Shown: piece by piece, positions 1 to 64,000 of the stretch
Layout of the letters: each line of letters starts with the position of its first letter
Position numbering within the stretch: position 1 is the first letter of the stretch
Source: Draconibacterium mangrovi
GTDB lineage: Bacteria; Bacteroidota; Bacteroidia; Bacteroidales; Prolixibacteraceae
Length of the DNA: 64,000 nucleotides
Direction: 5' to 3'
NCBI RefSeq assembly: GCF_010586825.1
Contig: NZ_JAAAGB010000002.1
Location: forward strand, 186,001 to 250,000
Position numbers and translations under genes: made by a program
The notes under the pieces: model-generated
What the model saw: the letters and a program-made list of their open reading frames with translations, nothing else
Told to the model about the DNA's origin: nothing
Database searches by the model: none

Positions 1-195
1 TGGAAAGAACCACTCATATTTCTTAATCTTGCAGTTCTTATCTATTATGCCGGCAACCTGTTTTATTCGCTCCTGTTTAACCTTATTCTCGATTATTCAA
101 GAGAATTTGCCAAAATTACAAACTACTATTTTGTGGGGTTAAATACCTTATTTTATATCCTTGTGGCTATTGGTTTTTGGAAATCTGACCGTTAA
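1..195 (+). CDS. 3' end of a membrane protein (partial, starts before window)
   Basis: The frame starting at base 1 is open for 64 codons and stops with TAA at 193-195. It reads as two hydrophobic stretches: residues about 5-25, rich in Leu, Ile and Phe, and about 45-60, ending in GFWKSDR. This looks like the last membrane segments of an integral membrane protein cut by the window edge. The family cannot be told from this piece. It lies 131 bases upstream of a sensor kinase on the same strand; whether they share a transcript is unknown. Confidence 0.55.
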   Translation, partial: WKEPLIFLNLAVLIYYAGNLFYSLLFNLILDYSREFAKITNYYFVGLNTLFYILVAIGFWKSDR

Positions 196-326
196 TTTCT
201 AACTGTTGAAATAGATGATTTTCAGGGAAAATAAAATTCTCCGCTAGCACAATGTTCGAATATTATTTTGATTTTACAGAAAGTTCAATTTTGTTAACTA
301 TTTTAGCAATGACTAAAATGTGAATT

Positions 327-1118
327 GTGGAGGGAGCCGGGAATTCGGAAATATTATTGGTCTATTTAATTGGTACCATCGGCATGCTATTGTTGGCTGG
401 TGGCATCTTTTTCTTTTTTATAGCCTATCAGAAAAGATTATTGCAGAAACAACTGGAATTAAACCGTGTGGTTCAAAATCAGCAGGAAGAAATAATTAAA
501 AACACTATCCAGTCGCAGGAGAACGAACGCAAGCGTATAGCGCGCGATCTGCACGATGAGGTTGGTGCTATGCTTTCGGTGGTAAAACTGACTGTGGGGA
601 GGATTGAAAAAAAGGCAGAAGAAGGTAAAGCAAAAGAGCTTGCCAGCGAAACCAAAACCTATCTCGACGATGTAATTCTTCAGGTACGCCGCATTTCTCG
701 GTCGTTGTTGCCTCCGTCGTTGGAAAAGCTGGGATTGTATTTTGCGCTTGAAGAGTTGGCAGGGTGGGTGAATAAATCTGACCAGTTGGCTATCGAATGT
801 TGGAAAAGCGGAGAGCAATTTCGTTTTGAAAGCAATCAGGAGTTGGCCGTTTTCCGTATCGTGCAAGAACTGGTTAATAATGCCATTAAACACGCCGAGG
901 CATCGCGCATTTCAATAGAAATTCGATTTGAAAAACAGCTTGTTGCAGTTGTTGTTGGCGACGATGGAAAAGGATTTTTACTGGAAGAAAAAATACAAAC
1001 CGGACTTGGTTTACGAAACCTGGAAAGCCGGTCGGAAATGGCAAATGCAAAATTTAAAATGAAATCATCGCCGGGAAAAGGAACCCGCGCAATTATAGTT
1101 CTGCAAGCTGATGAGTGA
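327..1118 (+). CDS. Membrane-anchored sensor histidine kinase, NarL/DegS type (HisKA_3)
   Basis: 263-residue kinase with one N-terminal membrane helix (residues about 8-33), a short coiled segment, then a HisKA_3 dimerisation domain. The phospho-accepting His is H76 in RIARDLHDEVG. A HATPase domain follows, with the N box ELVNNAIKHAEAS (about 175-190) and the G boxes DDGKGF and GLGLRNLESR. There is no sensor domain, so the signal may come through the membrane segment or a partner such as a TPR protein. The start is GTG at 327, because an in-frame TGA at 321 blocks extension; the next in-frame ATG (384) would cut the membrane helix. The stop overlaps the response regulator start by 8 bases, showing translational coupling. 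Confidence 0.9.
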   Translation: MEGAGNSEILLVYLIGTIGMLLLAGGIFFFFIAYQKRLLQKQLELNRVVQNQQEEIIKNTIQSQENERKRIARDLHDEVGAMLSVVKLTVGRIEKKAEEGKAKELASETKTYLDDVILQVRRISRSLLPPSLEKLGLYFALEELAGWVNKSDQLAIECWKSGEQFRFESNQELAVFRIVQELVNNAIKHAEASRISIEIRFEKQLVAVVVGDDGKGFLLEEKIQTGLGLRNLESRSEMANAKFKMKSSPGKGTRAIIVLQADE

Positions 1119-1770
1119 TCAAAAAGTAGATATCGTGGTTATCGACGACCATAAACTTTTTAGAAAAGGGATGGTTGGCTTGTTAGACGATTTTGATATT
1201 GTTGAGAATATATACGAAGCCGGTAACGGAATAGAATTATTGGAACTGCTTTCAGAACTGGACAAAAAACCGGACTTGGTATTGCTTGATATTAATATGC
1301 CCGAAATGGATGGTGTTGAGGTAACCGGGCATTTACGAAAAGATTACCCTGATATTCGGATTTTAATACTAAGTATGGAAGAAGCTCCGCAACTGGTGGC
1401 TCACCTGGTTAACGAAGGAGTAAATGGTTACTTATTAAAAAATGCCGAGCCTGACGAGTTGGAGCTGGCCATTAAAAAAGTACTAAAAAACGATTTCTAC
1501 TTCTCGGGTAGTTTGTCGGGAGCAGTTCTGCAGGGATTAAAGAAAAATACGACCAAAGATTCAGCATTTCTGCTGAAGCTTACAAAGCGCGAAAGCGAGG
1601 TGTTGAAGCTGATTTGCGAAGAACTAACGGCCACCGAAATTGGTGAAAAACTTGGCCTTAGCGCACGCACCATCGAAGGGCATAAATACAACTTGCTTGA
1701 AAAAACCAAAACCAAAAATGTTGCAGGACTTGTAATCTTTGCCATAAAAAACAATCTCTATAAAATATAA
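1111..1770 (+). CDS. NarL/LuxR-family response regulator
   Basis: 219 residues. The receiver domain has the acidic pair D12/D13, phospho-acceptor D60 in LLDINMPEMDG and the conserved Lys K110 in GYLLKNAEP. A LuxR-type helix-turn-helix follows at about 155-215 (LTKRESEVLKLI, then LSARTIEGHKYNLLEKT). It is the cognate partner of the overlapping HisKA_3 kinase and should bind DNA as a dimer when phosphorylated. Targets are unknown. A strong terminator follows directly, so the pair forms its own transcript end. Confidence 0.93.
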   Translation: MSDQKVDIVVIDDHKLFRKGMVGLLDDFDIVENIYEAGNGIELLELLSELDKKPDLVLLDINMPEMDGVEVTGHLRKDYPDIRILILSMEEAPQLVAHLVNEGVNGYLLKNAEPDELELAIKKVLKNDFYFSGSLSGAVLQGLKKNTTKDSAFLLKLTKRESEVLKLICEELTATEIGEKLGLSARTIEGHKYNLLEKTKTKNVAGLVIFAIKNNLYKI

Positions 1771-1797
1771 AAGGAGCACAAAACCTGTGCTCCTTTT
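1770..1797 (+). terminator. Rho-independent terminator of the two-component pair
   Basis: Perfect 11-bp stem AAAGGAGCACA / TGTGCTCCTTT with a 5-base loop and a short T run, directly after the response regulator stop. Confidence 0.8.
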
Positions 1798-2091
1798 CGG
1801 ATTCCATCTTCTTATTTTTTATCACTGTGACTCAGGGAAATGGGACAGTGTATGTTGAAGTAAAATGTGTTGAAAGTTGTAGGATAAAAAATAACTAAAC
1901 AGAGGGGAGGAAATACAGTTCAGCGTTTGTGATGTGAATGTGTCTAACGAATGTGAATTTATTTTACGCTTCATTTCCATTGATGGATCCTTTAGTTGTT
2001 ATGGCAAAGTTCGGTAAGAATAATCAAAAAAAATAGCGTAGAAATACTCGATTTTAACCAGGTAATTCTACTTGGTTTTTATTATTAGGTC
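1798..2091. other. Non-coding gap between response regulator and ppdK
   Basis: No credible gene is seen. The only clear structure is a plus-strand terminator at 2056-2082, which no annotated plus-strand gene needs, since the response regulator already ends at 1797. A 17-codon frame at 1983-2036 is too short and unsupported to call. A small untranslated transcript is possible. Confidence 0.4.
2056..2082 (+). terminator. Plus-strand terminator with no assigned gene
   Basis: Stem AACCAGGTA / TACTTGGTT (one G-U pair), loop ATTC, followed by a T run. The opposite strand has no U tract here, so it works only for plus-strand transcription. Confidence 0.6.
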
Positions 2092-2123
2092 AAAAAAAAG
2101 AGCTACTCCGAAGAGCAGCTCTT
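2092..2123 (-). terminator. Rho-independent terminator of ppdK
   Basis: On the minus strand the stem AAGAGCTGCTC / GAGTAGCTCTT with loop TTCG runs into a T tract, 23 bases after the ppdK stop codon. Confidence 0.8.
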
Positions 2124-2145
2124 AATTATTTAGCTTAAATAATTT

Positions 2146-4848
2146 CTATTTTAAATTAGCTTGTGCAGCAGCTACTCGTGCAATTGGTACACGGTATGGA
2201 GAACAACTTACGTAGTCCATTCCAACACTGTCGCAGAACATCACTGACGAAGGTTCGCCACCATGCTCGCCACAAATACCAACTTTTAAATTCGGTTTTG
2301 TGCTGCGGCCTTTCTCAACACCAATTTTTACCACTTGACCAACACCTTCCTGGTCGAGTACCTGGAAAGGATCGTTCTTCAGAATACCTTTTTCTATATA
2401 AATAGGTAAGAATTTACCTGCATCGTCACGCGAGTAACCAAAGGTCATCTGTGTAAGGTCGTTTGTTCCGAACGAGAAGAACTCGGCATGCTCAGCTACT
2501 AAATCAGCGGTCATTGCAGCACGTGGAATTTCAATCATTGTTCCTACCATATAATCACATTTTGCACCTTTTTCAGCAAATACTTTTTCCGCAGTTGCGT
2601 TGATGATGTCTGCCTGTAATTTAAATTCTTTTACCGTACCAATAAGCGGAACCATAATCTCAGGACGAGCATCAACGCCTTTTTGCTTCAGGTTAACTGC
2701 AGCTTCTATAATGGCGCGTGCCTGCATTTCAGTAATTTCAGGATAAGTATTTCCCAAACGACATCCACGGTGGCCCAACATTGGGTTGAATTCGTGAAGA
2801 TCTTCAACCAGTGCTTTTACCTCTTCTACAGAAATGCCCATTTCGTCGGCCATCTCTTTTTGGTTGGCTTCTTCGTGTGGAACGAATTCGTGCAATGGCG
2901 GATCAAGCAAGCGAATGGTTACTCCGTAACCTGCCATAGCTTCCAAAATTCCCTCGAAATCTTCACGCTGGTAGGGTAATAATTTATCTAATGCTTTACG
3001 ACGATCAACCTCGGTTTTAGCCAAAATCATTTCGCGCATAGCTTTAATTCTTTCTCCTTCGAAGAACATGTGCTCTGTACGGCAAAGACCAATTCCCTGC
3101 GCTCCAAAGTCGCGTGCAACTTTTGCGTCGGCAGGAGAGTCGGCATTGGTACGAACTGTCATACGAGAGAATTTGTCGGCCAGATCCATAATTTTTGCGA
3201 AGTTACCGCTCAATTCCGGATCCATAGTCGCAACTTTACCATCATAAACCTCACCGGTTGATCCGTTTAACGAGATCCAGTCGCCTTCCTGAAATTCTTT
3301 TCCGTCGATGGTCATAATGCGGGTTTTGTAATTGATTTTTACATTACCTGCACCCGATACACAACATTTACCCATACCACGTGCTACTACTGCAGCGTGC
3401 GATGTCATACCTCCGCGGGCAGTTAAAATACCTTTGGCAATGTGCATACCTTCCAAATCTTCCGGCGATGTTTCAACACGTACCAAAACTGCTTCAGGAT
3501 ATTTGCTGGCTTCGTCGGCAAAGAAAACAACCTGTCCGGTTGCTGCACCTGGCGATGCCGGCAATCCTTTTGCCAATACATTTGCCGTTTTCATTGCTTC
3601 GGTGTCGAAAACAGGGTGAAGTAATTCATCCAGTTTGGCAGCGTCAATTCTTTTCAAAGCTGTTTTTTCGTCGATACGACCTTCTTCCAACATATCAACA
3701 GCAATATTTACCATTGCCGCACCTGTACGTTTTCCGTTACGGGTTTGCAGCAGCCACAATTTACCTTCCTGAATGGTAAATTCAAGATCCTGCATATCGC
3801 TGTAATGGTCCTCAAGCTTTTGCTGAGTTTCGTTCAACTGCCTGTACATTTCAGGCATCGCTTCTTCCAGTGAAGGATATTTTGAGGCTCTCTCTTCTTC
3901 GCTAACTCCCTGAAGAGCAGCCCATCTTTTTGACCCTTCGATTGTGATTTCCTGTGGAGTACGAATACCTGCAACAACGTCTTCACCTTGTGCGTCGATC
4001 AAATATTCGCCATTGAAGATGTCTTCTCCTGTAGCTGCGTCGCGGGTAAATGCAACACCTGTACCTGAATTCGATCCCATATTTCCGAATACCATGGCCT
4101 GGCAGTTTACAGCCGTTCCCCACTCATCAGGGATTTGCTCCAAACGACGGTACAAAATTGCACGGTCGTTGTTCCAGCTGTTAAATACGGCTGCAACAGA
4201 ACCCCAAAGTTGCTCCCATGGATCGGTTGGGAAATCTTTTCCGGTAACTTTTTTAACGGCAGCTTTAAAACGCTTAACCAGTTCCTGTAAGTCTTCAGTA
4301 GTGAATTGCGTATCTAATGCAATACCTTTTTCTTCTTTTAACTGATCTATAATCTCTTCAAAAGGATCATGCTCTTCTTTGCTGGCAGGTTTCATTTCCA
4401 TTACCACATCGCCATACATTTGTACAAAACGACGGTATGAGTCCCAGGCAAATCGGGAATTCCCCGATTTTTTAGCAATACCTTCAACGGCATCGTCGTT
4501 CATCCCCAGGTTCAGAACGGTGTCCATCATTCCGGGCATTGATGCACGTGCACCCGATCTTACCGACATCAAGCATGGATTTTCTTTGCTTCCAAATTCT
4601 GTTCCAGTTAATTTCTCAACCAGTGCCACTGCGGCTTCAACTTCTGGCTTTATCAGGTCGAACGTTGCTTGCTGACCTTTTTCATTGTACATGGTACAAA
4701 CTTCTGTTGTAATTGTAAATCCGGGAGGTACAGGTACTCCAATAAGGTTCATCTCTGCAAGGTTGGCACCTTTACCTCCTAGAAGGTTTTTCATGTCTGC
4801 TTTACCTTCTGCCTGTCCGGCTCCGAAAGTATATACATGTTTTGTCAT
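2146..4848 (-). CDS. ppdK: Pyruvate, phosphate dikinase
   Basis: 900 residues, the usual full length. The order is ATP-grasp nucleotide-binding domain (N-terminal, GGKGANLAEM near residue 25), phosphohistidine domain with the swivelling His near residue 484 in GGMTSHAAVVARGMG, and a C-terminal PEP/pyruvate barrel ending with the catalytic Cys region KVGICGEHGGEPSS (near 859). The family interconverts ATP, phosphate and pyruvate with AMP, PPi and PEP in the cytosol. In anaerobic Bacteroidota it can run glycolytically or gluconeogenically. The gene is monocistronic, with its own terminator. A membrane pyrophosphatase at 25.97 kb could consume or supply its PPi, which is an inference from gene content. 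Confidence 0.97.
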   Translation of the reverse strand: MTKHVYTFGAGQAEGKADMKNLLGGKGANLAEMNLIGVPVPPGFTITTEVCTMYNEKGQQATFDLIKPEVEAAVALVEKLTGTEFGSKENPCLMSVRSGARASMPGMMDTVLNLGMNDDAVEGIAKKSGNSRFAWDSYRRFVQMYGDVVMEMKPASKEEHDPFEEIIDQLKEEKGIALDTQFTTEDLQELVKRFKAAVKKVTGKDFPTDPWEQLWGSVAAVFNSWNNDRAILYRRLEQIPDEWGTAVNCQAMVFGNMGSNSGTGVAFTRDAATGEDIFNGEYLIDAQGEDVVAGIRTPQEITIEGSKRWAALQGVSEEERASKYPSLEEAMPEMYRQLNETQQKLEDHYSDMQDLEFTIQEGKLWLLQTRNGKRTGAAMVNIAVDMLEEGRIDEKTALKRIDAAKLDELLHPVFDTEAMKTANVLAKGLPASPGAATGQVVFFADEASKYPEAVLVRVETSPEDLEGMHIAKGILTARGGMTSHAAVVARGMGKCCVSGAGNVKINYKTRIMTIDGKEFQEGDWISLNGSTGEVYDGKVATMDPELSGNFAKIMDLADKFSRMTVRTNADSPADAKVARDFGAQGIGLCRTEHMFFEGERIKAMREMILAKTEVDRRKALDKLLPYQREDFEGILEAMAGYGVTIRLLDPPLHEFVPHEEANQKEMADEMGISVEEVKALVEDLHEFNPMLGHRGCRLGNTYPEITEMQARAIIEAAVNLKQKGVDARPEIMVPLIGTVKEFKLQADIINATAEKVFAEKGAKCDYMVGTMIEIPRAAMTADLVAEHAEFFSFGTNDLTQMTFGYSRDDAGKFLPIYIEKGILKNDPFQVLDQEGVGQVVKIGVEKGRSTKPNLKVGICGEHGGEPSSVMFCDSVGMDYVSCSPYRVPIARVAAAQANLK

Positions 4849-5166
4849 AAAATTGAAATTTTAGTTATAATAAAATAGAATTAGATTCATTATTGAAATG
4901 GAATGCTAAAGTAACTTTATTTTTCCACTTTAGAAAGTTTTTAAACTGCTTTAAAGCCTGTTTTAGAGGCATGTATCGTAATGTATTTAAACATTGTTCT
5001 ATTTGTATATGTCTGATTTGCTTTAATAGCATATTGTTTGTATAAATGCTGTTTTTAGTGCTAATGATTTTTTCGTTCTGTCTCTGCATTTGTTTTTCCG
5101 AACGTATGAAAAACCATTTTGTTTACACCATAAAACAGCAAGTTTATTTCTTGAAAACGAAGTGTT
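4849..5166. other. AT-rich region upstream of ppdK
   Basis: AT-rich DNA between the ppdK start (minus) and the first small-RNA unit (plus). It should hold the ppdK promoter and leader, but no exact TAnnTTTG box was found on the minus strand. The 74-codon minus-strand frame at 4865-5089 has no recognisable features. Confidence 0.35.
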
Positions 5167-5291
5167 AACATTCTTTAACTTCCGTTGATACGCGTTAACT
5201 AAAATGCGCCGTATTTTTGTAGCATAGAATTTGAATAGTTTAAGTGTTTTTTCATAGAGAATAGATTTGGTTAGGTTAGGAAACAGAGATG
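5167..5291 (+). repeat. Tandem duplicated unit, copy A
   Basis: About 125 bp nearly identical to 5393-5516, with an offset of 226 bp. The first roughly 58 bases, covering the promoter, appear identical. The rest differs by single-base indels and substitutions, and the downstream hairpins then diverge in sequence while keeping the fold. Unique DNA at about 5316-5392 separates the copies. Confidence 0.9.
5212..5219 (+). promoter_or_regulatory. Promoter -7 box of small RNA A
   Basis: TATTTTTG matches the Bacteroidota -7 consensus TAnnTTTG. An upstream stretch of about 45 bases, containing GTTGATACGCGTTAAC, is identical in copy B, suggesting a shared regulator or polymerase contact. Confidence 0.7.
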
Positions 5292-5316
5292 AGTTTAAAA
5301 CATCTCTGTTTTTTTA
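5226..5316 (+). ncRNA. Candidate small RNA A (about 90 nt)
   Basis: Promoter box, about 60 bases of body and an intrinsic terminator follow one another with no open frame of useful length. The predicted transcript starts about 7 bases after the -7 box and ends in the T run near 5315. The body has few complementary stretches and includes the repeated words GGTTAGGTTAGG just before the terminator. The family is unknown; it is not like 6S, tmRNA or RNase P in size or sequence. The start is inferred from promoter spacing. Confidence 0.65.
5281..5315 (+). terminator. Terminator of small RNA A
   Basis: 11-bp perfect stem AAACAGAGATG / CATCTCTGTTT with a 9-base loop and a run of T. Confidence 0.85.
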
Positions 5317-5392
5317 TGCCCATTCTTTTGATGAAAATCTGCTTGAAGTTTTCAATGTTTTTTCTTCAGATAACTACAAATTCCATTGTTAT

Positions 5393-5516
5393 AACATTCT
5401 TTAACTTCCGTTGATACGCGTTAACTAAAATGCGCCGTATTTTTGTAGCATAGATTTGAATAGTTTAAGTGTTTTTTTCATAGAAATAGATTTGGTTAGG
5501 TTAGGAAACAGAGATA
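5393..5516 (+). repeat. Tandem duplicated unit, copy B
   Basis: Second copy of the 5167-5291 unit. Small indels distinguish it: one A fewer after AGCATAGA, one T more in the T run near 5475, and ATAGAAATAG against ATAGAGAATAG. Confidence 0.9.
5438..5445 (+). promoter_or_regulatory. Promoter -7 box of small RNA B
   Basis: TATTTTTG in the same context as copy A, with identical upstream sequence. Confidence 0.7.
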
Positions 5517-5541
5517 ATGTTGATTGTCTCTGTTTTTTTAT
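5452..5541 (+). ncRNA. Candidate small RNA B (about 90 nt)
   Basis: Paralogue of small RNA A with the same order of promoter, body and terminator. The terminator loop and stem tip have diverged while the helix is kept, the pattern expected of a functional RNA rather than a recent neutral copy. It ends about 145 bases before clpB, and a separate promoter box for clpB lies between them. Confidence 0.65.
5506..5541 (+). terminator. Terminator of small RNA B
   Basis: 13-bp stem AAACAGAGATAAT / ATTGTCTCTGTTT with one T-G pair and the loop GTTG, then a T run. Confidence 0.85.
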
Positions 5542-5597
5542 GCCTAAAACTGCCACTTTTTCATACATATTTCCACTTTTCTGAAATTGTTTCTGTA

Positions 5598-5605
5598 TAT
5601 TTTTG
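5598..5605 (+). promoter_or_regulatory. Candidate clpB promoter -7 box
   Basis: TATTTTTG, exact match to TAnnTTTG, 81 bases before the clpB ATG. No CIRCE inverted repeat (HrcA operator) was seen. Confidence 0.5.
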
Positions 5606-5686
5606 TGTTGTTGCGACATTCTGTCTGTCAGTTGGTTATGGCTTGAATGTTGTTTCTGGTATTCTCGAAATTTAATACATAAAGCC

Positions 5687-8275
5687 ATGAATTTTAATAA
5701 TTTCACCATAAAATCGCAGGAAGCCATTCAACAGGCTTTTCAAATTGCCCAGGGAAACAACCAACAGGCAATTGAAACCGGTCATATTCTTCGCGGAGTA
5801 CTTCATTCTGCCGAAAATGTTACCGGGTTTTTACTTAAAAAACTGGATGTTAACGTTCCTATTTTCATACAGGCACTCGATCAGATTATTCAATCGTATC
5901 CAAAAGTTTCCGGAGCTGAACAGTACCTTTCTTCCGGTGCAAATCAGGCCTTGCAAAAAGCACTTGGCCTGGCACAGGAAATGGGCGACCAGTATGTTTC
6001 TGTTGAGCACATTTTAATGGCGCTGCTCGAAGTAAAAGACAATACCAGTCGTTTGATGAAGGATAATGGTATTGCAAAAAAAGAGCTGAAACTGGCCATC
6101 GAAGAATTACGGAAAGGATCGAAAGTTGATAGCCAAACTGCTGAAGACAAGTTCAATTCGTTAAATCGTTTTGCGATCAACCTGAATGAGCGTGCCCGCT
6201 CGGGCAAACTCGACCCGGTTATTGGGCGTGATGATGAGATTCGCCGTATTCTGCAAATCCTTTCGCGCCGCACAAAAAACAACCCGATTTTGCTGGGTGA
6301 GCCGGGAACCGGAAAAACAGCAATTGCAGAAGGACTGGCACACCGTATTGTGCGTGGCGATGTACCCGAAAACCTGAAATCGAAACAGGTATTTTCGCTG
6401 GACATGGGGGCTTTGGTTGCCGGGGCAAAATACAAAGGTGAGTTCGAGGAGCGATTAAAAGCCGTAGTAAACGAAGTTGTTCAATCGAACGATGAGGTAA
6501 TTCTGTTTATCGACGAGATTCACACGCTGGTAGGTGCCGGAAAAGGTGAAGGAGCAATGGATGCTGCCAACATTTTAAAACCTGCATTGGCACGTGGAGA
6601 GCTGCGTGCTGTTGGTGCAACAACACTGGCCGAGTATCAGAAATATTTCGAAAAAGATAAAGCTTTGGAGCGTCGTTTCCAGATCGTACATGTTGATGAG
6701 CCGGATACTTTAAGTGCCATTTCAATTTTGCGTGGTATTAAAGAGAAATATGAAAACCACCATAAGGTTCAGATAAAAGATGATGCTATAATTGCATCGG
6801 TTGAATTGTCGCAGCGTTATATTTCCGACCGGTTTTTGCCCGATAAAGCTATCGATTTAATGGATGAAGCTGCGGCAAAACTTCGTCTGGAAATTGATTC
6901 TGTGCCCGAGGAACTGGATGAAATTCAGCGCCGGGTAAAACAGCTGGAGATTGAACGGGAAGCAATAAAACGTGAAAATGATACCCGTAAATTAAATTCG
7001 CTGCATGAAGAAATTTCGAATTTAAAAGAGGAACAATCACGTTTGCGTGCCAAATGGCAATCAGAGAAATCGGCAATTGAAGCCATTCAGAAAAAGAAAG
7101 AAGAGATTGAAACTTATAAGTTTGAAGCTGAACAAGCCGAGCGTGACGGGGATTATGGTCGGGTGGCAGAGTTGCGCTACGGTAAAGTAAAAGAGGCTGA
7201 GGCCGAAATTGAAAAGCTGCAGGCCGAGCTGGAAAAAATGAAAAAAGGTGAAAACCTGATTAAAGAAGAAGTTGATACGGAAGATATTGCCGAAGTGGTG
7301 GCACGCTGGACCGGTATTCCGGTTTCGAAAATGTTGCAGAGCGAACGCGAAAAGTTACTGCACATGGAAGACGAGCTGCATAACCGGGTAATCGGACAGA
7401 ACGAAGCTATTGGTGCCATTTCGGATGCAGTGCGCCGCAGCCGTGCCGGATTACAGGACGAAAAACGCCCAATTGGTTCTTTCATATTTTTGGGAACAAC
7501 GGGGGTTGGAAAAACAGAGCTGGCAAAAGCCCTGGCCGAATACCTGTTCAACGACGAGAATATGATCACCCGTATCGACATGTCGGAATACCAGGAGAAA
7601 TTCTCGGTAACCCGTTTGATCGGTTCGCCTCCGGGATATGTGGGTTACGACGAAGGTGGTCAGTTGACTGAGGCCGTGCGGCACAAACCATATTCTGTGG
7701 TGCTTTTCGACGAGATCGAGAAAGCGCACCCCGATGTTTTTAATGTGTTGCTTCAGGTTCTGGACGATGGACGTTTGACCGATAATAAAGGCCGCACTGT
7801 AAACTTTAAGAATACAATTATTATCATGACATCGAACCTGGGATCGCACATTATTCAGGAAAATTACGAAACCATGAATGATAGCAATGAATTCCAGGTG
7901 CTGGACAAAACGCGTAACCAGTTGTTGGAAATGTTGCGGAAAACAATACGTCCGGAGTTCCTGAACCGTATTGATGAAACCATTGTATTTACACCACTCT
8001 CGAAAGAAGCGATTAAAGAAATCGTTCGCCTGCAGTTTGAGCAAATTGTAAAACGTTTGTCGGCAAGTGAGCTGAAAATTGAGTTAAGCGAAAAAGCAAA
8101 CGAGTGGTTGTCGACTGTTGGATACGATCCACATTTTGGAGCTCGTCCGGTAAAACGTGTGCTTCAACGGTTTGTGCTGAATGAATTATCGAAACGGATA
8201 CTTTCGGGTAAGGTCGACAAGTCGAAACCCATTGTAATCGATTTTGAAAATGATTCGTTGGTTTTCAGCAATTAA
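5687..8275 (+). CDS. clpB: ATP-dependent disaggregase ClpB
   Basis: 862 residues from ATG 5687. The frame is open to 5603, but the added residues are Cys/Trp-rich and not ClpB-like, while [15 protein letters not shown] is the usual ClpB N-terminus. Order: Clp_N double repeat (1-145), AAA1 with Walker [10 protein letters not shown] (about 204), coiled-coil middle domain (about 400-530) that marks ClpB rather than ClpA/C, AAA2 with Walker [10 protein letters not shown] (about 603), and a C-terminal D2-small domain. Hexameric cytosolic chaperone that threads aggregated proteins together with DnaK. Monocistronic. The terminator hairpin at 8299-8331 sits inside the 3' end of the convergent gene. 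Confidence 0.97.
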
Positions 8276-8287
8276 AGAATACTAAAT

Positions 8288-8917
8288 TTATACTTTTAAG
8301 ACGGCTCTCACAGGGGAGCCGTCTGCTTTTTCATACGGTAGCGGGAAACACGAAAATTCTCCCGATGTTGCTTCCAAATCTTCAGGGAAGATAAGATTTT
8401 CAATAATAATCATGCCTTTATTGAAAATAGCGTAGTGGTTGTTGTAATCGGTACTTTTAACCGGATCAGCTGATATGGTATCAAAGCCAACTCCTTTTAG
8501 TTCGAATTGTAATAAGAATTGGAGAGCTTGAGCAGAAAGTGTTGGAAATGCGTCAAAGTACTTTTGGACTCCCCAAAACTTACTCCATCCTGTTTTAAAC
8601 AAAACAAATGCTGTATCTGCCAGGTCTTTTTCAAATGGAGTTAAAATATCCTTTTCGATAAAATTTCTGCCTGTTTCCACCTCAATTATTAAAGCCTTTC
8701 CGTGAAAACAGGAAACATCCAGTTCATCCAGTGTTTTTCCATTTTCAAGCATGTGGGCCGGAGCATCGATATGCGTGCCCAAATGCGAATGAATATGAAA
8801 CCGCGTTTCTCGATAACCGTTTTTCTCAATGTTAGATATTTGCTTAAACTCCGGTTCAACATCGCCGGGGAAAACCGGGCTGTTATTATTTAATAAATGG
8901 GATAGATCGTAGATCAT
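8288..8917 (-). CDS. Cyclase family protein (kynurenine formamidase-like metal hydrolase)
   Basis: 209 residues. The signature metal site HSHLGTHIDAPAHM (H45, H49, D51, H55) matches the PF04199 motif HxGTHxDxPxH, which binds Zn or Mn. Members hydrolyse N-formylkynurenine or related amides and lactones. No tryptophan-catabolism gene lies nearby, so the substrate is unknown. Its start is 9 bases from the stop of the HPt gene, so the two are probably co-transcribed. The tail of this gene carries a hairpin that probably also terminates clpB. Confidence 0.85.
   Translation of the reverse strand: MIYDLSHLLNNNSPVFPGDVEPEFKQISNIEKNGYRETRFHIHSHLGTHIDAPAHMLENGKTLDELDVSCFHGKALIIEVETGRNFIEKDILTPFEKDLADTAFVLFKTGWSKFWGVQKYFDAFPTLSAQALQFLLQFELKGVGFDTISADPVKSTDYNNHYAIFNKGMIIIENLIFPEDLEATSGEFSCFPLPYEKADGSPVRAVLKV
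8299..8331 (+). terminator. Likely clpB terminator inside the convergent cyclase gene
   Basis: Stem AGACGGCTC / GAGCCGTCT with an 8-base loop and a run of five T. It overlaps the last codons of the minus-strand cyclase gene. Confidence 0.55.
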
Positions 8918-8926
8918 TCTTTAAAA

Positions 8927-9277
8927 TCATGAGTTAAGCATCTGATTCAGCTCCGGAATAGAAGCTTCCAGCTGATCAATGGCATCTTCAACCATCTTAG
9001 GAACATCATTCAGGTTTCCGGCCTCGCATTCCAATTGGATATTTTTTAGCAAAGTTCCTGTGCCCTCCATCCCAAATGTCATTGCCGAAGATTTTGCCGT
9101 GTGTGCCTCGCGTGCCAGTTTTTCCCAGTTTTTTTCTTGCAGGAATGAACTCATGTTCGTCACGAACTCATCAATCTGTTCCAGAAAAATTTCTGCCATT
9201 TCTTTAATAAACTCTTTGTCTCCATCCGCAAGTGATTCGATCTGCGATGGATCGATATGTTGAAATATGTTGTCCAT
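8927..9277 (-). CDS. Histidine phosphotransfer (HPt) domain protein
   Basis: 116 residues, a single HPt four-helix bundle. The phospho-accepting His is H59 in LAREAHTAKSSAMTFGM, with the usual Gly-containing following helix. Such proteins shuttle phosphate between hybrid kinases and response regulators. No hybrid kinase is adjacent, so the partner is remote. It is the first gene of a two-gene minus-strand unit with the cyclase. Confidence 0.88.
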   Translation of the reverse strand: MDNIFQHIDPSQIESLADGDKEFIKEMAEIFLEQIDEFVTNMSSFLQEKNWEKLAREAHTAKSSAMTFGMEGTGTLLKNIQLECEAGNLNDVPKMVEDAIDQLEASIPELNQMLNS

Positions 9278-9550
9278 TTTTTTATGATTGCGGCCAGCAA
9301 TTTAGCAAAATAATCGGGAAAGCTTTTTGCGCTCTAGCTGATAAAATTCATATTTGTGAAGTTTTTGAATACATAGTTTTGCTCATTATTACTCTACACA
9401 ATAGATAAACGGTTTGCGAAACATGCTGAATCCGTAAATAATTGAAAAATAATAATGAAACGAGCATGAGAGAGACATTCACACATAGGCGATTGCTTAA
9501 AATCATGCGAGTTCCATCTTATTCCTTAAAAGACAAACAATTTTGATAAG

Positions 9551-10636
9551 ATGAAAATAACTGCATTTAATTCGATTCACAAAACACTTGGCGCCAAAAT
9601 GGTTGAGTTTGCCGGGTATGAAATGCCTATAGAATATAGTGGTATCAAAGATGAACACATGACTGTTCGTGAAGGCGTTGGTGTTTTTGATGTTTCGCAC
9701 ATGGGTGAATTTTGGGTAAAAGGACCGAAAGCCTTGGATCTGGTAGCTAAAATTACATCAAACGATCCGCGTATGTTAACCGAGGGACAGGCTCAATACA
9801 GTTGTTTCCCAAATGGTAAAGGCGGAATTGTCGACGACCTGTTGGTTTATTATTACGAACCCGAAAAATACATGCTGGTAGTTAATGCTGCCAATATTGA
9901 AAAAGACTGGAACTGGGTGGTGCAACAGAATGAAGAAATTGGTGCTGAGCTGGAAAATGCTTCAGATGAAATTAGCCAGTTGGCTATTCAGGGGCCGAAA
10001 GCAACCGAGGTACTCCAGAAATTAACCGATGTAAATCTTTCAGAAATAAAATTTTACACCTTCGTTACCGATAAATTTGCCGGAGTTGATGAGGTGATCA
10101 TTTCGGCAACTGGTTACACCGGAGCCGGTGGTTTCGAATTGTACTTCAGAAACGATGTGGCCGAACAAATTTGGAACGCCATTTTTGAGGCCGGTGCCGA
10201 AGCAGGTATCAAACCAATTGGTTTAGCGGCCCGCGACACGCTTCGTTTGGAAATGGGATATTGCCTGTACGGAAACGATATCGACGATTCAACCTCTCCG
10301 CTGGAAGCCGGTTTGGGGTGGATTACAAAATTCAATAACGGCCGCGAATTTATCGACCGCGAATTTTTAACCATGCAAAAAAACGAAGGTGTTACCCGCA
10401 GGTTGCGCGGTTTTGTGCTTACCGGAAGAGGGATTCCGCGCCATGGATACGAACTGGTAAATTCAGACGGAGAAACAATTGGAGAAGTTACTTCGGGGAC
10501 CATGTCGCCGGTTTTAAATAAAGGAATTGGGATGGGATATGTTGCCAAAGAATATTCGGCTTTTGGTACCGGTATTTTTGTGAAGATCCGCAACAAGGTA
10601 ATTCCTGCAGAAATTGTGAAATTTCCTTTTATCTAA
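9551..10636 (+). CDS. gcvT: Glycine cleavage system T protein (aminomethyltransferase)
   Basis: 361 residues, normal for GcvT. It opens with [23 protein letters not shown], then [14 protein letters not shown], and has the folate-binding domain with [14 protein letters not shown] (about 180-195) and a C-terminal barrel. It transfers the methylene of the aminomethyl-lipoyl H protein to tetrahydrofolate, releasing ammonia. It stands alone here: gcvP is 50 kb away and gcvH is not in the window. No glycine riboswitch was recognised in the 270-base upstream gap. Confidence 0.96.
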
Positions 10637-10663
10637 ATAATAAAACAAATCGAACTAAACTTG

Positions 10664-10696
10664 GCCGCCTGTATCTTACGGGCGGCTTTTTTTTTG
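10664..10696 (+). terminator. gcvT terminator
   Basis: Stem GCCGCC / GGCGGC with an 11-base loop followed by nine T. Confidence 0.85.
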
Positions 10697-11067
10697 TATA
10701 ACTCCAGTTACAAAAAGCGCACTGCACTGAAATTTGTTCGTTGAACGAATCCCGATTCTGAAGGTCTATTTAAATTCTTTTTAAATATTACACCGAAAAA
10801 ATCATTTATTGAGCAAAATAGGGTTTTGTTGATTGGAATAAGATATTTTTGTATGAAATAACAGATTGATACCGACAACGTTAACGTCAGAGAGACAGTG
10901 GAAATGATATTAATCATCTGTTTTTGTGTTGTTAATCAGTGTTTTAAAACTCATAAAAATAAAATAAACTTGATTTTTCTCATCGGCTAAACAATCACTA
11001 TTCAAGAACTTTATAGTGGTGTTTAAAAGGTAAAAAATTTAATTACTCACCTTAATTGTTGTATTAT
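10697..11067 (+). promoter_or_regulatory. Leader and control region ahead of serC
   Basis: Holds a TATTTTTG promoter box at 10844-10851, a 10-bp palindrome ACGTTAACGT at 10878-10887, and arms ACAGAT-T-GAT (10861-10870) and ATC-ATCTGT (10913-10921) followed by TTTTTG. No open frame is convincing. If the box is the serC promoter, the leader is about 210 bases, long enough for a regulatory fold. Confidence 0.45.
10844..10851 (+). promoter_or_regulatory. Candidate serC promoter -7 box
   Basis: TATTTTTG, exact TAnnTTTG. No closer match lies between it and serC. Confidence 0.5.
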
Positions 11068-12135
11068 ATGAAGAAGCACAATTTTTACGCAGGACCTTCA
11101 ATTCTGCCGGAATTTACCAAGGAAAAAACTGCTGAGGCTGTGATGAACTTTGCCGGAACCGGACTTTCTGTAATGGAAGTTTCGCACCGTAGTAAAGAGT
11201 TTGTTGCTGTTATGGACGAGGCAGTTGCTTTGGTAAAAGAATTACTTAAAGTGCCGGAAGGATATTCGGTTCTTTTCTTGCAAGGTGGTGCCAGCACACA
11301 GTTTTTAATGGCTCCATACAACTTACTGGATAAAAAAGCAGCATATTTAAATACAGGTGCATGGTCGAAAAAAGCCATTAAAGAAGCTAAATTTCTTGGA
11401 GAAGTTGTTGAAGTTGCTTCATCGGCCGACACTGTTTACAACTACATTCCAAAAGGTTACGAAGTACCATCGGATGTAAGTTATTTCCATTATACATCAA
11501 ATAACACTATTTACGGAACACAAATTCCTACTCCTGATGTTGATGTGCCTTTGGTAGCCGATATGTCTTCAGATATTTTCAGCCGCCCGATCGATGTATC
11601 GAAATACGATTTAATCTACGCAGGTGCACAGAAAAACCTTGGACCATCAGGAGCTACTTTAGTAATTGTAAAAGATGCAGCACTTGGAAAAGTAGCGCGC
11701 CCAATTCCAACAATGTTGGATTATACTACCCATATTAACGCTGAATCGATGTTTAATACACCATCAACACTTCCTGTTTTTGCTTGTTTGCAAACCTTAA
11801 TTTGGTTAAAAGAAAACGGCGGAATAGAAGCGATGGAGCAAAAGAACATTGAAAAAGCAAAAGTTCTTTACGATGAAATCGATCGTAATAAAATGTTCCA
11901 GTGTACGGTTTTGGCAGAAGAAGATCGTTCGTTAATGAACGTAACTTTTATAATGACTCCGGAGTATGCTGAATTTGAGAAGGAGTTTATGGATTTCGCA
12001 ACTGCAAAAGGTATGTTGGGAATAAAAGGACACCGGTCGGTTGGTGGTTTCAGAGCCTCAATTTACAATGCAATGCCTGTTGAAAGTATTCAGGCATTGG
12101 TAGATGCCATGCAGGAGTTTGAAAAAATGAAGTAA
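11068..12135 (+). CDS. serC: Phosphoserine aminotransferase
   Basis: 355 residues from ATG 11068; four extra in-frame residues upstream (11056) are unlikely because [14 protein letters not shown] is the standard SerC N-terminus. The PLP lysine is K189 in [14 protein letters not shown], and the C-terminal motif [15 protein letters not shown] binds the phosphate of the substrate. It converts 3-phosphohydroxypyruvate and glutamate to phosphoserine; the same enzyme can serve PLP synthesis. First gene of the serine cluster. A terminator separates it from serA, so read-through or separate initiation is needed for serA. Confidence 0.96.
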
Positions 12136-12155
12136 TTCAATTTATAAAACTATCG

Positions 12156-12186
12156 AAAATGCAGGGCAGACGTCCTGCATTTTTTC
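12156..12186 (+). terminator. Terminator between serC and serA
   Basis: Stem AAAATGCAGG / CCTGCATTTT, 8-base loop, then a T run. Confidence 0.8.
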
Positions 12187-12206
12187 TACCTAAATTTTTA
12201 TGAGTG

Positions 12207-13133
12207 ATGAGAAAAGTCTTAATAGCTACAGAAAAACCGTTTGCACCGGTTGCTGTAAAAAAAATCAGTAAAATTTTTGAGAAAGCCGGTTACGAGCTTC
12301 AGTTGCTCGAGAGGTACACCGAAAAACAAGAGCTGTTGGAAGCTGTTGCCGATGTTGACGCGGGGATAATCCGCAGCGATAAGTTTGATGAGGAAGTACT
12401 AAACGCCGGTAAAAAACTAAAAATCGTAGTACGCGCAGGTGCCGGTTACGACAATGTTGATCTTGATGCTGCTACAGCCAACAACATTGTGGTAATGAAT
12501 ACGCCCGGACAAAACGCAAATGCCGTTGCCGAGTTGGCTATTGGTTTGGCCATAATGGGTTTGCGCGAAATGTACTCCGGAAAACCAGGTGGCGAAATGC
12601 GTGGTCGCACACTCGGACTGCACGGATTTGGTTACGTGGCCCGAAATGTTTTCCGCATTGCACGCGCCATGGGAATGAAAGTAATTGTTTATACCCGCTA
12701 CAGTAAAGGCGCTGCAGCCGCAATTGGGCTGAAAGTTGCCAAATCGCTTGAAGACCTCTATGAAAAGAGCGATATCGTTTCCATTCATGTTCCGGCACGT
12801 GGCGAGCACATTAAATCGGTTAGTGCCGAAGTATTGTGTCACTTAAAAGATGGCAGCATTTTGGTAAACACCGCCCGAAAAGAAGTTATTAACGAGCCCG
12901 ATCTGGTAAAGTGTATGGAAGAAAAACCGGGTATTAAATACATGTCGGACCTTACACCCGATAGTGAAGCGGAATTCGTGGAGAAATTCCCCGGAAGATT
13001 TTTCTTTACACCTAAAAAAGCAGGTGCACAAACTGCCGAGGCTAATTTAAATGCCGGTCTGGCAGCGGCTCAGCAAATTGTCGATTTCTTTGAAAATGGA
13101 GATAATACACACCAGGTGAATAAGGTAAAATAG
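12207..13133 (+). CDS. serA: D-3-phosphoglycerate dehydrogenase, short Lys-type
   Basis: 308 residues from ATG 12207 (a GTG lies one codon upstream). Two-domain D-2-hydroxyacid dehydrogenase with a Rossmann motif GLHGFGYVARN (about 138-148), substrate Arg in VNTARKE (R224) and no C-terminal ACT domain. The position normally holding the catalytic His (TPHxGxxT) reads FFTPKKAGAQT, so Lys (K270) replaces His. Short dehydrogenases with Lys here are known from Bacteroidota and Entamoeba. It oxidises 3-phosphoglycerate to 3-phosphohydroxypyruvate with NAD. Position right after serC supports the assignment. Confidence 0.92.
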   Translation: MRKVLIATEKPFAPVAVKKISKIFEKAGYELQLLERYTEKQELLEAVADVDAGIIRSDKFDEEVLNAGKKLKIVVRAGAGYDNVDLDAATANNIVVMNTPGQNANAVAELAIGLAIMGLREMYSGKPGGEMRGRTLGLHGFGYVARNVFRIARAMGMKVIVYTRYSKGAAAAIGLKVAKSLEDLYEKSDIVSIHVPARGEHIKSVSAEVLCHLKDGSILVNTARKEVINEPDLVKCMEEKPGIKYMSDLTPDSEAEFVEKFPGRFFFTPKKAGAQTAEANLNAGLAAAQQIVDFFENGDNTHQVNKVK

Positions 13134-13255
13134 TGAATGAGTAAAATAGTGAATGAGTTACTGAGGGATTTGGTGAATGAGTGATTGAGGAGAGGGAGTT
13201 GGTTGGTAAAAGTGTGTTGTTTTTTGTAACTTTTACGATCATCCTAAAATTCAAT
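13134..13255 (+). repeat. Low-complexity GTGAATGAGT repeat, left flank of the four-helix-bundle gene
   Basis: Irregular runs of GTGAATGAGT / AATGAGTGAT between serA and the next gene. They are the inverse complement of the run at 13689-13714 on the other side of that gene. Confidence 0.7.
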
Positions 13256-13259
13256 TAAT

Positions 13260-13646
13260 ATGAAAAATTATCCTCATTCCAGTTTCTTCGATTTCGAATC
13301 GTTGGAATTGTACAAAAAATCACTCGATTTCACAGATTTTGTTTACGATTTAATAATCCGGTTTCCAAAAGAAGATAGGTTTGAATTGGGAAGCCAGTTG
13401 AACCGGGCAGCTACTTCAATTTCACTAAATATTGCGGAAGGATATGGCGAGAGTATTCCTTTGTCTTTAAGATATTTGCGAATTGTGCGTGGCTCAATTC
13501 GTGAATGTTTAGCTTGTTCAACAATAGCTTTCAGAAGAAATTACATTGATGAACAAAGTTATATCGAGGCAAGAACTTCCCTTACTGAATTATCGAAATT
13601 AGCAGCCGGATATAAGAAATTTTTAAATAGGAAACTGAATAAATAA
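13260..13646 (+). CDS. Four helix bundle protein (23S rRNA intervening-sequence family)
   Basis: 128 residues, all helical. It has the family hallmarks LELYKKSLDFTDFVYDL, FPKEDRFELGSQLNRAATSI and SLNIAEGYGE, then a long helix ending in a KKFLNRKLNK tail. The family was first seen encoded in 23S rRNA intervening sequences and is widespread in Bacteroidota. Function is unknown; members form pentamers. It interrupts serA and its usual neighbour DUF1015 and is bordered by low-complexity repeats in opposite orientation, so it looks like a later insertion. Confidence 0.9.
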   Translation: MKNYPHSSFFDFESLELYKKSLDFTDFVYDLIIRFPKEDRFELGSQLNRAATSISLNIAEGYGESIPLSLRYLRIVRGSIRECLACSTIAFRRNYIDEQSYIEARTSLTELSKLAAGYKKFLNRKLNK

Positions 13647-13688
13647 CTACTTTTGTCTCAAAATTTGTGTATGGCTACTGGGTGAAAC

Positions 13689-13714
13689 TAACTCATTCAC
13701 TCATTTACTCAATA
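13689..13714 (+). repeat. ACTCATTCACTCATTTACTCA repeat, right flank of the four-helix-bundle gene
   Basis: This run is close to the reverse complement of the run at 13134-13160, so the gene between them is flanked by imperfect inverted repeats. Confidence 0.65.
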
Positions 13715-13736
13715 ACATATAAACTGTAAATTTAAC

Positions 13737-14987
13737 ATGGCGATAATAAAACCATTCAAAGGACTTCGTCCTCAAAAAGAAATTGTTGAAGAACTGGCAT
13801 GTCTTCCTTACGATGTGATGAATTCGGAAGAAGCAGCTGTAATGGCTGAAGGAAAAGAGAAATCGTTGCTTCGAATTACAAAAGCCGAAATTGAATGCCC
13901 GGGAGTGGACGATATTCACTCGGAAACGGTGTATAACAAAGCCGTTGAAAACTTCAAAGCTTTTCAGGATAAAGGTTGGCTGCAGGACGATGCCGAGGCC
14001 AAATATTATATTTATGCACAAACCATGAATGGGCTTACCCAATACGGAATTGTAGGTGCTGCTGCCTGTGCCGATTACGAAAACGGCATTATTAAAAAGC
14101 ACGAACTTACCCGTCCGGAGAAAGAGGAAGATCGCATGGTTTTAACACGTTATTTGAATGCCAACATCGAGCCGGTATTTTTTGCCTACAAAGCTGTGGC
14201 TGAAATTGATGCCATTGTTGAGAACATTGTAAAAAGCAAAGCTGCCGATTACGATTTTACTGCCGAAGACGGTTTTGGCCACCATTTCTGGACCATCGAC
14301 GATGCCGAAACAAATGCCAAACTCGAGCAACTTTTTGAAGAGAAAGTACCGTTTACTTATGTGGCCGATGGTCACCACCGAACTGCTGCTGCTGCGCGAA
14401 TTGGTGACGAAAAAACGTCGCAGAATCCAAATCATACAGGCGATGAGGAGTACAACTATTTTATGGCTGTACATTTCCCTGATAACCAACTGCAGATTAT
14501 CGATTACAACCGCGTGGTAACCGACTTGAACGGTTTGTCGGAAATCGATTTCCTTGCTGAGCTGTCGAAAGGTTTCGATGTGGAGAACATGGGAACTGAG
14601 ATTTTTAAACCATCGGCATTGCACGAATTTAGTTTGTACCTGGCCGGAAGCTGGTATAAACTAACAGCAAAAGAAGGAACTTACGATGATTCAGATCCAA
14701 TCGGAATTCTGGATGTAACGATCCTTTATAACCAGGTGCTCGATCCGATTTTGGATATTAAAGATCTGCGTACGTCAAAACGTATCGATTTTGTTGGAGG
14801 TATTCGTGGTTTGGCAGAACTGAAACGCCGTGTTGACTCGGGCGAAATGAAAGCTGCTTTTGCACTGTACCCGGTTTCGATGCAGCAATTAATAAACATT
14901 GCCGACAGCGGAAATATTATGCCGCCAAAAACAACCTGGTTCGAACCAAAATTACGCTCAGGGTTGGTGATTCATAAATTAGACTAA
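13737..14987 (+). CDS. DUF1015 family protein (ParB/Srx-like), serine cluster
   Basis: 416 residues. The start MAIIKPFKGLRP and PYDVMNSEEA are typical of DUF1015. The key motif VADGHHRTAAAA (D211 to R215) resembles the DGHHR phosphate-binding motif of ParB-like folds. DUF1015 often travels with serC and serA in Bacteroidota, so a role in phosphoserine or serine handling is plausible; the archaeal serine kinase SerK is also ParB-like. No serB was recognised in this window. The biochemical activity remains unproven. The gene ends with a strong terminator. Confidence 0.88.
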   Translation: MAIIKPFKGLRPQKEIVEELACLPYDVMNSEEAAVMAEGKEKSLLRITKAEIECPGVDDIHSETVYNKAVENFKAFQDKGWLQDDAEAKYYIYAQTMNGLTQYGIVGAAACADYENGIIKKHELTRPEKEEDRMVLTRYLNANIEPVFFAYKAVAEIDAIVENIVKSKAADYDFTAEDGFGHHFWTIDDAETNAKLEQLFEEKVPFTYVADGHHRTAAAARIGDEKTSQNPNHTGDEEYNYFMAVHFPDNQLQIIDYNRVVTDLNGLSEIDFLAELSKGFDVENMGTEIFKPSALHEFSLYLAGSWYKLTAKEGTYDDSDPIGILDVTILYNQVLDPILDIKDLRTSKRIDFVGGIRGLAELKRRVDSGEMKAAFALYPVSMQQLINIADSGNIMPPKTTWFEPKLRSGLVIHKLD

Positions 14988-15057
14988 ACGTATAAAGTCA
15001 AAGGATGTCAGCTTTCAAATAGATTACATCCTTACAGCATGACTAAAAAATATCTTA

Positions 15058-15093
15058 TCCCGGTCCGTCAGCTGACGGATCGGGATTTTTTTT
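15058..15093 (+). terminator. Terminator after DUF1015
   Basis: Near-perfect 28-base palindrome centred on CAGCTG, with one G-T pair, followed by eight or more T. Confidence 0.85.
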
Positions 15094-15117
15094 TGAAAAC
15101 CTCATAGTGATAAAAGA

Positions 15118-15232
15118 GAGAAAGTTCACGCAGAGTACGCGAAGTTTTCGCAAAGCACGCATCACTGACTTTCCCGGAGGCATAAATCTTTGCGGACTTT
15201 GCGCTTCTTCTTTTCTTTGCGTGAAACGATAT
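15118..15232. repeat. Imperfect inverted repeat, CGCAAAG/CTTTGCG type
   Basis: Left arm TTCACGCAGAG...CGCAAAG (15125-15158) and right arm CTTTGCG...CTTTGCGTGAA (15190-15229) can fold on each other. Non-coding, between DUF1015 and the next gene. Such words recur in Bacteroidota intergenic DNA. Confidence 0.6.
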
Positions 15233-15344
15233 TCTCCTCCTTGCATTTCTGTTTGTGATTTCCGTGAGTCATGCATGTTTTTTGCGCCTGTCATTCTTCA
15301 AAAACTAAAAATTCCCTAACTTCAAAAGCTAAATACGATCAGCA

Positions 15345-18320
15345 ATGGACATCGACAACATATCTTTATCTACCATTTACAAAAAGCGCAAAAACGACCG
15401 CGATATTTTCCAGGAGCTAATGCCCACCAAAGTAAAAGAAGTACTGCTGGTGGCCACGCTTTACGACTCGTATTCCATTGTACGCGAGGGGCAGTTCAGC
15501 GATAAAATTTTTGGCGAATACCTGCAGTTGAACCTCTATGCAGCACCGCGTTTTACCAGTGTGCACACCCAGGAAGAGGCAACGCTTATACTGGAACACC
15601 GCGATTTCGACCTGATAATTGTAATGGCCGGAATGGATAAACACACACCGGTTGAAACCGCTCGTGCCATTAGGGATTTGCGCCCAAAAGTACCTCTTTT
15701 GTTGTTGGTGAATAACAATGCCGATTTGCGTTTCTTCAAGGCCGAGCGCCGAAAACTCGATTTTATCGACCGCATTTTTGTGTGGAACGGCAACTCGAAT
15801 GTTTTTATGGCCATGATCAAATACATCGAGGATAAAAGCAACGTAGCGCGCGATACCCAAAATGGTAGTGTTCGGATAATTTTGTTGGTGGAAGACAGTA
15901 TTCAGTACTACTCGCGGTACCTGCCAATGCTTTACACCACGGTAATGACCCAAACGCAGGTTTTGGTGAATGAAGATGCGTCTGATGAACTGCATAAAAT
16001 TTTACGGATGCGCGCACGGCCAAAAGTAATTCTGGCTGACAACTACGAGGAGGCGGTGAAATATATAAACAGCTACCGGCGATACATGTTGTGCGTAATT
16101 TCTGATGTGAAATTTGAAAAAGATGGCGAAGAAGACGAAGACGCCGGTATCGAGCTGCTGAAGTTCACCCAATCAACCCGGAAATTTCCAATTCCTTTGC
16201 TTTTGCAATCGCACGACATTTCCAATGCTCAACGCGCAAAAGAAGTGGGCGCCGATTTTATCAATAAAAACTCGGAGAGCCTGTCGATGGATATTTTCAA
16301 TTTCCTGTACCGGCGCTTGGGATTCGGCAACTTTGTATTTAAAGGGATGGATGGTTTGCCCATTGCGCAGGCAAAAAACCTGGTGGAGTTTCAGGAGAAA
16401 TTCAGAGATATTCCCGAAGAATCGTTGCAATACCACGGAAGCCGAAACTCTTTTTCCACCTGGCTAATGGCGCGTGGCGAAATTAATCTGGCTGAATTGC
16501 TGATGCCGATTCAAATGTCGGATTTTGATTCGCCTGAAGAACTGCGGCAGTTTTGCCTCGACAGTTTTAAAAAAGTGCGCTTCGAACGCTTGCGGGGTAC
16601 CATTGTAAATTTCGACTCCGAATTTGTGTCGTCCAGCCGCTTTATCGTGCGTATGGCAAAAGGTTCGCTGGGCGGAAAGGGAAGAGGTATCGCTTTTATC
16701 TGCAATTTTATCGAGAACATCGACTTCGCGAAACTGATCCCTGAAATGAATATCCGCATTCCTTCAACATCGGTAATTGGTGCGCTGGAGTTCGATAAGT
16801 TTATTGAAACCAACAACCTGTACGACGATATTTACTCGTTTAACGATTATAGCGCCATCCGAAAACATTTCCTTGAATCGGAATTCGACGATAAGATCAG
16901 GAAAAGGCTGATCGAATACCTTAAAAAGATAAAAAGGCCGCTGGCAGTGCGCTCGTCGGGATTGTTCGAAGATTCGTTGCTGCAACCTTTTTCGGGAGTT
17001 TATGCCACCTACCTCATTCCGAATAATCATCCCGATTTGGAGGTGCGTTACCAACACCTTGAAATGGCCATCAAGCTGGTTTACTCCAGCATTTTTACCG
17101 AGTCGGCACAGGCGTATTTTGATGCGGTGAATTACAAAATTGAAGAGGAAAAAATGGCGGTGGTCATTCAGGAAGTGATTGGCCACGAGTACAACGATAA
17201 ATATTATCCTACGCTTTCGGGGGTGGCGCAGTCGTATAATTATTACCCCATTGCCTACATGGAACCCGAAGATGGTTTTTCGGTAGCTGCCGTTGGGCTC
17301 GGAATGTATGTGGTTGGTGGCGAGAATGCATTCCGCTTCTGTCCGAAATATCCCAGCCTGAATGCATCGTCATTAAAAGATTTGTTGCGCGATACGCAGA
17401 AACAGTTTTATGCCATCGATTTGTCGAACCCTGATTTTGATTTGGCGAGCGACGGCGAAGATGCTGCCATAAAAAAATACCGCATAAAAGAAGCCGAAAA
17501 AGACGGAACGCTGGAGCATTCGGCGTCCACTTATATAATCGAGAATGACGATCTGATACCGGGAATTCAGGGGCCCGGACCAAAAGTGATCGATTTTGCC
17601 AATATACTAAAGTACAACCATCTGCCGCTTGCCGATGTGTTGCAGTTGCTGCTAAAACTGTTTAAGGAAGCCATGGGGTCGCCGGTGGAAATTGAATATG
17701 CCCTGGATTTGGAGCCGGCAGAAAACGGCAAACCAACGCTTTATTTATTGCAGATAAAACCGCTTATCCGCATCGAGGAAGAGGTGGAAGTGGATATTGA
17801 GATGGTGGATGAGGACAAGGTATTTATGTATGCCGAGCACGGAATGGGCAATGGCAAAATTAAAGACATTTACGATGTGGTTTTTGTCGATCCGGATAAG
17901 TTCGACAAAATGAAGACTAAACAAATGGCGCAGGAGATCAGTAAATTAAACGACTGGTTCGAAAAAGAGGGTCGCTCGTATATTCTTATCGGGCCGGGGC
18001 GCTGGGGCTCGCGCGATCCGTATACCGGAATTCCGGTGTTGTGGGCAAACATCTCGAAAGCCAAAATAATTGTTGAAATGGGTTTGCCCGATTTTCCGCT
18101 CGATGCTTCGCTGGGCTCGCACTTTTTCCACAACGTAACGTCGATGAATGTGGGCTACTTTTCGGTGCCGCATAATTCGCGAAACACCAAACTAAAAATG
18201 GAGGCTTTGAAACAACAACCGGTGCTTCGCGAAACCGAATTTATAAAACATGTGCAGTTTGATAAACCACTTACCATTTTAATGAACGGGCGCGACCGGC
18301 GTGTTTTAATTCATTGCTAG
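15345..18320 (+). CDS. Receiver-like domain fused to PEP synthase/PPDK-type ATP-grasp domain
   Basis: 991 residues. The first roughly 330 resemble tandem response-regulator receiver domains (LIIVMAGMDKHTPVETARAI near 90 and IILLVEDS near 180, plus SDVKFEK near 255). Residues about 430-880 form a PPDK_N-type nucleotide-binding module (SLGGKGRGIAFI near 440, PLAVRSSGLFEDSLLQPFSG near 530, VVIQEVIG). The C-terminal part ends in RRVLIHC. The swivelling phosphohistidine domain and the PEP/pyruvate barrel of true dikinases are absent, so it cannot run the normal PEP cycle alone. It may be a regulatory phosphotransferase; the target is unknown. Single gene with no partner next to it. Confidence 0.8.
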   Translation: MDIDNISLSTIYKKRKNDRDIFQELMPTKVKEVLLVATLYDSYSIVREGQFSDKIFGEYLQLNLYAAPRFTSVHTQEEATLILEHRDFDLIIVMAGMDKHTPVETARAIRDLRPKVPLLLLVNNNADLRFFKAERRKLDFIDRIFVWNGNSNVFMAMIKYIEDKSNVARDTQNGSVRIILLVEDSIQYYSRYLPMLYTTVMTQTQVLVNEDASDELHKILRMRARPKVILADNYEEAVKYINSYRRYMLCVISDVKFEKDGEEDEDAGIELLKFTQSTRKFPIPLLLQSHDISNAQRAKEVGADFINKNSESLSMDIFNFLYRRLGFGNFVFKGMDGLPIAQAKNLVEFQEKFRDIPEESLQYHGSRNSFSTWLMARGEINLAELLMPIQMSDFDSPEELRQFCLDSFKKVRFERLRGTIVNFDSEFVSSSRFIVRMAKGSLGGKGRGIAFICNFIENIDFAKLIPEMNIRIPSTSVIGALEFDKFIETNNLYDDIYSFNDYSAIRKHFLESEFDDKIRKRLIEYLKKIKRPLAVRSSGLFEDSLLQPFSGVYATYLIPNNHPDLEVRYQHLEMAIKLVYSSIFTESAQAYFDAVNYKIEEEKMAVVIQEVIGHEYNDKYYPTLSGVAQSYNYYPIAYMEPEDGFSVAAVGLGMYVVGGENAFRFCPKYPSLNASSLKDLLRDTQKQFYAIDLSNPDFDLASDGEDAAIKKYRIKEAEKDGTLEHSASTYIIENDDLIPGIQGPGPKVIDFANILKYNHLPLADVLQLLLKLFKEAMGSPVEIEYALDLEPAENGKPTLYLLQIKPLIRIEEEVEVDIEMVDEDKVFMYAEHGMGNGKIKDIYDVVFVDPDKFDKMKTKQMAQEISKLNDWFEKEGRSYILIGPGRWGSRDPYTGIPVLWANISKAKIIVEMGLPDFPLDASLGSHFFHNVTSMNVGYFSVPHNSRNTKLKMEALKQQPVLRETEFIKHVQFDKPLTILMNGRDRRVLIHC

Positions 18321-18429
18321 AAGCAAACTATATAGGCATGCATTCGACTACTAATTGCTGTGAGTTGAATGGGTTTTCGTATCGCAAAAAATATTTTAGC
18401 GGCCCGGAATAATCATTTGTTTTCCTGTA

Positions 18430-18437
18430 TATATTTG
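18430..18437 (+). promoter_or_regulatory. Promoter -7 box of the Cys-cluster gene
   Basis: TATATTTG, exact TAnnTTTG, 20 bases before the ATG. Confidence 0.6.
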
Positions 18438-18457
18438 GGTACTAATTTTTTGATTTT

Positions 18458-19051
18458 ATGAATATAGTGCGCAAAGTCCGTGCTGTTGAAAAATTATTCA
18501 AAACACTGGAAAAAGATATCCTGAAATTACAGGAAAAAACGGGGCTGCATTGTGTCGATAATTGTATTAAATGCTGCACCACTTCAAATATTACAGCTTC
18601 GGCTCTTGAGTTTTATCCGTTAGCCTATTATTTGCATAAGCACAATTTGGCGGATAGTGTGCTTGCGAATATTGATCAGATAAACGATCCGAAAATTTGC
18701 CCGATCTTAAATTATATGTCAACCGAAAACAGGCGCGCAGGCTGTATGTTTTACGAGCAACGAGGGTTAATATGCCGCTTGTTTTCGTATAATTACCGCA
18801 CCGACAAACACGGCACACGGCTTATTGCGGCATGTAAAACGATAAATGAGGAACAGGCAGTATTGGTTGCAAAAGCGAATGGAATTTTGCTGAAAAAACC
18901 ATTGGGGCCCAAGGCTACAGCTTATTATCAGCGCTTGCAGTTTATCGATTTTAAAGAAGCCCAGAAACATTATCCGATTGGTGAAGCTATCCGGATTGCC
19001 GTTGAATCAGTTGTAACTTATTTCCATTACAGCGGGAAAAAGGTGGTATAA
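18458..19051 (+). CDS. YkgJ-family cysteine-cluster protein
   Basis: 197 residues. Cysteines CVDNCIKCC (about 28-36), CPIL, GCMFYEQRGLICRLF (about 95-110) match the CxxCxxCC...C...C pattern of the YkgJ/Fe-S or Zn cluster family (PF03692). Members bind a metal cluster; the physiological role is not settled. Monocistronic with its own promoter box. Confidence 0.8.
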   Translation: MNIVRKVRAVEKLFKTLEKDILKLQEKTGLHCVDNCIKCCTTSNITASALEFYPLAYYLHKHNLADSVLANIDQINDPKICPILNYMSTENRRAGCMFYEQRGLICRLFSYNYRTDKHGTRLIAACKTINEEQAVLVAKANGILLKKPLGPKATAYYQRLQFIDFKEAQKHYPIGEAIRIAVESVVTYFHYSGKKVV

Positions 19052-19184
19052 AAGTTTCAATGGGTAGTTGTTTTGTATTGTGTTTTTCTTTGACGAATTT
19101 TCTGTAGAATTTTTGTTGGATTGTTAACGGTTTGGCGCTCCACCGAATCCCGCCCGGAATATGTACTGTGTTAGTAGCAGGTTT

Positions 19185-19805
19185 TTATTCTTTGTTTTTT
19201 AAGATTCCATTCTCCAATTCAAGAATTTCTGAGTCATTTGTCAGTATATCCTTTCCTTTTTGCCATTCACGGTCATATTCAATGTCTTTTATAATATCAC
19301 CTTTTTTATTTATTATACCCCATTTCCCTCCAGCCCAAGTGTGGTATTCACAAAGAGGGTCAGATGGGTCTATACTTTCACTGTGTCCACCAATATTTAC
19401 CAATGCTAAGCCTTTTTCAAAAGGATATGTAAAGTCATAAATAGTCGGAATTATTATATTGCCTAAAGTGTCTGCAAATCCCATTTTGTTCTGTTCGATT
19501 ATTCTGAACGTTCCATCAACAATATAATCAGGTCCATTATCAAAGATGTAAACGTTAAATAATTTTTCTTCTTTTCTGTTTATTCCAATTATTCCTGTCT
19601 CGCCACTCACGAAAGCAATATTTTTAAATGTGTCCGTGTAGCAGTAGTAATATCTTCCATAAGGAATTTTCACTTCTCCTTGTCTGTCGATATATCTACA
19701 TTTTATCCCCGTTGAATCACACTCTCTAATCCAATAATCTAATTCTTTCTTATGCGAACAAGAATAAATCATAACTCCGGCTATTATAAGAAGAATGTTT
19801 TTCAT
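19185..19805 (-). CDS. Lipoprotein with WG-repeat-like segments, unknown function
   Basis: 206 residues. A lipoprotein signal of about 17 residues ends in the lipobox IYSC, so it should be anchored to a membrane. The body has segments like WG/KWG beta repeats: MGFADTLGNIIIPTIYDFTYPFEKGLALVNI and KWGIINKKGDIIKDIEYD (shown here as short family hallmarks). Such repeats are common in surface proteins of unknown role. The composition, rich in Tyr, Ile and Asn, differs from the neighbouring housekeeping genes, and the gene stands alone on the minus strand in an accessory-looking stretch, so horizontal gain is possible. Confidence 0.7.
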   Translation of the reverse strand: MKNILLIIAGVMIYSCSHKKELDYWIRECDSTGIKCRYIDRQGEVKIPYGRYYYCYTDTFKNIAFVSGETGIIGINRKEEKLFNVYIFDNGPDYIVDGTFRIIEQNKMGFADTLGNIIIPTIYDFTYPFEKGLALVNIGGHSESIDPSDPLCEYHTWAGGKWGIINKKGDIIKDIEYDREWQKGKDILTNDSEILELENGILKNKE

Positions 19806-20389
19806 CGTTTACTTTTGTGTGTTGCCGTACCACTCGGGGCGTATAACCCAACTTCTTGCGAAAGTCTTGTATTTAAGTGCGTATTCAACGGCTTTTGGTT
19901 TTTAGTGCATTAAATATAATTGTTTTTTCGGTAATAGTTTAAAAACCCGTTTGGTGGCTTAAACAAAAGTTTAAAGCAAAAAACAATTCTGAGGCTTAAA
20001 CTTTTGTATAAACGCTGGTGGAGCTCCGGTGAGCGCTTAAACGTTTGTTTAATGGCTTCCGGTCTTCCTTTTGGAGCTTAAACGTAAGTTTAAAAGGCGT
20101 CGGGCGTTCCTTTCAAGGCTTAAACGTTAGTTTAAACCTCGTCGGGTGTTCCTTTTGGGCTTTAAACTTTAGTTTAAGGGTAGAAAGTTAATTCCGGGGG
20201 CTTAAAACTTATCGGCAAGCGGCAAAAATTGTTTCATATGTTCAATAACATCCGGGTAAAGGTTTGATATTTAGTTCTTGTTGCCGTAAATTGCTAATGC
20301 TAATTGCCCGGGTAACTCAAAAAATCATTTTAATTAATCCCTTTGCAAGCAGCCCAAATAATACAATTACTAATGTAAAATCTAAAACC
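19806..20389. other. Long intergenic region holding the palindromic array
   Basis: 584 bases without a gene. The middle (19935-20216) is the tandem palindromic array annotated separately. The remainder, including 20217-20389 just ahead of DUF6261, shows no clear promoter box or hairpin. Confidence 0.5.
19935..20216. repeat. Seven-unit palindromic array, about 41-bp period
   Basis: The half-site GCTTAAAC (or GCTTTAAAC) starts at 19957, 19994, 20035, 20076, 20118, 20159 and 20200: spacings 37, 41, 41, 42, 41, 41. In the first six it is followed after 4 AT-rich bases by GTTTAA, making dyads TTAAAC-N4-GTTTAA (the second is imperfect, GTATAA). The seventh has only the left half, and a right half alone lies at 19935. 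Linkers also resemble each other (GGCGTCGGGCGTTCCTTT and close variants), so whole units were duplicated. The array ends 174 bases before DUF6261. It could be cooperative protein-binding sites or a transcribed string of hairpins. Confidence 0.9.
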
Positions 20390-21103
20390 ATGATCGAAAA
20401 AATTATTGTTAACAGCCGGACAACCGAAATTCACGGAACCACACGTTTACTTATTAACGCTTTCGTGCAATCGACATTAACCGCCGACCGAACGCTTATG
20501 CCGATGTTTACCGCTATAACGGAGCAAAACAATGCCCTTGGCGATGCCATCGACCGCTCGAAAGCACAAAGTATACTTGCCGACAAGGATGATATCCGTG
20601 ATGCTGCCGACCGGGCAGTGGGGTACCTGATTAAAGGTTACACCTATTACCCCGACGAAACGATTCGTAATGCAGCACTGTTAGTAGAAGCCGTATTTGA
20701 TAAATATGGATTTTCCGTAATCGACGAAAGTTATGTAACCGAGTCGTCGCACCTGGTATCGATGCTGGGCGACCTGGCTGCTCCCAATGTTCAGGCGGCC
20801 ATTGCACTGCTGCCGGGAGTAGCCGAAAATGTTGCCACGCTGCAGGCTGCACAAACCGGTTTCGAGGACACACAAACCCAATATGCCGAAGAGCTGGCCG
20901 AGGAAGACAGCCAGCTAAATGCCTCTACTTTGAAAAAACAAGTAGCTGCCCTGATTAACAACGACCTGGTGGTATTTTTACGATCGGCCCAGCGTTTTCA
21001 GGCCGAAACCTATGGTGCATTTACCGCTACCATTGCTAAACTTATTGCCGACAATAACGACGCTGTCCGCAAACGCTGGAGTAAAGATGATTCGGAGGAT
21101 TAA
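20390..21103 (+). CDS. DUF6261 family protein, 3' end probably altered by an insertion
   Basis: 237 residues from ATG 20390; the upstream in-frame extension to 20264 is not protein-like. It is mostly helical and Ala/Asp/Glu-rich: MIEKIIVNSRTTEIHG, NNALGDAIDRSKAQS, and ends KRWSKDDSED. No signal peptide or membrane helix. I believe it is a DUF6261 protein, a Bacteroidota family of unknown role. Its last bases GTAAAGATGATTCG (21081-21094) recur at 21785-21798 and there continue in frame as KDDSKEEENVC-stop, suggesting that the original 3' end lies beyond the DUF559 element. The palindromic array lies just upstream. Confidence 0.75.
   Translation: MIEKIIVNSRTTEIHGTTRLLINAFVQSTLTADRTLMPMFTAITEQNNALGDAIDRSKAQSILADKDDIRDAADRAVGYLIKGYTYYPDETIRNAALLVEAVFDKYGFSVIDESYVTESSHLVSMLGDLAAPNVQAAIALLPGVAENVATLQAAQTGFEDTQTQYAEELAEEDSQLNASTLKKQVAALINNDLVVFLRSAQRFQAETYGAFTATIAKLIADNNDAVRKRWSKDDSED
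21081..21094 (+). repeat. 14-bp direct repeat, left copy
   Basis: GTAAAGATGATTCG at the end of DUF6261, identical to 21785-21798. Together they bracket the DUF559 unit, as a target duplication would. Confidence 0.8.
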
Positions 21104-21106
21104 CCG

Positions 21107-21241
21107 ACTCACCCTGATCGAAACAAGACGCAAAGAGGGAAAGAACGTTGAAGTTGGTTGGCTTAAATTAATTGGATAGGTGCTTTGAAAATCCGGCTGG
21201 TCGTCCCTCTTTTTGCAAAAGAGAGGGAGACGAGGGTGAGT
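21107..21241. mobile_element. TIR-ended repeat element, copy 1
   Basis: 135 bp beginning ACTCACCCT and ending AGGGTGAGT, which are perfect inverted ends. Inside, CCCTCT...AGAGGG around TTTTTGCAAAA makes a hairpin (21204-21226). About 108 bp of it (21132-21239) is nearly identical to 21675-21783. No coding capacity. Confidence 0.75.
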
Positions 21242-21255
21242 AAAAAAGGAATATA

Positions 21256-21639
21256 ATGAGCGATGATCATACTCCGATAAGTAGAGCGAGGAAACTGCGT
21301 CAGAGAATGACTGAAGAAGAAAGAATCCTTTGGCAGCAACTCCGAAACAGAAAGTTCCTCGGATTAAAGTTTTTACGGCAACATGCGATAATTTATGACC
21401 GCATAAACTATAAACCAAAATACTTTATCCCCGATTTTTATTGTGATGAAAAAAAGTTGATAATCGAGATTGATGGCAAGATTCACTACTTTCAAAAGCA
21501 AAGAGATCAGGATCGGGAAGATATACTACACGACCTTGGTCTTCATATGTTAAGAATAAAAAACGAAGAGGTTAACTCTGATATTATTGGGGTTCTGCAT
21601 AAAATAAAGCAATTTATCCAGCGACTGGACTCACCCTGA
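21256..21639 (+). CDS. DUF559 (Vsr-like PD-(D/E)xK) endonuclease-domain protein
   Basis: 127 residues. The start is like the family (SRARKLRQRMTEEERILWQQLRNR, family hallmark in outline), then FLGLKFLRQHAI, FIPDFYCDEKKLIIEIDGKIHY and ENVN-like LRIKNEEVNS. The core D-F-Y-C...E-I-D-G fits the PD-(D/E)xK nuclease fold shared with Vsr mismatch endonuclease. The gene starts 14 bases after repeat element 1, and its last codons and TGA stop are formed by the ACTCACCCTGA end of repeat element 2. Function in vivo is unknown; linkage to the repeats suggests a role in their spread. Confidence 0.88.
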   Translation: MSDDHTPISRARKLRQRMTEEERILWQQLRNRKFLGLKFLRQHAIIYDRINYKPKYFIPDFYCDEKKLIIEIDGKIHYFQKQRDQDREDILHDLGLHMLRIKNEEVNSDIIGVLHKIKQFIQRLDSP

Positions 21640-21786
21640 TCGAAACAGGTTTCGATCTGTCCCTCTCTGCTGTCGCAAAGAGGGAAGAAGCGTTGAAGCA
21701 GGTTGGCTTAAATTAATTGGATAGGTGCTTTGAAAATCCGGCTGGTCGTCCCTCTTTTTGCAAAAGAGAGGGAGACGAGGGTGTGT
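21629..21786. mobile_element. TIR-ended repeat element, copy 2
   Basis: Starts ACTCACCCT and ends AGGGTGTGT (one change from a perfect inverted end). It has an internal TCGAAACAGGTTTCGA hairpin at the left that copy 1 lacks, and shares the right-hand 108 bp with copy 1. Its right end runs directly into the second 14-bp direct repeat. Confidence 0.75.
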
Positions 21787-21826
21787 AAAGATGATTCGAA
21801 AGAGGAAGAAAATGTTTGTTAGGTTT
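21785..21826 (+). pseudogene. Displaced 3' end of DUF6261
   Basis: GTAAAGATGATTCG repeats the end of the DUF6261 gene and then continues as AAAGAGGAAGAAAATGTTTGTTAG-type coding for KEEENVC-stop. Joining it to RKRWS of the intact part gives a smooth C-terminus of RKRWSKDDSKEEENVC. This supports insertion of 21095-21784 into the last codons of DUF6261. Confidence 0.55.
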
Positions 21827-22026
21827 GACATAATTAGAAAGGGGATGTTGCCATGTGCACATTCCTTTTTTTTTGTCGTTTTACCGCGATTAACATTCAC
21901 TTAACCCTACAGCAAGTCGCATAAACTTTTTAGTGCTTAAAAATAGTTCTCAGATGCCCTGATAACAGGCACTTTCGGTTTATTTGTCTTGTGTTTTTGT
22001 ATAAAAATGAATAAAAATATTTCATC

Positions 22027-22042
22027 CCGTTAACGTTAACGG
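22027..22042. promoter_or_regulatory. 16-bp perfect palindromic operator ahead of uxaB
   Basis: CCGTTAACGTTAACGG reads the same on both strands. It lies just upstream of the -7 box and covers the -33 region, as expected for a repressor site, perhaps of a LacI-type regulator. The regulator is not in the window. Confidence 0.75.
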
Positions 22043-22057
22043 AAAACATTTAAAACT

Positions 22058-22065
22058 TATATTTG
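22058..22065 (+). promoter_or_regulatory. uxaB promoter -7 box
   Basis: TATATTTG, exact TAnnTTTG, 16 bases after the operator palindrome. Confidence 0.7.
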
Positions 22066-22130
22066 CCCGCTCAAAACAATAAATAGAGTACTAATTACAC
22101 CTGTAAAATAAGGTTATAGATTTTTTGATG

Positions 22131-23651
22131 ATGAAGAAATTAAATCGCACCAACGCAACTGAAACAAATAGTTACCCAACACGCATTCTTCAATTTGGTG
22201 AAGGAAATTTTTTACGTGCTTTTACCGACTGGATCGTTGATAAAATGAACAAAGAGATCGGTTTTAACGCCGGTGTTGATGTGGTTCAGCCGCTGCCAAA
22301 CGGTATGGTTGACATGCTAAACGACCAGGACGGGCTTTACCACGTTTACCTGAAAGGGATTAAAAACGGGACGCCAGTAACCGAATTTTCGCTGATTGAC
22401 TGTATCAATAAAGGCATAAATCCATACAACGAATTTGAGTCGTACAAAGCAAGTATTCTGAATCCCGATCTTCGTTTTGTGTTTTCGAATACTACCGAAG
22501 CCGGTATCAGCTGGGAAGAAAGCGACACATTGGATATGGTGCCTCAGGCATCGTTTCCTGCAAAAGTGGCCACCATGTTGTACATGCGCTACAAAGAGTT
22601 TGATGGCGACAAATCAAAAGGTCTGATCTTTTTTGCCTGCGAGCTGATCGACCGTAACGGCGATATCCTTAAGAAATTCGTTTTGCAACATGCCGAGAAA
22701 TGGAACCTTGGCGACGATTTTATCAGATGGGTGAACGAAGCTTGTTGTTTCTGCAGCACGCTGGTTGACCGTATTGTTCCTGGCTTTCCACGCGATGAGA
22801 TAAAAGAAATTCAGGAGGAGCTGGGTTACGAAGATAACCTGGTTGTTGTGGGCGAATATTTCCACCTGTGGGTGATTGAAGCGCCGGAGTGGGTGCAGGA
22901 TGAGTTTCCTGCTGAAAAAGCCGGTTTGGAAGTGAAGTTCGTAAAAGATATGAAACGTTTCCGCGAGCAAAAAGTGCAGGTGCTGAACGGTTGCCATACC
23001 GGAAGTTATGCGGTGTCGTACCTGAGCGGAATTGAAACTGTTCGTGATGCCTACGAAAACCTTGAGGTGGGTAGTTTTATGAAAGAACTGGTTTACGACG
23101 AGGTGTTGACGGTTCTGGATGGAACAGAAAAGGAACTGAAGAAATTTGCCAACAAAATTCTGGAGCGTTTTGCCAATCCGTTTATTCGTCACCAGTGGCA
23201 AAGTATTGCCTTAAATGCCATGTCGAAATGGGAAACCCGTAACCTGCCATCGCTGATTAACTTCGAGCAGAAACACGGTATGTTGCCACAAAAGCTGGTG
23301 TTCTCGCTGGCTGCCATGATCGCGTATTTTAAAGGTGAAGCAAATGGAGAAGCGTACAATGTTCAGGATGATGAGTGGATCGTTGATTTCTATAAAGAAG
23401 CCTGGGCTGAATGCGATGGCCGTCCGATTTCGATTTACAACCTGTGCGAAAAGGTATTAAGCCTTGATAAAGTTTGGAAACAAAACCTGAATGATATTCC
23501 AAACCTCACGATTACCGTTAGTCACTACTTGTTCCTGATTACACAGGTGGGCATGAAAAAAGCGGTAAAAGCGGTGCTTAGCGAAGACAATCCGCTGATG
23601 CAGATTACCATTGATAAGATGAACAAAACAGAAGAAACAGTTACAGCATAA
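22131..23651 (+). CDS. uxaB: Tagaturonate reductase (altronate oxidoreductase)
   Basis: 506 residues from ATG 22131; an adjacent ATG at 22128 and TTG at 22125 are alternatives, and MKKLNRT fits the family start best. Mannitol-dehydrogenase superfamily: NAD-binding ILQFGEGNFLRAFTDW near 18-33, and the catalytic region QVLNGCHTGSYAVSYLSG with the helix motif KVQ-LNG-H. It reduces D-tagaturonate to D-altronate in the galacturonate (pectin) route, cytosolic. Seven bases from uxaA, so one operon, probably under the palindromic operator upstream. Related fructuronate reductases act on mannonate, but the uxaA neighbour favours altronate. Confidence 0.92.
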   Translation: MKKLNRTNATETNSYPTRILQFGEGNFLRAFTDWIVDKMNKEIGFNAGVDVVQPLPNGMVDMLNDQDGLYHVYLKGIKNGTPVTEFSLIDCINKGINPYNEFESYKASILNPDLRFVFSNTTEAGISWEESDTLDMVPQASFPAKVATMLYMRYKEFDGDKSKGLIFFACELIDRNGDILKKFVLQHAEKWNLGDDFIRWVNEACCFCSTLVDRIVPGFPRDEIKEIQEELGYEDNLVVVGEYFHLWVIEAPEWVQDEFPAEKAGLEVKFVKDMKRFREQKVQVLNGCHTGSYAVSYLSGIETVRDAYENLEVGSFMKELVYDEVLTVLDGTEKELKKFANKILERFANPFIRHQWQSIALNAMSKWETRNLPSLINFEQKHGMLPQKLVFSLAAMIAYFKGEANGEAYNVQDDEWIVDFYKEAWAECDGRPISIYNLCEKVLSLDKVWKQNLNDIPNLTITVSHYLFLITQVGMKKAVKAVLSEDNPLMQITIDKMNKTEETVTA

Positions 23652-23658
23652 AAATATC

Positions 23659-25146
23659 ATGGCAGATTTCATTAAAATCAACCCGGTTGACAACGTGGTT
23701 ATCGCCTTGAAAGATTTTTCAGCAAGTGATAAATTGGTTGTTGACGGACAGGAGTTGGAGATCAAAAACGATATTCCGAAAGGGCACAAAATTGCAATTA
23801 GTGCAATTGCCGAAAACGAGGATATTATTAAATATGGTGCGCCGATTGGCCATGCTACACAAGCCATCGAAGCCGGAGAACACATACATGTTCAGAATCT
23901 GAAAACAAATCTTTCGGGCACCATTAATTATTCCTTCGATCAGAAATTGAACGAACTGACGGTTGCCAGGCGTGAGCTTACTTTTCAGGGCTACAAACGT
24001 AGCAATGGCAAAGTGGGAATCCGTAACGAGCTGTGGATTGTGCCAACAGTTGGTTGTGTGAACGGACAGGCGCAGCAGATTATCGATCTGTTTAAGCAGG
24101 AAGTGAATCCGACCGATATTGATGCGGTAGAAGTGTTTAAACACAGCTACGGTTGCTCGCAGCTTGGCGACGATCATGTGAACACCCAAAAAGCATTGGC
24201 CGATGTGATCAATCACCCGAATGCCGGAGGTGTTTTTGTGCTCGGGTTGGGTTGTGAAAACAACCAGATCGACCACCTGAAAAAGTTTATCGGCGATTTT
24301 GACGAAAGCCGTGTACGATTTTTAGCGTCGCAGGATGTGGAAGATGAGGTGGAAACCGGATTGGAGATCTTGAAAGAGATCTACGAAGTGATGCACACCG
24401 ATAAACGCGAGGCTGTTCCGGTATCGGAACTGAATATCGGTTTAAAATGTGGTGGCTCGGATGGTTTTTCCGGAATTACTGCCAACCCGCTGGTGGGTGC
24501 TTTCTCTGATTTTCTGGTGGCGCAGGGTGGAACAACTATTCTTACCGAAGTACCTGAAATGTTTGGTGCCGAAACTTTGCTGATGGAGCGTGCTCAAAAC
24601 GAAGAGGTGTTTGATAAAACGGTAAGCCTGATCAACGATTTTAAAGATTATTACCTGCAACACAATTTGCCGGTTTACGAAAATCCGTCGCCGGGAAATA
24701 AAAAGGGTGGTATTTCAACCCTCGAAGATAAGTCGCTGGGATGTACCCAAAAAGGTGGTACCGCAACAGTGGTCGACGTGTTGAAATATGCTGAGCCTTT
24801 AAAAACAAAAGGTTTGAATTTGTTGTCGGCACCTGGAAATGATTTGGTGGCTGCATCGGCACTGGGATTTAGCGGCTGCCAGATGGTACTGTTTACCACA
24901 GGGCGCGGAACACCGTTTGGCAGTTTTGTGCCCACCATGAAGATCTCTACCAATTCCGATTTGTTCAACAAAAAGAAAAACTGGATAGATTTTAATGCCG
25001 GCACTTTGCTCGAAGGCAAAACCATGGACGAGCTTTTGGAAGACTTTGTTCAGTTTATAATTGAAGTAGCCAGCGGCAAACAATTAAACCACGAAAAAAC
25101 CGGGTTTAAAGAAATTGCCATTTTTAAAACAGGCGTAACGTTATAG
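23659..25146 (+). CDS. uxaA: Altronate dehydratase
   Basis: 495 residues. N-terminal SAF domain (1-95, with GAPIGHATQAIEAGEHIHV) and the large UxaA domain with GYKRSNGKVGIRNELW, KHSYGCSQLGDD, GLGCENNQ and GLKCGGSDGFSGITANP. The Cys residues in these motifs are the iron ligands. It dehydrates D-altronate to 2-keto-3-deoxygluconate, next after UxaB. No uxaC, kdgK or kdgA is nearby, so the route is completed elsewhere. Followed by a terminator. Confidence 0.95.
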   Translation: MADFIKINPVDNVVIALKDFSASDKLVVDGQELEIKNDIPKGHKIAISAIAENEDIIKYGAPIGHATQAIEAGEHIHVQNLKTNLSGTINYSFDQKLNELTVARRELTFQGYKRSNGKVGIRNELWIVPTVGCVNGQAQQIIDLFKQEVNPTDIDAVEVFKHSYGCSQLGDDHVNTQKALADVINHPNAGGVFVLGLGCENNQIDHLKKFIGDFDESRVRFLASQDVEDEVETGLEILKEIYEVMHTDKREAVPVSELNIGLKCGGSDGFSGITANPLVGAFSDFLVAQGGTTILTEVPEMFGAETLLMERAQNEEVFDKTVSLINDFKDYYLQHNLPVYENPSPGNKKGGISTLEDKSLGCTQKGGTATVVDVLKYAEPLKTKGLNLLSAPGNDLVAASALGFSGCQMVLFTTGRGTPFGSFVPTMKISTNSDLFNKKKNWIDFNAGTLLEGKTMDELLEDFVQFIIEVASGKQLNHEKTGFKEIAIFKTGVTL

Positions 25147-25174
25147 CTACCATAATTGAGAAGTATTATTTAGG

Positions 25175-25205
25175 TCCCTGCAGCCATTGGTTGCGGGGAT
25201 TTTTA
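25175..25205 (+). terminator. Terminator of the uxaB-uxaA operon
   Basis: Stem TCCCTGCAGCC / GGTTGCGGGGA with two G-U pairs, a 3-base loop and a T run. Confidence 0.8.
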
Positions 25206-25560
25206 TTTCATCTCCTGATGTTCCAGCACTTGCCCAACGGCTTCAAGTTTAGTTTTTATTTCCTCGTAGTGAAGTTTATGAATTGGAGTATCATCTTCCA
25301 ATAACATTCCAGCCAGCATTCCTGCACTTGTGGTTCGGAATCGGGTCGAACTTATTAAATGTCTCACGCCAGCCATAGTTTAACACCCTTACCAGCAGTT
25401 CGTATTGTGCAGGATCGTAATTCTCAGGCTGCTCAGAAGGATCGTAATTCTCAGGCACTTTTGTCAGGCAAATCCTGAAGCAATAGGCCTGGATACGTTT
25501 GTCGCCATAGTCTTTAATCCCTGGATCGTCGCTTGATATACGGGGCAAAACGCCACTTGG
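25206..25560 (-). pseudogene. Remnant of a FAD-dependent oxidoreductase
   Basis: On the minus strand, 25560 to 25291 encodes GVLPRISSDDPG, KRIQAYCFRICLTKVPEN and WRETFNKFDPIPN, typical of the middle of large FAD-dependent oxidoreductases found beside polysaccharide genes. A different frame then gives SAGMLAGMLLEDDTPIHKL and LEAVGQVLEHQEMK-stop, typical of their C-terminus. The N-terminal FAD domain is missing, the middle is shortened and the frame is shifted. It is a decayed gene, not a small protein. Confidence 0.65.
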
Positions 25561-25970
25561 TCCTGTGTATTTCGGTGTTACTTATATAAGCATATCCTGC
25601 AGTTTTAGTCAGGAAATTGCTTTTGCTGCGGTTAATAGTGCTTTTTTACTTGTAAATTCAAAAAGTAATCATACAGCCATAAAAAGTAGCAAAATAATTC
25701 AATAGGCAAAAGATGTGCGTCATAAATCCTTTTGGAGTCCGGTCTTGGAGCTGAAGTGTCGTGGTGGTAATAGGCTTTTTATGCTAGTGTTAATAAATAT
25801 TCAACCTGTTGTCAAATACATAAGCTAATAATCCTCATTTCGTCCAGAAATTTATCTTTGTCTATTGCAAAAATTTTTTTTTGTAAAACTGAACTTGAAA
25901 CCAAAAGGAAAGACAAATTTCAATTTAATACTAAACCGTAGCCAAGAGCTACATTAAAAATTATCAATTT
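25561..25970. other. Intergenic region ahead of hppA
   Basis: AT-rich, no gene seen. The only clear signal is the TATCTTTG promoter box at 25853, which gives hppA a leader of about 110 bases. Confidence 0.5.
25853..25860 (+). promoter_or_regulatory. hppA promoter -7 box
   Basis: TATCTTTG, exact TAnnTTTG, 110 bases before the ATG. Confidence 0.55.
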
Positions 25971-28298
25971 ATGAGCAGTATATTTCTTATAGTGCCAGTT
26001 GCCTCGATATTGGCATTGGTATTTGCCTGGATATTCTTCAAATCGATGATGAAGAATTCAGAAGGTACTGACAGAATGAAAGAAATTGCACAATACGTTC
26101 GTGAAGGTGCAATGGCTTATCTGAAAAGACAGTACAAGGTTGTAGGAATTGTTTTTGTAATACTCTTTATCCTACTAACAATTATGGCATATTTTGGCGT
26201 TCAAAATCCATTTGTGCCCATCGCATTTTTAACTGGTGGTTTTTTCTCAGGCCTTTGTGGATTTTTGGGAATGAAAACTGCAACATTTGCTTCAGCGCGT
26301 ACAGCACACGGAGCTTCGCAGTCGTTGAACAAAGGTTTACAGGTTGCTTTCCGAAGTGGCGCAGTGATGGGCTTAATCGTTGTGGGATTTGCATTGTTAG
26401 ATATTGCAGCATGGTACTTTTTTCTAAGTGAAGTTGTATTTACACCGGAGCATATGGCTAATGGTGCTGAATTCTTAGGGCTTCATTTTGTTCATGGAAG
26501 TGCAGATTATGTAACTAATGGTGTAATCAACGATGCAGGCCAACGAGTAAAATTAATTGAGATAACAGTTACCATGTTAACGTTTGGTATGGGTGCTTCT
26601 ACACAAGCATTATTTGCTCGTGTTGGAGGAGGTATTTATACTAAAGCTGCTGATGTGGGTGCTGACCTTGTTGGAAAAGTGGAAGCCGGTATTCCGGAAG
26701 ACGATCCGCGTAACCCTGCAACTATTGCCGATAACGTTGGTGATAATGTTGGTGACGTTGCCGGTATGGGAGCCGACCTTTACGAATCATACGCTGGCTC
26801 TATTTTAGCAACCGCTGCTCTTGGTGCCGCTCTTCCTGCAATCGTTCTTTCTGATACAGGTATCGATCCTGTTAAAGCAGTTACAGCTCCTATGCTTGTT
26901 GCTGCCATTGGAATTATTCTTTCCATAGTGGGAATCTTCATGGTTCGTACCAAAGAATCTGCTACACAGAAAAATTTATTAAATGCTCTGTTAATTGGTA
27001 CCGGAGGAAGTTCATTTTTGATTCTTCTTGCAATGGCCGGAATGGCTTACCTTGGTTGGGTAACCTGGGGCGTTTTCTGGGCTGTTATTATTGGATTGGC
27101 TGCCGGTGTTATTATCGGGCAGGCTACTGAATATTTTACATCTGATGAATATAAACCTACAAAAGGCATTGCAGAACAAGCGCAACAAGGACCTGCAACT
27201 ACTATTATTGACGGTTTAGCTGTTGGTATGTACTCAACCTGGATACCGGTTGTAACCATTGTACTTGGTATTATGGGATCATTCTGGGCAGCAGGTGGTG
27301 CAGAACACTTTGCTATGGGTGTTTACGGAATTGGTTTTGCTGCTGTAGGTATGTTGTCTACACTGGGTATTACATTGGCTACCGATGCATTCGGACCTAT
27401 TGCTGATAATGCAGGAGGTAACGCTGAAATGGCTGAACTTCCACCTGAAGTGCGTGAAAGAACAGATGCTTTAGATATGCTGGGAAATACAACTGCAGCA
27501 ACCGGTAAAGGATTTGCAATTGGTTCTGCAGCATTAACTGCAATGGCTCTTATTTCTGCTTATATGGAAGAAATTAGATTATGGTTCGGAAAAATAGCAA
27601 CAGCCGGAGAAGGATTTGTTACCAAAGGATCATATATCTTTTATAATGATATTGCTCCGGCAGCACAGGACGGAATGCAAGCAATTAAGATTTCAACTGC
27701 TTCTGTAAAAGATTTTACGGCTGCTTACGACGTTACTCTTTTTAACCCCCTGTTTTTAGGTGGTCTTTTCCTGGGTTCAATGATGGCATTTTTGTTTAGT
27801 GCAATGACAATGAAAGCTGTTGGTCGCGCAGCGGGTGCAATGGTTGATGAAGTTCGCCGTCAGTTCCGCGACATTAAGGGAATCCTTGAAGGAACAGCTA
27901 CACCTGAATATGCCAAATGTGTTGAAATTTCAACTAAAGGAGCACAAAAAGAAATGTTGGTGCCTTCATTAGTAGCAATTATAGTTCCTGTTATTGTTGG
28001 AGCTACAATGGGTGTTGCCGGTGTTATTGGCCTGTTGGCTGGTGGTTTAACTGCCGGTTTTACGCTGGCTGTATTTATGAATAACGCAGGTGGTGCCTGG
28101 GATAACGCTAAAAAATACATTGAAAAAGGAAATTACGGTGGAAAAGGTAGCGAGGCTCACCACGCCGGTGTTGTTGGCGACACTGTTGGCGATCCTTTCA
28201 AAGATACTTCAGGACCATCGTTGAATATCCTGATTAAATTAATGACTATGGTTTCGGTTGTTATGGCCGGTTTAACTGTAACATTAAGTTTGCTGTAA
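25971..28298 (+). CDS. hppA: Membrane-bound K+-dependent pyrophosphatase (ion pump)
   Basis: 775 residues with about 16 membrane helices. The catalytic loop [11 protein letters not shown] (about 228) followed by [19 protein letters not shown] is diagnostic. The Ala in [16 protein letters not shown] (about 504-519) is the K+-dependent signature; K+-independent pumps have Lys there. It hydrolyses PPi and pumps Na+ and/or H+ across the inner membrane; which ion cannot be decided from motifs read here. It may couple to PPi from PPDK and biosynthesis. Monocistronic with promoter box and terminator. Confidence 0.96.
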
Positions 28299-28321
28299 GC
28301 AAAATTGTAAACATCAAATAT

Positions 28322-28355
28322 AAAACCACTTGTCGGCAGGCAGGTGGTTTTTTTT
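28322..28355 (+). terminator. hppA terminator
   Basis: Stem AAAACCACTTG / CAGGTGGTTTT (one G-U pair) and eight T. Confidence 0.8.
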
Positions 28356-28383
28356 GTGTTGTTAAAATGAAATTCTTACCTTC

Positions 28384-28440
28384 TAGGTATCTCGAATCTC
28401 ACTTTCTCACAGTCTCAAAATCTCAGTGTCTCTATCGCAC
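28384..28440. repeat. Degenerate TCTCA-word repeat
   Basis: Irregular repeats of TCTCACTTTCTCACAGTCTC type between hppA and the next gene. Same style as the runs at 38400-38570 and 55600-55680. Confidence 0.5.
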
Positions 28441-28532
28441 ATAAACAAAATTTAACTTCGTAATTGAACAAATTATTTGTAAATTCAGTTACACTAAGAA
28501 AAACGTAAATTCTAATCATTAAAAATACTACC

Positions 28533-29546
28533 ATGGCGAATCTAACAACAACTTATATGGGTGTAGAGCTAAAAAATCCACTCATACTTGGAGCAAGCAA
28601 CTTAGTATCGAAACCCGATGTAATTAAACAAATCGAAGAAGCCGGAATTGGGGCGATTGTATACCGTTCGTTATTCGAGGAGCAAATTCAGCTCGAAAGT
28701 CTGCAAATGGACGAGCTGCTTAGCGAATATGAAAACCGTAACGCAGAAATGACCGATCTTTTTCCTGGCCTGGAACATGCCGGACCAAAAGAGCATTTAT
28801 ACAATTTGGAGAAACTGGTTAAAAGTGTTGATGTGCCTGTATTTGCAAGCCTTAACGCCATTTACGAACCAACCTGGGTAGAATATGCGCAGGAACTGGA
28901 GAAAACAGGTGTTGCAGGTTTGGAAATAAACCTTTACGCAGTACCGGGGTATTTCGAGGTTACCGGCGAATCGATTGAAGACAAGCAGGTGCAAATTGTA
29001 AAAGCCATTAAACAGGTGGTTAAAATTCCGGTGAGTGTAAAAATGAGTTTGTTTTACACCAATCCATTGAATTTTATTAAAAAGGTTGATGAGGCTGGCG
29101 CTGATGGCTACGTGCTGTTTAACCGCTTTTTCCAACCCGAAATAGATATTGAAAAAGAAGAATATTTCTATCCATGGGAATTAAGTAACCCAAAAGACCA
29201 TATGATTGGTTTGCGTTATGCAGGCTTATTGTATGGAAATGTGGAGGGAAGTGTTTGTATTAGCCGTGGTATTTATGATGCCAACGATGTAATTAAAATG
29301 CTGCTTGCCGGAGCCGACGTGGTTCAGATGGTAAGTACTATTTACCGTAATTCTCCATCAGTGGTTTCTGATATTCTTATGGATATCAATAAGTGGATGG
29401 ACGATAAAGGATACAAATCGCTTGATGATTTCAGAGGAAAACTGTCGCGTAAAAATATGAAAGACCCGTTTGCATACCAGCGGGCACAATATGTTGATAT
29501 ATTAACGAAATCGGAAGATATTTTCAAAAAATATCCGATGGTTTAA
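28533..29546 (+). CDS. Dihydroorotate dehydrogenase-like flavoprotein
   Basis: 337 residues, TIM-barrel of the DHOD family: N-terminal TTTYMGVELKNPLILGASN, substrate-lid region GLEINLYAVP, KIPVSVKMSLF, and phosphate-binding SRGIYDANDVIKMLLAGADVVQMVS. The active-site Cys/Ser base seen in PyrD (NxxCPN) is not in place: the equivalent reads LEINLYAVP. So it may not be a true PyrD. Similar proteins in Bacteroidota are annotated only as DHOD-like. FMN binding is expected, the substrate is unknown. Monocistronic. Confidence 0.85.
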   Translation: MANLTTTYMGVELKNPLILGASNLVSKPDVIKQIEEAGIGAIVYRSLFEEQIQLESLQMDELLSEYENRNAEMTDLFPGLEHAGPKEHLYNLEKLVKSVDVPVFASLNAIYEPTWVEYAQELEKTGVAGLEINLYAVPGYFEVTGESIEDKQVQIVKAIKQVVKIPVSVKMSLFYTNPLNFIKKVDEAGADGYVLFNRFFQPEIDIEKEEYFYPWELSNPKDHMIGLRYAGLLYGNVEGSVCISRGIYDANDVIKMLLAGADVVQMVSTIYRNSPSVVSDILMDINKWMDDKGYKSLDDFRGKLSRKNMKDPFAYQRAQYVDILTKSEDIFKKYPMV

Positions 29547-29570
29547 TAGAGTAATTTTTCGTAGCATTGA

Positions 29571-29602
29571 AAAACAGGAGCCGTTTTGGTTCCTGTTTTT
29601 TT
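29571..29602 (+). terminator. Terminator of the DHOD-like gene
   Basis: Stem AAAACAGGAGCC / GGTTCCTGTTTT with one G-U pair and a T run. Confidence 0.8.
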
Positions 29603-29709
29603 ATGTCGTTACCCGGAGGTTTGAGCCCCAAAGATTGATACTTAACAATGTTTTGATTATTTATATTTTATGCTAACTTCGTAGTAAACAAATCAATACA
29701 CCTTTAATC

Positions 29710-32529
29710 ATGAAAAAACTAAGTTTTCTCCTCAGTCTCAGTTTGGCATTCCTACTGTTTCTGGGTTCGTGCACTACCACAAAACAAGACGATGAAAAAC
29801 TTTCGGTTCCGTACGTTCAGTATCAGCTGGATAACGGTCTTGATGTAATTTTACACCAGGACAAATCAGATCCGATTGTAGCCGTTGCAATTATGTACCA
29901 CGTTGGTTCAAACCGCGAAGTCCCCGGAAAGACCGGCTTTGCTCATTTGTTCGAGCATATGATGTTTCAACAGTCAGAAAATGTTGGTCAGGATGAATTC
30001 TTTACAAAAATTCAGTCGGCCGGAGGAACATTAAACGGCGGAACTGGAAACGACCAGACCATTTATTATGAGGTTGTTCCGAAAAACGCGCTGGAAATGG
30101 TGCTTTGGATGGAATCAGACCGAATGGGTTTCCTCGAGAATACGGTAACTAAATCGGCATTTGCCAACCAGCAAAATGTTGTTCAAAATGAAAAACGTCA
30201 ATCCTACGACAACCGTCCTTACGGTTTTAACCAGTGGGTAATTGCCAAAAATCTGTATCCCGAAGGGCATCCTTACAACTGGACCGTAATTGGCGAAATG
30301 GAAGACTTGTTCAATGCCTCGGTGGATGATGTAAAAGCATTTCACTCGAAATTTTATGTGCCCAACAATACCACAATTGTTTTGGCTGGCGATTTTGAGG
30401 AAGAGGATGTTAAACCAATGCTCGAGAAGTATTTTGGTGAAATCGCGGGAGGCGAAAAAGTGGAAGATATGGAGCCGCAGAATATAACACTGGCCGAAAC
30501 AAAAAAGCTGTACCACGAAGATAATTTTGCCAGAACGCCCCAGTTAACCATGATTTGGCCAACTGTTGAGCAGTACAACGAAGATGCTTACGCACTACGT
30601 TTTTTGGCACAAGTACTCGGAAGCGGCAAAAAATCGCCTTTCTACCGGGTTATCGTTAAGGACAAAAAACTAGCACCACGGGCATCGGTTTTTAGCCGTT
30701 CAATGGAGCTGACCGGGCAGTTTACTATTTCTGTAAATGCCAATGCGAGCACAAGTCTTGCCGAAGTTGAAAATGCAGTGTTCGAGGCATTTCAGCTTTT
30801 TGAAGAGGAAGGAATTACCGAGAAAGATCTGGAAAAACACAAAGCCGGGTTGGAAACACAATTCTACAACGGCGTAAGTTCGGTACTGAATAAGTCGTTT
30901 CAGTTGGCTATGTATAACGAATTTGCAGGATCGCCGGGATTTATTGAGGAAGACATTGCAAAAATTCAAGCCGTAACGATTGAGGATATCAAGCGGGTTT
31001 ACGACAAATATGTAAAAGGAAAAAATTACCTGGCAACCAGCTTTGTGCCTAAAGGGCAGCTTGATTTGATTGCCGAAAATTCGGTTGATGCAGGAATTGT
31101 TGAAGAGAATGTGTTAGAGGCTACCCAGGTTGATCAGTCGGCAATTGACGAAGAAGAAGAGATTGCAAAAACACCAACTGAATTCGATCGCTCGGTGGAA
31201 CCGGCAAAAGGACCCGATCCTGAAATTTCGGTGCCTGCGGTTTGGACAGATGAAACAGCAAACGGCATTAAAGTTTATGGTATCCAGCAAAACGAATTGC
31301 CTTTGGTTCAATATTCGATTGTTATGGATGGCGGTCATATTCTGGCTCCAACAGAAAAAGCTGGGGTGGCAAGTTTTATGGCCAGTATGTTAATGGAAGG
31401 TACGGCAACAAAAACACCCGAAGAACTGGAAGAAGAAATCGATTTACTTGGTGCCAGCATCAGTGTTAGGGCCGGTACTGAAAATATTTCGGTTTATGTA
31501 AATAGTCTCACCCGAAACTATGAAAAAACACTGGCACTTGTTGAAGAGATTTTATTGCAGCCGCGTTGGGATGAGGAGCAGTTTGAACTGGTAAAATCGC
31601 GCATGATAAACAATGTAAAACGCAACGAAGCCAATCCTAATTATTTGGCAATGGTGGCGTTTGATAAGTTGGTTTATGGCGACGATAATATATTGGCAAT
31701 GCCCACTTCTGGAACTGTTGAAAGCCTGGAATCGATAACCATGGATGATTTGAAAGATTTCTACAACAAAGCAATTTCGCCATCGGTGGCCCGGATGCAT
31801 GTGGTTGGAAAAATTGACCAGGAACGGGTTGTTGCCGGATTGGCAGGTTTAAGCTCGAACTGGGAAGAACACGATGTTGTGTTTCCTGAAATTGCAGCGC
31901 TGAAACTTCCGGAGAAGTCAACCATTTATTTTGTTGATGTTCCGGGTGCAAAACAATCGGTTATTAATATTGGTCAGAATGCCATTCCACGCACTTCCGA
32001 CGATTTTGAGAAGGCGACTGTAATGAATTACAAGTTGGGCGGTTGTTTCAACGGAATTGTAAACCTTATCCTTCGCGAGGAGAAAGGCTACACTTATGGT
32101 GCCAGAACTTATTTCTCGGGAGGTAAAAACTACGGAACTTTCCAGGCAAGTTCAAGTGTTCGCACAACGGCTACTGAAGAATCGGTTCAGATTTTTAAAG
32201 ACGAGATTGAAAAATACCGCGAAGGAATTTCAGATACCGATCTGCAGTTTACTAAAGATGCACTGATAAAATCGAATGCCCGCGGATTCGAAACGCTGGG
32301 AGCATTGCATTCGATGCTTACCAACATTAGTGCTTACGATTTACCTTTCGATTACGTAAAACAAGAGGAAGAGTTTATCAAGTCGTTAACGCCTGAGCAG
32401 CACAAAGAACTGGCTCAGAAATTACTCGATCCGGAACACATGTATTATGTAGTTGTTGGAGACGCTGAAACGCAACTTTCAGCATTAAAGAATATTGGTT
32501 TAGGCGACCCTGTTTTATTCGAGTTATAA
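29710..32529 (+). CDS. M16 (pitrilysin/insulinase) family zinc peptidase, lipoprotein
   Basis: 939 residues: a fused two-unit M16 protein. Signal peptide with lipobox FLGSC (Cys21), so lipid-anchored outside the cytoplasm. The first half has the inverted zinc motif HLFEH (H79, E82, H83) and a downstream Glu in QNEKRQ, so it is catalytic. The second half (from about 510) keeps the fold, ends REEKGYTYGART-type and lacks HxxEH, as in non-catalytic partner domains. It should degrade peptides in the periplasm or at the outer membrane. Monocistronic with a long perfect terminator. Confidence 0.92.
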   Translation: MKKLSFLLSLSLAFLLFLGSCTTTKQDDEKLSVPYVQYQLDNGLDVILHQDKSDPIVAVAIMYHVGSNREVPGKTGFAHLFEHMMFQQSENVGQDEFFTKIQSAGGTLNGGTGNDQTIYYEVVPKNALEMVLWMESDRMGFLENTVTKSAFANQQNVVQNEKRQSYDNRPYGFNQWVIAKNLYPEGHPYNWTVIGEMEDLFNASVDDVKAFHSKFYVPNNTTIVLAGDFEEEDVKPMLEKYFGEIAGGEKVEDMEPQNITLAETKKLYHEDNFARTPQLTMIWPTVEQYNEDAYALRFLAQVLGSGKKSPFYRVIVKDKKLAPRASVFSRSMELTGQFTISVNANASTSLAEVENAVFEAFQLFEEEGITEKDLEKHKAGLETQFYNGVSSVLNKSFQLAMYNEFAGSPGFIEEDIAKIQAVTIEDIKRVYDKYVKGKNYLATSFVPKGQLDLIAENSVDAGIVEENVLEATQVDQSAIDEEEEIAKTPTEFDRSVEPAKGPDPEISVPAVWTDETANGIKVYGIQQNELPLVQYSIVMDGGHILAPTEKAGVASFMASMLMEGTATKTPEELEEEIDLLGASISVRAGTENISVYVNSLTRNYEKTLALVEEILLQPRWDEEQFELVKSRMINNVKRNEANPNYLAMVAFDKLVYGDDNILAMPTSGTVESLESITMDDLKDFYNKAISPSVARMHVVGKIDQERVVAGLAGLSSNWEEHDVVFPEIAALKLPEKSTIYFVDVPGAKQSVINIGQNAIPRTSDDFEKATVMNYKLGGCFNGIVNLILREEKGYTYGARTYFSGGKNYGTFQASSSVRTTATEESVQIFKDEIEKYREGISDTDLQFTKDALIKSNARGFETLGALHSMLTNISAYDLPFDYVKQEEEFIKSLTPEQHKELAQKLLDPEHMYYVVVGDAETQLSALKNIGLGDPVLFEL

Positions 32530-32539
32530 TATTGGGCAG

Positions 32540-32587
32540 AAAAGAAAAGAGCCGTTCTGAAATTTACAGAACGGCTCTTTTCTTTTC
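32540..32587 (+). terminator. Terminator of the M16 peptidase gene
   Basis: 20-bp perfect stem (32540-32559 with 32567-32586), 7-base loop, T-rich 3' arm. Confidence 0.9.
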
Positions 32588-32635
32588 TGAAAGTCAAGTG
32601 AAAATTAATAGCAAAATATGCTTAAAAATTTATTG

Positions 32636-32703
32636 ACTCACCCTGATTGTGTCGTAGGCACAATCGTCCCTCTCTTCGCGAAGAGAGGGAGCGAGGGAGA
32701 GTT
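32636..32703. mobile_element. Solo TIR-ended repeat element (no nuclease gene)
   Basis: Begins ACTCACCCTGAT like the two elements at 21.1 and 21.6 kb and ends AGGGAGAGT. It contains two hairpins: GATTGTG / CACAATC (32645-32665) and a perfect 22-bp palindrome at 32668-32689 with CCCTCT...AGAGGG arms. Lies between convergent genes. Confidence 0.65.
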
Positions 32704-32767
32704 TGTTGAATATTGTTTAACTTTCATTCCTGTTGATGATTCCCGGGAATCGAATGTTTTATTCTTT

Positions 32768-34087
32768 TTACAATCCACTAAAGTCAACATCGTTGAAGAG
32801 AATCGATGGTGTGCGCCATGACGAGTCATCGCGTACATCGTTACCAATCTCGCCAATGTTTGCCCAAAGCTTTTTCATGTTCCCGGTAATATTCATTTCA
32901 GTAACCGGTTTAACAAGCTCGCCGTTCTCCACCAAAAATCCTTCAATACCATACGAGAAATCACCGGTTGATCCGTTGCTGTTACCACCGTTAAACCCGG
33001 TAACAAAAATTCCCCTTTTAACCGATGCAATTAATGCGTCGAGGTCTTTATCGCCGGTTTCAAAAACAAGGTTGGTGGTAGATCCGCTGTTGGGTTCCAT
33101 TTCCAGTTTTTTACCGTAGTAAGTGTCGATGTAATACCTTTTCAAAACACCTTTTTCAAAAACTGTACGTTTTTTGGTGGCAATACCTTCGCCGTCGAAG
33201 AGGCGTGAACCACGGCCTCCGATAATAAACGGATCGTCGGTTAGCGTTAACTTCTCAGAAGCTACTTTTTCGCCAAGTTTATCGATAAGGAATGAATTTT
33301 TCTGCTGGATAGCTGATCCGTCAAGTGCATTCATCAGCGGGCTGAAAATACGGCTTACCACACGGTTTTCAACGATCATCGGCATGGTTCCCGATTCAAT
33401 CTTTTTCGCACCGATTTTATCAAGTGCTCGTTTTAATGCGGTGGTTCCTGTTCCTTCTTTTTTTAGTTCGTTGTATTTTATTGAAGTTTCTCCCCAGCCA
33501 AATTCAGGGCGGGCATCACCATCACCTTTTACCGAAACGTTGGTATATATTCCAAAGTACGAGTTGGCGGTATCGCCCTCGAAACCATTGCTGTTCACCA
33601 TTACGCGCTCATTCAATCCGTCGTAATAACTACTTGATACCGATATGATACGCTCGTTGCTTCCCAGGATTTCTTTTTCGGCGGCAAAAGCCACCTGTAT
33701 TTTTTCTTCCGGGTCAACGCTGCCAAAATTTTTGTCTAACGAACCCAGGTCTGGTCCGTCGCCTTTGTAATACAATTCAGGCTTGGGCAGTGTTCTGAAT
33801 TCATCTTCCGAAAGGTATTTTGTGCCTTCAATAGCTTCTTCGATAAACCGTGCCAGGTCTTCTTTATTTAAGCGACTGGTGGAGTGCGATGAGTATTTAT
33901 TGTCGACAAATAAACGGATAGACAAGTTGCTTTGCAGCGCCTGTTCCAGTTTATCAATTTTTTCTTCGCGCACTTCAACGCTGCTACTTTGGTTGTTCGA
34001 AATGTTTACGCTTACCTCCTGGGCTCCATTCTCCAATGCATGATTCATAGCCCATTTTGCCAATGTATATTTTTCTTCTTTTGTCAT
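32768..34087 (-). CDS. pmbA: TldD/PmbA family protein, PmbA-like subunit
   Basis: 439 residues. It starts MTKEEKYTLAKWAMNHALENGAQEV and ends with the conserved C-terminal SSWRTPSILFNDVDFSGL. It lacks the HExxxH zinc motif, as expected of PmbA (TldE), which pairs with catalytic TldD. The heterodimer is a peptidase acting on unfolded or natural-product peptides. No signal peptide is visible, unlike its partner. It follows tldD with a 135-base gap on the same strand. Confidence 0.88.
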   Translation of the reverse strand: MTKEEKYTLAKWAMNHALENGAQEVSVNISNNQSSSVEVREEKIDKLEQALQSNLSIRLFVDNKYSSHSTSRLNKEDLARFIEEAIEGTKYLSEDEFRTLPKPELYYKGDGPDLGSLDKNFGSVDPEEKIQVAFAAEKEILGSNERIISVSSSYYDGLNERVMVNSNGFEGDTANSYFGIYTNVSVKGDGDARPEFGWGETSIKYNELKKEGTGTTALKRALDKIGAKKIESGTMPMIVENRVVSRIFSPLMNALDGSAIQQKNSFLIDKLGEKVASEKLTLTDDPFIIGGRGSRLFDGEGIATKKRTVFEKGVLKRYYIDTYYGKKLEMEPNSGSTTNLVFETGDKDLDALIASVKRGIFVTGFNGGNSNGSTGDFSYGIEGFLVENGELVKPVTEMNITGNMKKLWANIGEIGNDVRDDSSWRTPSILFNDVDFSGL

Positions 34088-34119
34088 GGTTTTTAAGTTT
34101 AAGATTCAAACATCAATTT

Positions 34120-34185
34120 TACTTTTTTTCATCCCCTGCACTCCTTCGTCGTGCTTCCCCCTTCGAAGGGTGATTTAGGGGGATG
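34120..34185. repeat. CCCCCTTCGAAGGG-type palindromic repeat
   Basis: Between pmbA and tldD: CATCCCCTGCAC..., then CCCCCTTCGAAGGG hairpin and GGGGGATG. The outer CATCCCC and GGGGGATG can pair. Related in style to the element at 52645-52735. Confidence 0.55.
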
Positions 34186-34222
34186 ATTGATTGTTTTCCC
34201 CATGTAATTTTAAGCTACGAGA

Positions 34223-35749
34223 TTATGCATTTGTTCCTCCAACGGTCATTTTTTTCACTAAAACAGTTGGCAGGCCAAGTGTTACCGGAACCGATTGTCC
34301 GTCTTTTCCACAGGTCCATGTGCCGCTGTCGTTTTTGTAGTCGTTGGCAGCCATCGAAATGTCGGCCAGAGCCTGTGGGCCGTTACCAACAATATTAATG
34401 TCCTTGATAGGAGTGGTGAGTTTTCCGTTTTCGATAATGTACCCCGATTTTACAAAGAAGGTAAAGTCGCCGGCACCGATTTTAACCTCGCCATTGCTGA
34501 AATTATCAACGTAAACGCCGTAATCAACTGCTGCGAAAATTTCTTCGGTGGTGTGCGGGCCATTTTCCATGTAGGTTGATCGCATACGCGGAATTGGCAT
34601 GTGGCGGAACGATTCGCGACGTCCGTTACCTGTTGGTTCAACACCATAATATTTCGCACTGATCCGGTCGTGCAGGTAGCTGTTTAGGATACCGTCTTTT
34701 ACCAGGTAAGTTTTTTGTACGTCGTTTCCTTCGTCGTCTATGTTAATGGCTCCGCGGTCGTTTGGCAGCGTACCATCGTCGATAATATTAATGAAACTTT
34801 CAGCAACTTTTTTATTCAGTTTGTCGCTGAAAATAGAAGTTCCTTTTCGGTTGAAATCGGCCTCAAAAGTATGGCCAATGGCTTCGTGAAGTAAAATTCC
34901 CGAACCTCCGGCACCAAGAACTACAGGCATTTCTCCGGCTTTAGGTTTTCCGGCTTTAAACAGCAGGTTGGTTTTTTCAACGGCTTCGTTGGCCAGTTCG
35001 TCAACCAAATCTTCTGTCAGCCACTCAAACCCGCGACGAACCGATCGTGCCGCATAAGCATTCTCAATTTGTTCACCTTCCTGCATCACACAAACCGCAT
35101 AAAAGCTGACCATTGGCCGGTAATCGTAGGTTAAGCGTCCTTCCGAGTTGTAAAACATTACGTAGCTGCTTTCGTCGCTCATTCCGGCATTTACCTTAAT
35201 CACCTTTTCGTCGAGATCAAATATTTTGTCATTTACCTTTTGTACAAAAGGTACTTTGTCTTTCACCGAAACATCTTCCCACTTTTTCGAAATTTTGTAG
35301 AAATTGGCGGGCAGTTTCTCGTTGTAGTCGGCAGCATTAAAGCTGGCGCTTGTGTTGGCAATGTTAGCGGCCATTTTTGCTGCATTCAGCATATCGTCGA
35401 GCGCAATGTTTTCGGAGTAGGCAAAACCGGTTTGGTCGCCTTTTAACACGCGAATACCAACTCCGAAATCGATGTTTGAGTAAGCGCGGTTTACTTTCCC
35501 GTCTTCAAGCGCCAGGCTGTTTGAAATTTTGTGTTCAAAAAATAAGTCGGCATAGTCGCCGCCTTTACTCATAGCTGTCGCAATAACTTTTTGCAACATT
35601 TCGGTAGTCACTTCAAAATGATCTAAATAACTTTTCACGTCTGCTGAAATTTGTACGTTTTGGCACGATTGCACAAAGGGAGGTAAAACCATACTTCCCG
35701 CTGCAAACATACCACTTGTTTTAATAAAATCACGTCTGTCAACTTTCAT
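34223..35749 (-). CDS. tldD: TldD family zinc metallopeptidase with Tat signal
   Basis: 508 residues from the ATG at 35749. The frame extends to 35863, but MKVDRRDFIKTSGMFAAG is a textbook twin-arginine signal, so this start is chosen. The signal ends near VQSCQN and may be lipid-anchored. The zinc motif HEAIGHTFE lies near residue 286, and the C-terminal MTVGGTNA region is typical. Catalytic half of a TldD/PmbA protease. The Tat signal implies export in folded form; pmbA just downstream lacks one and may be carried along. Confidence 0.9.
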   Translation of the reverse strand: MKVDRRDFIKTSGMFAAGSMVLPPFVQSCQNVQISADVKSYLDHFEVTTEMLQKVIATAMSKGGDYADLFFEHKISNSLALEDGKVNRAYSNIDFGVGIRVLKGDQTGFAYSENIALDDMLNAAKMAANIANTSASFNAADYNEKLPANFYKISKKWEDVSVKDKVPFVQKVNDKIFDLDEKVIKVNAGMSDESSYVMFYNSEGRLTYDYRPMVSFYAVCVMQEGEQIENAYAARSVRRGFEWLTEDLVDELANEAVEKTNLLFKAGKPKAGEMPVVLGAGGSGILLHEAIGHTFEADFNRKGTSIFSDKLNKKVAESFINIIDDGTLPNDRGAINIDDEGNDVQKTYLVKDGILNSYLHDRISAKYYGVEPTGNGRRESFRHMPIPRMRSTYMENGPHTTEEIFAAVDYGVYVDNFSNGEVKIGAGDFTFFVKSGYIIENGKLTTPIKDINIVGNGPQALADISMAANDYKNDSGTWTCGKDGQSVPVTLGLPTVLVKKMTVGGTNA

Positions 35750-35996
35750 AGTGCATGTGTTGTTTTTAATTGTCAAATGTCTTTTTCGTTTTATCCTGTT
35801 AATTGGTAATGTTTGGTCGATTAAAATTACATTTCCTAAATAATATCTCCAATATGCAACCATAAAAAATGATAAAACATGGGGGTGAGTTCCGATTTGG
35901 GGGCTTCATGGCGAAAAAATGTAAATATCTGAGAGGGGAGTGTGAATATTCAGAGCATTTTTTATTAAAAATGAAGAAATTTTGCGGGGGTATAGT

Positions 35997-36004
35997 TATT
36001 TTTG
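35997..36004 (+). promoter_or_regulatory. Possible upstream glnII promoter box
   Basis: TATTTTTG, exact consensus, exactly 100 bases upstream of the proximal box. A second glnII promoter is possible. Confidence 0.3.
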
Positions 36005-36066
36005 GGGTGTTTGACAAAAATCTATTTTCAATGTAAATTTTGTATTAATTTATTACATTTTGATAT

Positions 36067-36101
36067 AAATATGCTTCAACAAGTTTCATTTAAGCATATT
36101 T
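36067..36101. promoter_or_regulatory. Inverted repeat overlapping the glnII promoter
   Basis: Perfect 10-bp arms AAATATGCTT and AAGCATATTT separated by 15 bases. The right arm covers the -7 box, so a bound protein would block or modulate initiation. Confidence 0.55.
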
Positions 36102-36104
36102 TTG
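36097..36104 (+). promoter_or_regulatory. glnII promoter -7 box
   Basis: TATTTTTG, exact TAnnTTTG, 49 bases before the chosen ATG. Confidence 0.6.
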
Positions 36105-36152
36105 TGGGAGACAGTTAGAAAAAATCTATTTTTAAATAAAATTTATTACATC

Positions 36153-37166
36153 ATGAAATCAAAATTGGAATACATTTGGTTGGACGGAAGTGTCCCAACT
36201 CAGCAGCTTAGAGCAAAAACGCGTGTAGCAGATAATTTTAGCGGTAAATTGGAAGACTGTCCGGTATGGTCTTTCGATGGATCATCAACTAACCAGGCCG
36301 GTGGTGGTGCTTCTGACCTTCTTTTGAAGCCTGTTTTCATTTGTCCTGATCCGGACCGTAAAAATGCATACCTTGTTTTAACTGAAGTTCTAAATCCTGA
36401 TGGAACTCCTCACGAAACCAATGGTCGCGCTCATATCGAAGAAGAAGATGAAGATTTCTGGTTCGGTTACGAGCAAGAGTATTTCCTTTACGATCCACAA
36501 ACTCGTTTGCCTTTGGGTTTCCCTGCAGGAGGTTTTCCTCTGCCACAAGGACCTTACTATTGTGGTGTAGGTGGTTCTAAAGCTTTCGGTCGTCAGATTG
36601 TTGAAGAGCATTTTGATATTTGTTTGGAAGCTGGTTTGAACGTTGAAGGTATCAACGCTGAGGTGGCTGCCGGACAGTGGGAATTCCAGATTTTTGCTAA
36701 AGGTGCACACAATGCTGGTGACCAAATCTGGATGGCTCGTTTCCTTTTGGAGCGTACTGCTGAAAAATATGGTGTTGACGTTGAGTGGCATCCAAAACCA
36801 CTTGGAAAAGAACTTGACTGGAATGGTTCAGGTATGCACGCTAACTTCTCTAACGGTTTAATGAGAACTTGTGGCGACGAAAAAGTATTTAATGCAATTT
36901 GCGAAGAGTTCGGTAAAAACATTAAAGAGCATATTGATGTTTACGGTGCATACAACGATCAGCGTTTGACTGGTAAGCACGAAACTGCTGCCATCACTGA
37001 TTTCAGCTATGGTGTTTCTGACCGTGGTGCTTCTATCCGTATTCCTGTTGGAACTGTTGAGGATGGTTGGAAAGGTCGTTTGGAAGACCGTCGTCCTGCA
37101 TCAAATGGTGATCCGTATAAAATTGGAGCAAGAATTATTAAAACTGTTCATGCTGCAAAAATCTAA
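36153..37166 (+). CDS. glnII: Glutamine synthetase, GSII (eukaryote-like) family
   Basis: 337 residues from ATG 36153, chosen because MKSKLEYIWLDGSVPTQQLRAKT is the family N-terminus (the frame opens at 36102 with unrelated residues). Beta-grasp domain with FSGKLEDCPVWSFDGSSTNQA, then catalytic FGYEQEYFL, GINAEVAAGQWEFQ and GSGMHANFSN, and C-terminal EDRRPASNGDPY. The short length, about 340, is typical of GSII rather than the 450-residue GSI. It makes glutamine from glutamate, ammonia and ATP in the cytosol. Codon use is of a highly expressed gene (many GGT, CGT, ACT). Two other GS families follow within 8 kb. Confidence 0.95.
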   Translation: MKSKLEYIWLDGSVPTQQLRAKTRVADNFSGKLEDCPVWSFDGSSTNQAGGGASDLLLKPVFICPDPDRKNAYLVLTEVLNPDGTPHETNGRAHIEEEDEDFWFGYEQEYFLYDPQTRLPLGFPAGGFPLPQGPYYCGVGGSKAFGRQIVEEHFDICLEAGLNVEGINAEVAAGQWEFQIFAKGAHNAGDQIWMARFLLERTAEKYGVDVEWHPKPLGKELDWNGSGMHANFSNGLMRTCGDEKVFNAICEEFGKNIKEHIDVYGAYNDQRLTGKHETAAITDFSYGVSDRGASIRIPVGTVEDGWKGRLEDRRPASNGDPYKIGARIIKTVHAAKI

Positions 37167-37189
37167 GACATATTTGCAAAATAAAAAAG

Positions 37190-37220
37190 AAACTGTCCTT
37201 ATTGTAGGGCAGTTTTTTTT
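37190..37220 (+). terminator. glnII terminator
   Basis: Stem AAACTGTCCT / AGGGCAGTTT with one G-U pair, then eight or more T. Confidence 0.85.
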
Positions 37221-37262
37221 TGCTCAAATTTGTCGCCGCAAATAGTAATACACTAATAGTTA

Positions 37263-38387
37263 ATGGCCATGATAAGGAAACAAATTGAAATAAAACGTCA
37301 CTTATTTGAAGAGACTTCGCATTCGCCATCGTTGGTTGATATTGTTGGAGAAGAACAGCTGGGCGATGTGGTGGATTTTTGTTTCATTGAAAACCCTTAT
37401 TTCCCCGGAGAAGCATTAATACGTCGGCTTCAGGATAAACTACCAGAAGTACTTAAAGCATACCCATCGAGTAATCCAAAATTGGCACAACAGGATTTGG
37501 CGGCCGTTTTGCACATAAAACCCGAATACCTTGTTTTAGGAAATGGTGCCACCGAACTGATTACGATTATTCAAAACAACTTTGTTGAGGATATGGGAAT
37601 TCCCGTTCCAACTTTTAGCGAATACATCGAAAAGGTACAAAACCTGGAAAAGGTGAAACTGTTTCAGTTACCTGCCGACAATCATTATCAGTTGGATTTG
37701 GAAGAATATGCCGATTGGTTGTTGGAGGAAAAACTATCATCTGCTTTGATTATCAATCCTGGAAATCCTACCGGGCAGTTGCTTTCGATTGAAAAAATAA
37801 CAGGGTTTTTAAACCGTATGAAACACTTGAAACTGGTGTTGCTTGATGAGTCGTTTATCGATTTTGCGGGCGAAGAAATCCCCAGTCTCATGCCTGTGGT
37901 TGAGCAGTTTCAGAATTTGGTAATTGTTCGCAGCATGAGTAAACATTGCGGTGTGCCGGGCTTGCGTTTGGGCTATTGCTGCACCGCTAACGAATATTAC
38001 CTGAAGCAAATAAGAAATGCATTGCCCGTTTGGAATATAAACACGCTGGCCGAGTACTTTTTAACGCAACTAAAAGATACCGATATTGAATACCACAAGG
38101 CACGCAAACATGTTATTTCCGACGTTCGGGAGTTGTATGAAGCTTTGTGTAGCATTGAGGGATACGACGTTTACCCCACGAACAGTAATTTTATTCTGCT
38201 GAAAATAAATTTTGCAATGACTGCTTACGATTTGCAAATGAAATTGCTGCAGGATTTTGGCGTGTACGTACGCGATTGCTCCAACAAAATAGGGCTCGAT
38301 GATAAGCACATCCGGATTGCATCAAAAGGCAGGGATAACGACCAACTGCTGATTCATGCACTGAAAATGGTGGCTGCAAATGCGTAA
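37263..38387 (+). CDS. PLP-dependent class I/II aminotransferase (HisC/CobD-like)
   Basis: 374 residues. It has FCFIENPYFPGEAL, the nucleotide-free PLP-binding NPGNPTGQLLS (about 168-178), DESFIDFAGEE, and the PLP lysine K227 in RSMSKHCGVPGLRLGY, followed by the terminal Arg region HIRIASKGR. This is the histidinol-phosphate aminotransferase / threonine-phosphate decarboxylase type. No histidine or cobalamin genes are near, so the substrate is open. Start ATG 37263; MIRKQ at 37269 is an alternative. Lies between glnII and a minus-strand operon. Confidence 0.85.
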   Translation: MAMIRKQIEIKRHLFEETSHSPSLVDIVGEEQLGDVVDFCFIENPYFPGEALIRRLQDKLPEVLKAYPSSNPKLAQQDLAAVLHIKPEYLVLGNGATELITIIQNNFVEDMGIPVPTFSEYIEKVQNLEKVKLFQLPADNHYQLDLEEYADWLLEEKLSSALIINPGNPTGQLLSIEKITGFLNRMKHLKLVLLDESFIDFAGEEIPSLMPVVEQFQNLVIVRSMSKHCGVPGLRLGYCCTANEYYLKQIRNALPVWNINTLAEYFLTQLKDTDIEYHKARKHVISDVRELYEALCSIEGYDVYPTNSNFILLKINFAMTAYDLQMKLLQDFGVYVRDCSNKIGLDDKHIRIASKGRDNDQLLIHALKMVAANA

Positions 38388-38399
38388 TAGGTATTTTTA

Positions 38400-38574
38400 G
38401 TTGTCAGTTACAAGCTACAAGTTTCAATAATCCAGTCTCAGTTTACAGTCACAGTTCTCAGGATCAAATATCCAGTATCCAGTCTCAGTTTTCAGTCCTC
38501 AGGATCAAATATCAGAATTATCGAGTATCGAGTATCCAGAATCGAGCATCTGGTATCCAGCATTCAGTCGCACA
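38400..38574. repeat. Degenerate CAGTATCC-word repeat with a 40-bp direct repeat
   Basis: Non-coding. ATCCAGTCTCAGTTT...CTCAGGATCAAATATC occurs twice (about 38429-38473 and 38477-38514), and GAGTATCGAGTATCCAG words follow. Lies between convergent genes. Confidence 0.65.
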
Positions 38575-39432
38575 TCAAAAATCAATAACCGCCGAGTCGC
38601 AAACGTAAGTTGGAATAATTCCTGAACTAATAATTTTAATATTCGCGTTATCGGGCAGGGTATTTCCCGATAAAACGAGTACAGTGTCCAATCCGAATTT
38701 GTTTCCGCCAATAATATCGGTGAAAAGCGTGTCGCCAACCATTAAAATCTCGTTTCTTTGAATGTTGGGTACATCCTGCATAGCACGTTCGTAAGCCAGT
38801 AGGAACATTTGGGCATCGGGTTTTCCGAAACGTATAAATTTCTTCCCTAAAATTTGTTCAACCAGGTCGGCCAGCCCGCCAATGGCCACCGAAATATCGT
38901 TTTTATTTACCGGGTAATTAATGTCGGTATTTGCCACAATAACAGTCATGTTTTTGTGGCGCAGCAGGTTGATGGTTTTATCAATATCCTTGTTCCAGTC
39001 GAATCCTTCGTCGTCGAGAAAAGCAAACGATTTTATATGTTCCAGGTCGTTCAGGTCTACATCGCTGATGGGGACTGTTTTTTGCCCCGCAGTTTCCAGG
39101 TAATGGGCCGAATCTTTTGTTCCAAGGTAAGCCACTGCTTTTCCGTTGGCCAGTTTTGTTTTAAAGAACTCCATGGCCAGCATCCCCGATGATAAAATTT
39201 TATCGGTGGTAATAGTGGTCAGGCCTCTTTTCTGATACCAGTTCGATAGTTCCTCCGGACTTCTTGATGAGTCGTTAGTTAATACGTAATAAGGAATTCC
39301 CTTTGATTCTAAATATTTGAAAGTATTTCCTACTCCCTCAATCAGGCCCGAATGATTTTTTAATACACCAAAAGCATCAAAAAATACGGCCCGGTAGTTT
39401 TTCACTACACTTCTAAAACTTTTTGTTCTCAT
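38575..39432 (-). CDS. HAD-IIA family phosphatase-like protein
   Basis: 285 residues. Motif I AVFFDAFGVLKNH has the nucleophile Asp with Phe in place of the usual second Asp, as in the hyp4-like HAD-IIA subgroup. Motif II VLTNDSSRS, and C-terminal RFGKPDAQMF and MVGDTLFTDIIGGNKFGLDT complete the fold with a type IIA cap between. Substrate unknown. Third gene of the operon GS-like, kinase-like, HAD; 12 bases after the kinase-like gene. Confidence 0.85.
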   Translation of the reverse strand: MRTKSFRSVVKNYRAVFFDAFGVLKNHSGLIEGVGNTFKYLESKGIPYYVLTNDSSRSPEELSNWYQKRGLTTITTDKILSSGMLAMEFFKTKLANGKAVAYLGTKDSAHYLETAGQKTVPISDVDLNDLEHIKSFAFLDDEGFDWNKDIDKTINLLRHKNMTVIVANTDINYPVNKNDISVAIGGLADLVEQILGKKFIRFGKPDAQMFLLAYERAMQDVPNIQRNEILMVGDTLFTDIIGGNKFGLDTVLVLSGNTLPDNANIKIISSGIIPTYVCDSAVIDF

Positions 39433-39444
39433 AATAGTACAGCA

Positions 39445-40491
39445 TCAGAGTTTTAATGTTCTCAAAATTTTCTCCACCCGGTATTTGGCTTCCATGGCAG
39501 GGAAATATGTTTCATAGGCTTCCTTAATCAATTTGGTTGAATAGTATTTTCTGAAAAAGTATGGCCCGTCTTTAATAACATAGTTTAAAATAAAAAAGCG
39601 GTAAACTTCTTTAATTAAATGCACTTCGGGAGGTGTAAGCGGAAAAACCTTGTGGTATTCTTTCAGAAACAGCATAAAGCGGTCTTCCATTAAGGTATCC
39701 ACCTGGTAACTGAAAACGGTACGGTCGCCAACATCGGAAACCACGCGGCTAAAAAAGTAAAAGTCCATTACGCGCGACGACATTCGGAACCAGTCGTAAT
39801 CCCAGCGCGAATAAAACTTTCCGTCGCCTGTTATCGAAAAATTACCAATGTTCCAGTCAACCAAAACAGGTATGGTTTCAATTTCAGTGTTATAATTTAC
39901 GCGGTCGGCATTGCCCAAAAAATAATCGGCGTGTCGCAGAATCAAATCCTTGTGCGACTCGTCCATTTGTATTTCGCTTTTTTGGATCGAGCGTTTTAAT
40001 TTCTGAATATCAGTAATTACACTTTTTGAGGAGTGTGGCAGCTGATTCGAAACGTTGGTGCACGCTTTATGGAAATGAGCCAGCTCGCGGCCCAGTTTTT
40101 TTATGTGTTTTTCTTCCAGCCGGCGGGGTAGTTTATAACGTATTTGGATGGGATTGTAGAATACCACCCAGGCACTTCGCTCGCGTTCGTGGTAGCGGTA
40201 AATATACAACTCGTTACGTTTTACCAGCGATTGTGCCAAAAACATTTGATAAGGGTACTCGAGGTTGTTGGCCAGGTTGTTTATAATAATGTGGTCTTCC
40301 CTAAAGTCTTCAAAATTTCCGTATTCCGAAATTTTTGCAAAAACAGGTTCGCGTTTGTAAAACGATATTTTGTATACATGATTGGTAGAAACTTTTGCGC
40401 TAACATCAAAAACACCTTTTATCTCGTGTCTTTCTCCATCAAATTCTCTCCAGGCAAGTTTGATTATCTCTCCATAATCCAGTCTCTGCAT
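39445..40491 (-). CDS. Kinase-fold phosphotransferase (APH-like), unknown substrate
   Basis: 348 residues from the second ATG of an ATGATG pair at 40494-40489. The frame extends to 40584 but would then overlap the GS-like gene and adds a basic, unlikely tail. The middle shows the kinase loop PVLVDWNIGNFSI (about 225-237; His/Asp-type D-x-N) and the metal site SRWDYDWFRMSSRVMDFYF. This fits an aminoglycoside-phosphotransferase-like fold rather than a protein kinase. N-terminal part EYGNFEDFREDHIIINNLA would be the hinge region. Its place between a GS-like enzyme and a HAD phosphatase suggests a shared small-molecule pathway, not resistance. Confidence 0.65.
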   Translation of the reverse strand: MQRLDYGEIIKLAWREFDGERHEIKGVFDVSAKVSTNHVYKISFYKREPVFAKISEYGNFEDFREDHIIINNLANNLEYPYQMFLAQSLVKRNELYIYRYHERERSAWVVFYNPIQIRYKLPRRLEEKHIKKLGRELAHFHKACTNVSNQLPHSSKSVITDIQKLKRSIQKSEIQMDESHKDLILRHADYFLGNADRVNYNTEIETIPVLVDWNIGNFSITGDGKFYSRWDYDWFRMSSRVMDFYFFSRVVSDVGDRTVFSYQVDTLMEDRFMLFLKEYHKVFPLTPPEVHLIKEVYRFFILNYVIKDGPYFFRKYYSTKLIKEAYETYFPAMEAKYRVEKILRTLKL

Positions 40492-40550
40492 CATCTCTTT
40501 CTTCTTTTTTTCAAAGTTAGTTGGTTTTGCTTTGCAGCCTTCGCGTTGTT

Positions 40551-41909
40551 TTAAATTATTTCGAAATACCTTTTTAGCTCCCACTGCGGATCGTTACTGT
40601 CGATTTGTTGGGATTCCCATTCGCGGGTAAGGGCGAAATGTTTTACAAATGCCTCGCCAAACAATTCGTTGGCAATTTCCGATTCGGCCATTTTTTTAGT
40701 TGCTTTTTCCAGCGAATCGGGCAACATACCATTGCCGGTTTCCAGGTAACCATTTCCTTTGGTCGGAGCAATTTCCAGTGGTAGTTTGTTTTTTATGCCG
40801 TAAAGTCCGGCGGCCAGCGAGGCTCCAAGGGCCAGGTAGGCGTTGGTGTCCGATCCCGGAACCCGTAATTCAATGCGGGTAGATTTCTCGCTTCCCGGAA
40901 TGGCGCGAACTGCACAAGTGCGGTTGTCGATTCCCCAGGTAAGTGTGCGGGGAGCCCAGTCGCCGCCGCTCAGTCGTTTATAACTGTTTGGGTTAGGCGC
41001 AAATAGTGGCAGTATTTCAGGCAAACATTTTAACAGCCCGGCAATATAATGTTGCATGGTTTTACTTATTCCATCATGCGAATTCGCATCCAAAAACAAA
41101 TTCTTCTTTTTGTCCAGATCCCACAAACTTTGGTGGATGTGCCCGCCGCAACCCGGAAGTTTTTCATTCCATTTGGCCATAAACGTAGCCACAAAATTGT
41201 GTTTATAGGCAACTTCTTTTACCGCCGATTTAAACAGCAAGGCTTTGTCGGCCGCAGCCAGAATCTCATCATGAATAACAGTGGCCTCCACAACGCCGGG
41301 GCCGGTTTCGGTGTGCATGCCTTCAAGCGGAATGTCAAACTGCTGAAGCAACTCGAACAGGTCGTTAAAGTAAGGCTGGTTAAGTGAAGTTCTTAAAATT
41401 GAATAACCAAACATTCCCGGAGTTATCGGGTGCAAATCTTTATAACCGGCTTCGGCAATTTCATTGGGCGTGCCCAGAAAATTAAACCACTCAAACTCTT
41501 GCGAAAAGATAGGTTTAAAACCCATTTCTTCGCTTTGGGCGGCAACACGTTTTAACAAACTTCGCGAGCAAACTGCATCGGCATATTTTGGGTCGTTGCT
41601 AAAATCGCCTAATAAAAACGGAGTGTTGTCTTCCCACGGAATCTGGCGATAAGTTTCGGTGGCAATACTGGCTTTGGCATCGGGGTAACCGGTGTGCCAG
41701 CCTGTAATTTGGCTGTTTTCGTAACACTTGTCGGCACAGTCCCAGCCAAAAATCACATCACAAAATCCCAACCCGTTTTCCAGGGCATTCAAAAACTTAT
41801 CTTTATGAATATACTTGCCACGCAAAATCCCGTCAATATCCGCTACAGCAAACTTTATTTTAGTGAAATTTCGTTCCTTTATTCTGGTCAGTATCTCTTG
41901 CTTATCCAT
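40551..41909 (-). CDS. Glutamine synthetase-like enzyme, GSI type
   Basis: 453 residues from ATG 41909 (MDKQEILTRI); the frame opens earlier at 41960 and MLAMDKQ at 41918 is an alternative. GS beta-grasp KFAVADIDGILRGKYI and DVIFGWDC, then catalytic SQEFEWFNF, METxG-like MHTETGPGVVEA, GCGGHIHQSLW, and C-terminal SGGDWAPRTLTW, RIELRVPGSDTNAYLALGAS. The lack of the GSI adenylylation loop suggests a gamma-glutamyl ligase acting on an amine (PuuA-like) rather than ammonia. First gene of the operon with the kinase-like and HAD proteins. Confidence 0.88.
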   Translation of the reverse strand: MDKQEILTRIKERNFTKIKFAVADIDGILRGKYIHKDKFLNALENGLGFCDVIFGWDCADKCYENSQITGWHTGYPDAKASIATETYRQIPWEDNTPFLLGDFSNDPKYADAVCSRSLLKRVAAQSEEMGFKPIFSQEFEWFNFLGTPNEIAEAGYKDLHPITPGMFGYSILRTSLNQPYFNDLFELLQQFDIPLEGMHTETGPGVVEATVIHDEILAAADKALLFKSAVKEVAYKHNFVATFMAKWNEKLPGCGGHIHQSLWDLDKKKNLFLDANSHDGISKTMQHYIAGLLKCLPEILPLFAPNPNSYKRLSGGDWAPRTLTWGIDNRTCAVRAIPGSEKSTRIELRVPGSDTNAYLALGASLAAGLYGIKNKLPLEIAPTKGNGYLETGNGMLPDSLEKATKKMAESEIANELFGEAFVKHFALTREWESQQIDSNDPQWELKRYFEII

Positions 41910-42174
41910 TGCTAGCATCAAATTTGATTTTAAAATAAACGATGTTTGAGGAAATAACAAATATCGTCATTATTACTTTCGTTTGTTAAGGATGTGGTTT
42001 TAGTATGTCGTTTTGCTAAAAAAGTAGAAAATTTCCAGAATAACCCCTCGCTGTGTTAGGTTCGGGTAAATATTTTCTTAAAAAATGAAGTTTAAGCATG
42101 ATAAATGTCAGGACTGAGGATGGAAAATATTATTTTTGAGGACAGACAAAAAACAGACTTAAATAAAATTAATC
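41910..42174. other. Divergent region GS-like / GSIII
   Basis: No gene. Contains the GSIII promoter box at 42131 and the word TTTAAGCAT (42091-42099), also present in the glnII inverted repeat. Confidence 0.4.
42131..42138 (+). promoter_or_regulatory. GSIII promoter -7 box
   Basis: TATTTTTG, exact TAnnTTTG, 37 bases before the ATG. Confidence 0.65.
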
Positions 42175-44364
42175 ATGGCACAATTTAGATTTAAGGCACT
42201 TGATGAAGTGCTTAACCGTAAGCCGGTAGAAATCGAACGCGAAGAAAACCTGGTTTCGGACTACTATGGCATGTTGGTCTTCGATCAGTCGAAAATGAAA
42301 AAATATTTGTCGCGCGAAGCCTACAAAGCAGTAACCGATGCGGTTGAAAGAGGAACTACGGTTGACCGTAAAATGGCCGACCAGGTAGCTCAGGGTATGA
42401 AAGCCTGGGCAATTGAAAACGGTGCAACGCACTACACGCACTGGTTTCATCCGTTAACAGATGGTACGGCCGAAAAGCACGATGCCTTTATTGTACATGG
42501 TGCCGATGGAGGGGTGATCGAGTCATTCTCGGGCAAATTGCTGGCACAGCAGGAACCTGACGCTTCATCGTTCCCGAGTGGCGGAATACGCCAGACTTTC
42601 GAAGCTCGTGGTTACACGGCCTGGGATCCATCGTCTCCGGCATTTATTAGCGAAACCACACTTACTATTCCTACCATTTTTATTTCGTATACCGGCGAGG
42701 CGCTCGATTATAAAACACCTTTGTTGCGTGCTTTAAATACAATCGACAAAGCGGCTACCAGCGTGTGCCAGTATTTCGATAAAAACGTTACCCGTGTTCA
42801 GGCAAACCTGGGATGGGAACAGGAATATTTCCTGATTGATGAGGCTTTGTTTATGGCGCGTCCCGACCTGATGTTAACCGGACGTACGCTGATGGGACAC
42901 GCATCATCAAAAGATCAGCAGTTGGATGACCACTATTTCTCATCAATTCCAACGCGTGTAAATAAGTTTATGCAGGATGTTGAGAATGAGGCATACAAAC
43001 TGGGAATTCCGGTAAAAACGCGCCATAACGAGGTGGCACCAAACCAGTTTGAGCTGGCCCCGATTTACGAAGAAGCCAACCTGGCTAACGACCATAACCA
43101 GTTGTGCATGGACATTATGCAGAAAATTGCCCGTCGTCATAAATTCCGCATTCTATTCCACGAAAAACCATTTGCGGGAATTAACGGATCGGGAAAACAC
43201 AATAACTGGTCGTTATCAACTGATACCGGAGTGAATTTGTATTCGCCGGGTAAAAATCCAAAATCGAACCTGCAGTTTTTAACGTTTGTAATTAACACAT
43301 TAAAAGCGGTTTACGATAATCAGGATTTGCTCCGCGCCAGTATATTAACAGCATCGAACCAGCACCGCTTGGGAGCCAATGAAGCACCTCCGTCAATTAT
43401 TTCTGTCTTCCTGGGCTCAGAAGTTTCGACTATGCTCGATTTAATGGAAGAAGCGGTGGTTGACCGTAAAATGACTCCGGATGAAAAAACCGCTTTAAAA
43501 CTGAATATCGGTCGTATTCCTGAAATTATTCTCGACAATACCGACCGAAACCGCACTTCGCCATTTGCCTTTACCGGAAACCGATTCGAGTTCCGCGCTG
43601 TAGGATCGATGGCTAACAATGCTTCTGCTTTAATTGTGTTGAACACGGCAGTTGCCGATCAGCTGAAAAAGTTTAAGATTGAGGTAGATACCCTAATTGA
43701 AAAAGGGGTGAAAAAAGATGAGGCGATCTTCCAGGTATTGAAAACGCTGATCATCGATACAAAACCGATTCGTTTTAACGGCGATGGTTACAGTGAGGAG
43801 TGGGTAAAAGAAGCCGAAAAAAGAGGTTTGACCAATATCGGAAATGTGCCCGATTCGCTGGCGGCTTACCTGCGTGAAGATAATATCGACCTGTTCAAAC
43901 GAAACGGTATTTTCAATGAGGCCGAAATTGAAGGAAGGGTTGAGGTTGAATACGAGAAATTCATTATGAAGGTGCAGATTGAATCGCGTGTTCTTGCCGA
44001 TATTGCCATTAACCACATTGTGCCAACAGCAGTAGAGTACCAAACCATGTTGCTCGAAAATGTAAAAAGCCTGAAAGCAGTGTTTCCTGAAGAAGAATTT
44101 CTATCGCTGGCAGAAGGCCGCTTAGACCTGATCAGGGAAGTGGGAGGCCATATTTCTGCCATTAAAGCAAAACGTAAAGAAATGATTGCTGCCCGTGCCA
44201 AAGCAAATAAGGTTGAAGATGTGGTTGACAGATCAAAAGAATACGACAAAGAAGTGCGTCCGTACCTGGATGAAATTCGCGACCATATCGACCGACTTGA
44301 ATTGATTGTTGACAACGAAAAATGGCCTTTGCCAAAGTACCGCGAGCTGCTTTTTGTTCGATAA
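42175..44364 (+). CDS. glnN: Glutamine synthetase, type III
   Basis: 729 residues, the GSIII length. GSIII marker segments are visible: FHPLTDGTAEKHDAF, FPSGGIRQTFEARGYTAWD, LGWEQEYFLIDEAL, RHNEVAPNQFELAP and GSGKHNNWSLSTDTG, and GANEAPPSIISVFLG. The C-terminal region (about 600-729) is helical with a charged stretch, as in the family. GSIII is the common GS of Bacteroidota and cyanobacteria and assimilates ammonia. Monocistronic, divergent from the GS-like operon, with promoter box and terminator. Confidence 0.97.
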   Translation: MAQFRFKALDEVLNRKPVEIEREENLVSDYYGMLVFDQSKMKKYLSREAYKAVTDAVERGTTVDRKMADQVAQGMKAWAIENGATHYTHWFHPLTDGTAEKHDAFIVHGADGGVIESFSGKLLAQQEPDASSFPSGGIRQTFEARGYTAWDPSSPAFISETTLTIPTIFISYTGEALDYKTPLLRALNTIDKAATSVCQYFDKNVTRVQANLGWEQEYFLIDEALFMARPDLMLTGRTLMGHASSKDQQLDDHYFSSIPTRVNKFMQDVENEAYKLGIPVKTRHNEVAPNQFELAPIYEEANLANDHNQLCMDIMQKIARRHKFRILFHEKPFAGINGSGKHNNWSLSTDTGVNLYSPGKNPKSNLQFLTFVINTLKAVYDNQDLLRASILTASNQHRLGANEAPPSIISVFLGSEVSTMLDLMEEAVVDRKMTPDEKTALKLNIGRIPEIILDNTDRNRTSPFAFTGNRFEFRAVGSMANNASALIVLNTAVADQLKKFKIEVDTLIEKGVKKDEAIFQVLKTLIIDTKPIRFNGDGYSEEWVKEAEKRGLTNIGNVPDSLAAYLREDNIDLFKRNGIFNEAEIEGRVEVEYEKFIMKVQIESRVLADIAINHIVPTAVEYQTMLLENVKSLKAVFPEEEFLSLAEGRLDLIREVGGHISAIKAKRKEMIAARAKANKVEDVVDRSKEYDKEVRPYLDEIRDHIDRLELIVDNEKWPLPKYRELLFVR

Positions 44365-44384
44365 AAAGAAGTTTACAACAATAC

Positions 44385-44420
44385 AAAAAAGACTTCCTGA
44401 TTTTCGGGAAGTCTTTTTTT
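44385..44420 (+). terminator. GSIII terminator
   Basis: Stem of 13 or more bp, AAAAAAGACTTCC / GGAAGTCTTTTTT, followed by T. Confidence 0.85.
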
Positions 44421-44471
44421 GTTGCCGTATACTTAAGCAACTAATAATTCGTTTGATAAAAGACAAAACAC

Positions 44472-44479
44472 TATTTTTG
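44472..44479 (+). promoter_or_regulatory. porE-like gene promoter -7 box
   Basis: TATTTTTG inside the short inverted repeat CTATTT-TTG-AAATAG, 49 bases before the ATG. Confidence 0.55.
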
Positions 44480-44528
44480 AAATAGTCGGTAAAAAAATTT
44501 TACTTTTATTCCCCGAAATTGAATCGGT

Positions 44529-46520
44529 ATGAAGCAGGTTAAACTAGCTGTTTTTGTTTTTATAATCATATTTTTGAGCGGTTGCGGCTCGGCCAGATAC
44601 GGGCGCGATGCTACGTTGTCGCAGGATATTGGCGAATATTACAAAGCCATTGAAAAATACCGTAAGGCCAGGAAAAATGAAAAGAACCGCCAAAAACGGA
44701 TTGAATACGCTTATCAGTTGGCAGAATGTTACCGGGCAATTGGATTGTATGATTATGCTGCCCAGAATTACAAATTTGCCATTCGGTTGGGATATGATGA
44801 CATGGAAGCATTATTGCATTATGCCGACATGTTACGCATTACGCAAAAATACGAAGAGGCTTACGAAACCTACCGCACTTATCTTGATTCTATCCCGGGC
44901 GACCAACGTGCCTTAGATGGTGTTGAATCCATGCAAAAAACGCAGGAGTGGGTGGCCAATCCTACACGTCACATTATAAATCCGATAAAAGAAATAAACT
45001 CTCGCGAGAGCGATTTTGCCCCGGTTTTTGTCGGTGGCCGCGATAATGAGATCTATTTTACTTCATCGAGAGAAGCATCTACCGGTAAAAAAGAGAGTAT
45101 GATTACCGGGCAAAAATACACCGATATTTATCGGGCTACTTTTGGAATTCAGCGTCAGAAATGGGAAAAACCAAGGTTGCTGGATGAGAGTATGATTATT
45201 AACACAGGTGATGAAGAAGGTGCTGTTACCTTAAGTGCAACCGGCGAGGAAATGATATTTACACGTTGCCGTTACGATAAATCACAGCCCTTGGGCGCCG
45301 AATTATATTCCACTACGCAGTCGCGAGGTTCGTGGTCGGGGCCAATAAAACTGCAAATTGTTGGCGACAGTATTATTGCTGCGCATCCCGCACTTAGCCC
45401 CGATGGAACAGAGATTTATTTTGTTTCGGATATGGCCGGTGGCCAGGGCGGAAAAGACATTTGGAAGGCAACGGTTAACGGTGGATCTTTTGGAAGACCG
45501 GTAAATTTAGGCCCCACCGTAAATACATCGGCCGATGAAATGTTCCCTTTTGTGCGCGATAACGGAGATCTTTATTTTGCTTCGAACGGTCACATCGGGC
45601 AGGGAGGTTTCGATCTTTTTCATGCCTACAAAAACGACGATGGAATATTGGTGGTAGAAAATATGGGATCGCCAATGAATTCGCCTTCCGACGATTTTGG
45701 AATTGCATTTGTAAGCGGCGAAAACAAAGGAATGTTCACCTCGAACAGGAAAGGATCGCGTGGCGATGATATTTATTCATTTGTAGTTCCTCCGAAAGTT
45801 TACCAAATTGAAATTGACGTTTTTAATAAAGAAACGGCATCGCATCTGGATGGATCAACCATGCGTGTGATCGGAACTGACGGTACCAACCTGAAAATTC
45901 GTGCCCGCGGCGGTAAGTTTAAAATGAAACTGAAGCCCGAAACAGAATATGTTTTTGCTGCGTTTAAAGATGGATTTTTGCGCGATAAAGCAGCAGTAAA
46001 TACCATTGGACTGGAGGACAGTAAAGATTTTCGTTTTACCATGAACCTCACTCCAACCGATGCGCCGATAAAAGTTGATAATATTAACTACGAGTTTGGC
46101 AGCTGGGAATTACTCGAAAGTTCGAAAACGGCGCTCGATACCCTGGTTCAGATATTGGTTTTTAACCCAACAATTACCATTGAGTTGATGGCGCACACCG
46201 ACTATGTTGGCAGCGAGCAGTTTAACTTCGACCTGTCGCAAAAACGTGCACAAAGTGTGGTGGATTACCTGATTGAAAAGGGAATAAACCCGAATCGTCT
46301 GGTAGCGAAAGGTTATGGCGAAACCTGGCCAAAAACAGTAACTCGAAAATTAGCTAATCAGTACGATTTCTTAAAACGCGGCGATGAACTGACAGAAGAG
46401 TTTATCCTGAAATTGCCCGAAGCACAGCAGGAAATTGCCCGTGGAATTAATCGTAGAACGGAGTTCCGGGTACTGTCGACCGATTTTATTGAACGATTCG
46501 ATGCTGAGCCGGAAGGTTAA
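44529..46520 (+). CDS. porE: OmpA-family lipoprotein with TPR, PD40 and CRD domains (PorE-like, type IX secretion)
   Basis: 663 residues. Lipobox FLSGC (Cys19), TPR helices (about 25-130), a PD40 beta-propeller (about 155-410, with LSPDGTEIYFVSD and SADEMFPFVRDNG repeats), a carboxypeptidase-regulatory-like domain (about 420-510) and a C-terminal OmpA peptidoglycan-binding domain (about 515-655, ELMAHTDYVG, NRLVAKGYGE). This order and length match PorE of the type IX secretion system, where it is an outer-membrane lipoprotein holding the machinery to peptidoglycan. No other por gene is adjacent. Its TAA shares bases with the stop of the convergent gene. Confidence 0.85.
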   Translation: MKQVKLAVFVFIIIFLSGCGSARYGRDATLSQDIGEYYKAIEKYRKARKNEKNRQKRIEYAYQLAECYRAIGLYDYAAQNYKFAIRLGYDDMEALLHYADMLRITQKYEEAYETYRTYLDSIPGDQRALDGVESMQKTQEWVANPTRHIINPIKEINSRESDFAPVFVGGRDNEIYFTSSREASTGKKESMITGQKYTDIYRATFGIQRQKWEKPRLLDESMIINTGDEEGAVTLSATGEEMIFTRCRYDKSQPLGAELYSTTQSRGSWSGPIKLQIVGDSIIAAHPALSPDGTEIYFVSDMAGGQGGKDIWKATVNGGSFGRPVNLGPTVNTSADEMFPFVRDNGDLYFASNGHIGQGGFDLFHAYKNDDGILVVENMGSPMNSPSDDFGIAFVSGENKGMFTSNRKGSRGDDIYSFVVPPKVYQIEIDVFNKETASHLDGSTMRVIGTDGTNLKIRARGGKFKMKLKPETEYVFAAFKDGFLRDKAAVNTIGLEDSKDFRFTMNLTPTDAPIKVDNINYEFGSWELLESSKTALDTLVQILVFNPTITIELMAHTDYVGSEQFNFDLSQKRAQSVVDYLIEKGINPNRLVAKGYGETWPKTVTRKLANQYDFLKRGDELTEEFILKLPEAQQEIARGINRRTEFRVLSTDFIERFDAEPEG

Positions 46521-47158
46521 TTCTCTTCGTCCGGTTCTTCTTCATTTTTATCTATTGGTGGTTTAACAACTTTTCGGGTAGAATAATAATCTGTTTGGTA
46601 CATTTTACGTCTTTTTCGTTTTTGTACAGCATTGTCAATAGCATTAAGCGGAATACCCAAAATCGGTAATAAACTAACCGAAGCGGCTTCGGTTCGCATC
46701 AACCGGTTGTGCTGAGTCATTATCGTTGTGGTTGGATCGCTCTCCGGTTTCATTTTGTTGTATTTCAGCGGTTTGTAGTCGCCTAAAAAATTGAGGTTTT
46801 CCTGGGCGCGTTCCGAGTCGGTTTTTTGCTCCGGACTAACTATTACCTCAGGAATTTGTACGTCTTCTGATTCCATTTTAACGATGGGATTCTGCATCAA
46901 ATTATACACCTTAACCGATATCCGAAAATAGGAGATGTGCGAGAAAATCAATGAGTCCTGAGCACTTACAGAAAGTTTAAAAACACCATTGGCTCTTGTA
47001 ATGTCTTTTTCTAACGTTCTTGGGTTAACAACATAAATATCGGCAATAGGAAGCCCTTCGTTGTTTACCGTTTTTCCTTCGATGATAAAGGAGGGGGAGT
47101 CTTGAGCGTAGGCATTAATACAACAGGTAATGGCTAACAGAATGGTTATTGACTTCAT
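46517..47158 (-). CDS. Secreted protein with carboxypeptidase-regulatory-like domain
   Basis: 213 residues with a signal peptide (MKSITILLAITCCINAYA, cleaved before QDS). Residues about 25-95 form a CarboxypepD_reg-like beta sandwich (EGKTVNNEGLPIADIYVVNP, then FKLSVSAQDSLIFSHISYF). The rest, EVIVSPEQKTDSERAQENLN and a very basic KRKRRK stretch near 180, is unknown, ending in an acidic tail. Similar small proteins occur near OmpA-like genes in Bacteroidota; role unknown. The stop codon overlaps that of the porE-like gene by two bases. Confidence 0.8.
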   Translation of the reverse strand: MKSITILLAITCCINAYAQDSPSFIIEGKTVNNEGLPIADIYVVNPRTLEKDITRANGVFKLSVSAQDSLIFSHISYFRISVKVYNLMQNPIVKMESEDVQIPEVIVSPEQKTDSERAQENLNFLGDYKPLKYNKMKPESDPTTTIMTQHNRLMRTEAASVSLLPILGIPLNAIDNAVQKRKRRKMYQTDYYSTRKVVKPPIDKNEEEPDEEN

Positions 47159-47260
47159 TTTTGTTTAGTTTTCAGCACAAAGGTCGGGATTACTTGTTTT
47201 AAGGTTACTGAAAAAAAACTAAACTATGTTAACAGATTTTCTTTGGGAGATCCGATTTAT

Positions 47261-48190
47261 TTACCGCGGAGCCGGTGAGTATGGAATACGAAAATAGAAC
47301 ACGGAACCTTTTCCAATGGTAGAAGTAAAGTCAATATCTCCTTTTAGCAGATCGATGTTGCCTTTACAGATCGATAGTCCAAGGCCAACACCATCGTAAA
47401 ACTCTTTATGTTCGTTATGTGCCTTTTGAAAACGTTTAAAGATGTATTGCCGTTTTTCGGGAGCAATGCCAATGCCAGAGTCTTCGATAACGAACTTCAA
47501 CATATTATTCTCAAGCGTATAGCTTAATTTTATGATGCCTGCTTCTGTATATTTATTGGCATTGTTAAGCAAATTCATAATTACCTGCCGAAGTTTTCCG
47601 GCATCAGTAACAATGTGGCTTTTTTCATCACTCAATCCTTTTTCCGCTACAAATTTTATCGAATCCTTTACAGTGGGTTTAAAAGCTGCATCTATTTCAT
47701 CGATCATATTGTTCAGGGTAAAAGGGTTGCTGAATACTTTTACATTTCCTGATTCAATCATTGAAATATCAAGTAGTTGATTAACGATATACAGCAATTG
47801 ATTTGAGCTGTTTCGAATGATGGCCAGGTACTGATTTACTTCTTGCTCATTAAACTCCTGGGTGTATAGAATATCAGAAAAGCCAACGATACTATTCATC
47901 GGGGTTCTAATCTCGTGTGAAATATTTTGTAGAAAAGCTGTTTTTAAAGCGTTGCTTTTTTTCGCCTCTTCTTCTGCCTTCCGTAATTTTCTTAGGTGCG
48001 ATTTTAAAAGCAGAAACAATAAAACAGCGGTAGCTGCTACATAAAACCACCCTTTATAGGTTTGAAATTTGGTCAGAATTTCCTGGTTACTGGTTACCGA
48101 TAGTAGAAACCGATCGGAGAAAATGATCCAAAGTCCACCGATAAGGAGGTAGAGTAAAGTGATACGGTATTCAAATTTGATCTTTTTCAT
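47261..48190 (-). CDS. Membrane sensor histidine kinase (HisKA type)
   Basis: 309 residues. Two N-terminal membrane helices (about 9-27 and 48-65) with a 20-residue loop, then HisKA with phospho-accepting H92 in FLQNISHEIRTPMNS, and HATPase with NLLNNANKYTEAG, EDSGIGIAPEKR and GVGLGLSICKG. There is no response regulator beside it, so it may act on a remote regulator or through an HPt relay. Start ATG 48190. Confidence 0.92.
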   Translation of the reverse strand: MKKIKFEYRITLLYLLIGGLWIIFSDRFLLSVTSNQEILTKFQTYKGWFYVAATAVLLFLLLKSHLRKLRKAEEEAKKSNALKTAFLQNISHEIRTPMNSIVGFSDILYTQEFNEQEVNQYLAIIRNSSNQLLYIVNQLLDISMIESGNVKVFSNPFTLNNMIDEIDAAFKPTVKDSIKFVAEKGLSDEKSHIVTDAGKLRQVIMNLLNNANKYTEAGIIKLSYTLENNMLKFVIEDSGIGIAPEKRQYIFKRFQKAHNEHKEFYDGVGLGLSICKGNIDLLKGDIDFTSTIGKGSVFYFRIPYSPAPR

Positions 48191-48260
48191 AAAACAAAGA
48201 CATAAAAATACAAAATTGTATTTCGCTGTTGTCAGGATTATAAAAAAACGGGGGGTAAAG

Positions 48261-49523
48261 TTAAATATTTTCCCGAATGTCGTATGCTACCAGCACTTCG
48301 CCGTGCCTCACCAAAAGCATTCCGTTATAAATTGCCGGCCTTGACCAATATGGGCCTGAGCCATATTTTATTTTGAATTCACTAATCAGTTCAAACGTTT
48401 TCGGGCTTGCTTTTACAAGTGCCATGTTGCCCCGTTTTTCGTCGTACAGGTATAACATATTTTCTGCTGAAATAATAGGTCCTTTATTGTGAAAATCGGC
48501 AATCCAAACAATTTCGCCGGTGTCCCAGTTCATGCATACCCATTTCCCGCTTTGTCGGCCAGTAAAGTTCGAGCCGTAAAGAAAACCATCAATCAACACA
48601 ACTCCGTGGTTGGCATTATCAAACGTTTGATCGGCAAATTTTTCGGAAACTGATTTCCCGTCGGGAGCGATTTGTAGCATCGACGATTTCACATCCCAAC
48701 CGCTTGTAATCCACAAACAACTATCGTGGTATGTTGGAACATTGGTTAAAATGGTTGTATTATCTCCATTCTCGCTAAGGTAATTATGCTGAAAACTCCA
48801 CATAATTTCTCCGGATTCGGCACTCAGGCTAACAACATGCGTTTGGTTGGCCGTAATAATGTATTTTTTACCGCAGTGCTCAATTAGCGCGGGTGTTATG
48901 TTTGAACGTTTTGCATGCATCGGTTCCGATCTCCAAACCAGTTCTCCGGTCATTTTATCAAGTGCCACAACCATGGCTGTTTCGCCACCAATCGATGCAA
49001 TTATTTTGTCATCTACCAAAAGTGGCGATTCGGAAACTCCAAACATATCCCAGTCGCTTTGATATTTTTCATGTAAATCAACTTTCCAAATTGTTTCACC
49101 GGTTTGCGCATCTAAGCACGCCATTTGGTCCATTCCTGATAGCAGGTACAAACGGTTCTCTTCCAGCGTTGGTGTGCAACGTGCTTCGGGAAAAGAATTT
49201 TTCCATGCTTTGCCATACGGCTTTTGCCAAAAAATTTTCCCCTGCAAATCGAGGCAGCTCACATATTCCAGCGAATCGATATTTCCGGTGGAGTAAATTC
49301 TGTTTTTTGTGGCAATGGTTGATGCATTACTTTTTCCCAGGTTTTCGGCAACCCACAATGTTTCGGGGCCATTTTCGGGCCATTGTTTTAACAGGCCTTT
49401 TTCAGGGAAAACACCATCGCGGCTGGGGCCACGGAATTGTACTATTTGAGCTTCAGCTTTTAGGAAACAAATAAAACTAAACAGTGCTATAAGAGAGAGA
49501 GACAGGTATTTAGACTTGGGCAT
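48261..49523 (-). CDS. Secreted PQQ-like beta-propeller protein
   Basis: 420 residues with a signal peptide (about 25 residues, ending AEA before QIVQFRG). The N-terminus VQFRGPSRDGVFPEKGLLKQWPE is characteristic of exported PQQ-binding-like beta-propeller repeat proteins. Repeats such as ACLDAQTGETIWKVDL, VALDKMTGELVWRSE and SLSAESGEIMWSF give at least six blades. Likely periplasmic; cofactor binding is doubtful because dehydrogenase residues are not seen. 2 bases from the K+ channel gene, so both may share a transcript. Confidence 0.85.
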   Translation of the reverse strand: MPKSKYLSLSLIALFSFICFLKAEAQIVQFRGPSRDGVFPEKGLLKQWPENGPETLWVAENLGKSNASTIATKNRIYSTGNIDSLEYVSCLDLQGKIFWQKPYGKAWKNSFPEARCTPTLEENRLYLLSGMDQMACLDAQTGETIWKVDLHEKYQSDWDMFGVSESPLLVDDKIIASIGGETAMVVALDKMTGELVWRSEPMHAKRSNITPALIEHCGKKYIITANQTHVVSLSAESGEIMWSFQHNYLSENGDNTTILTNVPTYHDSCLWITSGWDVKSSMLQIAPDGKSVSEKFADQTFDNANHGVVLIDGFLYGSNFTGRQSGKWVCMNWDTGEIVWIADFHNKGPIISAENMLYLYDEKRGNMALVKASPKTFELISEFKIKYGSGPYWSRPAIYNGMLLVRHGEVLVAYDIRENI

Positions 49524-49525
49524 AA

Positions 49526-50590
49526 TTACTTTATTAACTTAGCTTCGCTTTGCATTACTTCTTTTAGGCGTTTTATCTGGATCGGATTTCCCAAAACAAA
49601 AAGCTGATCGTTGCGCGAAAGTATCATTTGCGGATCGGGATTAAAAACGTAACGCGCGCCGCTAATTTTTATTCCAATAATGTTGGCTCCTGTTGTTTCG
49701 CGAACCTTAAGTTCTGCAATTGATTTACCTACAAATCGTTGTGCCAGGTTTTTACATGGTACTTCTTCCAGCGTTACATCCTGCGATTTTTGCAACAAAA
49801 TATATTCGATAAACTCAACCACATCGGGTTGGTGCACCAGCTTTGCCATTCGCTGACCTCCAATACGTTCAGGCATAATTACATTGGTGGCACCGGCGCG
49901 TTTCAGTTTCATCTGGCTTTCCAGTTCCGAAGCGCGGCTGATAACGGTAAGTCCCGGATTCATGCTTCGGGCGGTAAGCACCACAAAAACGTTATCGGCA
50001 TCGTTTGGAGTAGTGGCAATTAACGCACGCGCTCTGTTAATTCCTGCTTGCTCCAGGGTTTCTTCGTGGGTTGCATCGCCCTTTATATACAAAAGGTTTT
50101 CGTTCTCCCGAATTCGTGATATAACATTGTCGCGTTTATCAAGAATAACAAACTCCACCTCATTTTCGGCCAGTTCCATGGCTGCCTGTTCGCCATTTCG
50201 CCCATATCCCACAATTATTACGTGGTCTTTTAATTTTGCAATTTTTTTATCCACCCTGTACGTTTTTATATAGTTAGCTAATTCTCCGTCGAAAACAAAA
50301 CGTGCCATATTTGAGCCTACATACGCTAAACTACCCAGACTCATAATAATTAAACCAATAGTAAATATTTTTCCATCGGGGGTTAAAGGATGCGAACCAA
50401 CCTCTTTAAACCCAACAGTGGAAATGGTAATCACAGTCATGTAAACACTGTCGAGCAGGTTCATTCCCTCGATGTAATAATACCCTGCTGAGCCAAAAAT
50501 TAAAATCGAGAGAAGCAGACCTATCCCGATTTTAACGGTTTTGCTCGAAACCGCTTGAAATTTATTATACTGTTGGCTACTTGTTAGCAT
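49526..50590 (-). CDS. Two-TM potassium channel with cytoplasmic RCK/TrkA domains
   Basis: 354 residues. First helix about 18-40, pore helix and filter ISTVGFKEVG (about 55-64; TVGF in place of TVGYG), second helix about 75-100, then a Rossmann TrkA-N domain IIVGYGRNGEQAAMELAE (about 118-135) and a TrkA-C domain. This is an MthK-like ligand-gated K+ channel architecture. It should allow K+ flow through the inner membrane under control of a nucleotide or Ca2+ bound to the RCK ring. Immediately upstream of the PQQ-like gene on the same strand. Confidence 0.9.
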   Translation of the reverse strand: MLTSSQQYNKFQAVSSKTVKIGIGLLLSILIFGSAGYYYIEGMNLLDSVYMTVITISTVGFKEVGSHPLTPDGKIFTIGLIIMSLGSLAYVGSNMARFVFDGELANYIKTYRVDKKIAKLKDHVIIVGYGRNGEQAAMELAENEVEFVILDKRDNVISRIRENENLLYIKGDATHEETLEQAGINRARALIATTPNDADNVFVVLTARSMNPGLTVISRASELESQMKLKRAGATNVIMPERIGGQRMAKLVHQPDVVEFIEYILLQKSQDVTLEEVPCKNLAQRFVGKSIAELKVRETTGANIIGIKISGARYVFNPDPQMILSRNDQLFVLGNPIQIKRLKEVMQSEAKLIK

Positions 50591-50606
50591 GTTAGTCGTC
50601 CTGATT

Positions 50607-51899
50607 TTATACTGATGAAACTAATTTCACCCCTAATTGGCAATTTAAACATTTTTTTGATTCGCAGTAATAGTTTTTTAGTTGAAGTAAAGCTTGCGAA
50701 TCAAAAGCAGAGCGCGCCTTAACACCGAGATCTGCCCATTTTGAAATGATGGAATTGTTTTCGGCCGGAAGGTTTTCGAGAAACCCGAGTGCACGGTTTT
50801 TTAACTGGTGTTTGTTTTGTTTCTCGCCGTACACAAATAAAAACGGAACGATAACATTGATAATCAGAATGTGGGCCGCTGTATCACCCAGTTCCTTTGG
50901 TTGGGTGTTTTTCGATAATTTATTGAAGTTGTAATGTGTATCCCAGTATTCAGAGGCTTTTACCTTAAACAATTGTTTAAGTTCTTCAGCAGATTCAATT
51001 TCCATGATTTTTGAAAACAGTCCTTCTGTTTGAAAGATGAGTGCTGCCAGTTGCGAAATGCGTATGGTGGGGAAATTAGGTGGCCGCAAACGCATAAATT
51101 TCCACAAATGGCCTTCAATTCCTTTTAGCTTGTACTTTTTGTACAGAAAAGAATATTCATCGCGAAGCCGGATAAAATACTCGTCGCCCAACAATTGCTG
51201 GTTTAGTAATCCTGAATTTCCGAACAACAAGGCTTCCAATTGAAAGAGGCTGTTTTTGTGTTTAAGCAGCGTATGGATAGAGAGAGATTTTGCCAGCAAC
51301 TCAAAGGGAACGGCATTTACTTTAAATCCAAACATGCGTGCCAGTAGTTGAAAAAATGTCTCTTCCCAGTTGTTATTATTTTGCTCCAGCAGCTCAACAA
51401 TGGCTTGTGTTTTTGTTTCCAGCCGTTCAATCATCAATCGGTTAAAACCCAGTTGTAGCAGTATCGGGTCAACTTTATGAAACTGGTTTTCGCAGGCAAT
51501 CCAGGTTTGCGCGTTTATAAGCTTTTGGTAATTGTGATTTAGTTGTTCCGGGTAGTTCAAAATCAATGTTGGAATGGTTTCCCCATTACTTCTGGCGACT
51601 GTTGTGTCAGCCGTTTCAACCACGTGCAAAATAACATTGTCGTAGGCTTTGTCGTTGGTATGTTCGTGTTTTTGCCAGTCGGAAGCTGATTTATGGATTT
51701 CGATATTGCCGGCCCAGATCGTTTCGTTTAATTTGATCTTCGCATTAAAAAAATCGGGGCCGGAGTCGGTATTTTTTCGTCCCTGGTCGAAAATCTCCAG
51801 CCTGTCGCCTTCAACCGTTTGTATATGATTTGTTGTAAAAAGTTTGTTTTGCCAAATGTATTGAAGAAATTCTTCAGGCATATTATGTGAGTCAGCCAT
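50607..51899 (-). CDS. DUF2851 family protein
   Basis: 430 residues. The N-terminal signature MPEEFLQYIWQNKLF, then GRKNTDSGPDFFNAKIKL and WAGNIEIHKSASDWQKHEH, YDNVILHVV are typical of DUF2851, a Bacteroidota family of unknown function that resembles PD-(D/E)xK nucleases in its D...E-I-H core (inference). A C-terminal CESKKCLNC motif may bind a metal. 17 bases upstream of the K+ channel gene on the same strand, so probably one operon. Confidence 0.85.
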   Translation of the reverse strand: MADSHNMPEEFLQYIWQNKLFTTNHIQTVEGDRLEIFDQGRKNTDSGPDFFNAKIKLNETIWAGNIEIHKSASDWQKHEHTNDKAYDNVILHVVETADTTVARSNGETIPTLILNYPEQLNHNYQKLINAQTWIACENQFHKVDPILLQLGFNRLMIERLETKTQAIVELLEQNNNNWEETFFQLLARMFGFKVNAVPFELLAKSLSIHTLLKHKNSLFQLEALLFGNSGLLNQQLLGDEYFIRLRDEYSFLYKKYKLKGIEGHLWKFMRLRPPNFPTIRISQLAALIFQTEGLFSKIMEIESAEELKQLFKVKASEYWDTHYNFNKLSKNTQPKELGDTAAHILIINVIVPFLFVYGEKQNKHQLKNRALGFLENLPAENNSIISKWADLGVKARSAFDSQALLQLKNYYCESKKCLNCQLGVKLVSSV

Positions 51900-52011
51900 T
51901 TGGGAATATTTTAGTTTCCCTTAAAAATAAGGAAAATGTTTGAGATATTGGAAATTGGTGGTATGACTCCAGGTCTGGCAATCAATATTTTTTGCCTAAT
52001 ATTCTAAAAAC

Positions 52012-52080
52012 TTACCACGAAGAACGTTTAACCTCGAAGTTTACAAATATTCTTCTTTGTGTACTTCGTGCCTTAGTGGT
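52012..52080. repeat. Imperfect inverted repeat, CACGAAG type
   Basis: Arms ACCACGAAGAACG and GTACTTCGTGCCTTAGTGGT fold on each other. Lies between two minus-strand genes. Same style as 15118-15232. Confidence 0.6.
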
Positions 52081-52087
52081 TTGATTT

Positions 52088-52618
52088 TTAATTCGAAATT
52101 TTCTGAAAAATATCCCACAATACAATTCCGGCACTTACCGAAATATTGAAAGAATGTTTGGTGCCGTATTGCGGAATTTCAATGCTGCCATCGCAAAGAT
52201 TCACCACACTTTGTTTTACTCCTTTTACTTCGTTGCCAAAAACCAAGGCAACTTTTTCATCATCGGCCGGTTGATAATCGGGAAGCATAATACTGTTTTC
52301 CACTTGTTCAATGGCATAAACTTTAAATCCTTCCTCCTTCAATTTTTTAACCACTTCTTCGGTGTGTTCAAAATATTCCCAGTCAACAGATTTTTCGGCG
52401 TCGAGCGCAGTTTTTCTGATTTCGTTATTGGGAGGTGTGGCTGTAATTCCGCACAGGTAAATTTTATTAATCAGCAAAGCATCCGAGGTGCGGAACACCG
52501 AACCAATGTTGTTGCAGCTTCTTATATTATCAAGCACCACAACAATGGGTGATTTAGTCGATTGTTTGTATTCATCAACGCTTAAACGGCCAAGTTCTAT
52601 ATTTCTGAGTTTGCGCAT
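52088..52618 (-). CDS. TrmH/SpoU-family RNA 2'-O-methyltransferase
   Basis: 176 residues from ATG 52618; the frame opens at 52765 but the added residues translate the intergenic repeat. SPOUT knot motifs are visible: VVLDNIRSCNNIGSVFRTSDA (motif 1), LVFGNEVKGV (motif 2) and IEIPQYGTKHSFNISVSAGIVLWD (motif 3). It methylates 2'-hydroxyl of a tRNA or rRNA base with S-adenosylmethionine. Target not clear from sequence. The gene lies downstream of arginine deiminase with a repeat element between them. Confidence 0.9.
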   Translation of the reverse strand: MRKLRNIELGRLSVDEYKQSTKSPIVVVLDNIRSCNNIGSVFRTSDALLINKIYLCGITATPPNNEIRKTALDAEKSVDWEYFEHTEEVVKKLKEEGFKVYAIEQVENSIMLPDYQPADDEKVALVFGNEVKGVKQSVVNLCDGSIEIPQYGTKHSFNISVSAGIVLWDIFQKISN

Positions 52619-52644
52619 AAATCCTTTCTTTTCAATCTTACAAT

Positions 52645-52735
52645 TCCCCCAGGCTTTGCCATGGGGTTCCACTTCTTCTCCCCGCTGAGGGGAGATGTCA
52701 TACGTCAACCGGCGGATGACAGAGGGGTGAAATAA
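52645..52735. repeat. CTCCCC-hairpin repeat element
   Basis: Contains TCCCCGCTGAGGGGA hairpin, CCATGGGG and CCGGCGGATGACAGAGGGGTGAAA words. It separates the methyltransferase and arginine deiminase genes and explains the false N-terminal extension of the former. Confidence 0.6.
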
Positions 52736-52766
52736 AGAAAATACCTGAATTTTCTTTATTAGCATT

Positions 52767-54026
52767 TTACCAGTTCACTGCTGCTCGTCTGAATGGTTGC
52801 GACATACAACGTGCACCGCCACCACCGCGTGCCAGTTCCGATCCGGCAATGGTTATCACACATTTTTTGTAATCGTCAACCGATGTTTTTCCGGCTATAA
52901 TGTCGGTGGCTGCAACTACTTCGTAACCGTTTTTGTTCAGCTCTTCAATGGTATGAACGTTGCGTTGGTAACCAATTATTTTTCCCGGAGCAAAAGCCAA
53001 AAAATTAGCACCGCTGTGCCATTGTTCGCGTTCCTGGATCCATTCGTCGCTGTTGCCGCCACACGAAATCGGTTTTAAATCCATGCCCAGCTTTTTCAAT
53101 GCTTTCGGCAGATTTGGCATTTCTTCAATCCTGCTAACTTCGCCTTTTTCAATTTCAATGTGTATGGTTTTAAAACGGCTCATTCCGAAAATTACTGGCG
53201 GATAAACCATACATTCATCGGTGTTCAGAAAAGTGAAAACCATGTCGAGGTGAATAAATGACTCGGGTGTTTCTGGTAGTTCCTGAACGATAATATGTTG
53301 TTTTTCTTTTTTGTTCTTTTTAATGTTTTCGATGATAAAATCAATTCCCTGCGTGCTGGTTCTAACTCCGGTACCGATAACAAAAATATCGTCGCGGGCA
53401 ATTTGCACATCACCACCTTCTACCATCGATTTTCGATCCACCATAATGTTTGCCTCCGGTTTTGCCGGATTCAAAACATGGCTTTCAATAGCGGGGTGAT
53501 ACTTGTAAATGGCCTCCATAATCAGCGATTCACGTTCACGTACCGGATTTGCCATTTTGCCAATAAGCATATTGTCGTTCATTGCCATTGCCGAGTCGCG
53601 CGTAAAAAACAGGTTGTGCAACGGCCGTAGCAAAAAACGTTCGTTGCTCAGGTAGTTGGTCAGGTTATTTTTCTCCAGCACCACTCCTTCAATCAACATG
53701 GTTGCCAGTGTCTTCGCATCGGTATCAAGCATTTGCTGGCACGAATCGATGTATTCGGTCATGCAGATTTCATTCAGCAGCTCTTTTCTAACTGTCTCAA
53801 TCGCCAGAATTTCGGACAGCAACTCTTTCACCTGGTAAACCTTCGATACTTTTTTAAGTACACCTTCAAACTGGGCATATTCGGTCGAGGCAATCGACAA
53901 ATTTAAAATGTCGCTGTACAGCGCACGCTCGGCATTTGCCGGAGTCATGTTTTCAACTTCCGAACCCGGAGTGTGGATAATTACGCCTTCCAGTTGGCCA
54001 ATTTCTGAATGAACCGATGTTTGCAT
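52767..54026 (-). CDS. arcA: Arginine deiminase
   Basis: 419 residues. The family residues are in place: LFFTRDSAM, the EGGDV motif, IHLDMVFTF (catalytic His) and the C-terminal GGGGARCMSQPFRR with nucleophile Cys407. It hydrolyses arginine to citrulline and ammonia. arcB, arcC and arcD are not near, so the role may be ammonia supply or arginine turnover rather than the full ATP-forming pathway. A minus-strand promoter box lies 30 bases upstream. Confidence 0.92.
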   Translation of the reverse strand: MQTSVHSEIGQLEGVIIHTPGSEVENMTPANAERALYSDILNLSIASTEYAQFEGVLKKVSKVYQVKELLSEILAIETVRKELLNEICMTEYIDSCQQMLDTDAKTLATMLIEGVVLEKNNLTNYLSNERFLLRPLHNLFFTRDSAMAMNDNMLIGKMANPVRERESLIMEAIYKYHPAIESHVLNPAKPEANIMVDRKSMVEGGDVQIARDDIFVIGTGVRTSTQGIDFIIENIKKNKKEKQHIIVQELPETPESFIHLDMVFTFLNTDECMVYPPVIFGMSRFKTIHIEIEKGEVSRIEEMPNLPKALKKLGMDLKPISCGGNSDEWIQEREQWHSGANFLAFAPGKIIGYQRNVHTIEELNKNGYEVVAATDIIAGKTSVDDYKKCVITIAGSELARGGGGARCMSQPFRRAAVNW

Positions 54027-54055
54027 AATCGCGTATAATCTTTTGTTTTCGGAAC

Positions 54056-54063
54056 CAAAGATA
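54056..54063 (-). promoter_or_regulatory. arcA promoter -7 box
   Basis: TATCTTTG on the minus strand, exact TAnnTTTG, 30 bases before the ATG. Confidence 0.6.
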
Positions 54064-54133
54064 TAAACTTTGCATGGTCCGTAATTGATTAACGAATATT
54101 TCGTTCTACTTTTATGTTGTTAAAAATATTTTA

Positions 54134-54718
54134 ATGAAGAGGTTTGTTTTTATACTGTTTTTAATGTTGGGAGCATTGCTGACCGGGGCGCAGGAAACCG
54201 ATTCTTCTGAGGTACATATGGGGTATATTCAGGATGGCGATACCATTATTTTTAAGAACATAAAAGAGATACCTGTTTTTCCGGATCGTGAGTTTAGAAA
54301 CAATCGGGAATACCGGCGTTATACACGTTACATACAAAAAGTGAAAAAGGTGTATCCGCTGGCTGTTGAGGCGCGCGAATTGTTGAACGAATACGAGCCC
54401 GAATACTATGCTTTGGAAACGCAAAAAGAACAGCGAAAATTGATGAAGCAGTTAGAAAAAGAACTGCTGGATAAACACAAAAATGAGCTGAAAACTTGGT
54501 CGATTTCGGATGGGCGGATTTTACTGAAACTTATCAATCGCGAAACGGAGCGAACGCCATACAGTCTGATAAAAGATTTCAGGGGAGGATTTAGCGCTAC
54601 TTTCTGGCAGGGAATTGCCAAACTTTTCCGAAATGATTTAAAAGCCGGTTACGATCCTGATGAAGAAGACCAGGTGCTGGAAGAAATTGTTACATTAATT
54701 GAATTAGGATATTTGTAG
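54134..54718 (+). CDS. DUF4294 domain protein, exported
   Basis: 194 residues with a signal peptide (MKRFVFILFLMLGALLTGA, then QETDSS). The family core is YTRYIQKVKKVYPLAVEARELLNEYE, LLDKHKNELKTWSISDGRILLKLINRETE and GGFSATFWQGIAKLF, as in DUF4294 of Bacteroidota. Function unknown; probably periplasmic. One base from thpR, so translationally coupled with it (TAG-C-ATG arrangement). Confidence 0.88.
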   Translation: MKRFVFILFLMLGALLTGAQETDSSEVHMGYIQDGDTIIFKNIKEIPVFPDREFRNNREYRRYTRYIQKVKKVYPLAVEARELLNEYEPEYYALETQKEQRKLMKQLEKELLDKHKNELKTWSISDGRILLKLINRETERTPYSLIKDFRGGFSATFWQGIAKLFRNDLKAGYDPDEEDQVLEEIVTLIELGYL

Positions 54719-54719
54719 C

Positions 54720-55286
54720 ATGCGAGACCACATCAGAACTTTTATTGCCATAAAATTTACTCCGAACAAGGAAGTACTGAAACTGCTGCAACATTTTAAA
54801 AACAGGTTTTCCGGCGACCGGATAAACTGGGTTGATACTGAAAGTTTTCATTTAACCCTGCGTTTTATCGGCAACACAACACGCGGGCAACTGTATGAAT
54901 TGGTCGATCGGTTGGAGGAGTTATTTTCTGAAAAACCGAAATTTGAACTCACCCTTAAAGGAACGGGTTATTTTAAAAGCAAAAACCAGCCGCGTGTTTT
55001 GTTTATTAAACTCAACGAATCGGAGGAGTTGTTGCAATTGGTGCCGGAAATCGAGGAGCAGGTGTCTGTCTGTGGTTTCGATAGCGAGCAAAAAGCTTTC
55101 AGACCCCACTTAACGTTAGGCCGCATAAAATCGGTTGAGAACAGAGCCCGGTTTTTCTCTCTGTTAGATGAAATGCCCATGGCTGAATACCAGAAAATTG
55201 AAGTGAAAGAAATAATATTATTTCAGAGCATATTAAAACAAACCGGCCCCGAATACAGGCCAATAAAAACATTTCCGTTAAAATGA
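54720..55286 (+). CDS. thpR: RNA 2',3'-cyclic phosphodiesterase (2'-5' RNA ligase family)
   Basis: 188 residues with the two HxTx motifs: FHLTLRFIG (H44-T46) and FRPHLTLGRI (H130-T132), the hallmark of the LigT/2H phosphoesterase fold. The family hydrolyses 2',3'-cyclic phosphates or ligates 2'-5'. It lies between DUF4294 and the ABM protein in a tight three-gene cluster. Confidence 0.92.
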   Translation: MRDHIRTFIAIKFTPNKEVLKLLQHFKNRFSGDRINWVDTESFHLTLRFIGNTTRGQLYELVDRLEELFSEKPKFELTLKGTGYFKSKNQPRVLFIKLNESEELLQLVPEIEEQVSVCGFDSEQKAFRPHLTLGRIKSVENRARFFSLLDEMPMAEYQKIEVKEIILFQSILKQTGPEYRPIKTFPLK

Positions 55287-55594
55287 TTGCCAATACACCA
55301 AAACCACCATACTACGCAGTGATTTTTACCACAGAGCGCACCACTATTGATGAAGGTTACGCAGAAATGGCGCAACAAATGCTGGAGCTGGCTCAACAAC
55401 AGCACGGATTTTTAGGAGAAGAATCAGCTCGTGACGGGTTGGGAATAACCGTTTCGTACTGGGAAAGCCTGGAAGCGATTCAAAACTGGAAAAACAATGC
55501 CCAACATTTGCAGGCACAAAAACTGGGAAAAGAAAAATGGTATAAAAAGTACAAGCTACGAGTTGCCCGGGTTGAGCGAGATGCGGAATTTTGA
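55283..55594 (+). CDS. Antibiotic biosynthesis monooxygenase (ABM)-like protein
   Basis: 103 residues; a ferredoxin-like fold with YYAVIFTTERT, HGFLGEESARDGLGITVSYWESLEAIQNWKNN (family hallmark, W and N-x-x-H). ATGA overlap with thpR shows coupling. These small dimeric proteins include oxygenases and heme degraders, but many are of unknown role; residues needed for oxygenase activity cannot be judged here. Confidence 0.85.
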   Translation: MIANTPKPPYYAVIFTTERTTIDEGYAEMAQQMLELAQQQHGFLGEESARDGLGITVSYWESLEAIQNWKNNAQHLQAQKLGKEKWYKKYKLRVARVERDAEF

Positions 55595-55599
55595 ATGCG

Positions 55600-55682
55600 A
55601 GAATGTTCTAATGCAGAAATGCTTAACAGAATACTGGATTCTTGAGGCTGGATACTGAAAACTGCGACTGGTAACTGCGACG
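55600..55682. repeat. Degenerate word repeat (ACTGGATT, GGATACTG, GCGACTGG)
   Basis: Non-coding between two convergent genes, built of variants of TACTGGAT and ACTGCGACTGG. Similar to 38400-38574. Confidence 0.5.
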
Positions 55683-55690
55683 GAAAAGTT

Positions 55691-57115
55691 TTACTTTCCA
55701 TTGCCTTTTATACTAACCAGAATGGTGTAAATCAGGATTTTAAAATCGATGTATAAGGAAATGTTTTTCAGGTACATCATGTCGTAGGTTAAACGTTCCA
55801 GCATTTCATCAATATTCGATGCATAACCACATTTTACCTGCCCCCAAGAAGTTATTCCCGGACGCAGTTTATGTAAATGGGTGTAATGCGGCGCCCGCTT
55901 AATTATTTGTTTAATGTAGTATTCGCGCTCGGGACGTGGCCCTACCAACGACATGGTTCCCATTATTACATTAAAAAACTGTGGAATTTCATCGAGATGT
56001 GTTTTCCGAAGAAAACGACCAATTGGCGTTATCCGTGTATCGTTTTCCGACGACAAGGCTGGCGAGCCATTTTCTGCTCCGTCAACCATACTTCGCAACT
56101 TGTAAATATAGAATGGTTTGCCATATCGGCCTATGCGTTCTTGTTTGTAAATGATTGGCCCCTTTGATGTTGTTTTAATGATAAACGCCAGCACAATAAA
56201 TACCGGGAAAAACAGAATGAGTGCGATAACTGAAAATAAAACATCCAACAAACGTTTCATATTTTCCTGCCAGCCGGGCATTAATCCGTTGCTGATCTTT
56301 ATCAGCGGACTACCAAAAATGGTATTGGCTTTTGTAATGCCCGAAAGCAAATCATACAAATCGGGGATTCCCCAAATAGTAATTTGCCTGTTTTCTATAA
56401 TCGTAAGTATTTCACTCAGTTTATCGTGCTCGCTTGTTTCCAGTGCCAGAATAACTTCTTCAATTTGCTCTTTATCAAGAATGGTGAGAATGTCTTTTAT
56501 ATGGCCAAGCATAGGCAACTGCTCGTCTAAAACGGAGTCGCTGTTCTCATCCAATTCAATAAAACCAACAAACTTATTTCCGGCCGGCCTAAACTGGTTC
56601 AACATTTCGTTATATACCTTTAGCGCTTTCTCGTTACTTCCAATAATTAACGTGTTAAAACCAATTTTGCGCTGGTGTATTTTATGAATGGTTTGTGTGG
56701 TCAGTATCAGGCGGAAAATATAGGTGAGCGAAAAATGCAAGCCAAACAGCGTGAACACCAGGTTGTAGTAGTTTTTATACGATCCAATCCAGTCGTCAAG
56801 TAAAAAGGCAAAGAAAATGATCACGACTCCAACTATCGAGGTAAAGAAGGTTTGCCCCAGTTCAAGCAGTCGCGACCGGCGATAAATATTGTTGTAAAAT
56901 CCAACAATGTAATAAAAGGTAATCCAAAAAGCAGGGATGATGATCAAGCCTAAATAGAACTGCGGCGTGAGTTCAAACGGAACATCCCAGCCGTTAAAAT
57001 ACTGGGGTTCAATAATTTCTTTTCGGTACACAAAAAAAGCAGCCCAGGCAAGTGCTGCAGCAAAAAAATCGAAAAATAAATATTTGGCTGTTTGCCGCGA
57101 TTTATTCATTAACAA
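55691..57115 (-). CDS. Undecaprenyl-phosphate sugar phosphotransferase (WcaJ/WbaP type)
   Basis: 474 residues. Four to five N-terminal membrane helices, a Rossmann-like middle domain (about 155-260, NTLIIGSNEKALKVYNEML) and the C-terminal bacterial sugar transferase domain: KRLLDVLFSVIALILFFPVF, GPIIYKQERIG, YKLRSMVDGA, RKTHLDEIPQFFNV, SLVGPRPERE and RPGITSWGQVKCGYAS. It starts capsule or exopolysaccharide repeat synthesis by putting a sugar-1-phosphate on undecaprenyl phosphate at the inner membrane. No other polysaccharide gene is beside it apart from the next gene, which is Gfo/Idh-like. Confidence 0.93.
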   Translation of the reverse strand: MLMNKSRQTAKYLFFDFFAAALAWAAFFVYRKEIIEPQYFNGWDVPFELTPQFYLGLIIIPAFWITFYYIVGFYNNIYRRSRLLELGQTFFTSIVGVVIIFFAFLLDDWIGSYKNYYNLVFTLFGLHFSLTYIFRLILTTQTIHKIHQRKIGFNTLIIGSNEKALKVYNEMLNQFRPAGNKFVGFIELDENSDSVLDEQLPMLGHIKDILTILDKEQIEEVILALETSEHDKLSEILTIIENRQITIWGIPDLYDLLSGITKANTIFGSPLIKISNGLMPGWQENMKRLLDVLFSVIALILFFPVFIVLAFIIKTTSKGPIIYKQERIGRYGKPFYIYKLRSMVDGAENGSPALSSENDTRITPIGRFLRKTHLDEIPQFFNVIMGTMSLVGPRPEREYYIKQIIKRAPHYTHLHKLRPGITSWGQVKCGYASNIDEMLERLTYDMMYLKNISLYIDFKILIYTILVSIKGNGK

Positions 57116-57200
57116 GTGATTAAGTCAGGTCGTTTATCGTGTCAATATTCAAACGGCCTGTAGCGCAAATTGTTGCTGTAAAAGTAGTTTTTTGTTGCTA

Positions 57201-58064
57201 TTAATGAATAGAAAACTGCGCGATCTTTTTGTTGATCTTTTGGGCCACGTGCATGGCAATTAAATAATCATCCAGTGTCGATATTTTTTTGATCTTTCCT
57301 TCAATTGCCTGAATGAAAATATCCAGCTCATTAACTATACAATCGTTGTCAAATTCAATAGGTTCATTATCGGACAAAAACTTTTCTTTGCTGAAATTGA
57401 ATGTAGCAAACTGGTTGTCGGAATAAATTCTGACTTTAAAATTCTTCAGCGATTCCAGTTTCCCAAAATTTAGGTTAACCACCGAAGCATCTCCAAATTC
57501 AAGCCGAACGTTGGTGAATTTCGAGTTGTTATATCCCGGGAAAGTAACGGCGCCAATTTTTTTCGGAGAAATACCCGTAATATTCAATAGCATGAGCAAC
57601 ATGGGGTACAGCGATTTCCTTTCGGTTACATTGTACTCGAAATTGGAATAATCGATAAAAGCCGGCGTTTTAATGTTTTTGTTTGCCCACTGAATGGCCG
57701 GTGAAAAATAATATGGATTGGTAACCTGTACCACTGATCGCGACTCGTTGATAAGCTTATTCAGCTCAGTACACTCATCAATAGTGAGATCGGGATATTC
57801 AACGCAAAATATGTGTTTCGATTTTTTTACAATATCACGCATAAACTTAAATGGCATGGGTGTTGAGTTGTCCATGATAATCAGATCGGCACGTTCAATT
57901 AATTCAACGCGGTTAAATTCCGGAATGGAATAATGAAAACCGGTCAACTCTTCGCTCGATCCAACAGATGCTTTCCCAATAATATTGATTTGGGCGTTTT
58001 TCTTGATCTCCAGTACAAATGGCTCAAGAATTTTAGTGTTCCCGATTAATCCAACATTCAGCAT
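57201..58064 (-). CDS. Gfo/Idh/MocA-like protein with altered catalytic motif
   Basis: 287 residues, short for the family. The N-terminus MLNVGLIGNTKILEPFV is a Rossmann strand but has GxxGN in place of GxGxxG. HIFCVEYPDLTIDECTEL aligns with the family EKP motif, yet has Tyr in place of the catalytic Lys. The C-terminal half, LDIFIQAIEGKIKKISTLDDYLIAMHVAQKI, resembles Gfo/Idh. So it may bind a nucleotide or sugar without redox activity. It precedes the sugar transferase on the same strand (85-base gap), suggesting a role in polysaccharide synthesis. Function not assigned. Confidence 0.65.
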   Translation of the reverse strand: MLNVGLIGNTKILEPFVLEIKKNAQINIIGKASVGSSEELTGFHYSIPEFNRVELIERADLIIMDNSTPMPFKFMRDIVKKSKHIFCVEYPDLTIDECTELNKLINESRSVVQVTNPYYFSPAIQWANKNIKTPAFIDYSNFEYNVTERKSLYPMLLMLLNITGISPKKIGAVTFPGYNNSKFTNVRLEFGDASVVNLNFGKLESLKNFKVRIYSDNQFATFNFSKEKFLSDNEPIEFDNDCIVNELDIFIQAIEGKIKKISTLDDYLIAMHVAQKINKKIAQFSIH

Positions 58065-58092
58065 AATGAGCTATTTAAAATGGTTTTAAATG

Positions 58093-58100
58093 CAAATATA
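58093..58100 (-). promoter_or_regulatory. Promoter -7 box of the Gfo/Idh-like gene
   Basis: TATATTTG on the minus strand, exact TAnnTTTG, about 28 bases before the ATG. Confidence 0.55.
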
Positions 58101-58202
58101 GAATACAGCCCAACATCTTTTATTAGAGCTGGTGTTAATTTATCAACGTTAAATGTTAATATTCATTATGTGTAGCAACTGTTGTTGGTAAGTATATTCG
58201 AT

Positions 58203-58210
58203 TAATTTTG
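58203..58210 (+). promoter_or_regulatory. pcm promoter -7 box
   Basis: TAATTTTG, exact TAnnTTTG, 20 bases before the ATG. Confidence 0.6.
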
Positions 58211-58229
58211 TGACTATAGCAACGTAAAA

Positions 58230-58880
58230 ATGATAAACGAAACATCGCGACATAAAGGCCTGCGCAAGCGTTTGGTTGAAGGTCTGAAAGTAAAGGGTAT
58301 CCGAAATCCTTCGGTTTTGGAAGCTATTGGCAATGTGCCGCGCCATTTGTTTATGGACAGTAGTTTTATAAATTTTGCATACAAAGATCAGGCATTTCCC
58401 ATTGGCGCCGGACAAACCATTTCACAACCTTATACAGTAGGTTTTCAAACCCAGCTGCTTGATGTGCAAAAGGGCGAAAAAATTCTGGAAGTAGGAACCG
58501 GATCGGGTTACCAGGCAGCCGTTTTGGTTGAAATGGGAGCAAAGGTTTTCACCATCGAACGGCAAAAAGAGTTGTACGCCAAAACACATAAGTTCTTACC
58601 GTCGATTGGTTATAAACCGGCCTGCTTTTTTGGCGACGGTTATAAAGGATTGCCCGATTTTGCACCTTTCGATAAAATTCTGGTTACTGCCGGAGCTCCA
58701 TTGGTGCCGCCCGAATTAAAAATGCAACTGAAAATTGGAGGGAAACTTGTTGTGCCGGTTGGTAGCGATAAACACCAGGATATGTGCGAAATTGTACGTA
58801 CCGGCGAAAATGATTTCAAAATGAAAAAACATGGAGGCTTTGTTTTTGTTCCTCTCTTAAAAGGAACCGTAAATTTCTGA
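58230..58880 (+). CDS. pcm: Protein-L-isoaspartate O-methyltransferase
   Basis: 216 residues. RKRLVEGLKVKGIRNPSVLEAIGNVPRHLFMD, then FPIGAGQTISQPYTVGFQT and the SAM-binding ILEVGTGSGYQAAVL, and C-terminal LVTAGAPLVPPELKMQLKIGGKLVVPVG are the PCMT signature (family hallmark in outline). It methylates isoaspartyl sites to allow repair of aged proteins in the cytosol. The next gene starts 3 bases after its stop, so they are co-transcribed. Confidence 0.94.
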   Translation: MINETSRHKGLRKRLVEGLKVKGIRNPSVLEAIGNVPRHLFMDSSFINFAYKDQAFPIGAGQTISQPYTVGFQTQLLDVQKGEKILEVGTGSGYQAAVLVEMGAKVFTIERQKELYAKTHKFLPSIGYKPACFFGDGYKGLPDFAPFDKILVTAGAPLVPPELKMQLKIGGKLVVPVGSDKHQDMCEIVRTGENDFKMKKHGGFVFVPLLKGTVNF

Positions 58881-58883
58881 TAA

Positions 58884-59525
58884 ATGATAAAAGTTAAAAA
58901 GTTTGTAGTAAACCCACTGAGCCAGAATAGCCTGGTTTTAAGCGACGAAGAAACAAAAGAATGTGTACTTATCGACCCCGGGTTTTATTACGGAGAAGAG
59001 CAGGATGAAGTAAAATATTACATTGAAAGAAACGAGCTGAAACCGGTAAAAATAATTAATACGCATTGCCATTTCGACCATATTATGGGTGTTGATTTTA
59101 TACGCGATGAATACAAAATTCCGTTTTTGGCACATGCCGATGATGCCTTTTGGGTAGATCGGGCTGTTGATCAGGGGAAAATGTATAATTTCGAAATGCA
59201 GCCGGTAAAACCCATCGATGAATTTATTGAAGAGGGACAGACGATTAAGTTTGGTGAAGCAAGTCTCGAGGTTATTCACGTTCCGGGGCACGCTCCGGGG
59301 CATGTAGTTTTTTACAGTAAAAACGACAAGCTGTTAATTGCCGGAGATGTAATATTTTATGGAAGCATCGGACGAACTGATCTGCCCGGTGGCGATTTTG
59401 ATACCCTGATAACCAACATTAAAGAAAAACTATTTCCACTTCCAAACGATACAAAAGTGTACTGTGGCCACGGCCCGGAAACCACACTTGGCTTTGAAAA
59501 AGAGAATAATCCGTTTTTAACCTGA
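58884..59525 (+). CDS. MBL-fold metallo-hydrolase (glyoxalase II-like)
   Basis: 213 residues. The zinc ligands are in NTHCHFDHIMG (H-x-H-x-D-H), VPGHAPGHVVFY, AGDVIFYGSIGRTDLPGGDFDTL and YCGHGPETTLG. This is the common small MBL hydrolase of the glyoxalase II group. Substrate is not sure; thioester or lactone hydrolysis is likely. Coupled to pcm with a 3-base gap. Confidence 0.9.
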   Translation: MIKVKKFVVNPLSQNSLVLSDEETKECVLIDPGFYYGEEQDEVKYYIERNELKPVKIINTHCHFDHIMGVDFIRDEYKIPFLAHADDAFWVDRAVDQGKMYNFEMQPVKPIDEFIEEGQTIKFGEASLEVIHVPGHAPGHVVFYSKNDKLLIAGDVIFYGSIGRTDLPGGDFDTLITNIKEKLFPLPNDTKVYCGHGPETTLGFEKENNPFLT

Positions 59526-59578
59526 AACTAAACGCTTTAAAATTGTTTAAAGTCATGTTTTAAAATCCGTTCAGTTTA

Positions 59579-59586
59579 TATACTTG
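59579..59586 (+). promoter_or_regulatory. Candidate gcvP promoter -7 box
   Basis: TATACTTG, one mismatch from TAnnTTTG, 32 bases before the ATG. Confidence 0.45.
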
Positions 59587-59617
59587 CAGAAAAATTCACT
59601 ATAAATAAATATTTCGA

Positions 59618-62494
59618 ATGTCTCAGGATAGATTTGTCACCCGCCATATTGGCCCACGAGGAATAGAAATTGCCGAAATGCTTGAATTTGTTGGTGTTTC
59701 GTCGATGGAGGAATTACTGGAACAAACAGTTCCTTCAAACATCAGGTTACAACAGCCTTTAAAAATGAAGGAAGGATTGTCGGAAAGAAAATACTTCCGC
59801 CGTATTCTCGAGTTGGCATCAAAAAATAAAGTATTCAATACTTACATCGGAATGGGATATTACGATACCATTACTCCGGCAGTGGTTTTGCGTAATGTGC
59901 TTGAGAATCCGGTGTGGTATACTTCTTACACACCATATCAGGCCGAGATTTCGCAGGGACGACTGGAGGCACTGTTAAATTACCAGACTATGGTTTGTGG
60001 TTTAACCGGAATGGACATTGCTAATGCATCTTTGCTCGACGAGGCTACTGCGGCTGCCGAAGCGATGGTAATGATGGCCAACCTGAGATCACGGAAAATG
60101 GTGAAAGACGATGTAAATACCATTTTGGTGGATGAAAAGATGTGGCCGCAAACGCACGATGTATTAAAAACCCGTGCACTGCCGCTGGGATTTGAATTGA
60201 AAATCCAGCCTAAAGACGAATTCAATTTTGATGAGAATGTTTTTGGCGTAATCGTTCAATATCCGAACTCGGATGGCGAAATAACTGATTATGCTGAGCT
60301 GGTTAAAAAAGCGCACGAAAAAGAAATAAAAGTGGCGGTTGCTGCCGATTTGATGTCGCTGGCAATTTTAACTCCTCCGGGAGAGTGGGGCGCTGATATT
60401 GTATTTGGTAACTCGCAGCGTTTTGGTGTACCAATGGGTTATGGCGGACCACATGCCGCATTTTTTGCAGCACGCGAAGAGTTTAAAAGAAATATGCCGG
60501 GACGTATTATCGGAGTAACCAAAGATATGCACGGAAACCGGGCGCTTCGTATGGCACTGCAAACCCGCGAGCAGCACATTAAACGCGAAAAAGCAACATC
60601 GAATATTTGTACAGCGCAGGCGTTGCTGGCAATTATGGCCGGTTTCTTTGGTGTTTATCATGGCCCTGAAGGTATTATCGGAATTGCTGAGCGCATTCAC
60701 AATATCGCTGCATTTCTTGCCATTGAAATTGAAAAACTGGGCTATACCCAAATCAATAAAAACTTTTTTGATACTATACGTTTTGCATTGCCAAAACATG
60801 TAATGCGCGAAGACATTGAATGGTTATCGCACGAGCTGGAAATGAACTTCCGCTATTTCGATAATGGCGATGTGGGTATCAGTATCGACGAAACAACCAA
60901 CCCGCAGGATATTGGCTGGATCATTGAAGTGTTCGCCAAAGCTGCCAACAAAAAATGGCAGGTGGCGGAAGAATATCCTGAAGGATTTGAAATTGATGCC
61001 GCGTTTAAACGAACTTCTAAATTTATGACCGAAGAGGTGTTTAATAAATACCGTTCGGAAACAGAAATGGTTCGTTACATTAAACGCCTGGCAAAAAAAG
61101 ATATTTCGCTAACTCAATCGATGATCTCGTTGGGATCGTGCACGATGAAACTGAATGCAGCTACTGAAATGTTGCCGTTGAGCTGGATTGAATTTAACGG
61201 TTTGCATCCGTTTGTTCCGAAAAACCAGGCACGCGGTTACCAGGAAATGATGGAAGAACTGCGCCGTGATTTGGCGGAAATTACCGGAATGGCCGATGTG
61301 AGTTTGCAACCTAATTCAGGTGCAGCAGGCGAATATGCCGGTTTGATGGTAATTCAGGAATACCACAAAAGCAGAGGAGAGGATCAGCGCGATGTGGTGA
61401 TTATTCCTTCATCTGCACACGGAACCAACCCGGCAAGTGCGGTAATGGCGGGCACAAAAGTAGTTGTGGTAAAATGCGACGAAAAAGGTAATGTTGACAT
61501 GGACGACCTTCGTGCTAAAGCTGAACTGCATAAAGACCGGCTTTCGGCGTTTATGGTAACTTATCCGTCAACGCACGGAGTTTTCGAAGCCTCGATTATT
61601 GAAATGTGCGAGGTGATTCACGAAAATGGTGGCCAGGTTTATATGGACGGTGCCAATATGAACGCCCAGGTTGGATTGACTAATCCGCGACTGATTGGTG
61701 CCGATGTGTGCCACCTGAACTTGCATAAAACATTTGCTATTCCGCACGGTGGCGGTGGACCGGGTGTTGGCCCGATTGGTGTTGCCAGCCATTTGGTGGA
61801 GTTCCTGCCATCGCACCCGATTATGAATAATGGTCACGTGGGAATTACAGCGGTTTCTGCAGCTCCTTGGGGAAGTGCTTCGGTATTGCCGATTACCTAC
61901 GGTTACATTAAAATGATGGGCGCTGAAGGCCTGACAGAAGCCACAAAAATCGCCATTTTAAATGCAAACTATATTGCTACCGCATTAAAAGATAATTACG
62001 GAATTTTATATACCGGCGAAAACGGTCGCGTAGCGCACGAGTTGATTTTGGAGTGCCGCCACCTAAAAGCTTCAGCCGGAATTACTGAAGAAGACATTGC
62101 AAAACGTTTAATGGATTATGGTTTACATGCGCCAACGCTGTCGTTCCCGGTTCACGGTACTTTAATGATCGAGCCTACAGAAAGTGAATCGAAAGATGAG
62201 CTGGATCGTTTTATCAGCGCCTTAAACTCCATTTTCGAAGAGGTTAAAGAAGTGGAGAACGGTGTTGCCGACAAAGCGGATAACGTACTTAAAAATGCAC
62301 CTCATACCGCCCAAAGCGTTTGCGCCGATGAATGGCCACATGCTTATGGCCGAGAAAAAGCTGCTTATCCGCTGGATTGGGTGCGCGAAAACAAATACTG
62401 GGTGCCGGTTGGCCGTGTTGATAATGCATGGGGCGATCGTAACCTGATTTGTACCTGCGGTTCGCCGGAGGAATACGAAGCTTTTGCCGACTAA
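59618..62494 (+). CDS. gcvP: Glycine dehydrogenase (decarboxylating), P protein
   Basis: 958 residues: the fused alpha and beta P-protein. FVTRHIGPRGIEIAEML at the start, GMGYYDTITPAVVLRN, TPYQAEISQGRLEALLNYQTM, and in the second half GSCTMKLNAATEMLP and the PLP lysine in LNLHKTFAIPHGGGGPG. It decarboxylates glycine and loads the aminomethyl group on the H protein. gcvT is at 9.55 kb; gcvH is not in the window. Confidence 0.97.
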   Translation: MSQDRFVTRHIGPRGIEIAEMLEFVGVSSMEELLEQTVPSNIRLQQPLKMKEGLSERKYFRRILELASKNKVFNTYIGMGYYDTITPAVVLRNVLENPVWYTSYTPYQAEISQGRLEALLNYQTMVCGLTGMDIANASLLDEATAAAEAMVMMANLRSRKMVKDDVNTILVDEKMWPQTHDVLKTRALPLGFELKIQPKDEFNFDENVFGVIVQYPNSDGEITDYAELVKKAHEKEIKVAVAADLMSLAILTPPGEWGADIVFGNSQRFGVPMGYGGPHAAFFAAREEFKRNMPGRIIGVTKDMHGNRALRMALQTREQHIKREKATSNICTAQALLAIMAGFFGVYHGPEGIIGIAERIHNIAAFLAIEIEKLGYTQINKNFFDTIRFALPKHVMREDIEWLSHELEMNFRYFDNGDVGISIDETTNPQDIGWIIEVFAKAANKKWQVAEEYPEGFEIDAAFKRTSKFMTEEVFNKYRSETEMVRYIKRLAKKDISLTQSMISLGSCTMKLNAATEMLPLSWIEFNGLHPFVPKNQARGYQEMMEELRRDLAEITGMADVSLQPNSGAAGEYAGLMVIQEYHKSRGEDQRDVVIIPSSAHGTNPASAVMAGTKVVVVKCDEKGNVDMDDLRAKAELHKDRLSAFMVTYPSTHGVFEASIIEMCEVIHENGGQVYMDGANMNAQVGLTNPRLIGADVCHLNLHKTFAIPHGGGGPGVGPIGVASHLVEFLPSHPIMNNGHVGITAVSAAPWGSASVLPITYGYIKMMGAEGLTEATKIAILNANYIATALKDNYGILYTGENGRVAHELILECRHLKASAGITEEDIAKRLMDYGLHAPTLSFPVHGTLMIEPTESESKDELDRFISALNSIFEEVKEVENGVADKADNVLKNAPHTAQSVCADEWPHAYGREKAAYPLDWVRENKYWVPVGRVDNAWGDRNLICTCGSPEEYEAFAD

Positions 62495-62519
62495 AAGAAT
62501 AAATCTTTAGATAAATATT

Positions 62520-62552
62520 AAAAGCCGTCTGAATTTTCAGGCGGCTTTTTTA
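62520..62552 (+). terminator. gcvP terminator
   Basis: Stem AAAAGCCGTCTG / CAGGCGGCTTTT with one G-U pair, 6-base loop and T run. Confidence 0.85.
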
Positions 62553-62562
62553 TTTTTGCTGT

Positions 62563-63366
62563 ATGATCACATTTCCCAATGCTAAAATTAATATCGGGCT
62601 GAATGTTGTGGAGAAACGACCGGACGGTTACCACAACCTGGAAACCATTTTCTACCCGGTAAAATTAGCGGATGCTTTGGAAGTGATCGAAGCGGAAGAA
62701 ACAGCTTTTTCTTCATCAGGAATTGATATTGATGCTGCGCCGGAAAATAACCTCGTTTTTAAAGCTTATTCTTTGCTTGCCGGAGATTTTCACCTTTCGC
62801 CGGTAAAAATGCACTTACACAAGGTAATTCCGTTTGGAGCTGGCCTTGGTGGTGGTTCGGCTGACGCTGCTTTTGCTTTAAAAATGCTGAACGATTATTT
62901 TGCCTTGGGATTAACAACAACCCAATTGGAGGATTATGCTGCAAGAATTGGTGCCGATTGTCCGTTTTTCATTCAAAACAAACCCACTTTTGCACACGGC
63001 ATTGGCGATCAGTTTAAACCGGTAAATCTCGATTTGTCGGGTTACGAGCTTGTAATCGTTAAACCTCCAATTTCGGTAAGTACACCACAGGCCTACCGAA
63101 ATATCATTCCAACAAAGCCCGATTTTAACCTGCTGGAAATTGACCAGCTTCCCATCGAAGATTGGAAAACGGTGGTGAAAAACGATTTCGAGAAAAGCGT
63201 ATTTCCGCAATTCCCCGAAATAGAAAAACTAAAGGAAAATCTTTACGAAGCAGGCGCGGTGTACGCTTCCATGTCGGGAAGTGGCTCGGCGGTGTTTGGT
63301 ATCTTTCGCCATTTACCGACAAATCTGGACAGATTCCTACCTAAAGGTATTTTTATTTACCGATAG
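62563..63366 (+). CDS. ispE: 4-(cytidine 5'-diphospho)-2-C-methyl-D-erythritol kinase
   Basis: 267 residues, GHMP kinase. FPNAKINIGLNVVEKRPDGYHNLETI is the IspE N-terminus; the ATP loop PFGAGLGGGSADAAF lies at about 89-103, and SMSGSGSAVFGIF near the end is motif 3. It phosphorylates CDP-methylerythritol in the non-mevalonate isoprenoid pathway. The terminator of gcvP ends 10 bases before the ATG, so the leader must be very short or transcription reads through. Confidence 0.95.
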   Translation: MITFPNAKINIGLNVVEKRPDGYHNLETIFYPVKLADALEVIEAEETAFSSSGIDIDAAPENNLVFKAYSLLAGDFHLSPVKMHLHKVIPFGAGLGGGSADAAFALKMLNDYFALGLTTTQLEDYAARIGADCPFFIQNKPTFAHGIGDQFKPVNLDLSGYELVIVKPPISVSTPQAYRNIIPTKPDFNLLEIDQLPIEDWKTVVKNDFEKSVFPQFPEIEKLKENLYEAGAVYASMSGSGSAVFGIFRHLPTNLDRFLPKGIFIYR

Positions 63367-63547
63367 CCCCGGACGTTTACCGACCTTAAGAACTCATTAA
63401 CATTTTTTTTATTCTTTTTAACAAAACGAGGTGTAACCTTTGTACTCGTTAATAGTCATATTAACTGAAAACAAGAAAACAAAAAAGTCCTTTGCGAAGG
63501 CATTTGAAAACAAACAATTAGTAAGAAAACAATTGAAAACAGAAAAC

Positions 63548-63961
63548 ATGAAAACTAGATTTAATTTAAAAACAGTTGCACTTATAATAGCCGTCATTTT
63601 TACAGTGGGAACAGCTAACGCAACAGAGAAAGTAACAAAAGCCTCGAGCCATGAGAGCATTACAGAAACAGCATTGAGTCTTGAAAGCTGGATGACAAAC
63701 GACGCGATTTGGAGCACTTCAGACGTAACGAATTTTGTTGAAGCGCAGGAAGAGTCGCTGAACCTTGAAAACTGGATGACAAACAGCGATGTGTGGTCTA
63801 CTTCAACCGATTGGGCAGCCAATACCACAGAAGCCAATTTGGAGTTGGAAGCATGGATGACTGACAAAGTAGCTTGGGAAGTGGCACCAGCTTCAGCAGA
63901 AACAGAAGGACAATTGAGCCTTGAGGAATGGATGATTAACGAAAAAGTTTGGAATTTGTAG
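63548..63961 (+). CDS. Small secreted protein with four WM-type repeats
   Basis: 137 residues from ATG 63548; the frame is open to 63440 but a signal peptide starts here (MKTRFNLKTVALIIAVIFTV, cleaved after ANA). The mature part consists of four tandem units, roughly 25-28 residues apart, each with L-x-LE-x-WM-x(5)-W: LSLESWMTNDAIW, LNLENWMTNSDVW, LELEAWMTDKVAW and LSLEEWMINEKVW. Linkers are Ser/Thr/Ala/Glu-rich. Acidic, with no Cys in the mature part, so no disulfide or lipid anchor. Function is unknown. A leader of about 100 bases lies upstream, and the protein ends 39 bases before the window edge. Confidence 0.7.
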   Translation: MKTRFNLKTVALIIAVIFTVGTANATEKVTKASSHESITETALSLESWMTNDAIWSTSDVTNFVEAQEESLNLENWMTNSDVWSTSTDWAANTTEANLELEAWMTDKVAWEVAPASAETEGQLSLEEWMINEKVWNL

Positions 63962-64000
63962 ATAAATAGAAACGCGATTAGTTTTATTTGGATTTTTGAG

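Follow-up and report, generated by a model that had tools for sequence, protein, structure and literature searches.

Rickettsia palindromic elements (RPE) are palindromes that lie in frame within protein-coding genes, and we know of no nuclease partner for them. By description they are like the DUF559 inserts reported here, which are also in-frame palindromes in coding genes. RPE are mentioned in PMC3733652 and PMC2229807, and in the first of these CGTC REPs appear to be without a transposase. In REPtrons (RAYT plus REP), short palindromic repeats surround one nuclease gene and nuclease-free copies are dispersed, both features being shared by the elements studied here. DUF559 elements differ from REPtrons in their enzyme, which is of the PD-(D/E)XK/EDxHD type and not a HuH tyrosine transposase, in a triplex-type mirror strand, and in allelic in-frame insertions in essential genes. 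The EDxHD homing endonuclease I-Bth0305I is similar to DUF559 in nuclease fold and sequence profile, and homing elements, like DUF559 elements, insert beside conserved motifs and have alleles of full, reduced and empty form at a single site. Unlike homing elements, those with DUF559 have hairpin repeat borders and many dispersed nuclease-free copies; unlike the intron- or intein-borne kind, they show no self-splicing intron in Rfam and no intein domain in the Pfam results, neither of which is required of free-standing genes.

The repeats that accompany DUF559 resemble, in sequence, the intrastrand triplex motif (TM, earlier BoxC or PIT), which consists of a polypyrimidine stem (Y-stem), a polypurine stem (R-stem) and a mirror third strand, the triplex itself being putative for the repeats described here. 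According to PMC4666352, TM occurs in more than 260 genomes, its formation of a triplex has been studied for the E. coli motif, and in E. coli its repeats are associated with instability. The authors report no mobility gene near the motif in E. coli and the word 'endonuclease' is absent from the text of that paper, whereas the repeats described here are paired with DUF559.

The locus lies in a window of 64,000 nucleotides, the whole stretch of DNA that was analysed, where a block made of one hairpin element, a DUF559 gene and a second hairpin element is found directly behind a DUF6261 gene. Its features are:

20264-21103, + strand: host-side DUF6261 ORF, whose 3' end is the insertion target
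21081-21094, + strand: left direct repeat, target-derived (3' end of the DUF6261 gene), GTAAAGATGATTCG
21107-21241, + strand: hairpin element copy 1, 135 bp, ACTCACCCT...AGGGTGAGT
21204-21228: hairpin within copy 1, TCCCTCT..AGAGGGA, then a mirror third strand with 0 mismatches, A/T being tolerated
21256-21639, + strand: DUF559 nuclease gene, 127 aa, PF04480 E=1.5e-28
21629-21786, + strand: hairpin element copy 2, 158 bp, right end AGGGTGTGT
21660-21685 and 21749-21773: hairpins within copy 2
21785-21798, + strand: right direct repeat, target-derived, GTAAAGATGATTCG

Coordinates and the PF04480 match agree with the initial annotation in placing a DUF559 gene between two hairpin element copies (135 and 158 bp), with its ATG 14 bases 3' of copy 1. 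The 14-bp GTAAAGATGATTCG that had been proposed to border the whole block is exact at both borders, 17 of 19 bases being identical when it is extended, and it corresponds to the native 3' terminus of DUF6261, the gene upstream. The inverted ends stood in part: copy 1 has ACTCACCCT...AGGGTGAGT, but the end of copy 2, AGGGTGTGT, has one mismatch. The stop codon of the nuclease, attributed at first to the end of copy 2, is in fact supplied by its start (ACTCACCCTGA). This arrangement recurs elsewhere: alignment A1 has 14 proteins, 9 of which end in SP before a stop, coded by CTCACCCTGA of the repeat or a variant of it, and the repeat contains the nuclease stop codon in several lineages that range from Bacteroidota to E. 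coli. We conclude that the block probably represents a single insertion by a mobile-element family that is widespread and combines a small, single-domain EDxHD/Vsr-like DUF559 nuclease with flanking hairpin repeats of the BoxC/PIT/TM type. Copy 1 of the window folds poorly as DNA (z -1.35), which counts against this reading.

The DUF559 protein of the window was predicted by AlphaFold with a pLDDT of 88 and a pTM of 0.81, and its best matches among solved structures (Foldseek) were 3hrl (NGO0050) and the catalytic domain of I-Bth0305I, 3r3p, the latter with a profile E=8e-7 and a Foldseek probability of 1.00. The domain is thus modelled as a PD-(D/E)XK / EDxHD Vsr-like catalytic fold. Residues invariant among 26 proteins include D60, E71, D73, R87 and R100, with a putative catalytic role, and H77 is present in at least 90%. 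On the window protein, Pfam found DUF559 and, weakly, the related MTES_1575, with no HuH/Y1 domain, so the enzyme class does differ from that of RAYT, as initially annotated. No DDE transposase was found, the scanned sense-strand ORF of the block matching DUF559 only. A defence gene was rejected on weak and partial PADLOC matches of the window protein (mREase_II E=6e-5, DpdF E=1e-4), and an intron or intein on 0 Rfam matches in 8 sources and no intein family in the Pfam results of 9 + 7 proteins.

Positions 20384-22500 of the window were compared with 61 genomes (the window's own and 60 relatives), and the empty sites that the initial annotation had proposed to look for are present. The element is missing from the window site in two relatives, G012 and G024 (the latter with other repeats farther downstream), and, within the genome of the window itself (G000), from the end of a DUF6261 paralog. 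A third relative, G002, carries a DUF559 gene and four repeat copies at this site, with GTAAAGATGATTCGGAGGG at the left flank, between the repeat copies and at the right flank, and an outer duplication, GAGTAAAGATGATTCGGAGGGxTAAT, of 26 bases with one mismatch. The insertion is therefore polymorphic, and the empty sites, together with GTAAAGATGATTCGGAGGG flanking and separating the copies of G002, argue that the 14-bp direct repeat is a duplicated target flank.

Growth into arrays with target sequence between the copies makes the proposed composite of two copies too narrow. Because of the arrays, integron-like cassettes and CRISPR-like arrays were considered as candidate readings. Arrays hold one or two DUF559 genes and reach about a dozen repeat copies by eye, as in G034, which has two DUF559 genes and a truncated last copy; more are found in G017, G027 and G031, and G012 has one away from the window locus, with linkers that resemble remnants of an internally deleted nuclease gene. 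The reverse strand of L069 has two ORFs, at around 450-1220 and at around 2600-3420, whose products appear to be secreted; they stand cassette-like among the repeat units of an array.

The window also holds the nuclease-free relative that had been noted at 32.6 kb, and it belongs to a dispersed family:

32580-32763, + strand: nuclease-free dispersed unit of ~180 bp, within the T-run of an intrinsic terminator
32636-32702: core three-way-junction element of this unit

A pattern for this core has 12 copies in the window's genome and occurs in 23 of 37 genomes of the genus set, against 0 copies and 0/37 genomes for the reversed pattern. The unit is absent from the same place in G002, G024 and G008, and its target duplication is ambiguous within the T-run. 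In DNA folding, the 32.6-kb core of the window and three short cores adopt a three-way junction (z -4.7 to -11.1). Hairpin 1 covaries over 54 distinct 37-base halves, with a score of 0.236 versus 0.100 when shuffled (0/500 as high) and 45 cells changed on both sides versus 13.3; two of the five covariation measures, pairs with both-side changes and pair types, are not above shuffled, which counts against our main reading. Two results on the pattern do not fit a single mechanism and also count against this reading: the exact E (core) pattern is missing from 11 of 33 DUF559-bearing genomes of the genus set, and G036 has the pattern and no DUF559. The bare word ACTCACCCT was rejected as evidence, being weak alone (33 sites versus 21 for the word read backwards). 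At the sites read, the ~180-bp unit lies behind or in a terminator-like T-run (window 32580-32763, L007, L008, L022, L025 and L032).

DUF559 is also found inside host enzymes. Pfam places it within LeuRS (3 proteins), MetH (5 proteins) and class I tRNA synthetases, of which IleRS was named by NCBIfam and ValRS by sequence. Pfam also finds it in DNA-methylase genes and, terminally, in a PurL-like protein, and three more hosts were judged HsdR-like by eye. Among the loci fetched from the phylum search, 16 of 30 lie in open frames of at least 350 aa. Complete in-frame DUF559 domains stand beside conserved motifs in IleRS (L212, L213, L218, L224), ValRS (L207, L208, L215, L219, L220), LeuRS (L297, L300, L321) and MetH (L304, L306, L312, L314, L322), and no splicing domain was seen in the DUF559-bearing housekeeping enzymes. 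Restriction-modification or methylase genes (HsdR-like, type ISP/IIG-like, PglX-like, DUF1156) are a recurrent class of host, with DUF559 inside or beside them in L302, L305, L310, L293, L298, L170 and L157-L159.

Cognate empty alleles exist at the same site in relatives for both IleRS and ValRS. Of 30 IleRS loci, 27 were readable at the site: 17 are empty and have a brief segment, WKENFKD(V) for example; 5 bear the nuclease; and 5 are intermediate, among them the hairpin-coded NPHLLSPERGGAS and NGSLLNSLPLKENRGGAS, with others degenerate. Parsing of the ValRS site succeeded for 12 of 30 loci, of which 4 are full, 2 are hairpin-only and 6 are empty; G022 is a further full case, as is G029 with a broken frame, and hairpin-only inserts also occupy another site in ValRS. 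In-frame empty, hairpin-only and nuclease-bearing alleles thus coexist. The frame of G029 valS (L273 1093-2886) is broken at G runs inside repeats, either by sequencing error or really.

On the IleRS host tree the full state requires 4 changes, at least 3 of them forced by well-supported branches. Its patchiness does not differ from random placement (142/500 shuffles as low), which counts against our main reading, and could come from an old insertion followed by many losses. In a tree of 165 nuclease domains, built on few columns (120), each of the four host sites occupies one branch, with support of 99 for IleRS, 77 for MetH, 65 for LeuRS and 31 for ValRS, and all site labels together require 8 changes versus 26.6 when shuffled. 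The weak support of the groups beyond IleRS (31-77) also counts against this reading. Target duplication, a trait of DDE IS/MITE elements, is present at the window locus and in G002; at the IleRS and ValRS sites host codons are replaced and, unlike at the window locus, no target duplication was seen, so one mechanism may not fit both.

We favour a homing-like mechanism, that is a break followed by repair copying, with occasional ectopic insertion, because of the kinship of the enzyme and the allelic states. The nuclease would cut or nick the empty target, the hairpin ends or both, and break repair by the host would copy the element in. With an allelic target the result would be homing-like, an ectopic insertion would occasionally follow, and loss of the nuclease would leave the hairpin alone. 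As the repeats allow in-frame read-through, coding sequence would tolerate the element, apparently without splicing. Cleavage and mobility by the DUF559 nuclease are here inferred. As to the composite mobile unit of the initial annotation, in which the nuclease spreads the repeats, its association and empty sites are borne out, and the nuclease as the spreader is a suggestion that we retain.

The main rival is a hairpin-directed single-strand mechanism of the REPIN/RAYT kind, in which the nuclease would recognise a single-stranded hairpin at the replication fork, excise or copy the repeat and insert it elsewhere, homing-like alleles being secondary. The many dispersed nuclease-free copies that fold as three-way junctions would suit such a mechanism, as would the abutting of nuclease and repeats, with a stop codon often provided by the repeat, and the target duplication at the window locus. 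We nevertheless regard it as unlikely, since the protein has no HuH/Y1 domain (Pfam gives DUF559 and the weak MTES_1575 match) and both the same-site alleles of IleRS and ValRS and the site-specific nuclease groups would be unexpected under free transposition. The REP/RAYT-like logic suggested at first is therefore half the picture: the IleRS/ValRS alleles, the EDxHD fold and the site-specific groups look more like homing.

The pairing of DUF559 with hairpin repeats is general across phyla. In four sets that overlap slightly, and with a hairpin definition set after seeing examples, a hairpin or a flank-shared repeat is present at 148 of 152 DUF559 loci versus 17 of 240 control ORFs, the controls being drawn from the named-genome loci alone and loci with less than 200 bp of flank being left out (80 to 77, 30 to 28). 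By set, the same definition gives 28/28 for the phylum, 26/29 for the genus, 18/18 for plasmids and 76/77 for the named genomes, these last being the best 80 of 288 relatives retrieved with a profile of 14 nucleases. Four loci (L138, L204, L211 and L222) have neither hairpin nor shared repeat and count against our main reading. Sequence of at least 30 bits common to the 400 bp upstream and downstream was found at 59 of 75 usable loci versus 8 of 189 control ORFs from the same loci as the nucleases, so that related repeats border DUF559 genes much more commonly than they border control ORFs, which answers a question that the initial annotation had set. A polypyrimidine-stem hairpin occurs in either flank at 70/76 loci (controls, 12/223) and in both at 51/76 (controls, 0/223). 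With narrower versions of the test, 14 of 17 loci on plasmids and 13 of 19 small ORFs in the genus set were positive. The flanks of 19 loci were read directly, including Kryptonia, Ignavibacteria, Cloacimonadota, Magasanikbacteria, Brocadia and Fodinibius. The plasmid set was found by nuclease sequence alone (35 records, 18 fetched), and some of its DUF559 genes interrupt suf, pnt, paa and hpa clusters. Across the phylum, 395 genomes were sampled and 222 of them have DUF559.

These counts bear on a second alternative, that the hairpins are recombination or break hotspots and the DUF559 genes passengers, captured there or using the repeats for expression or termination, with some other mover. 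Such a reading accords with the instability to which TM repeats are tied in E. coli in PMC4666352 and with repeat copies outnumbering DUF559 genes in several genomes, that of the window included; it is quite improbable, however, as hairpins lie in both flanks of 102/152 DUF559 loci versus 0/240 control ORFs, over many phyla, and the nuclease stop is inside the repeat in lineages from Bacteroidota to E. coli. Last, Caulobacter VsrA carries DUF559, the SOS response without the methylase ScmA depends on VsrA, and its authors propose very-short-patch (VSP) repair in PMC12907096, but that DUF559 proteins are host repair enzymes of this kind and the repeats incidental is very improbable in view of their patchy presence, their insertion inside essential enzymes, the interrupted suf, pnt, paa and hpa clusters and the repeats at nearly every DUF559 locus examined. 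The roles in VSP repair and as a mobile element are compatible.

Returning to the mobile-element reading, the same pairing turns up in bacteria that differ greatly and extends even into essential genes; the nuclease may therefore be the spreader of a common repeat whose origin was unexplained. Among the matches listed, which were open-access titles and abstract openings that mostly leave subscription papers uncovered, no earlier description of the pairing was present, and nothing on DUF559 with a tRNA synthetase was found in the open-access literature. We would give about even chances to the broader proposal that DUF559 proteins are the missing mobility enzymes of BoxC/PIT/TM repeats and of hairpin-coded in-frame inserts, and that with these they make up a new class of mobile element, which enters essential genes in frame and free of splicing and whose hairpin scars remain in many bacterial phyla, E. 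coli with its ycjD and TM repeats included. One enzyme family with such repeats next to nearly all of its genes examined would explain their spread, as well as the hairpin-coded inserts in essential proteins, and a nuclease-driven element would be open to study in E. coli through one gene, ycjD.

The likeness to the published motif was assessed on the hairpins themselves. In the window, the mirror third strand has 0 mismatches in three of four hairpins and 3 mismatches in the fourth; over the four sets it is present in 261 of 382 hairpins versus 182.5 expected with permuted strands, a modest excess. The strict E. coli TM form was found at only 8 of the DUF559 loci scanned. In E. coli, ycjD (L326 1783-2136), annotated as DUF559, lies between sapF and fabI, its stop codon falls within a repeat-like (BoxC/TM-like) stretch, and in strain AML002_ev02 a strict TM match lies downstream of the gene at a distance of about 170 bases. 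At least 80% of the sapF-ycjD-TM stretch is held in 3361 of 5426 E. coli genomes. Strains lacking ycjD were rejected as clean empty sites: the three that were read have two efflux genes after sapF, so they are replacements. A link to the CGTC-tagged REP (dRS3 type) found no support, ATTCCC N8 GGGAAT having 0 matches in the 2121-base Neisseria locus L323, and both flanks of this locus carry TM-like hairpins.
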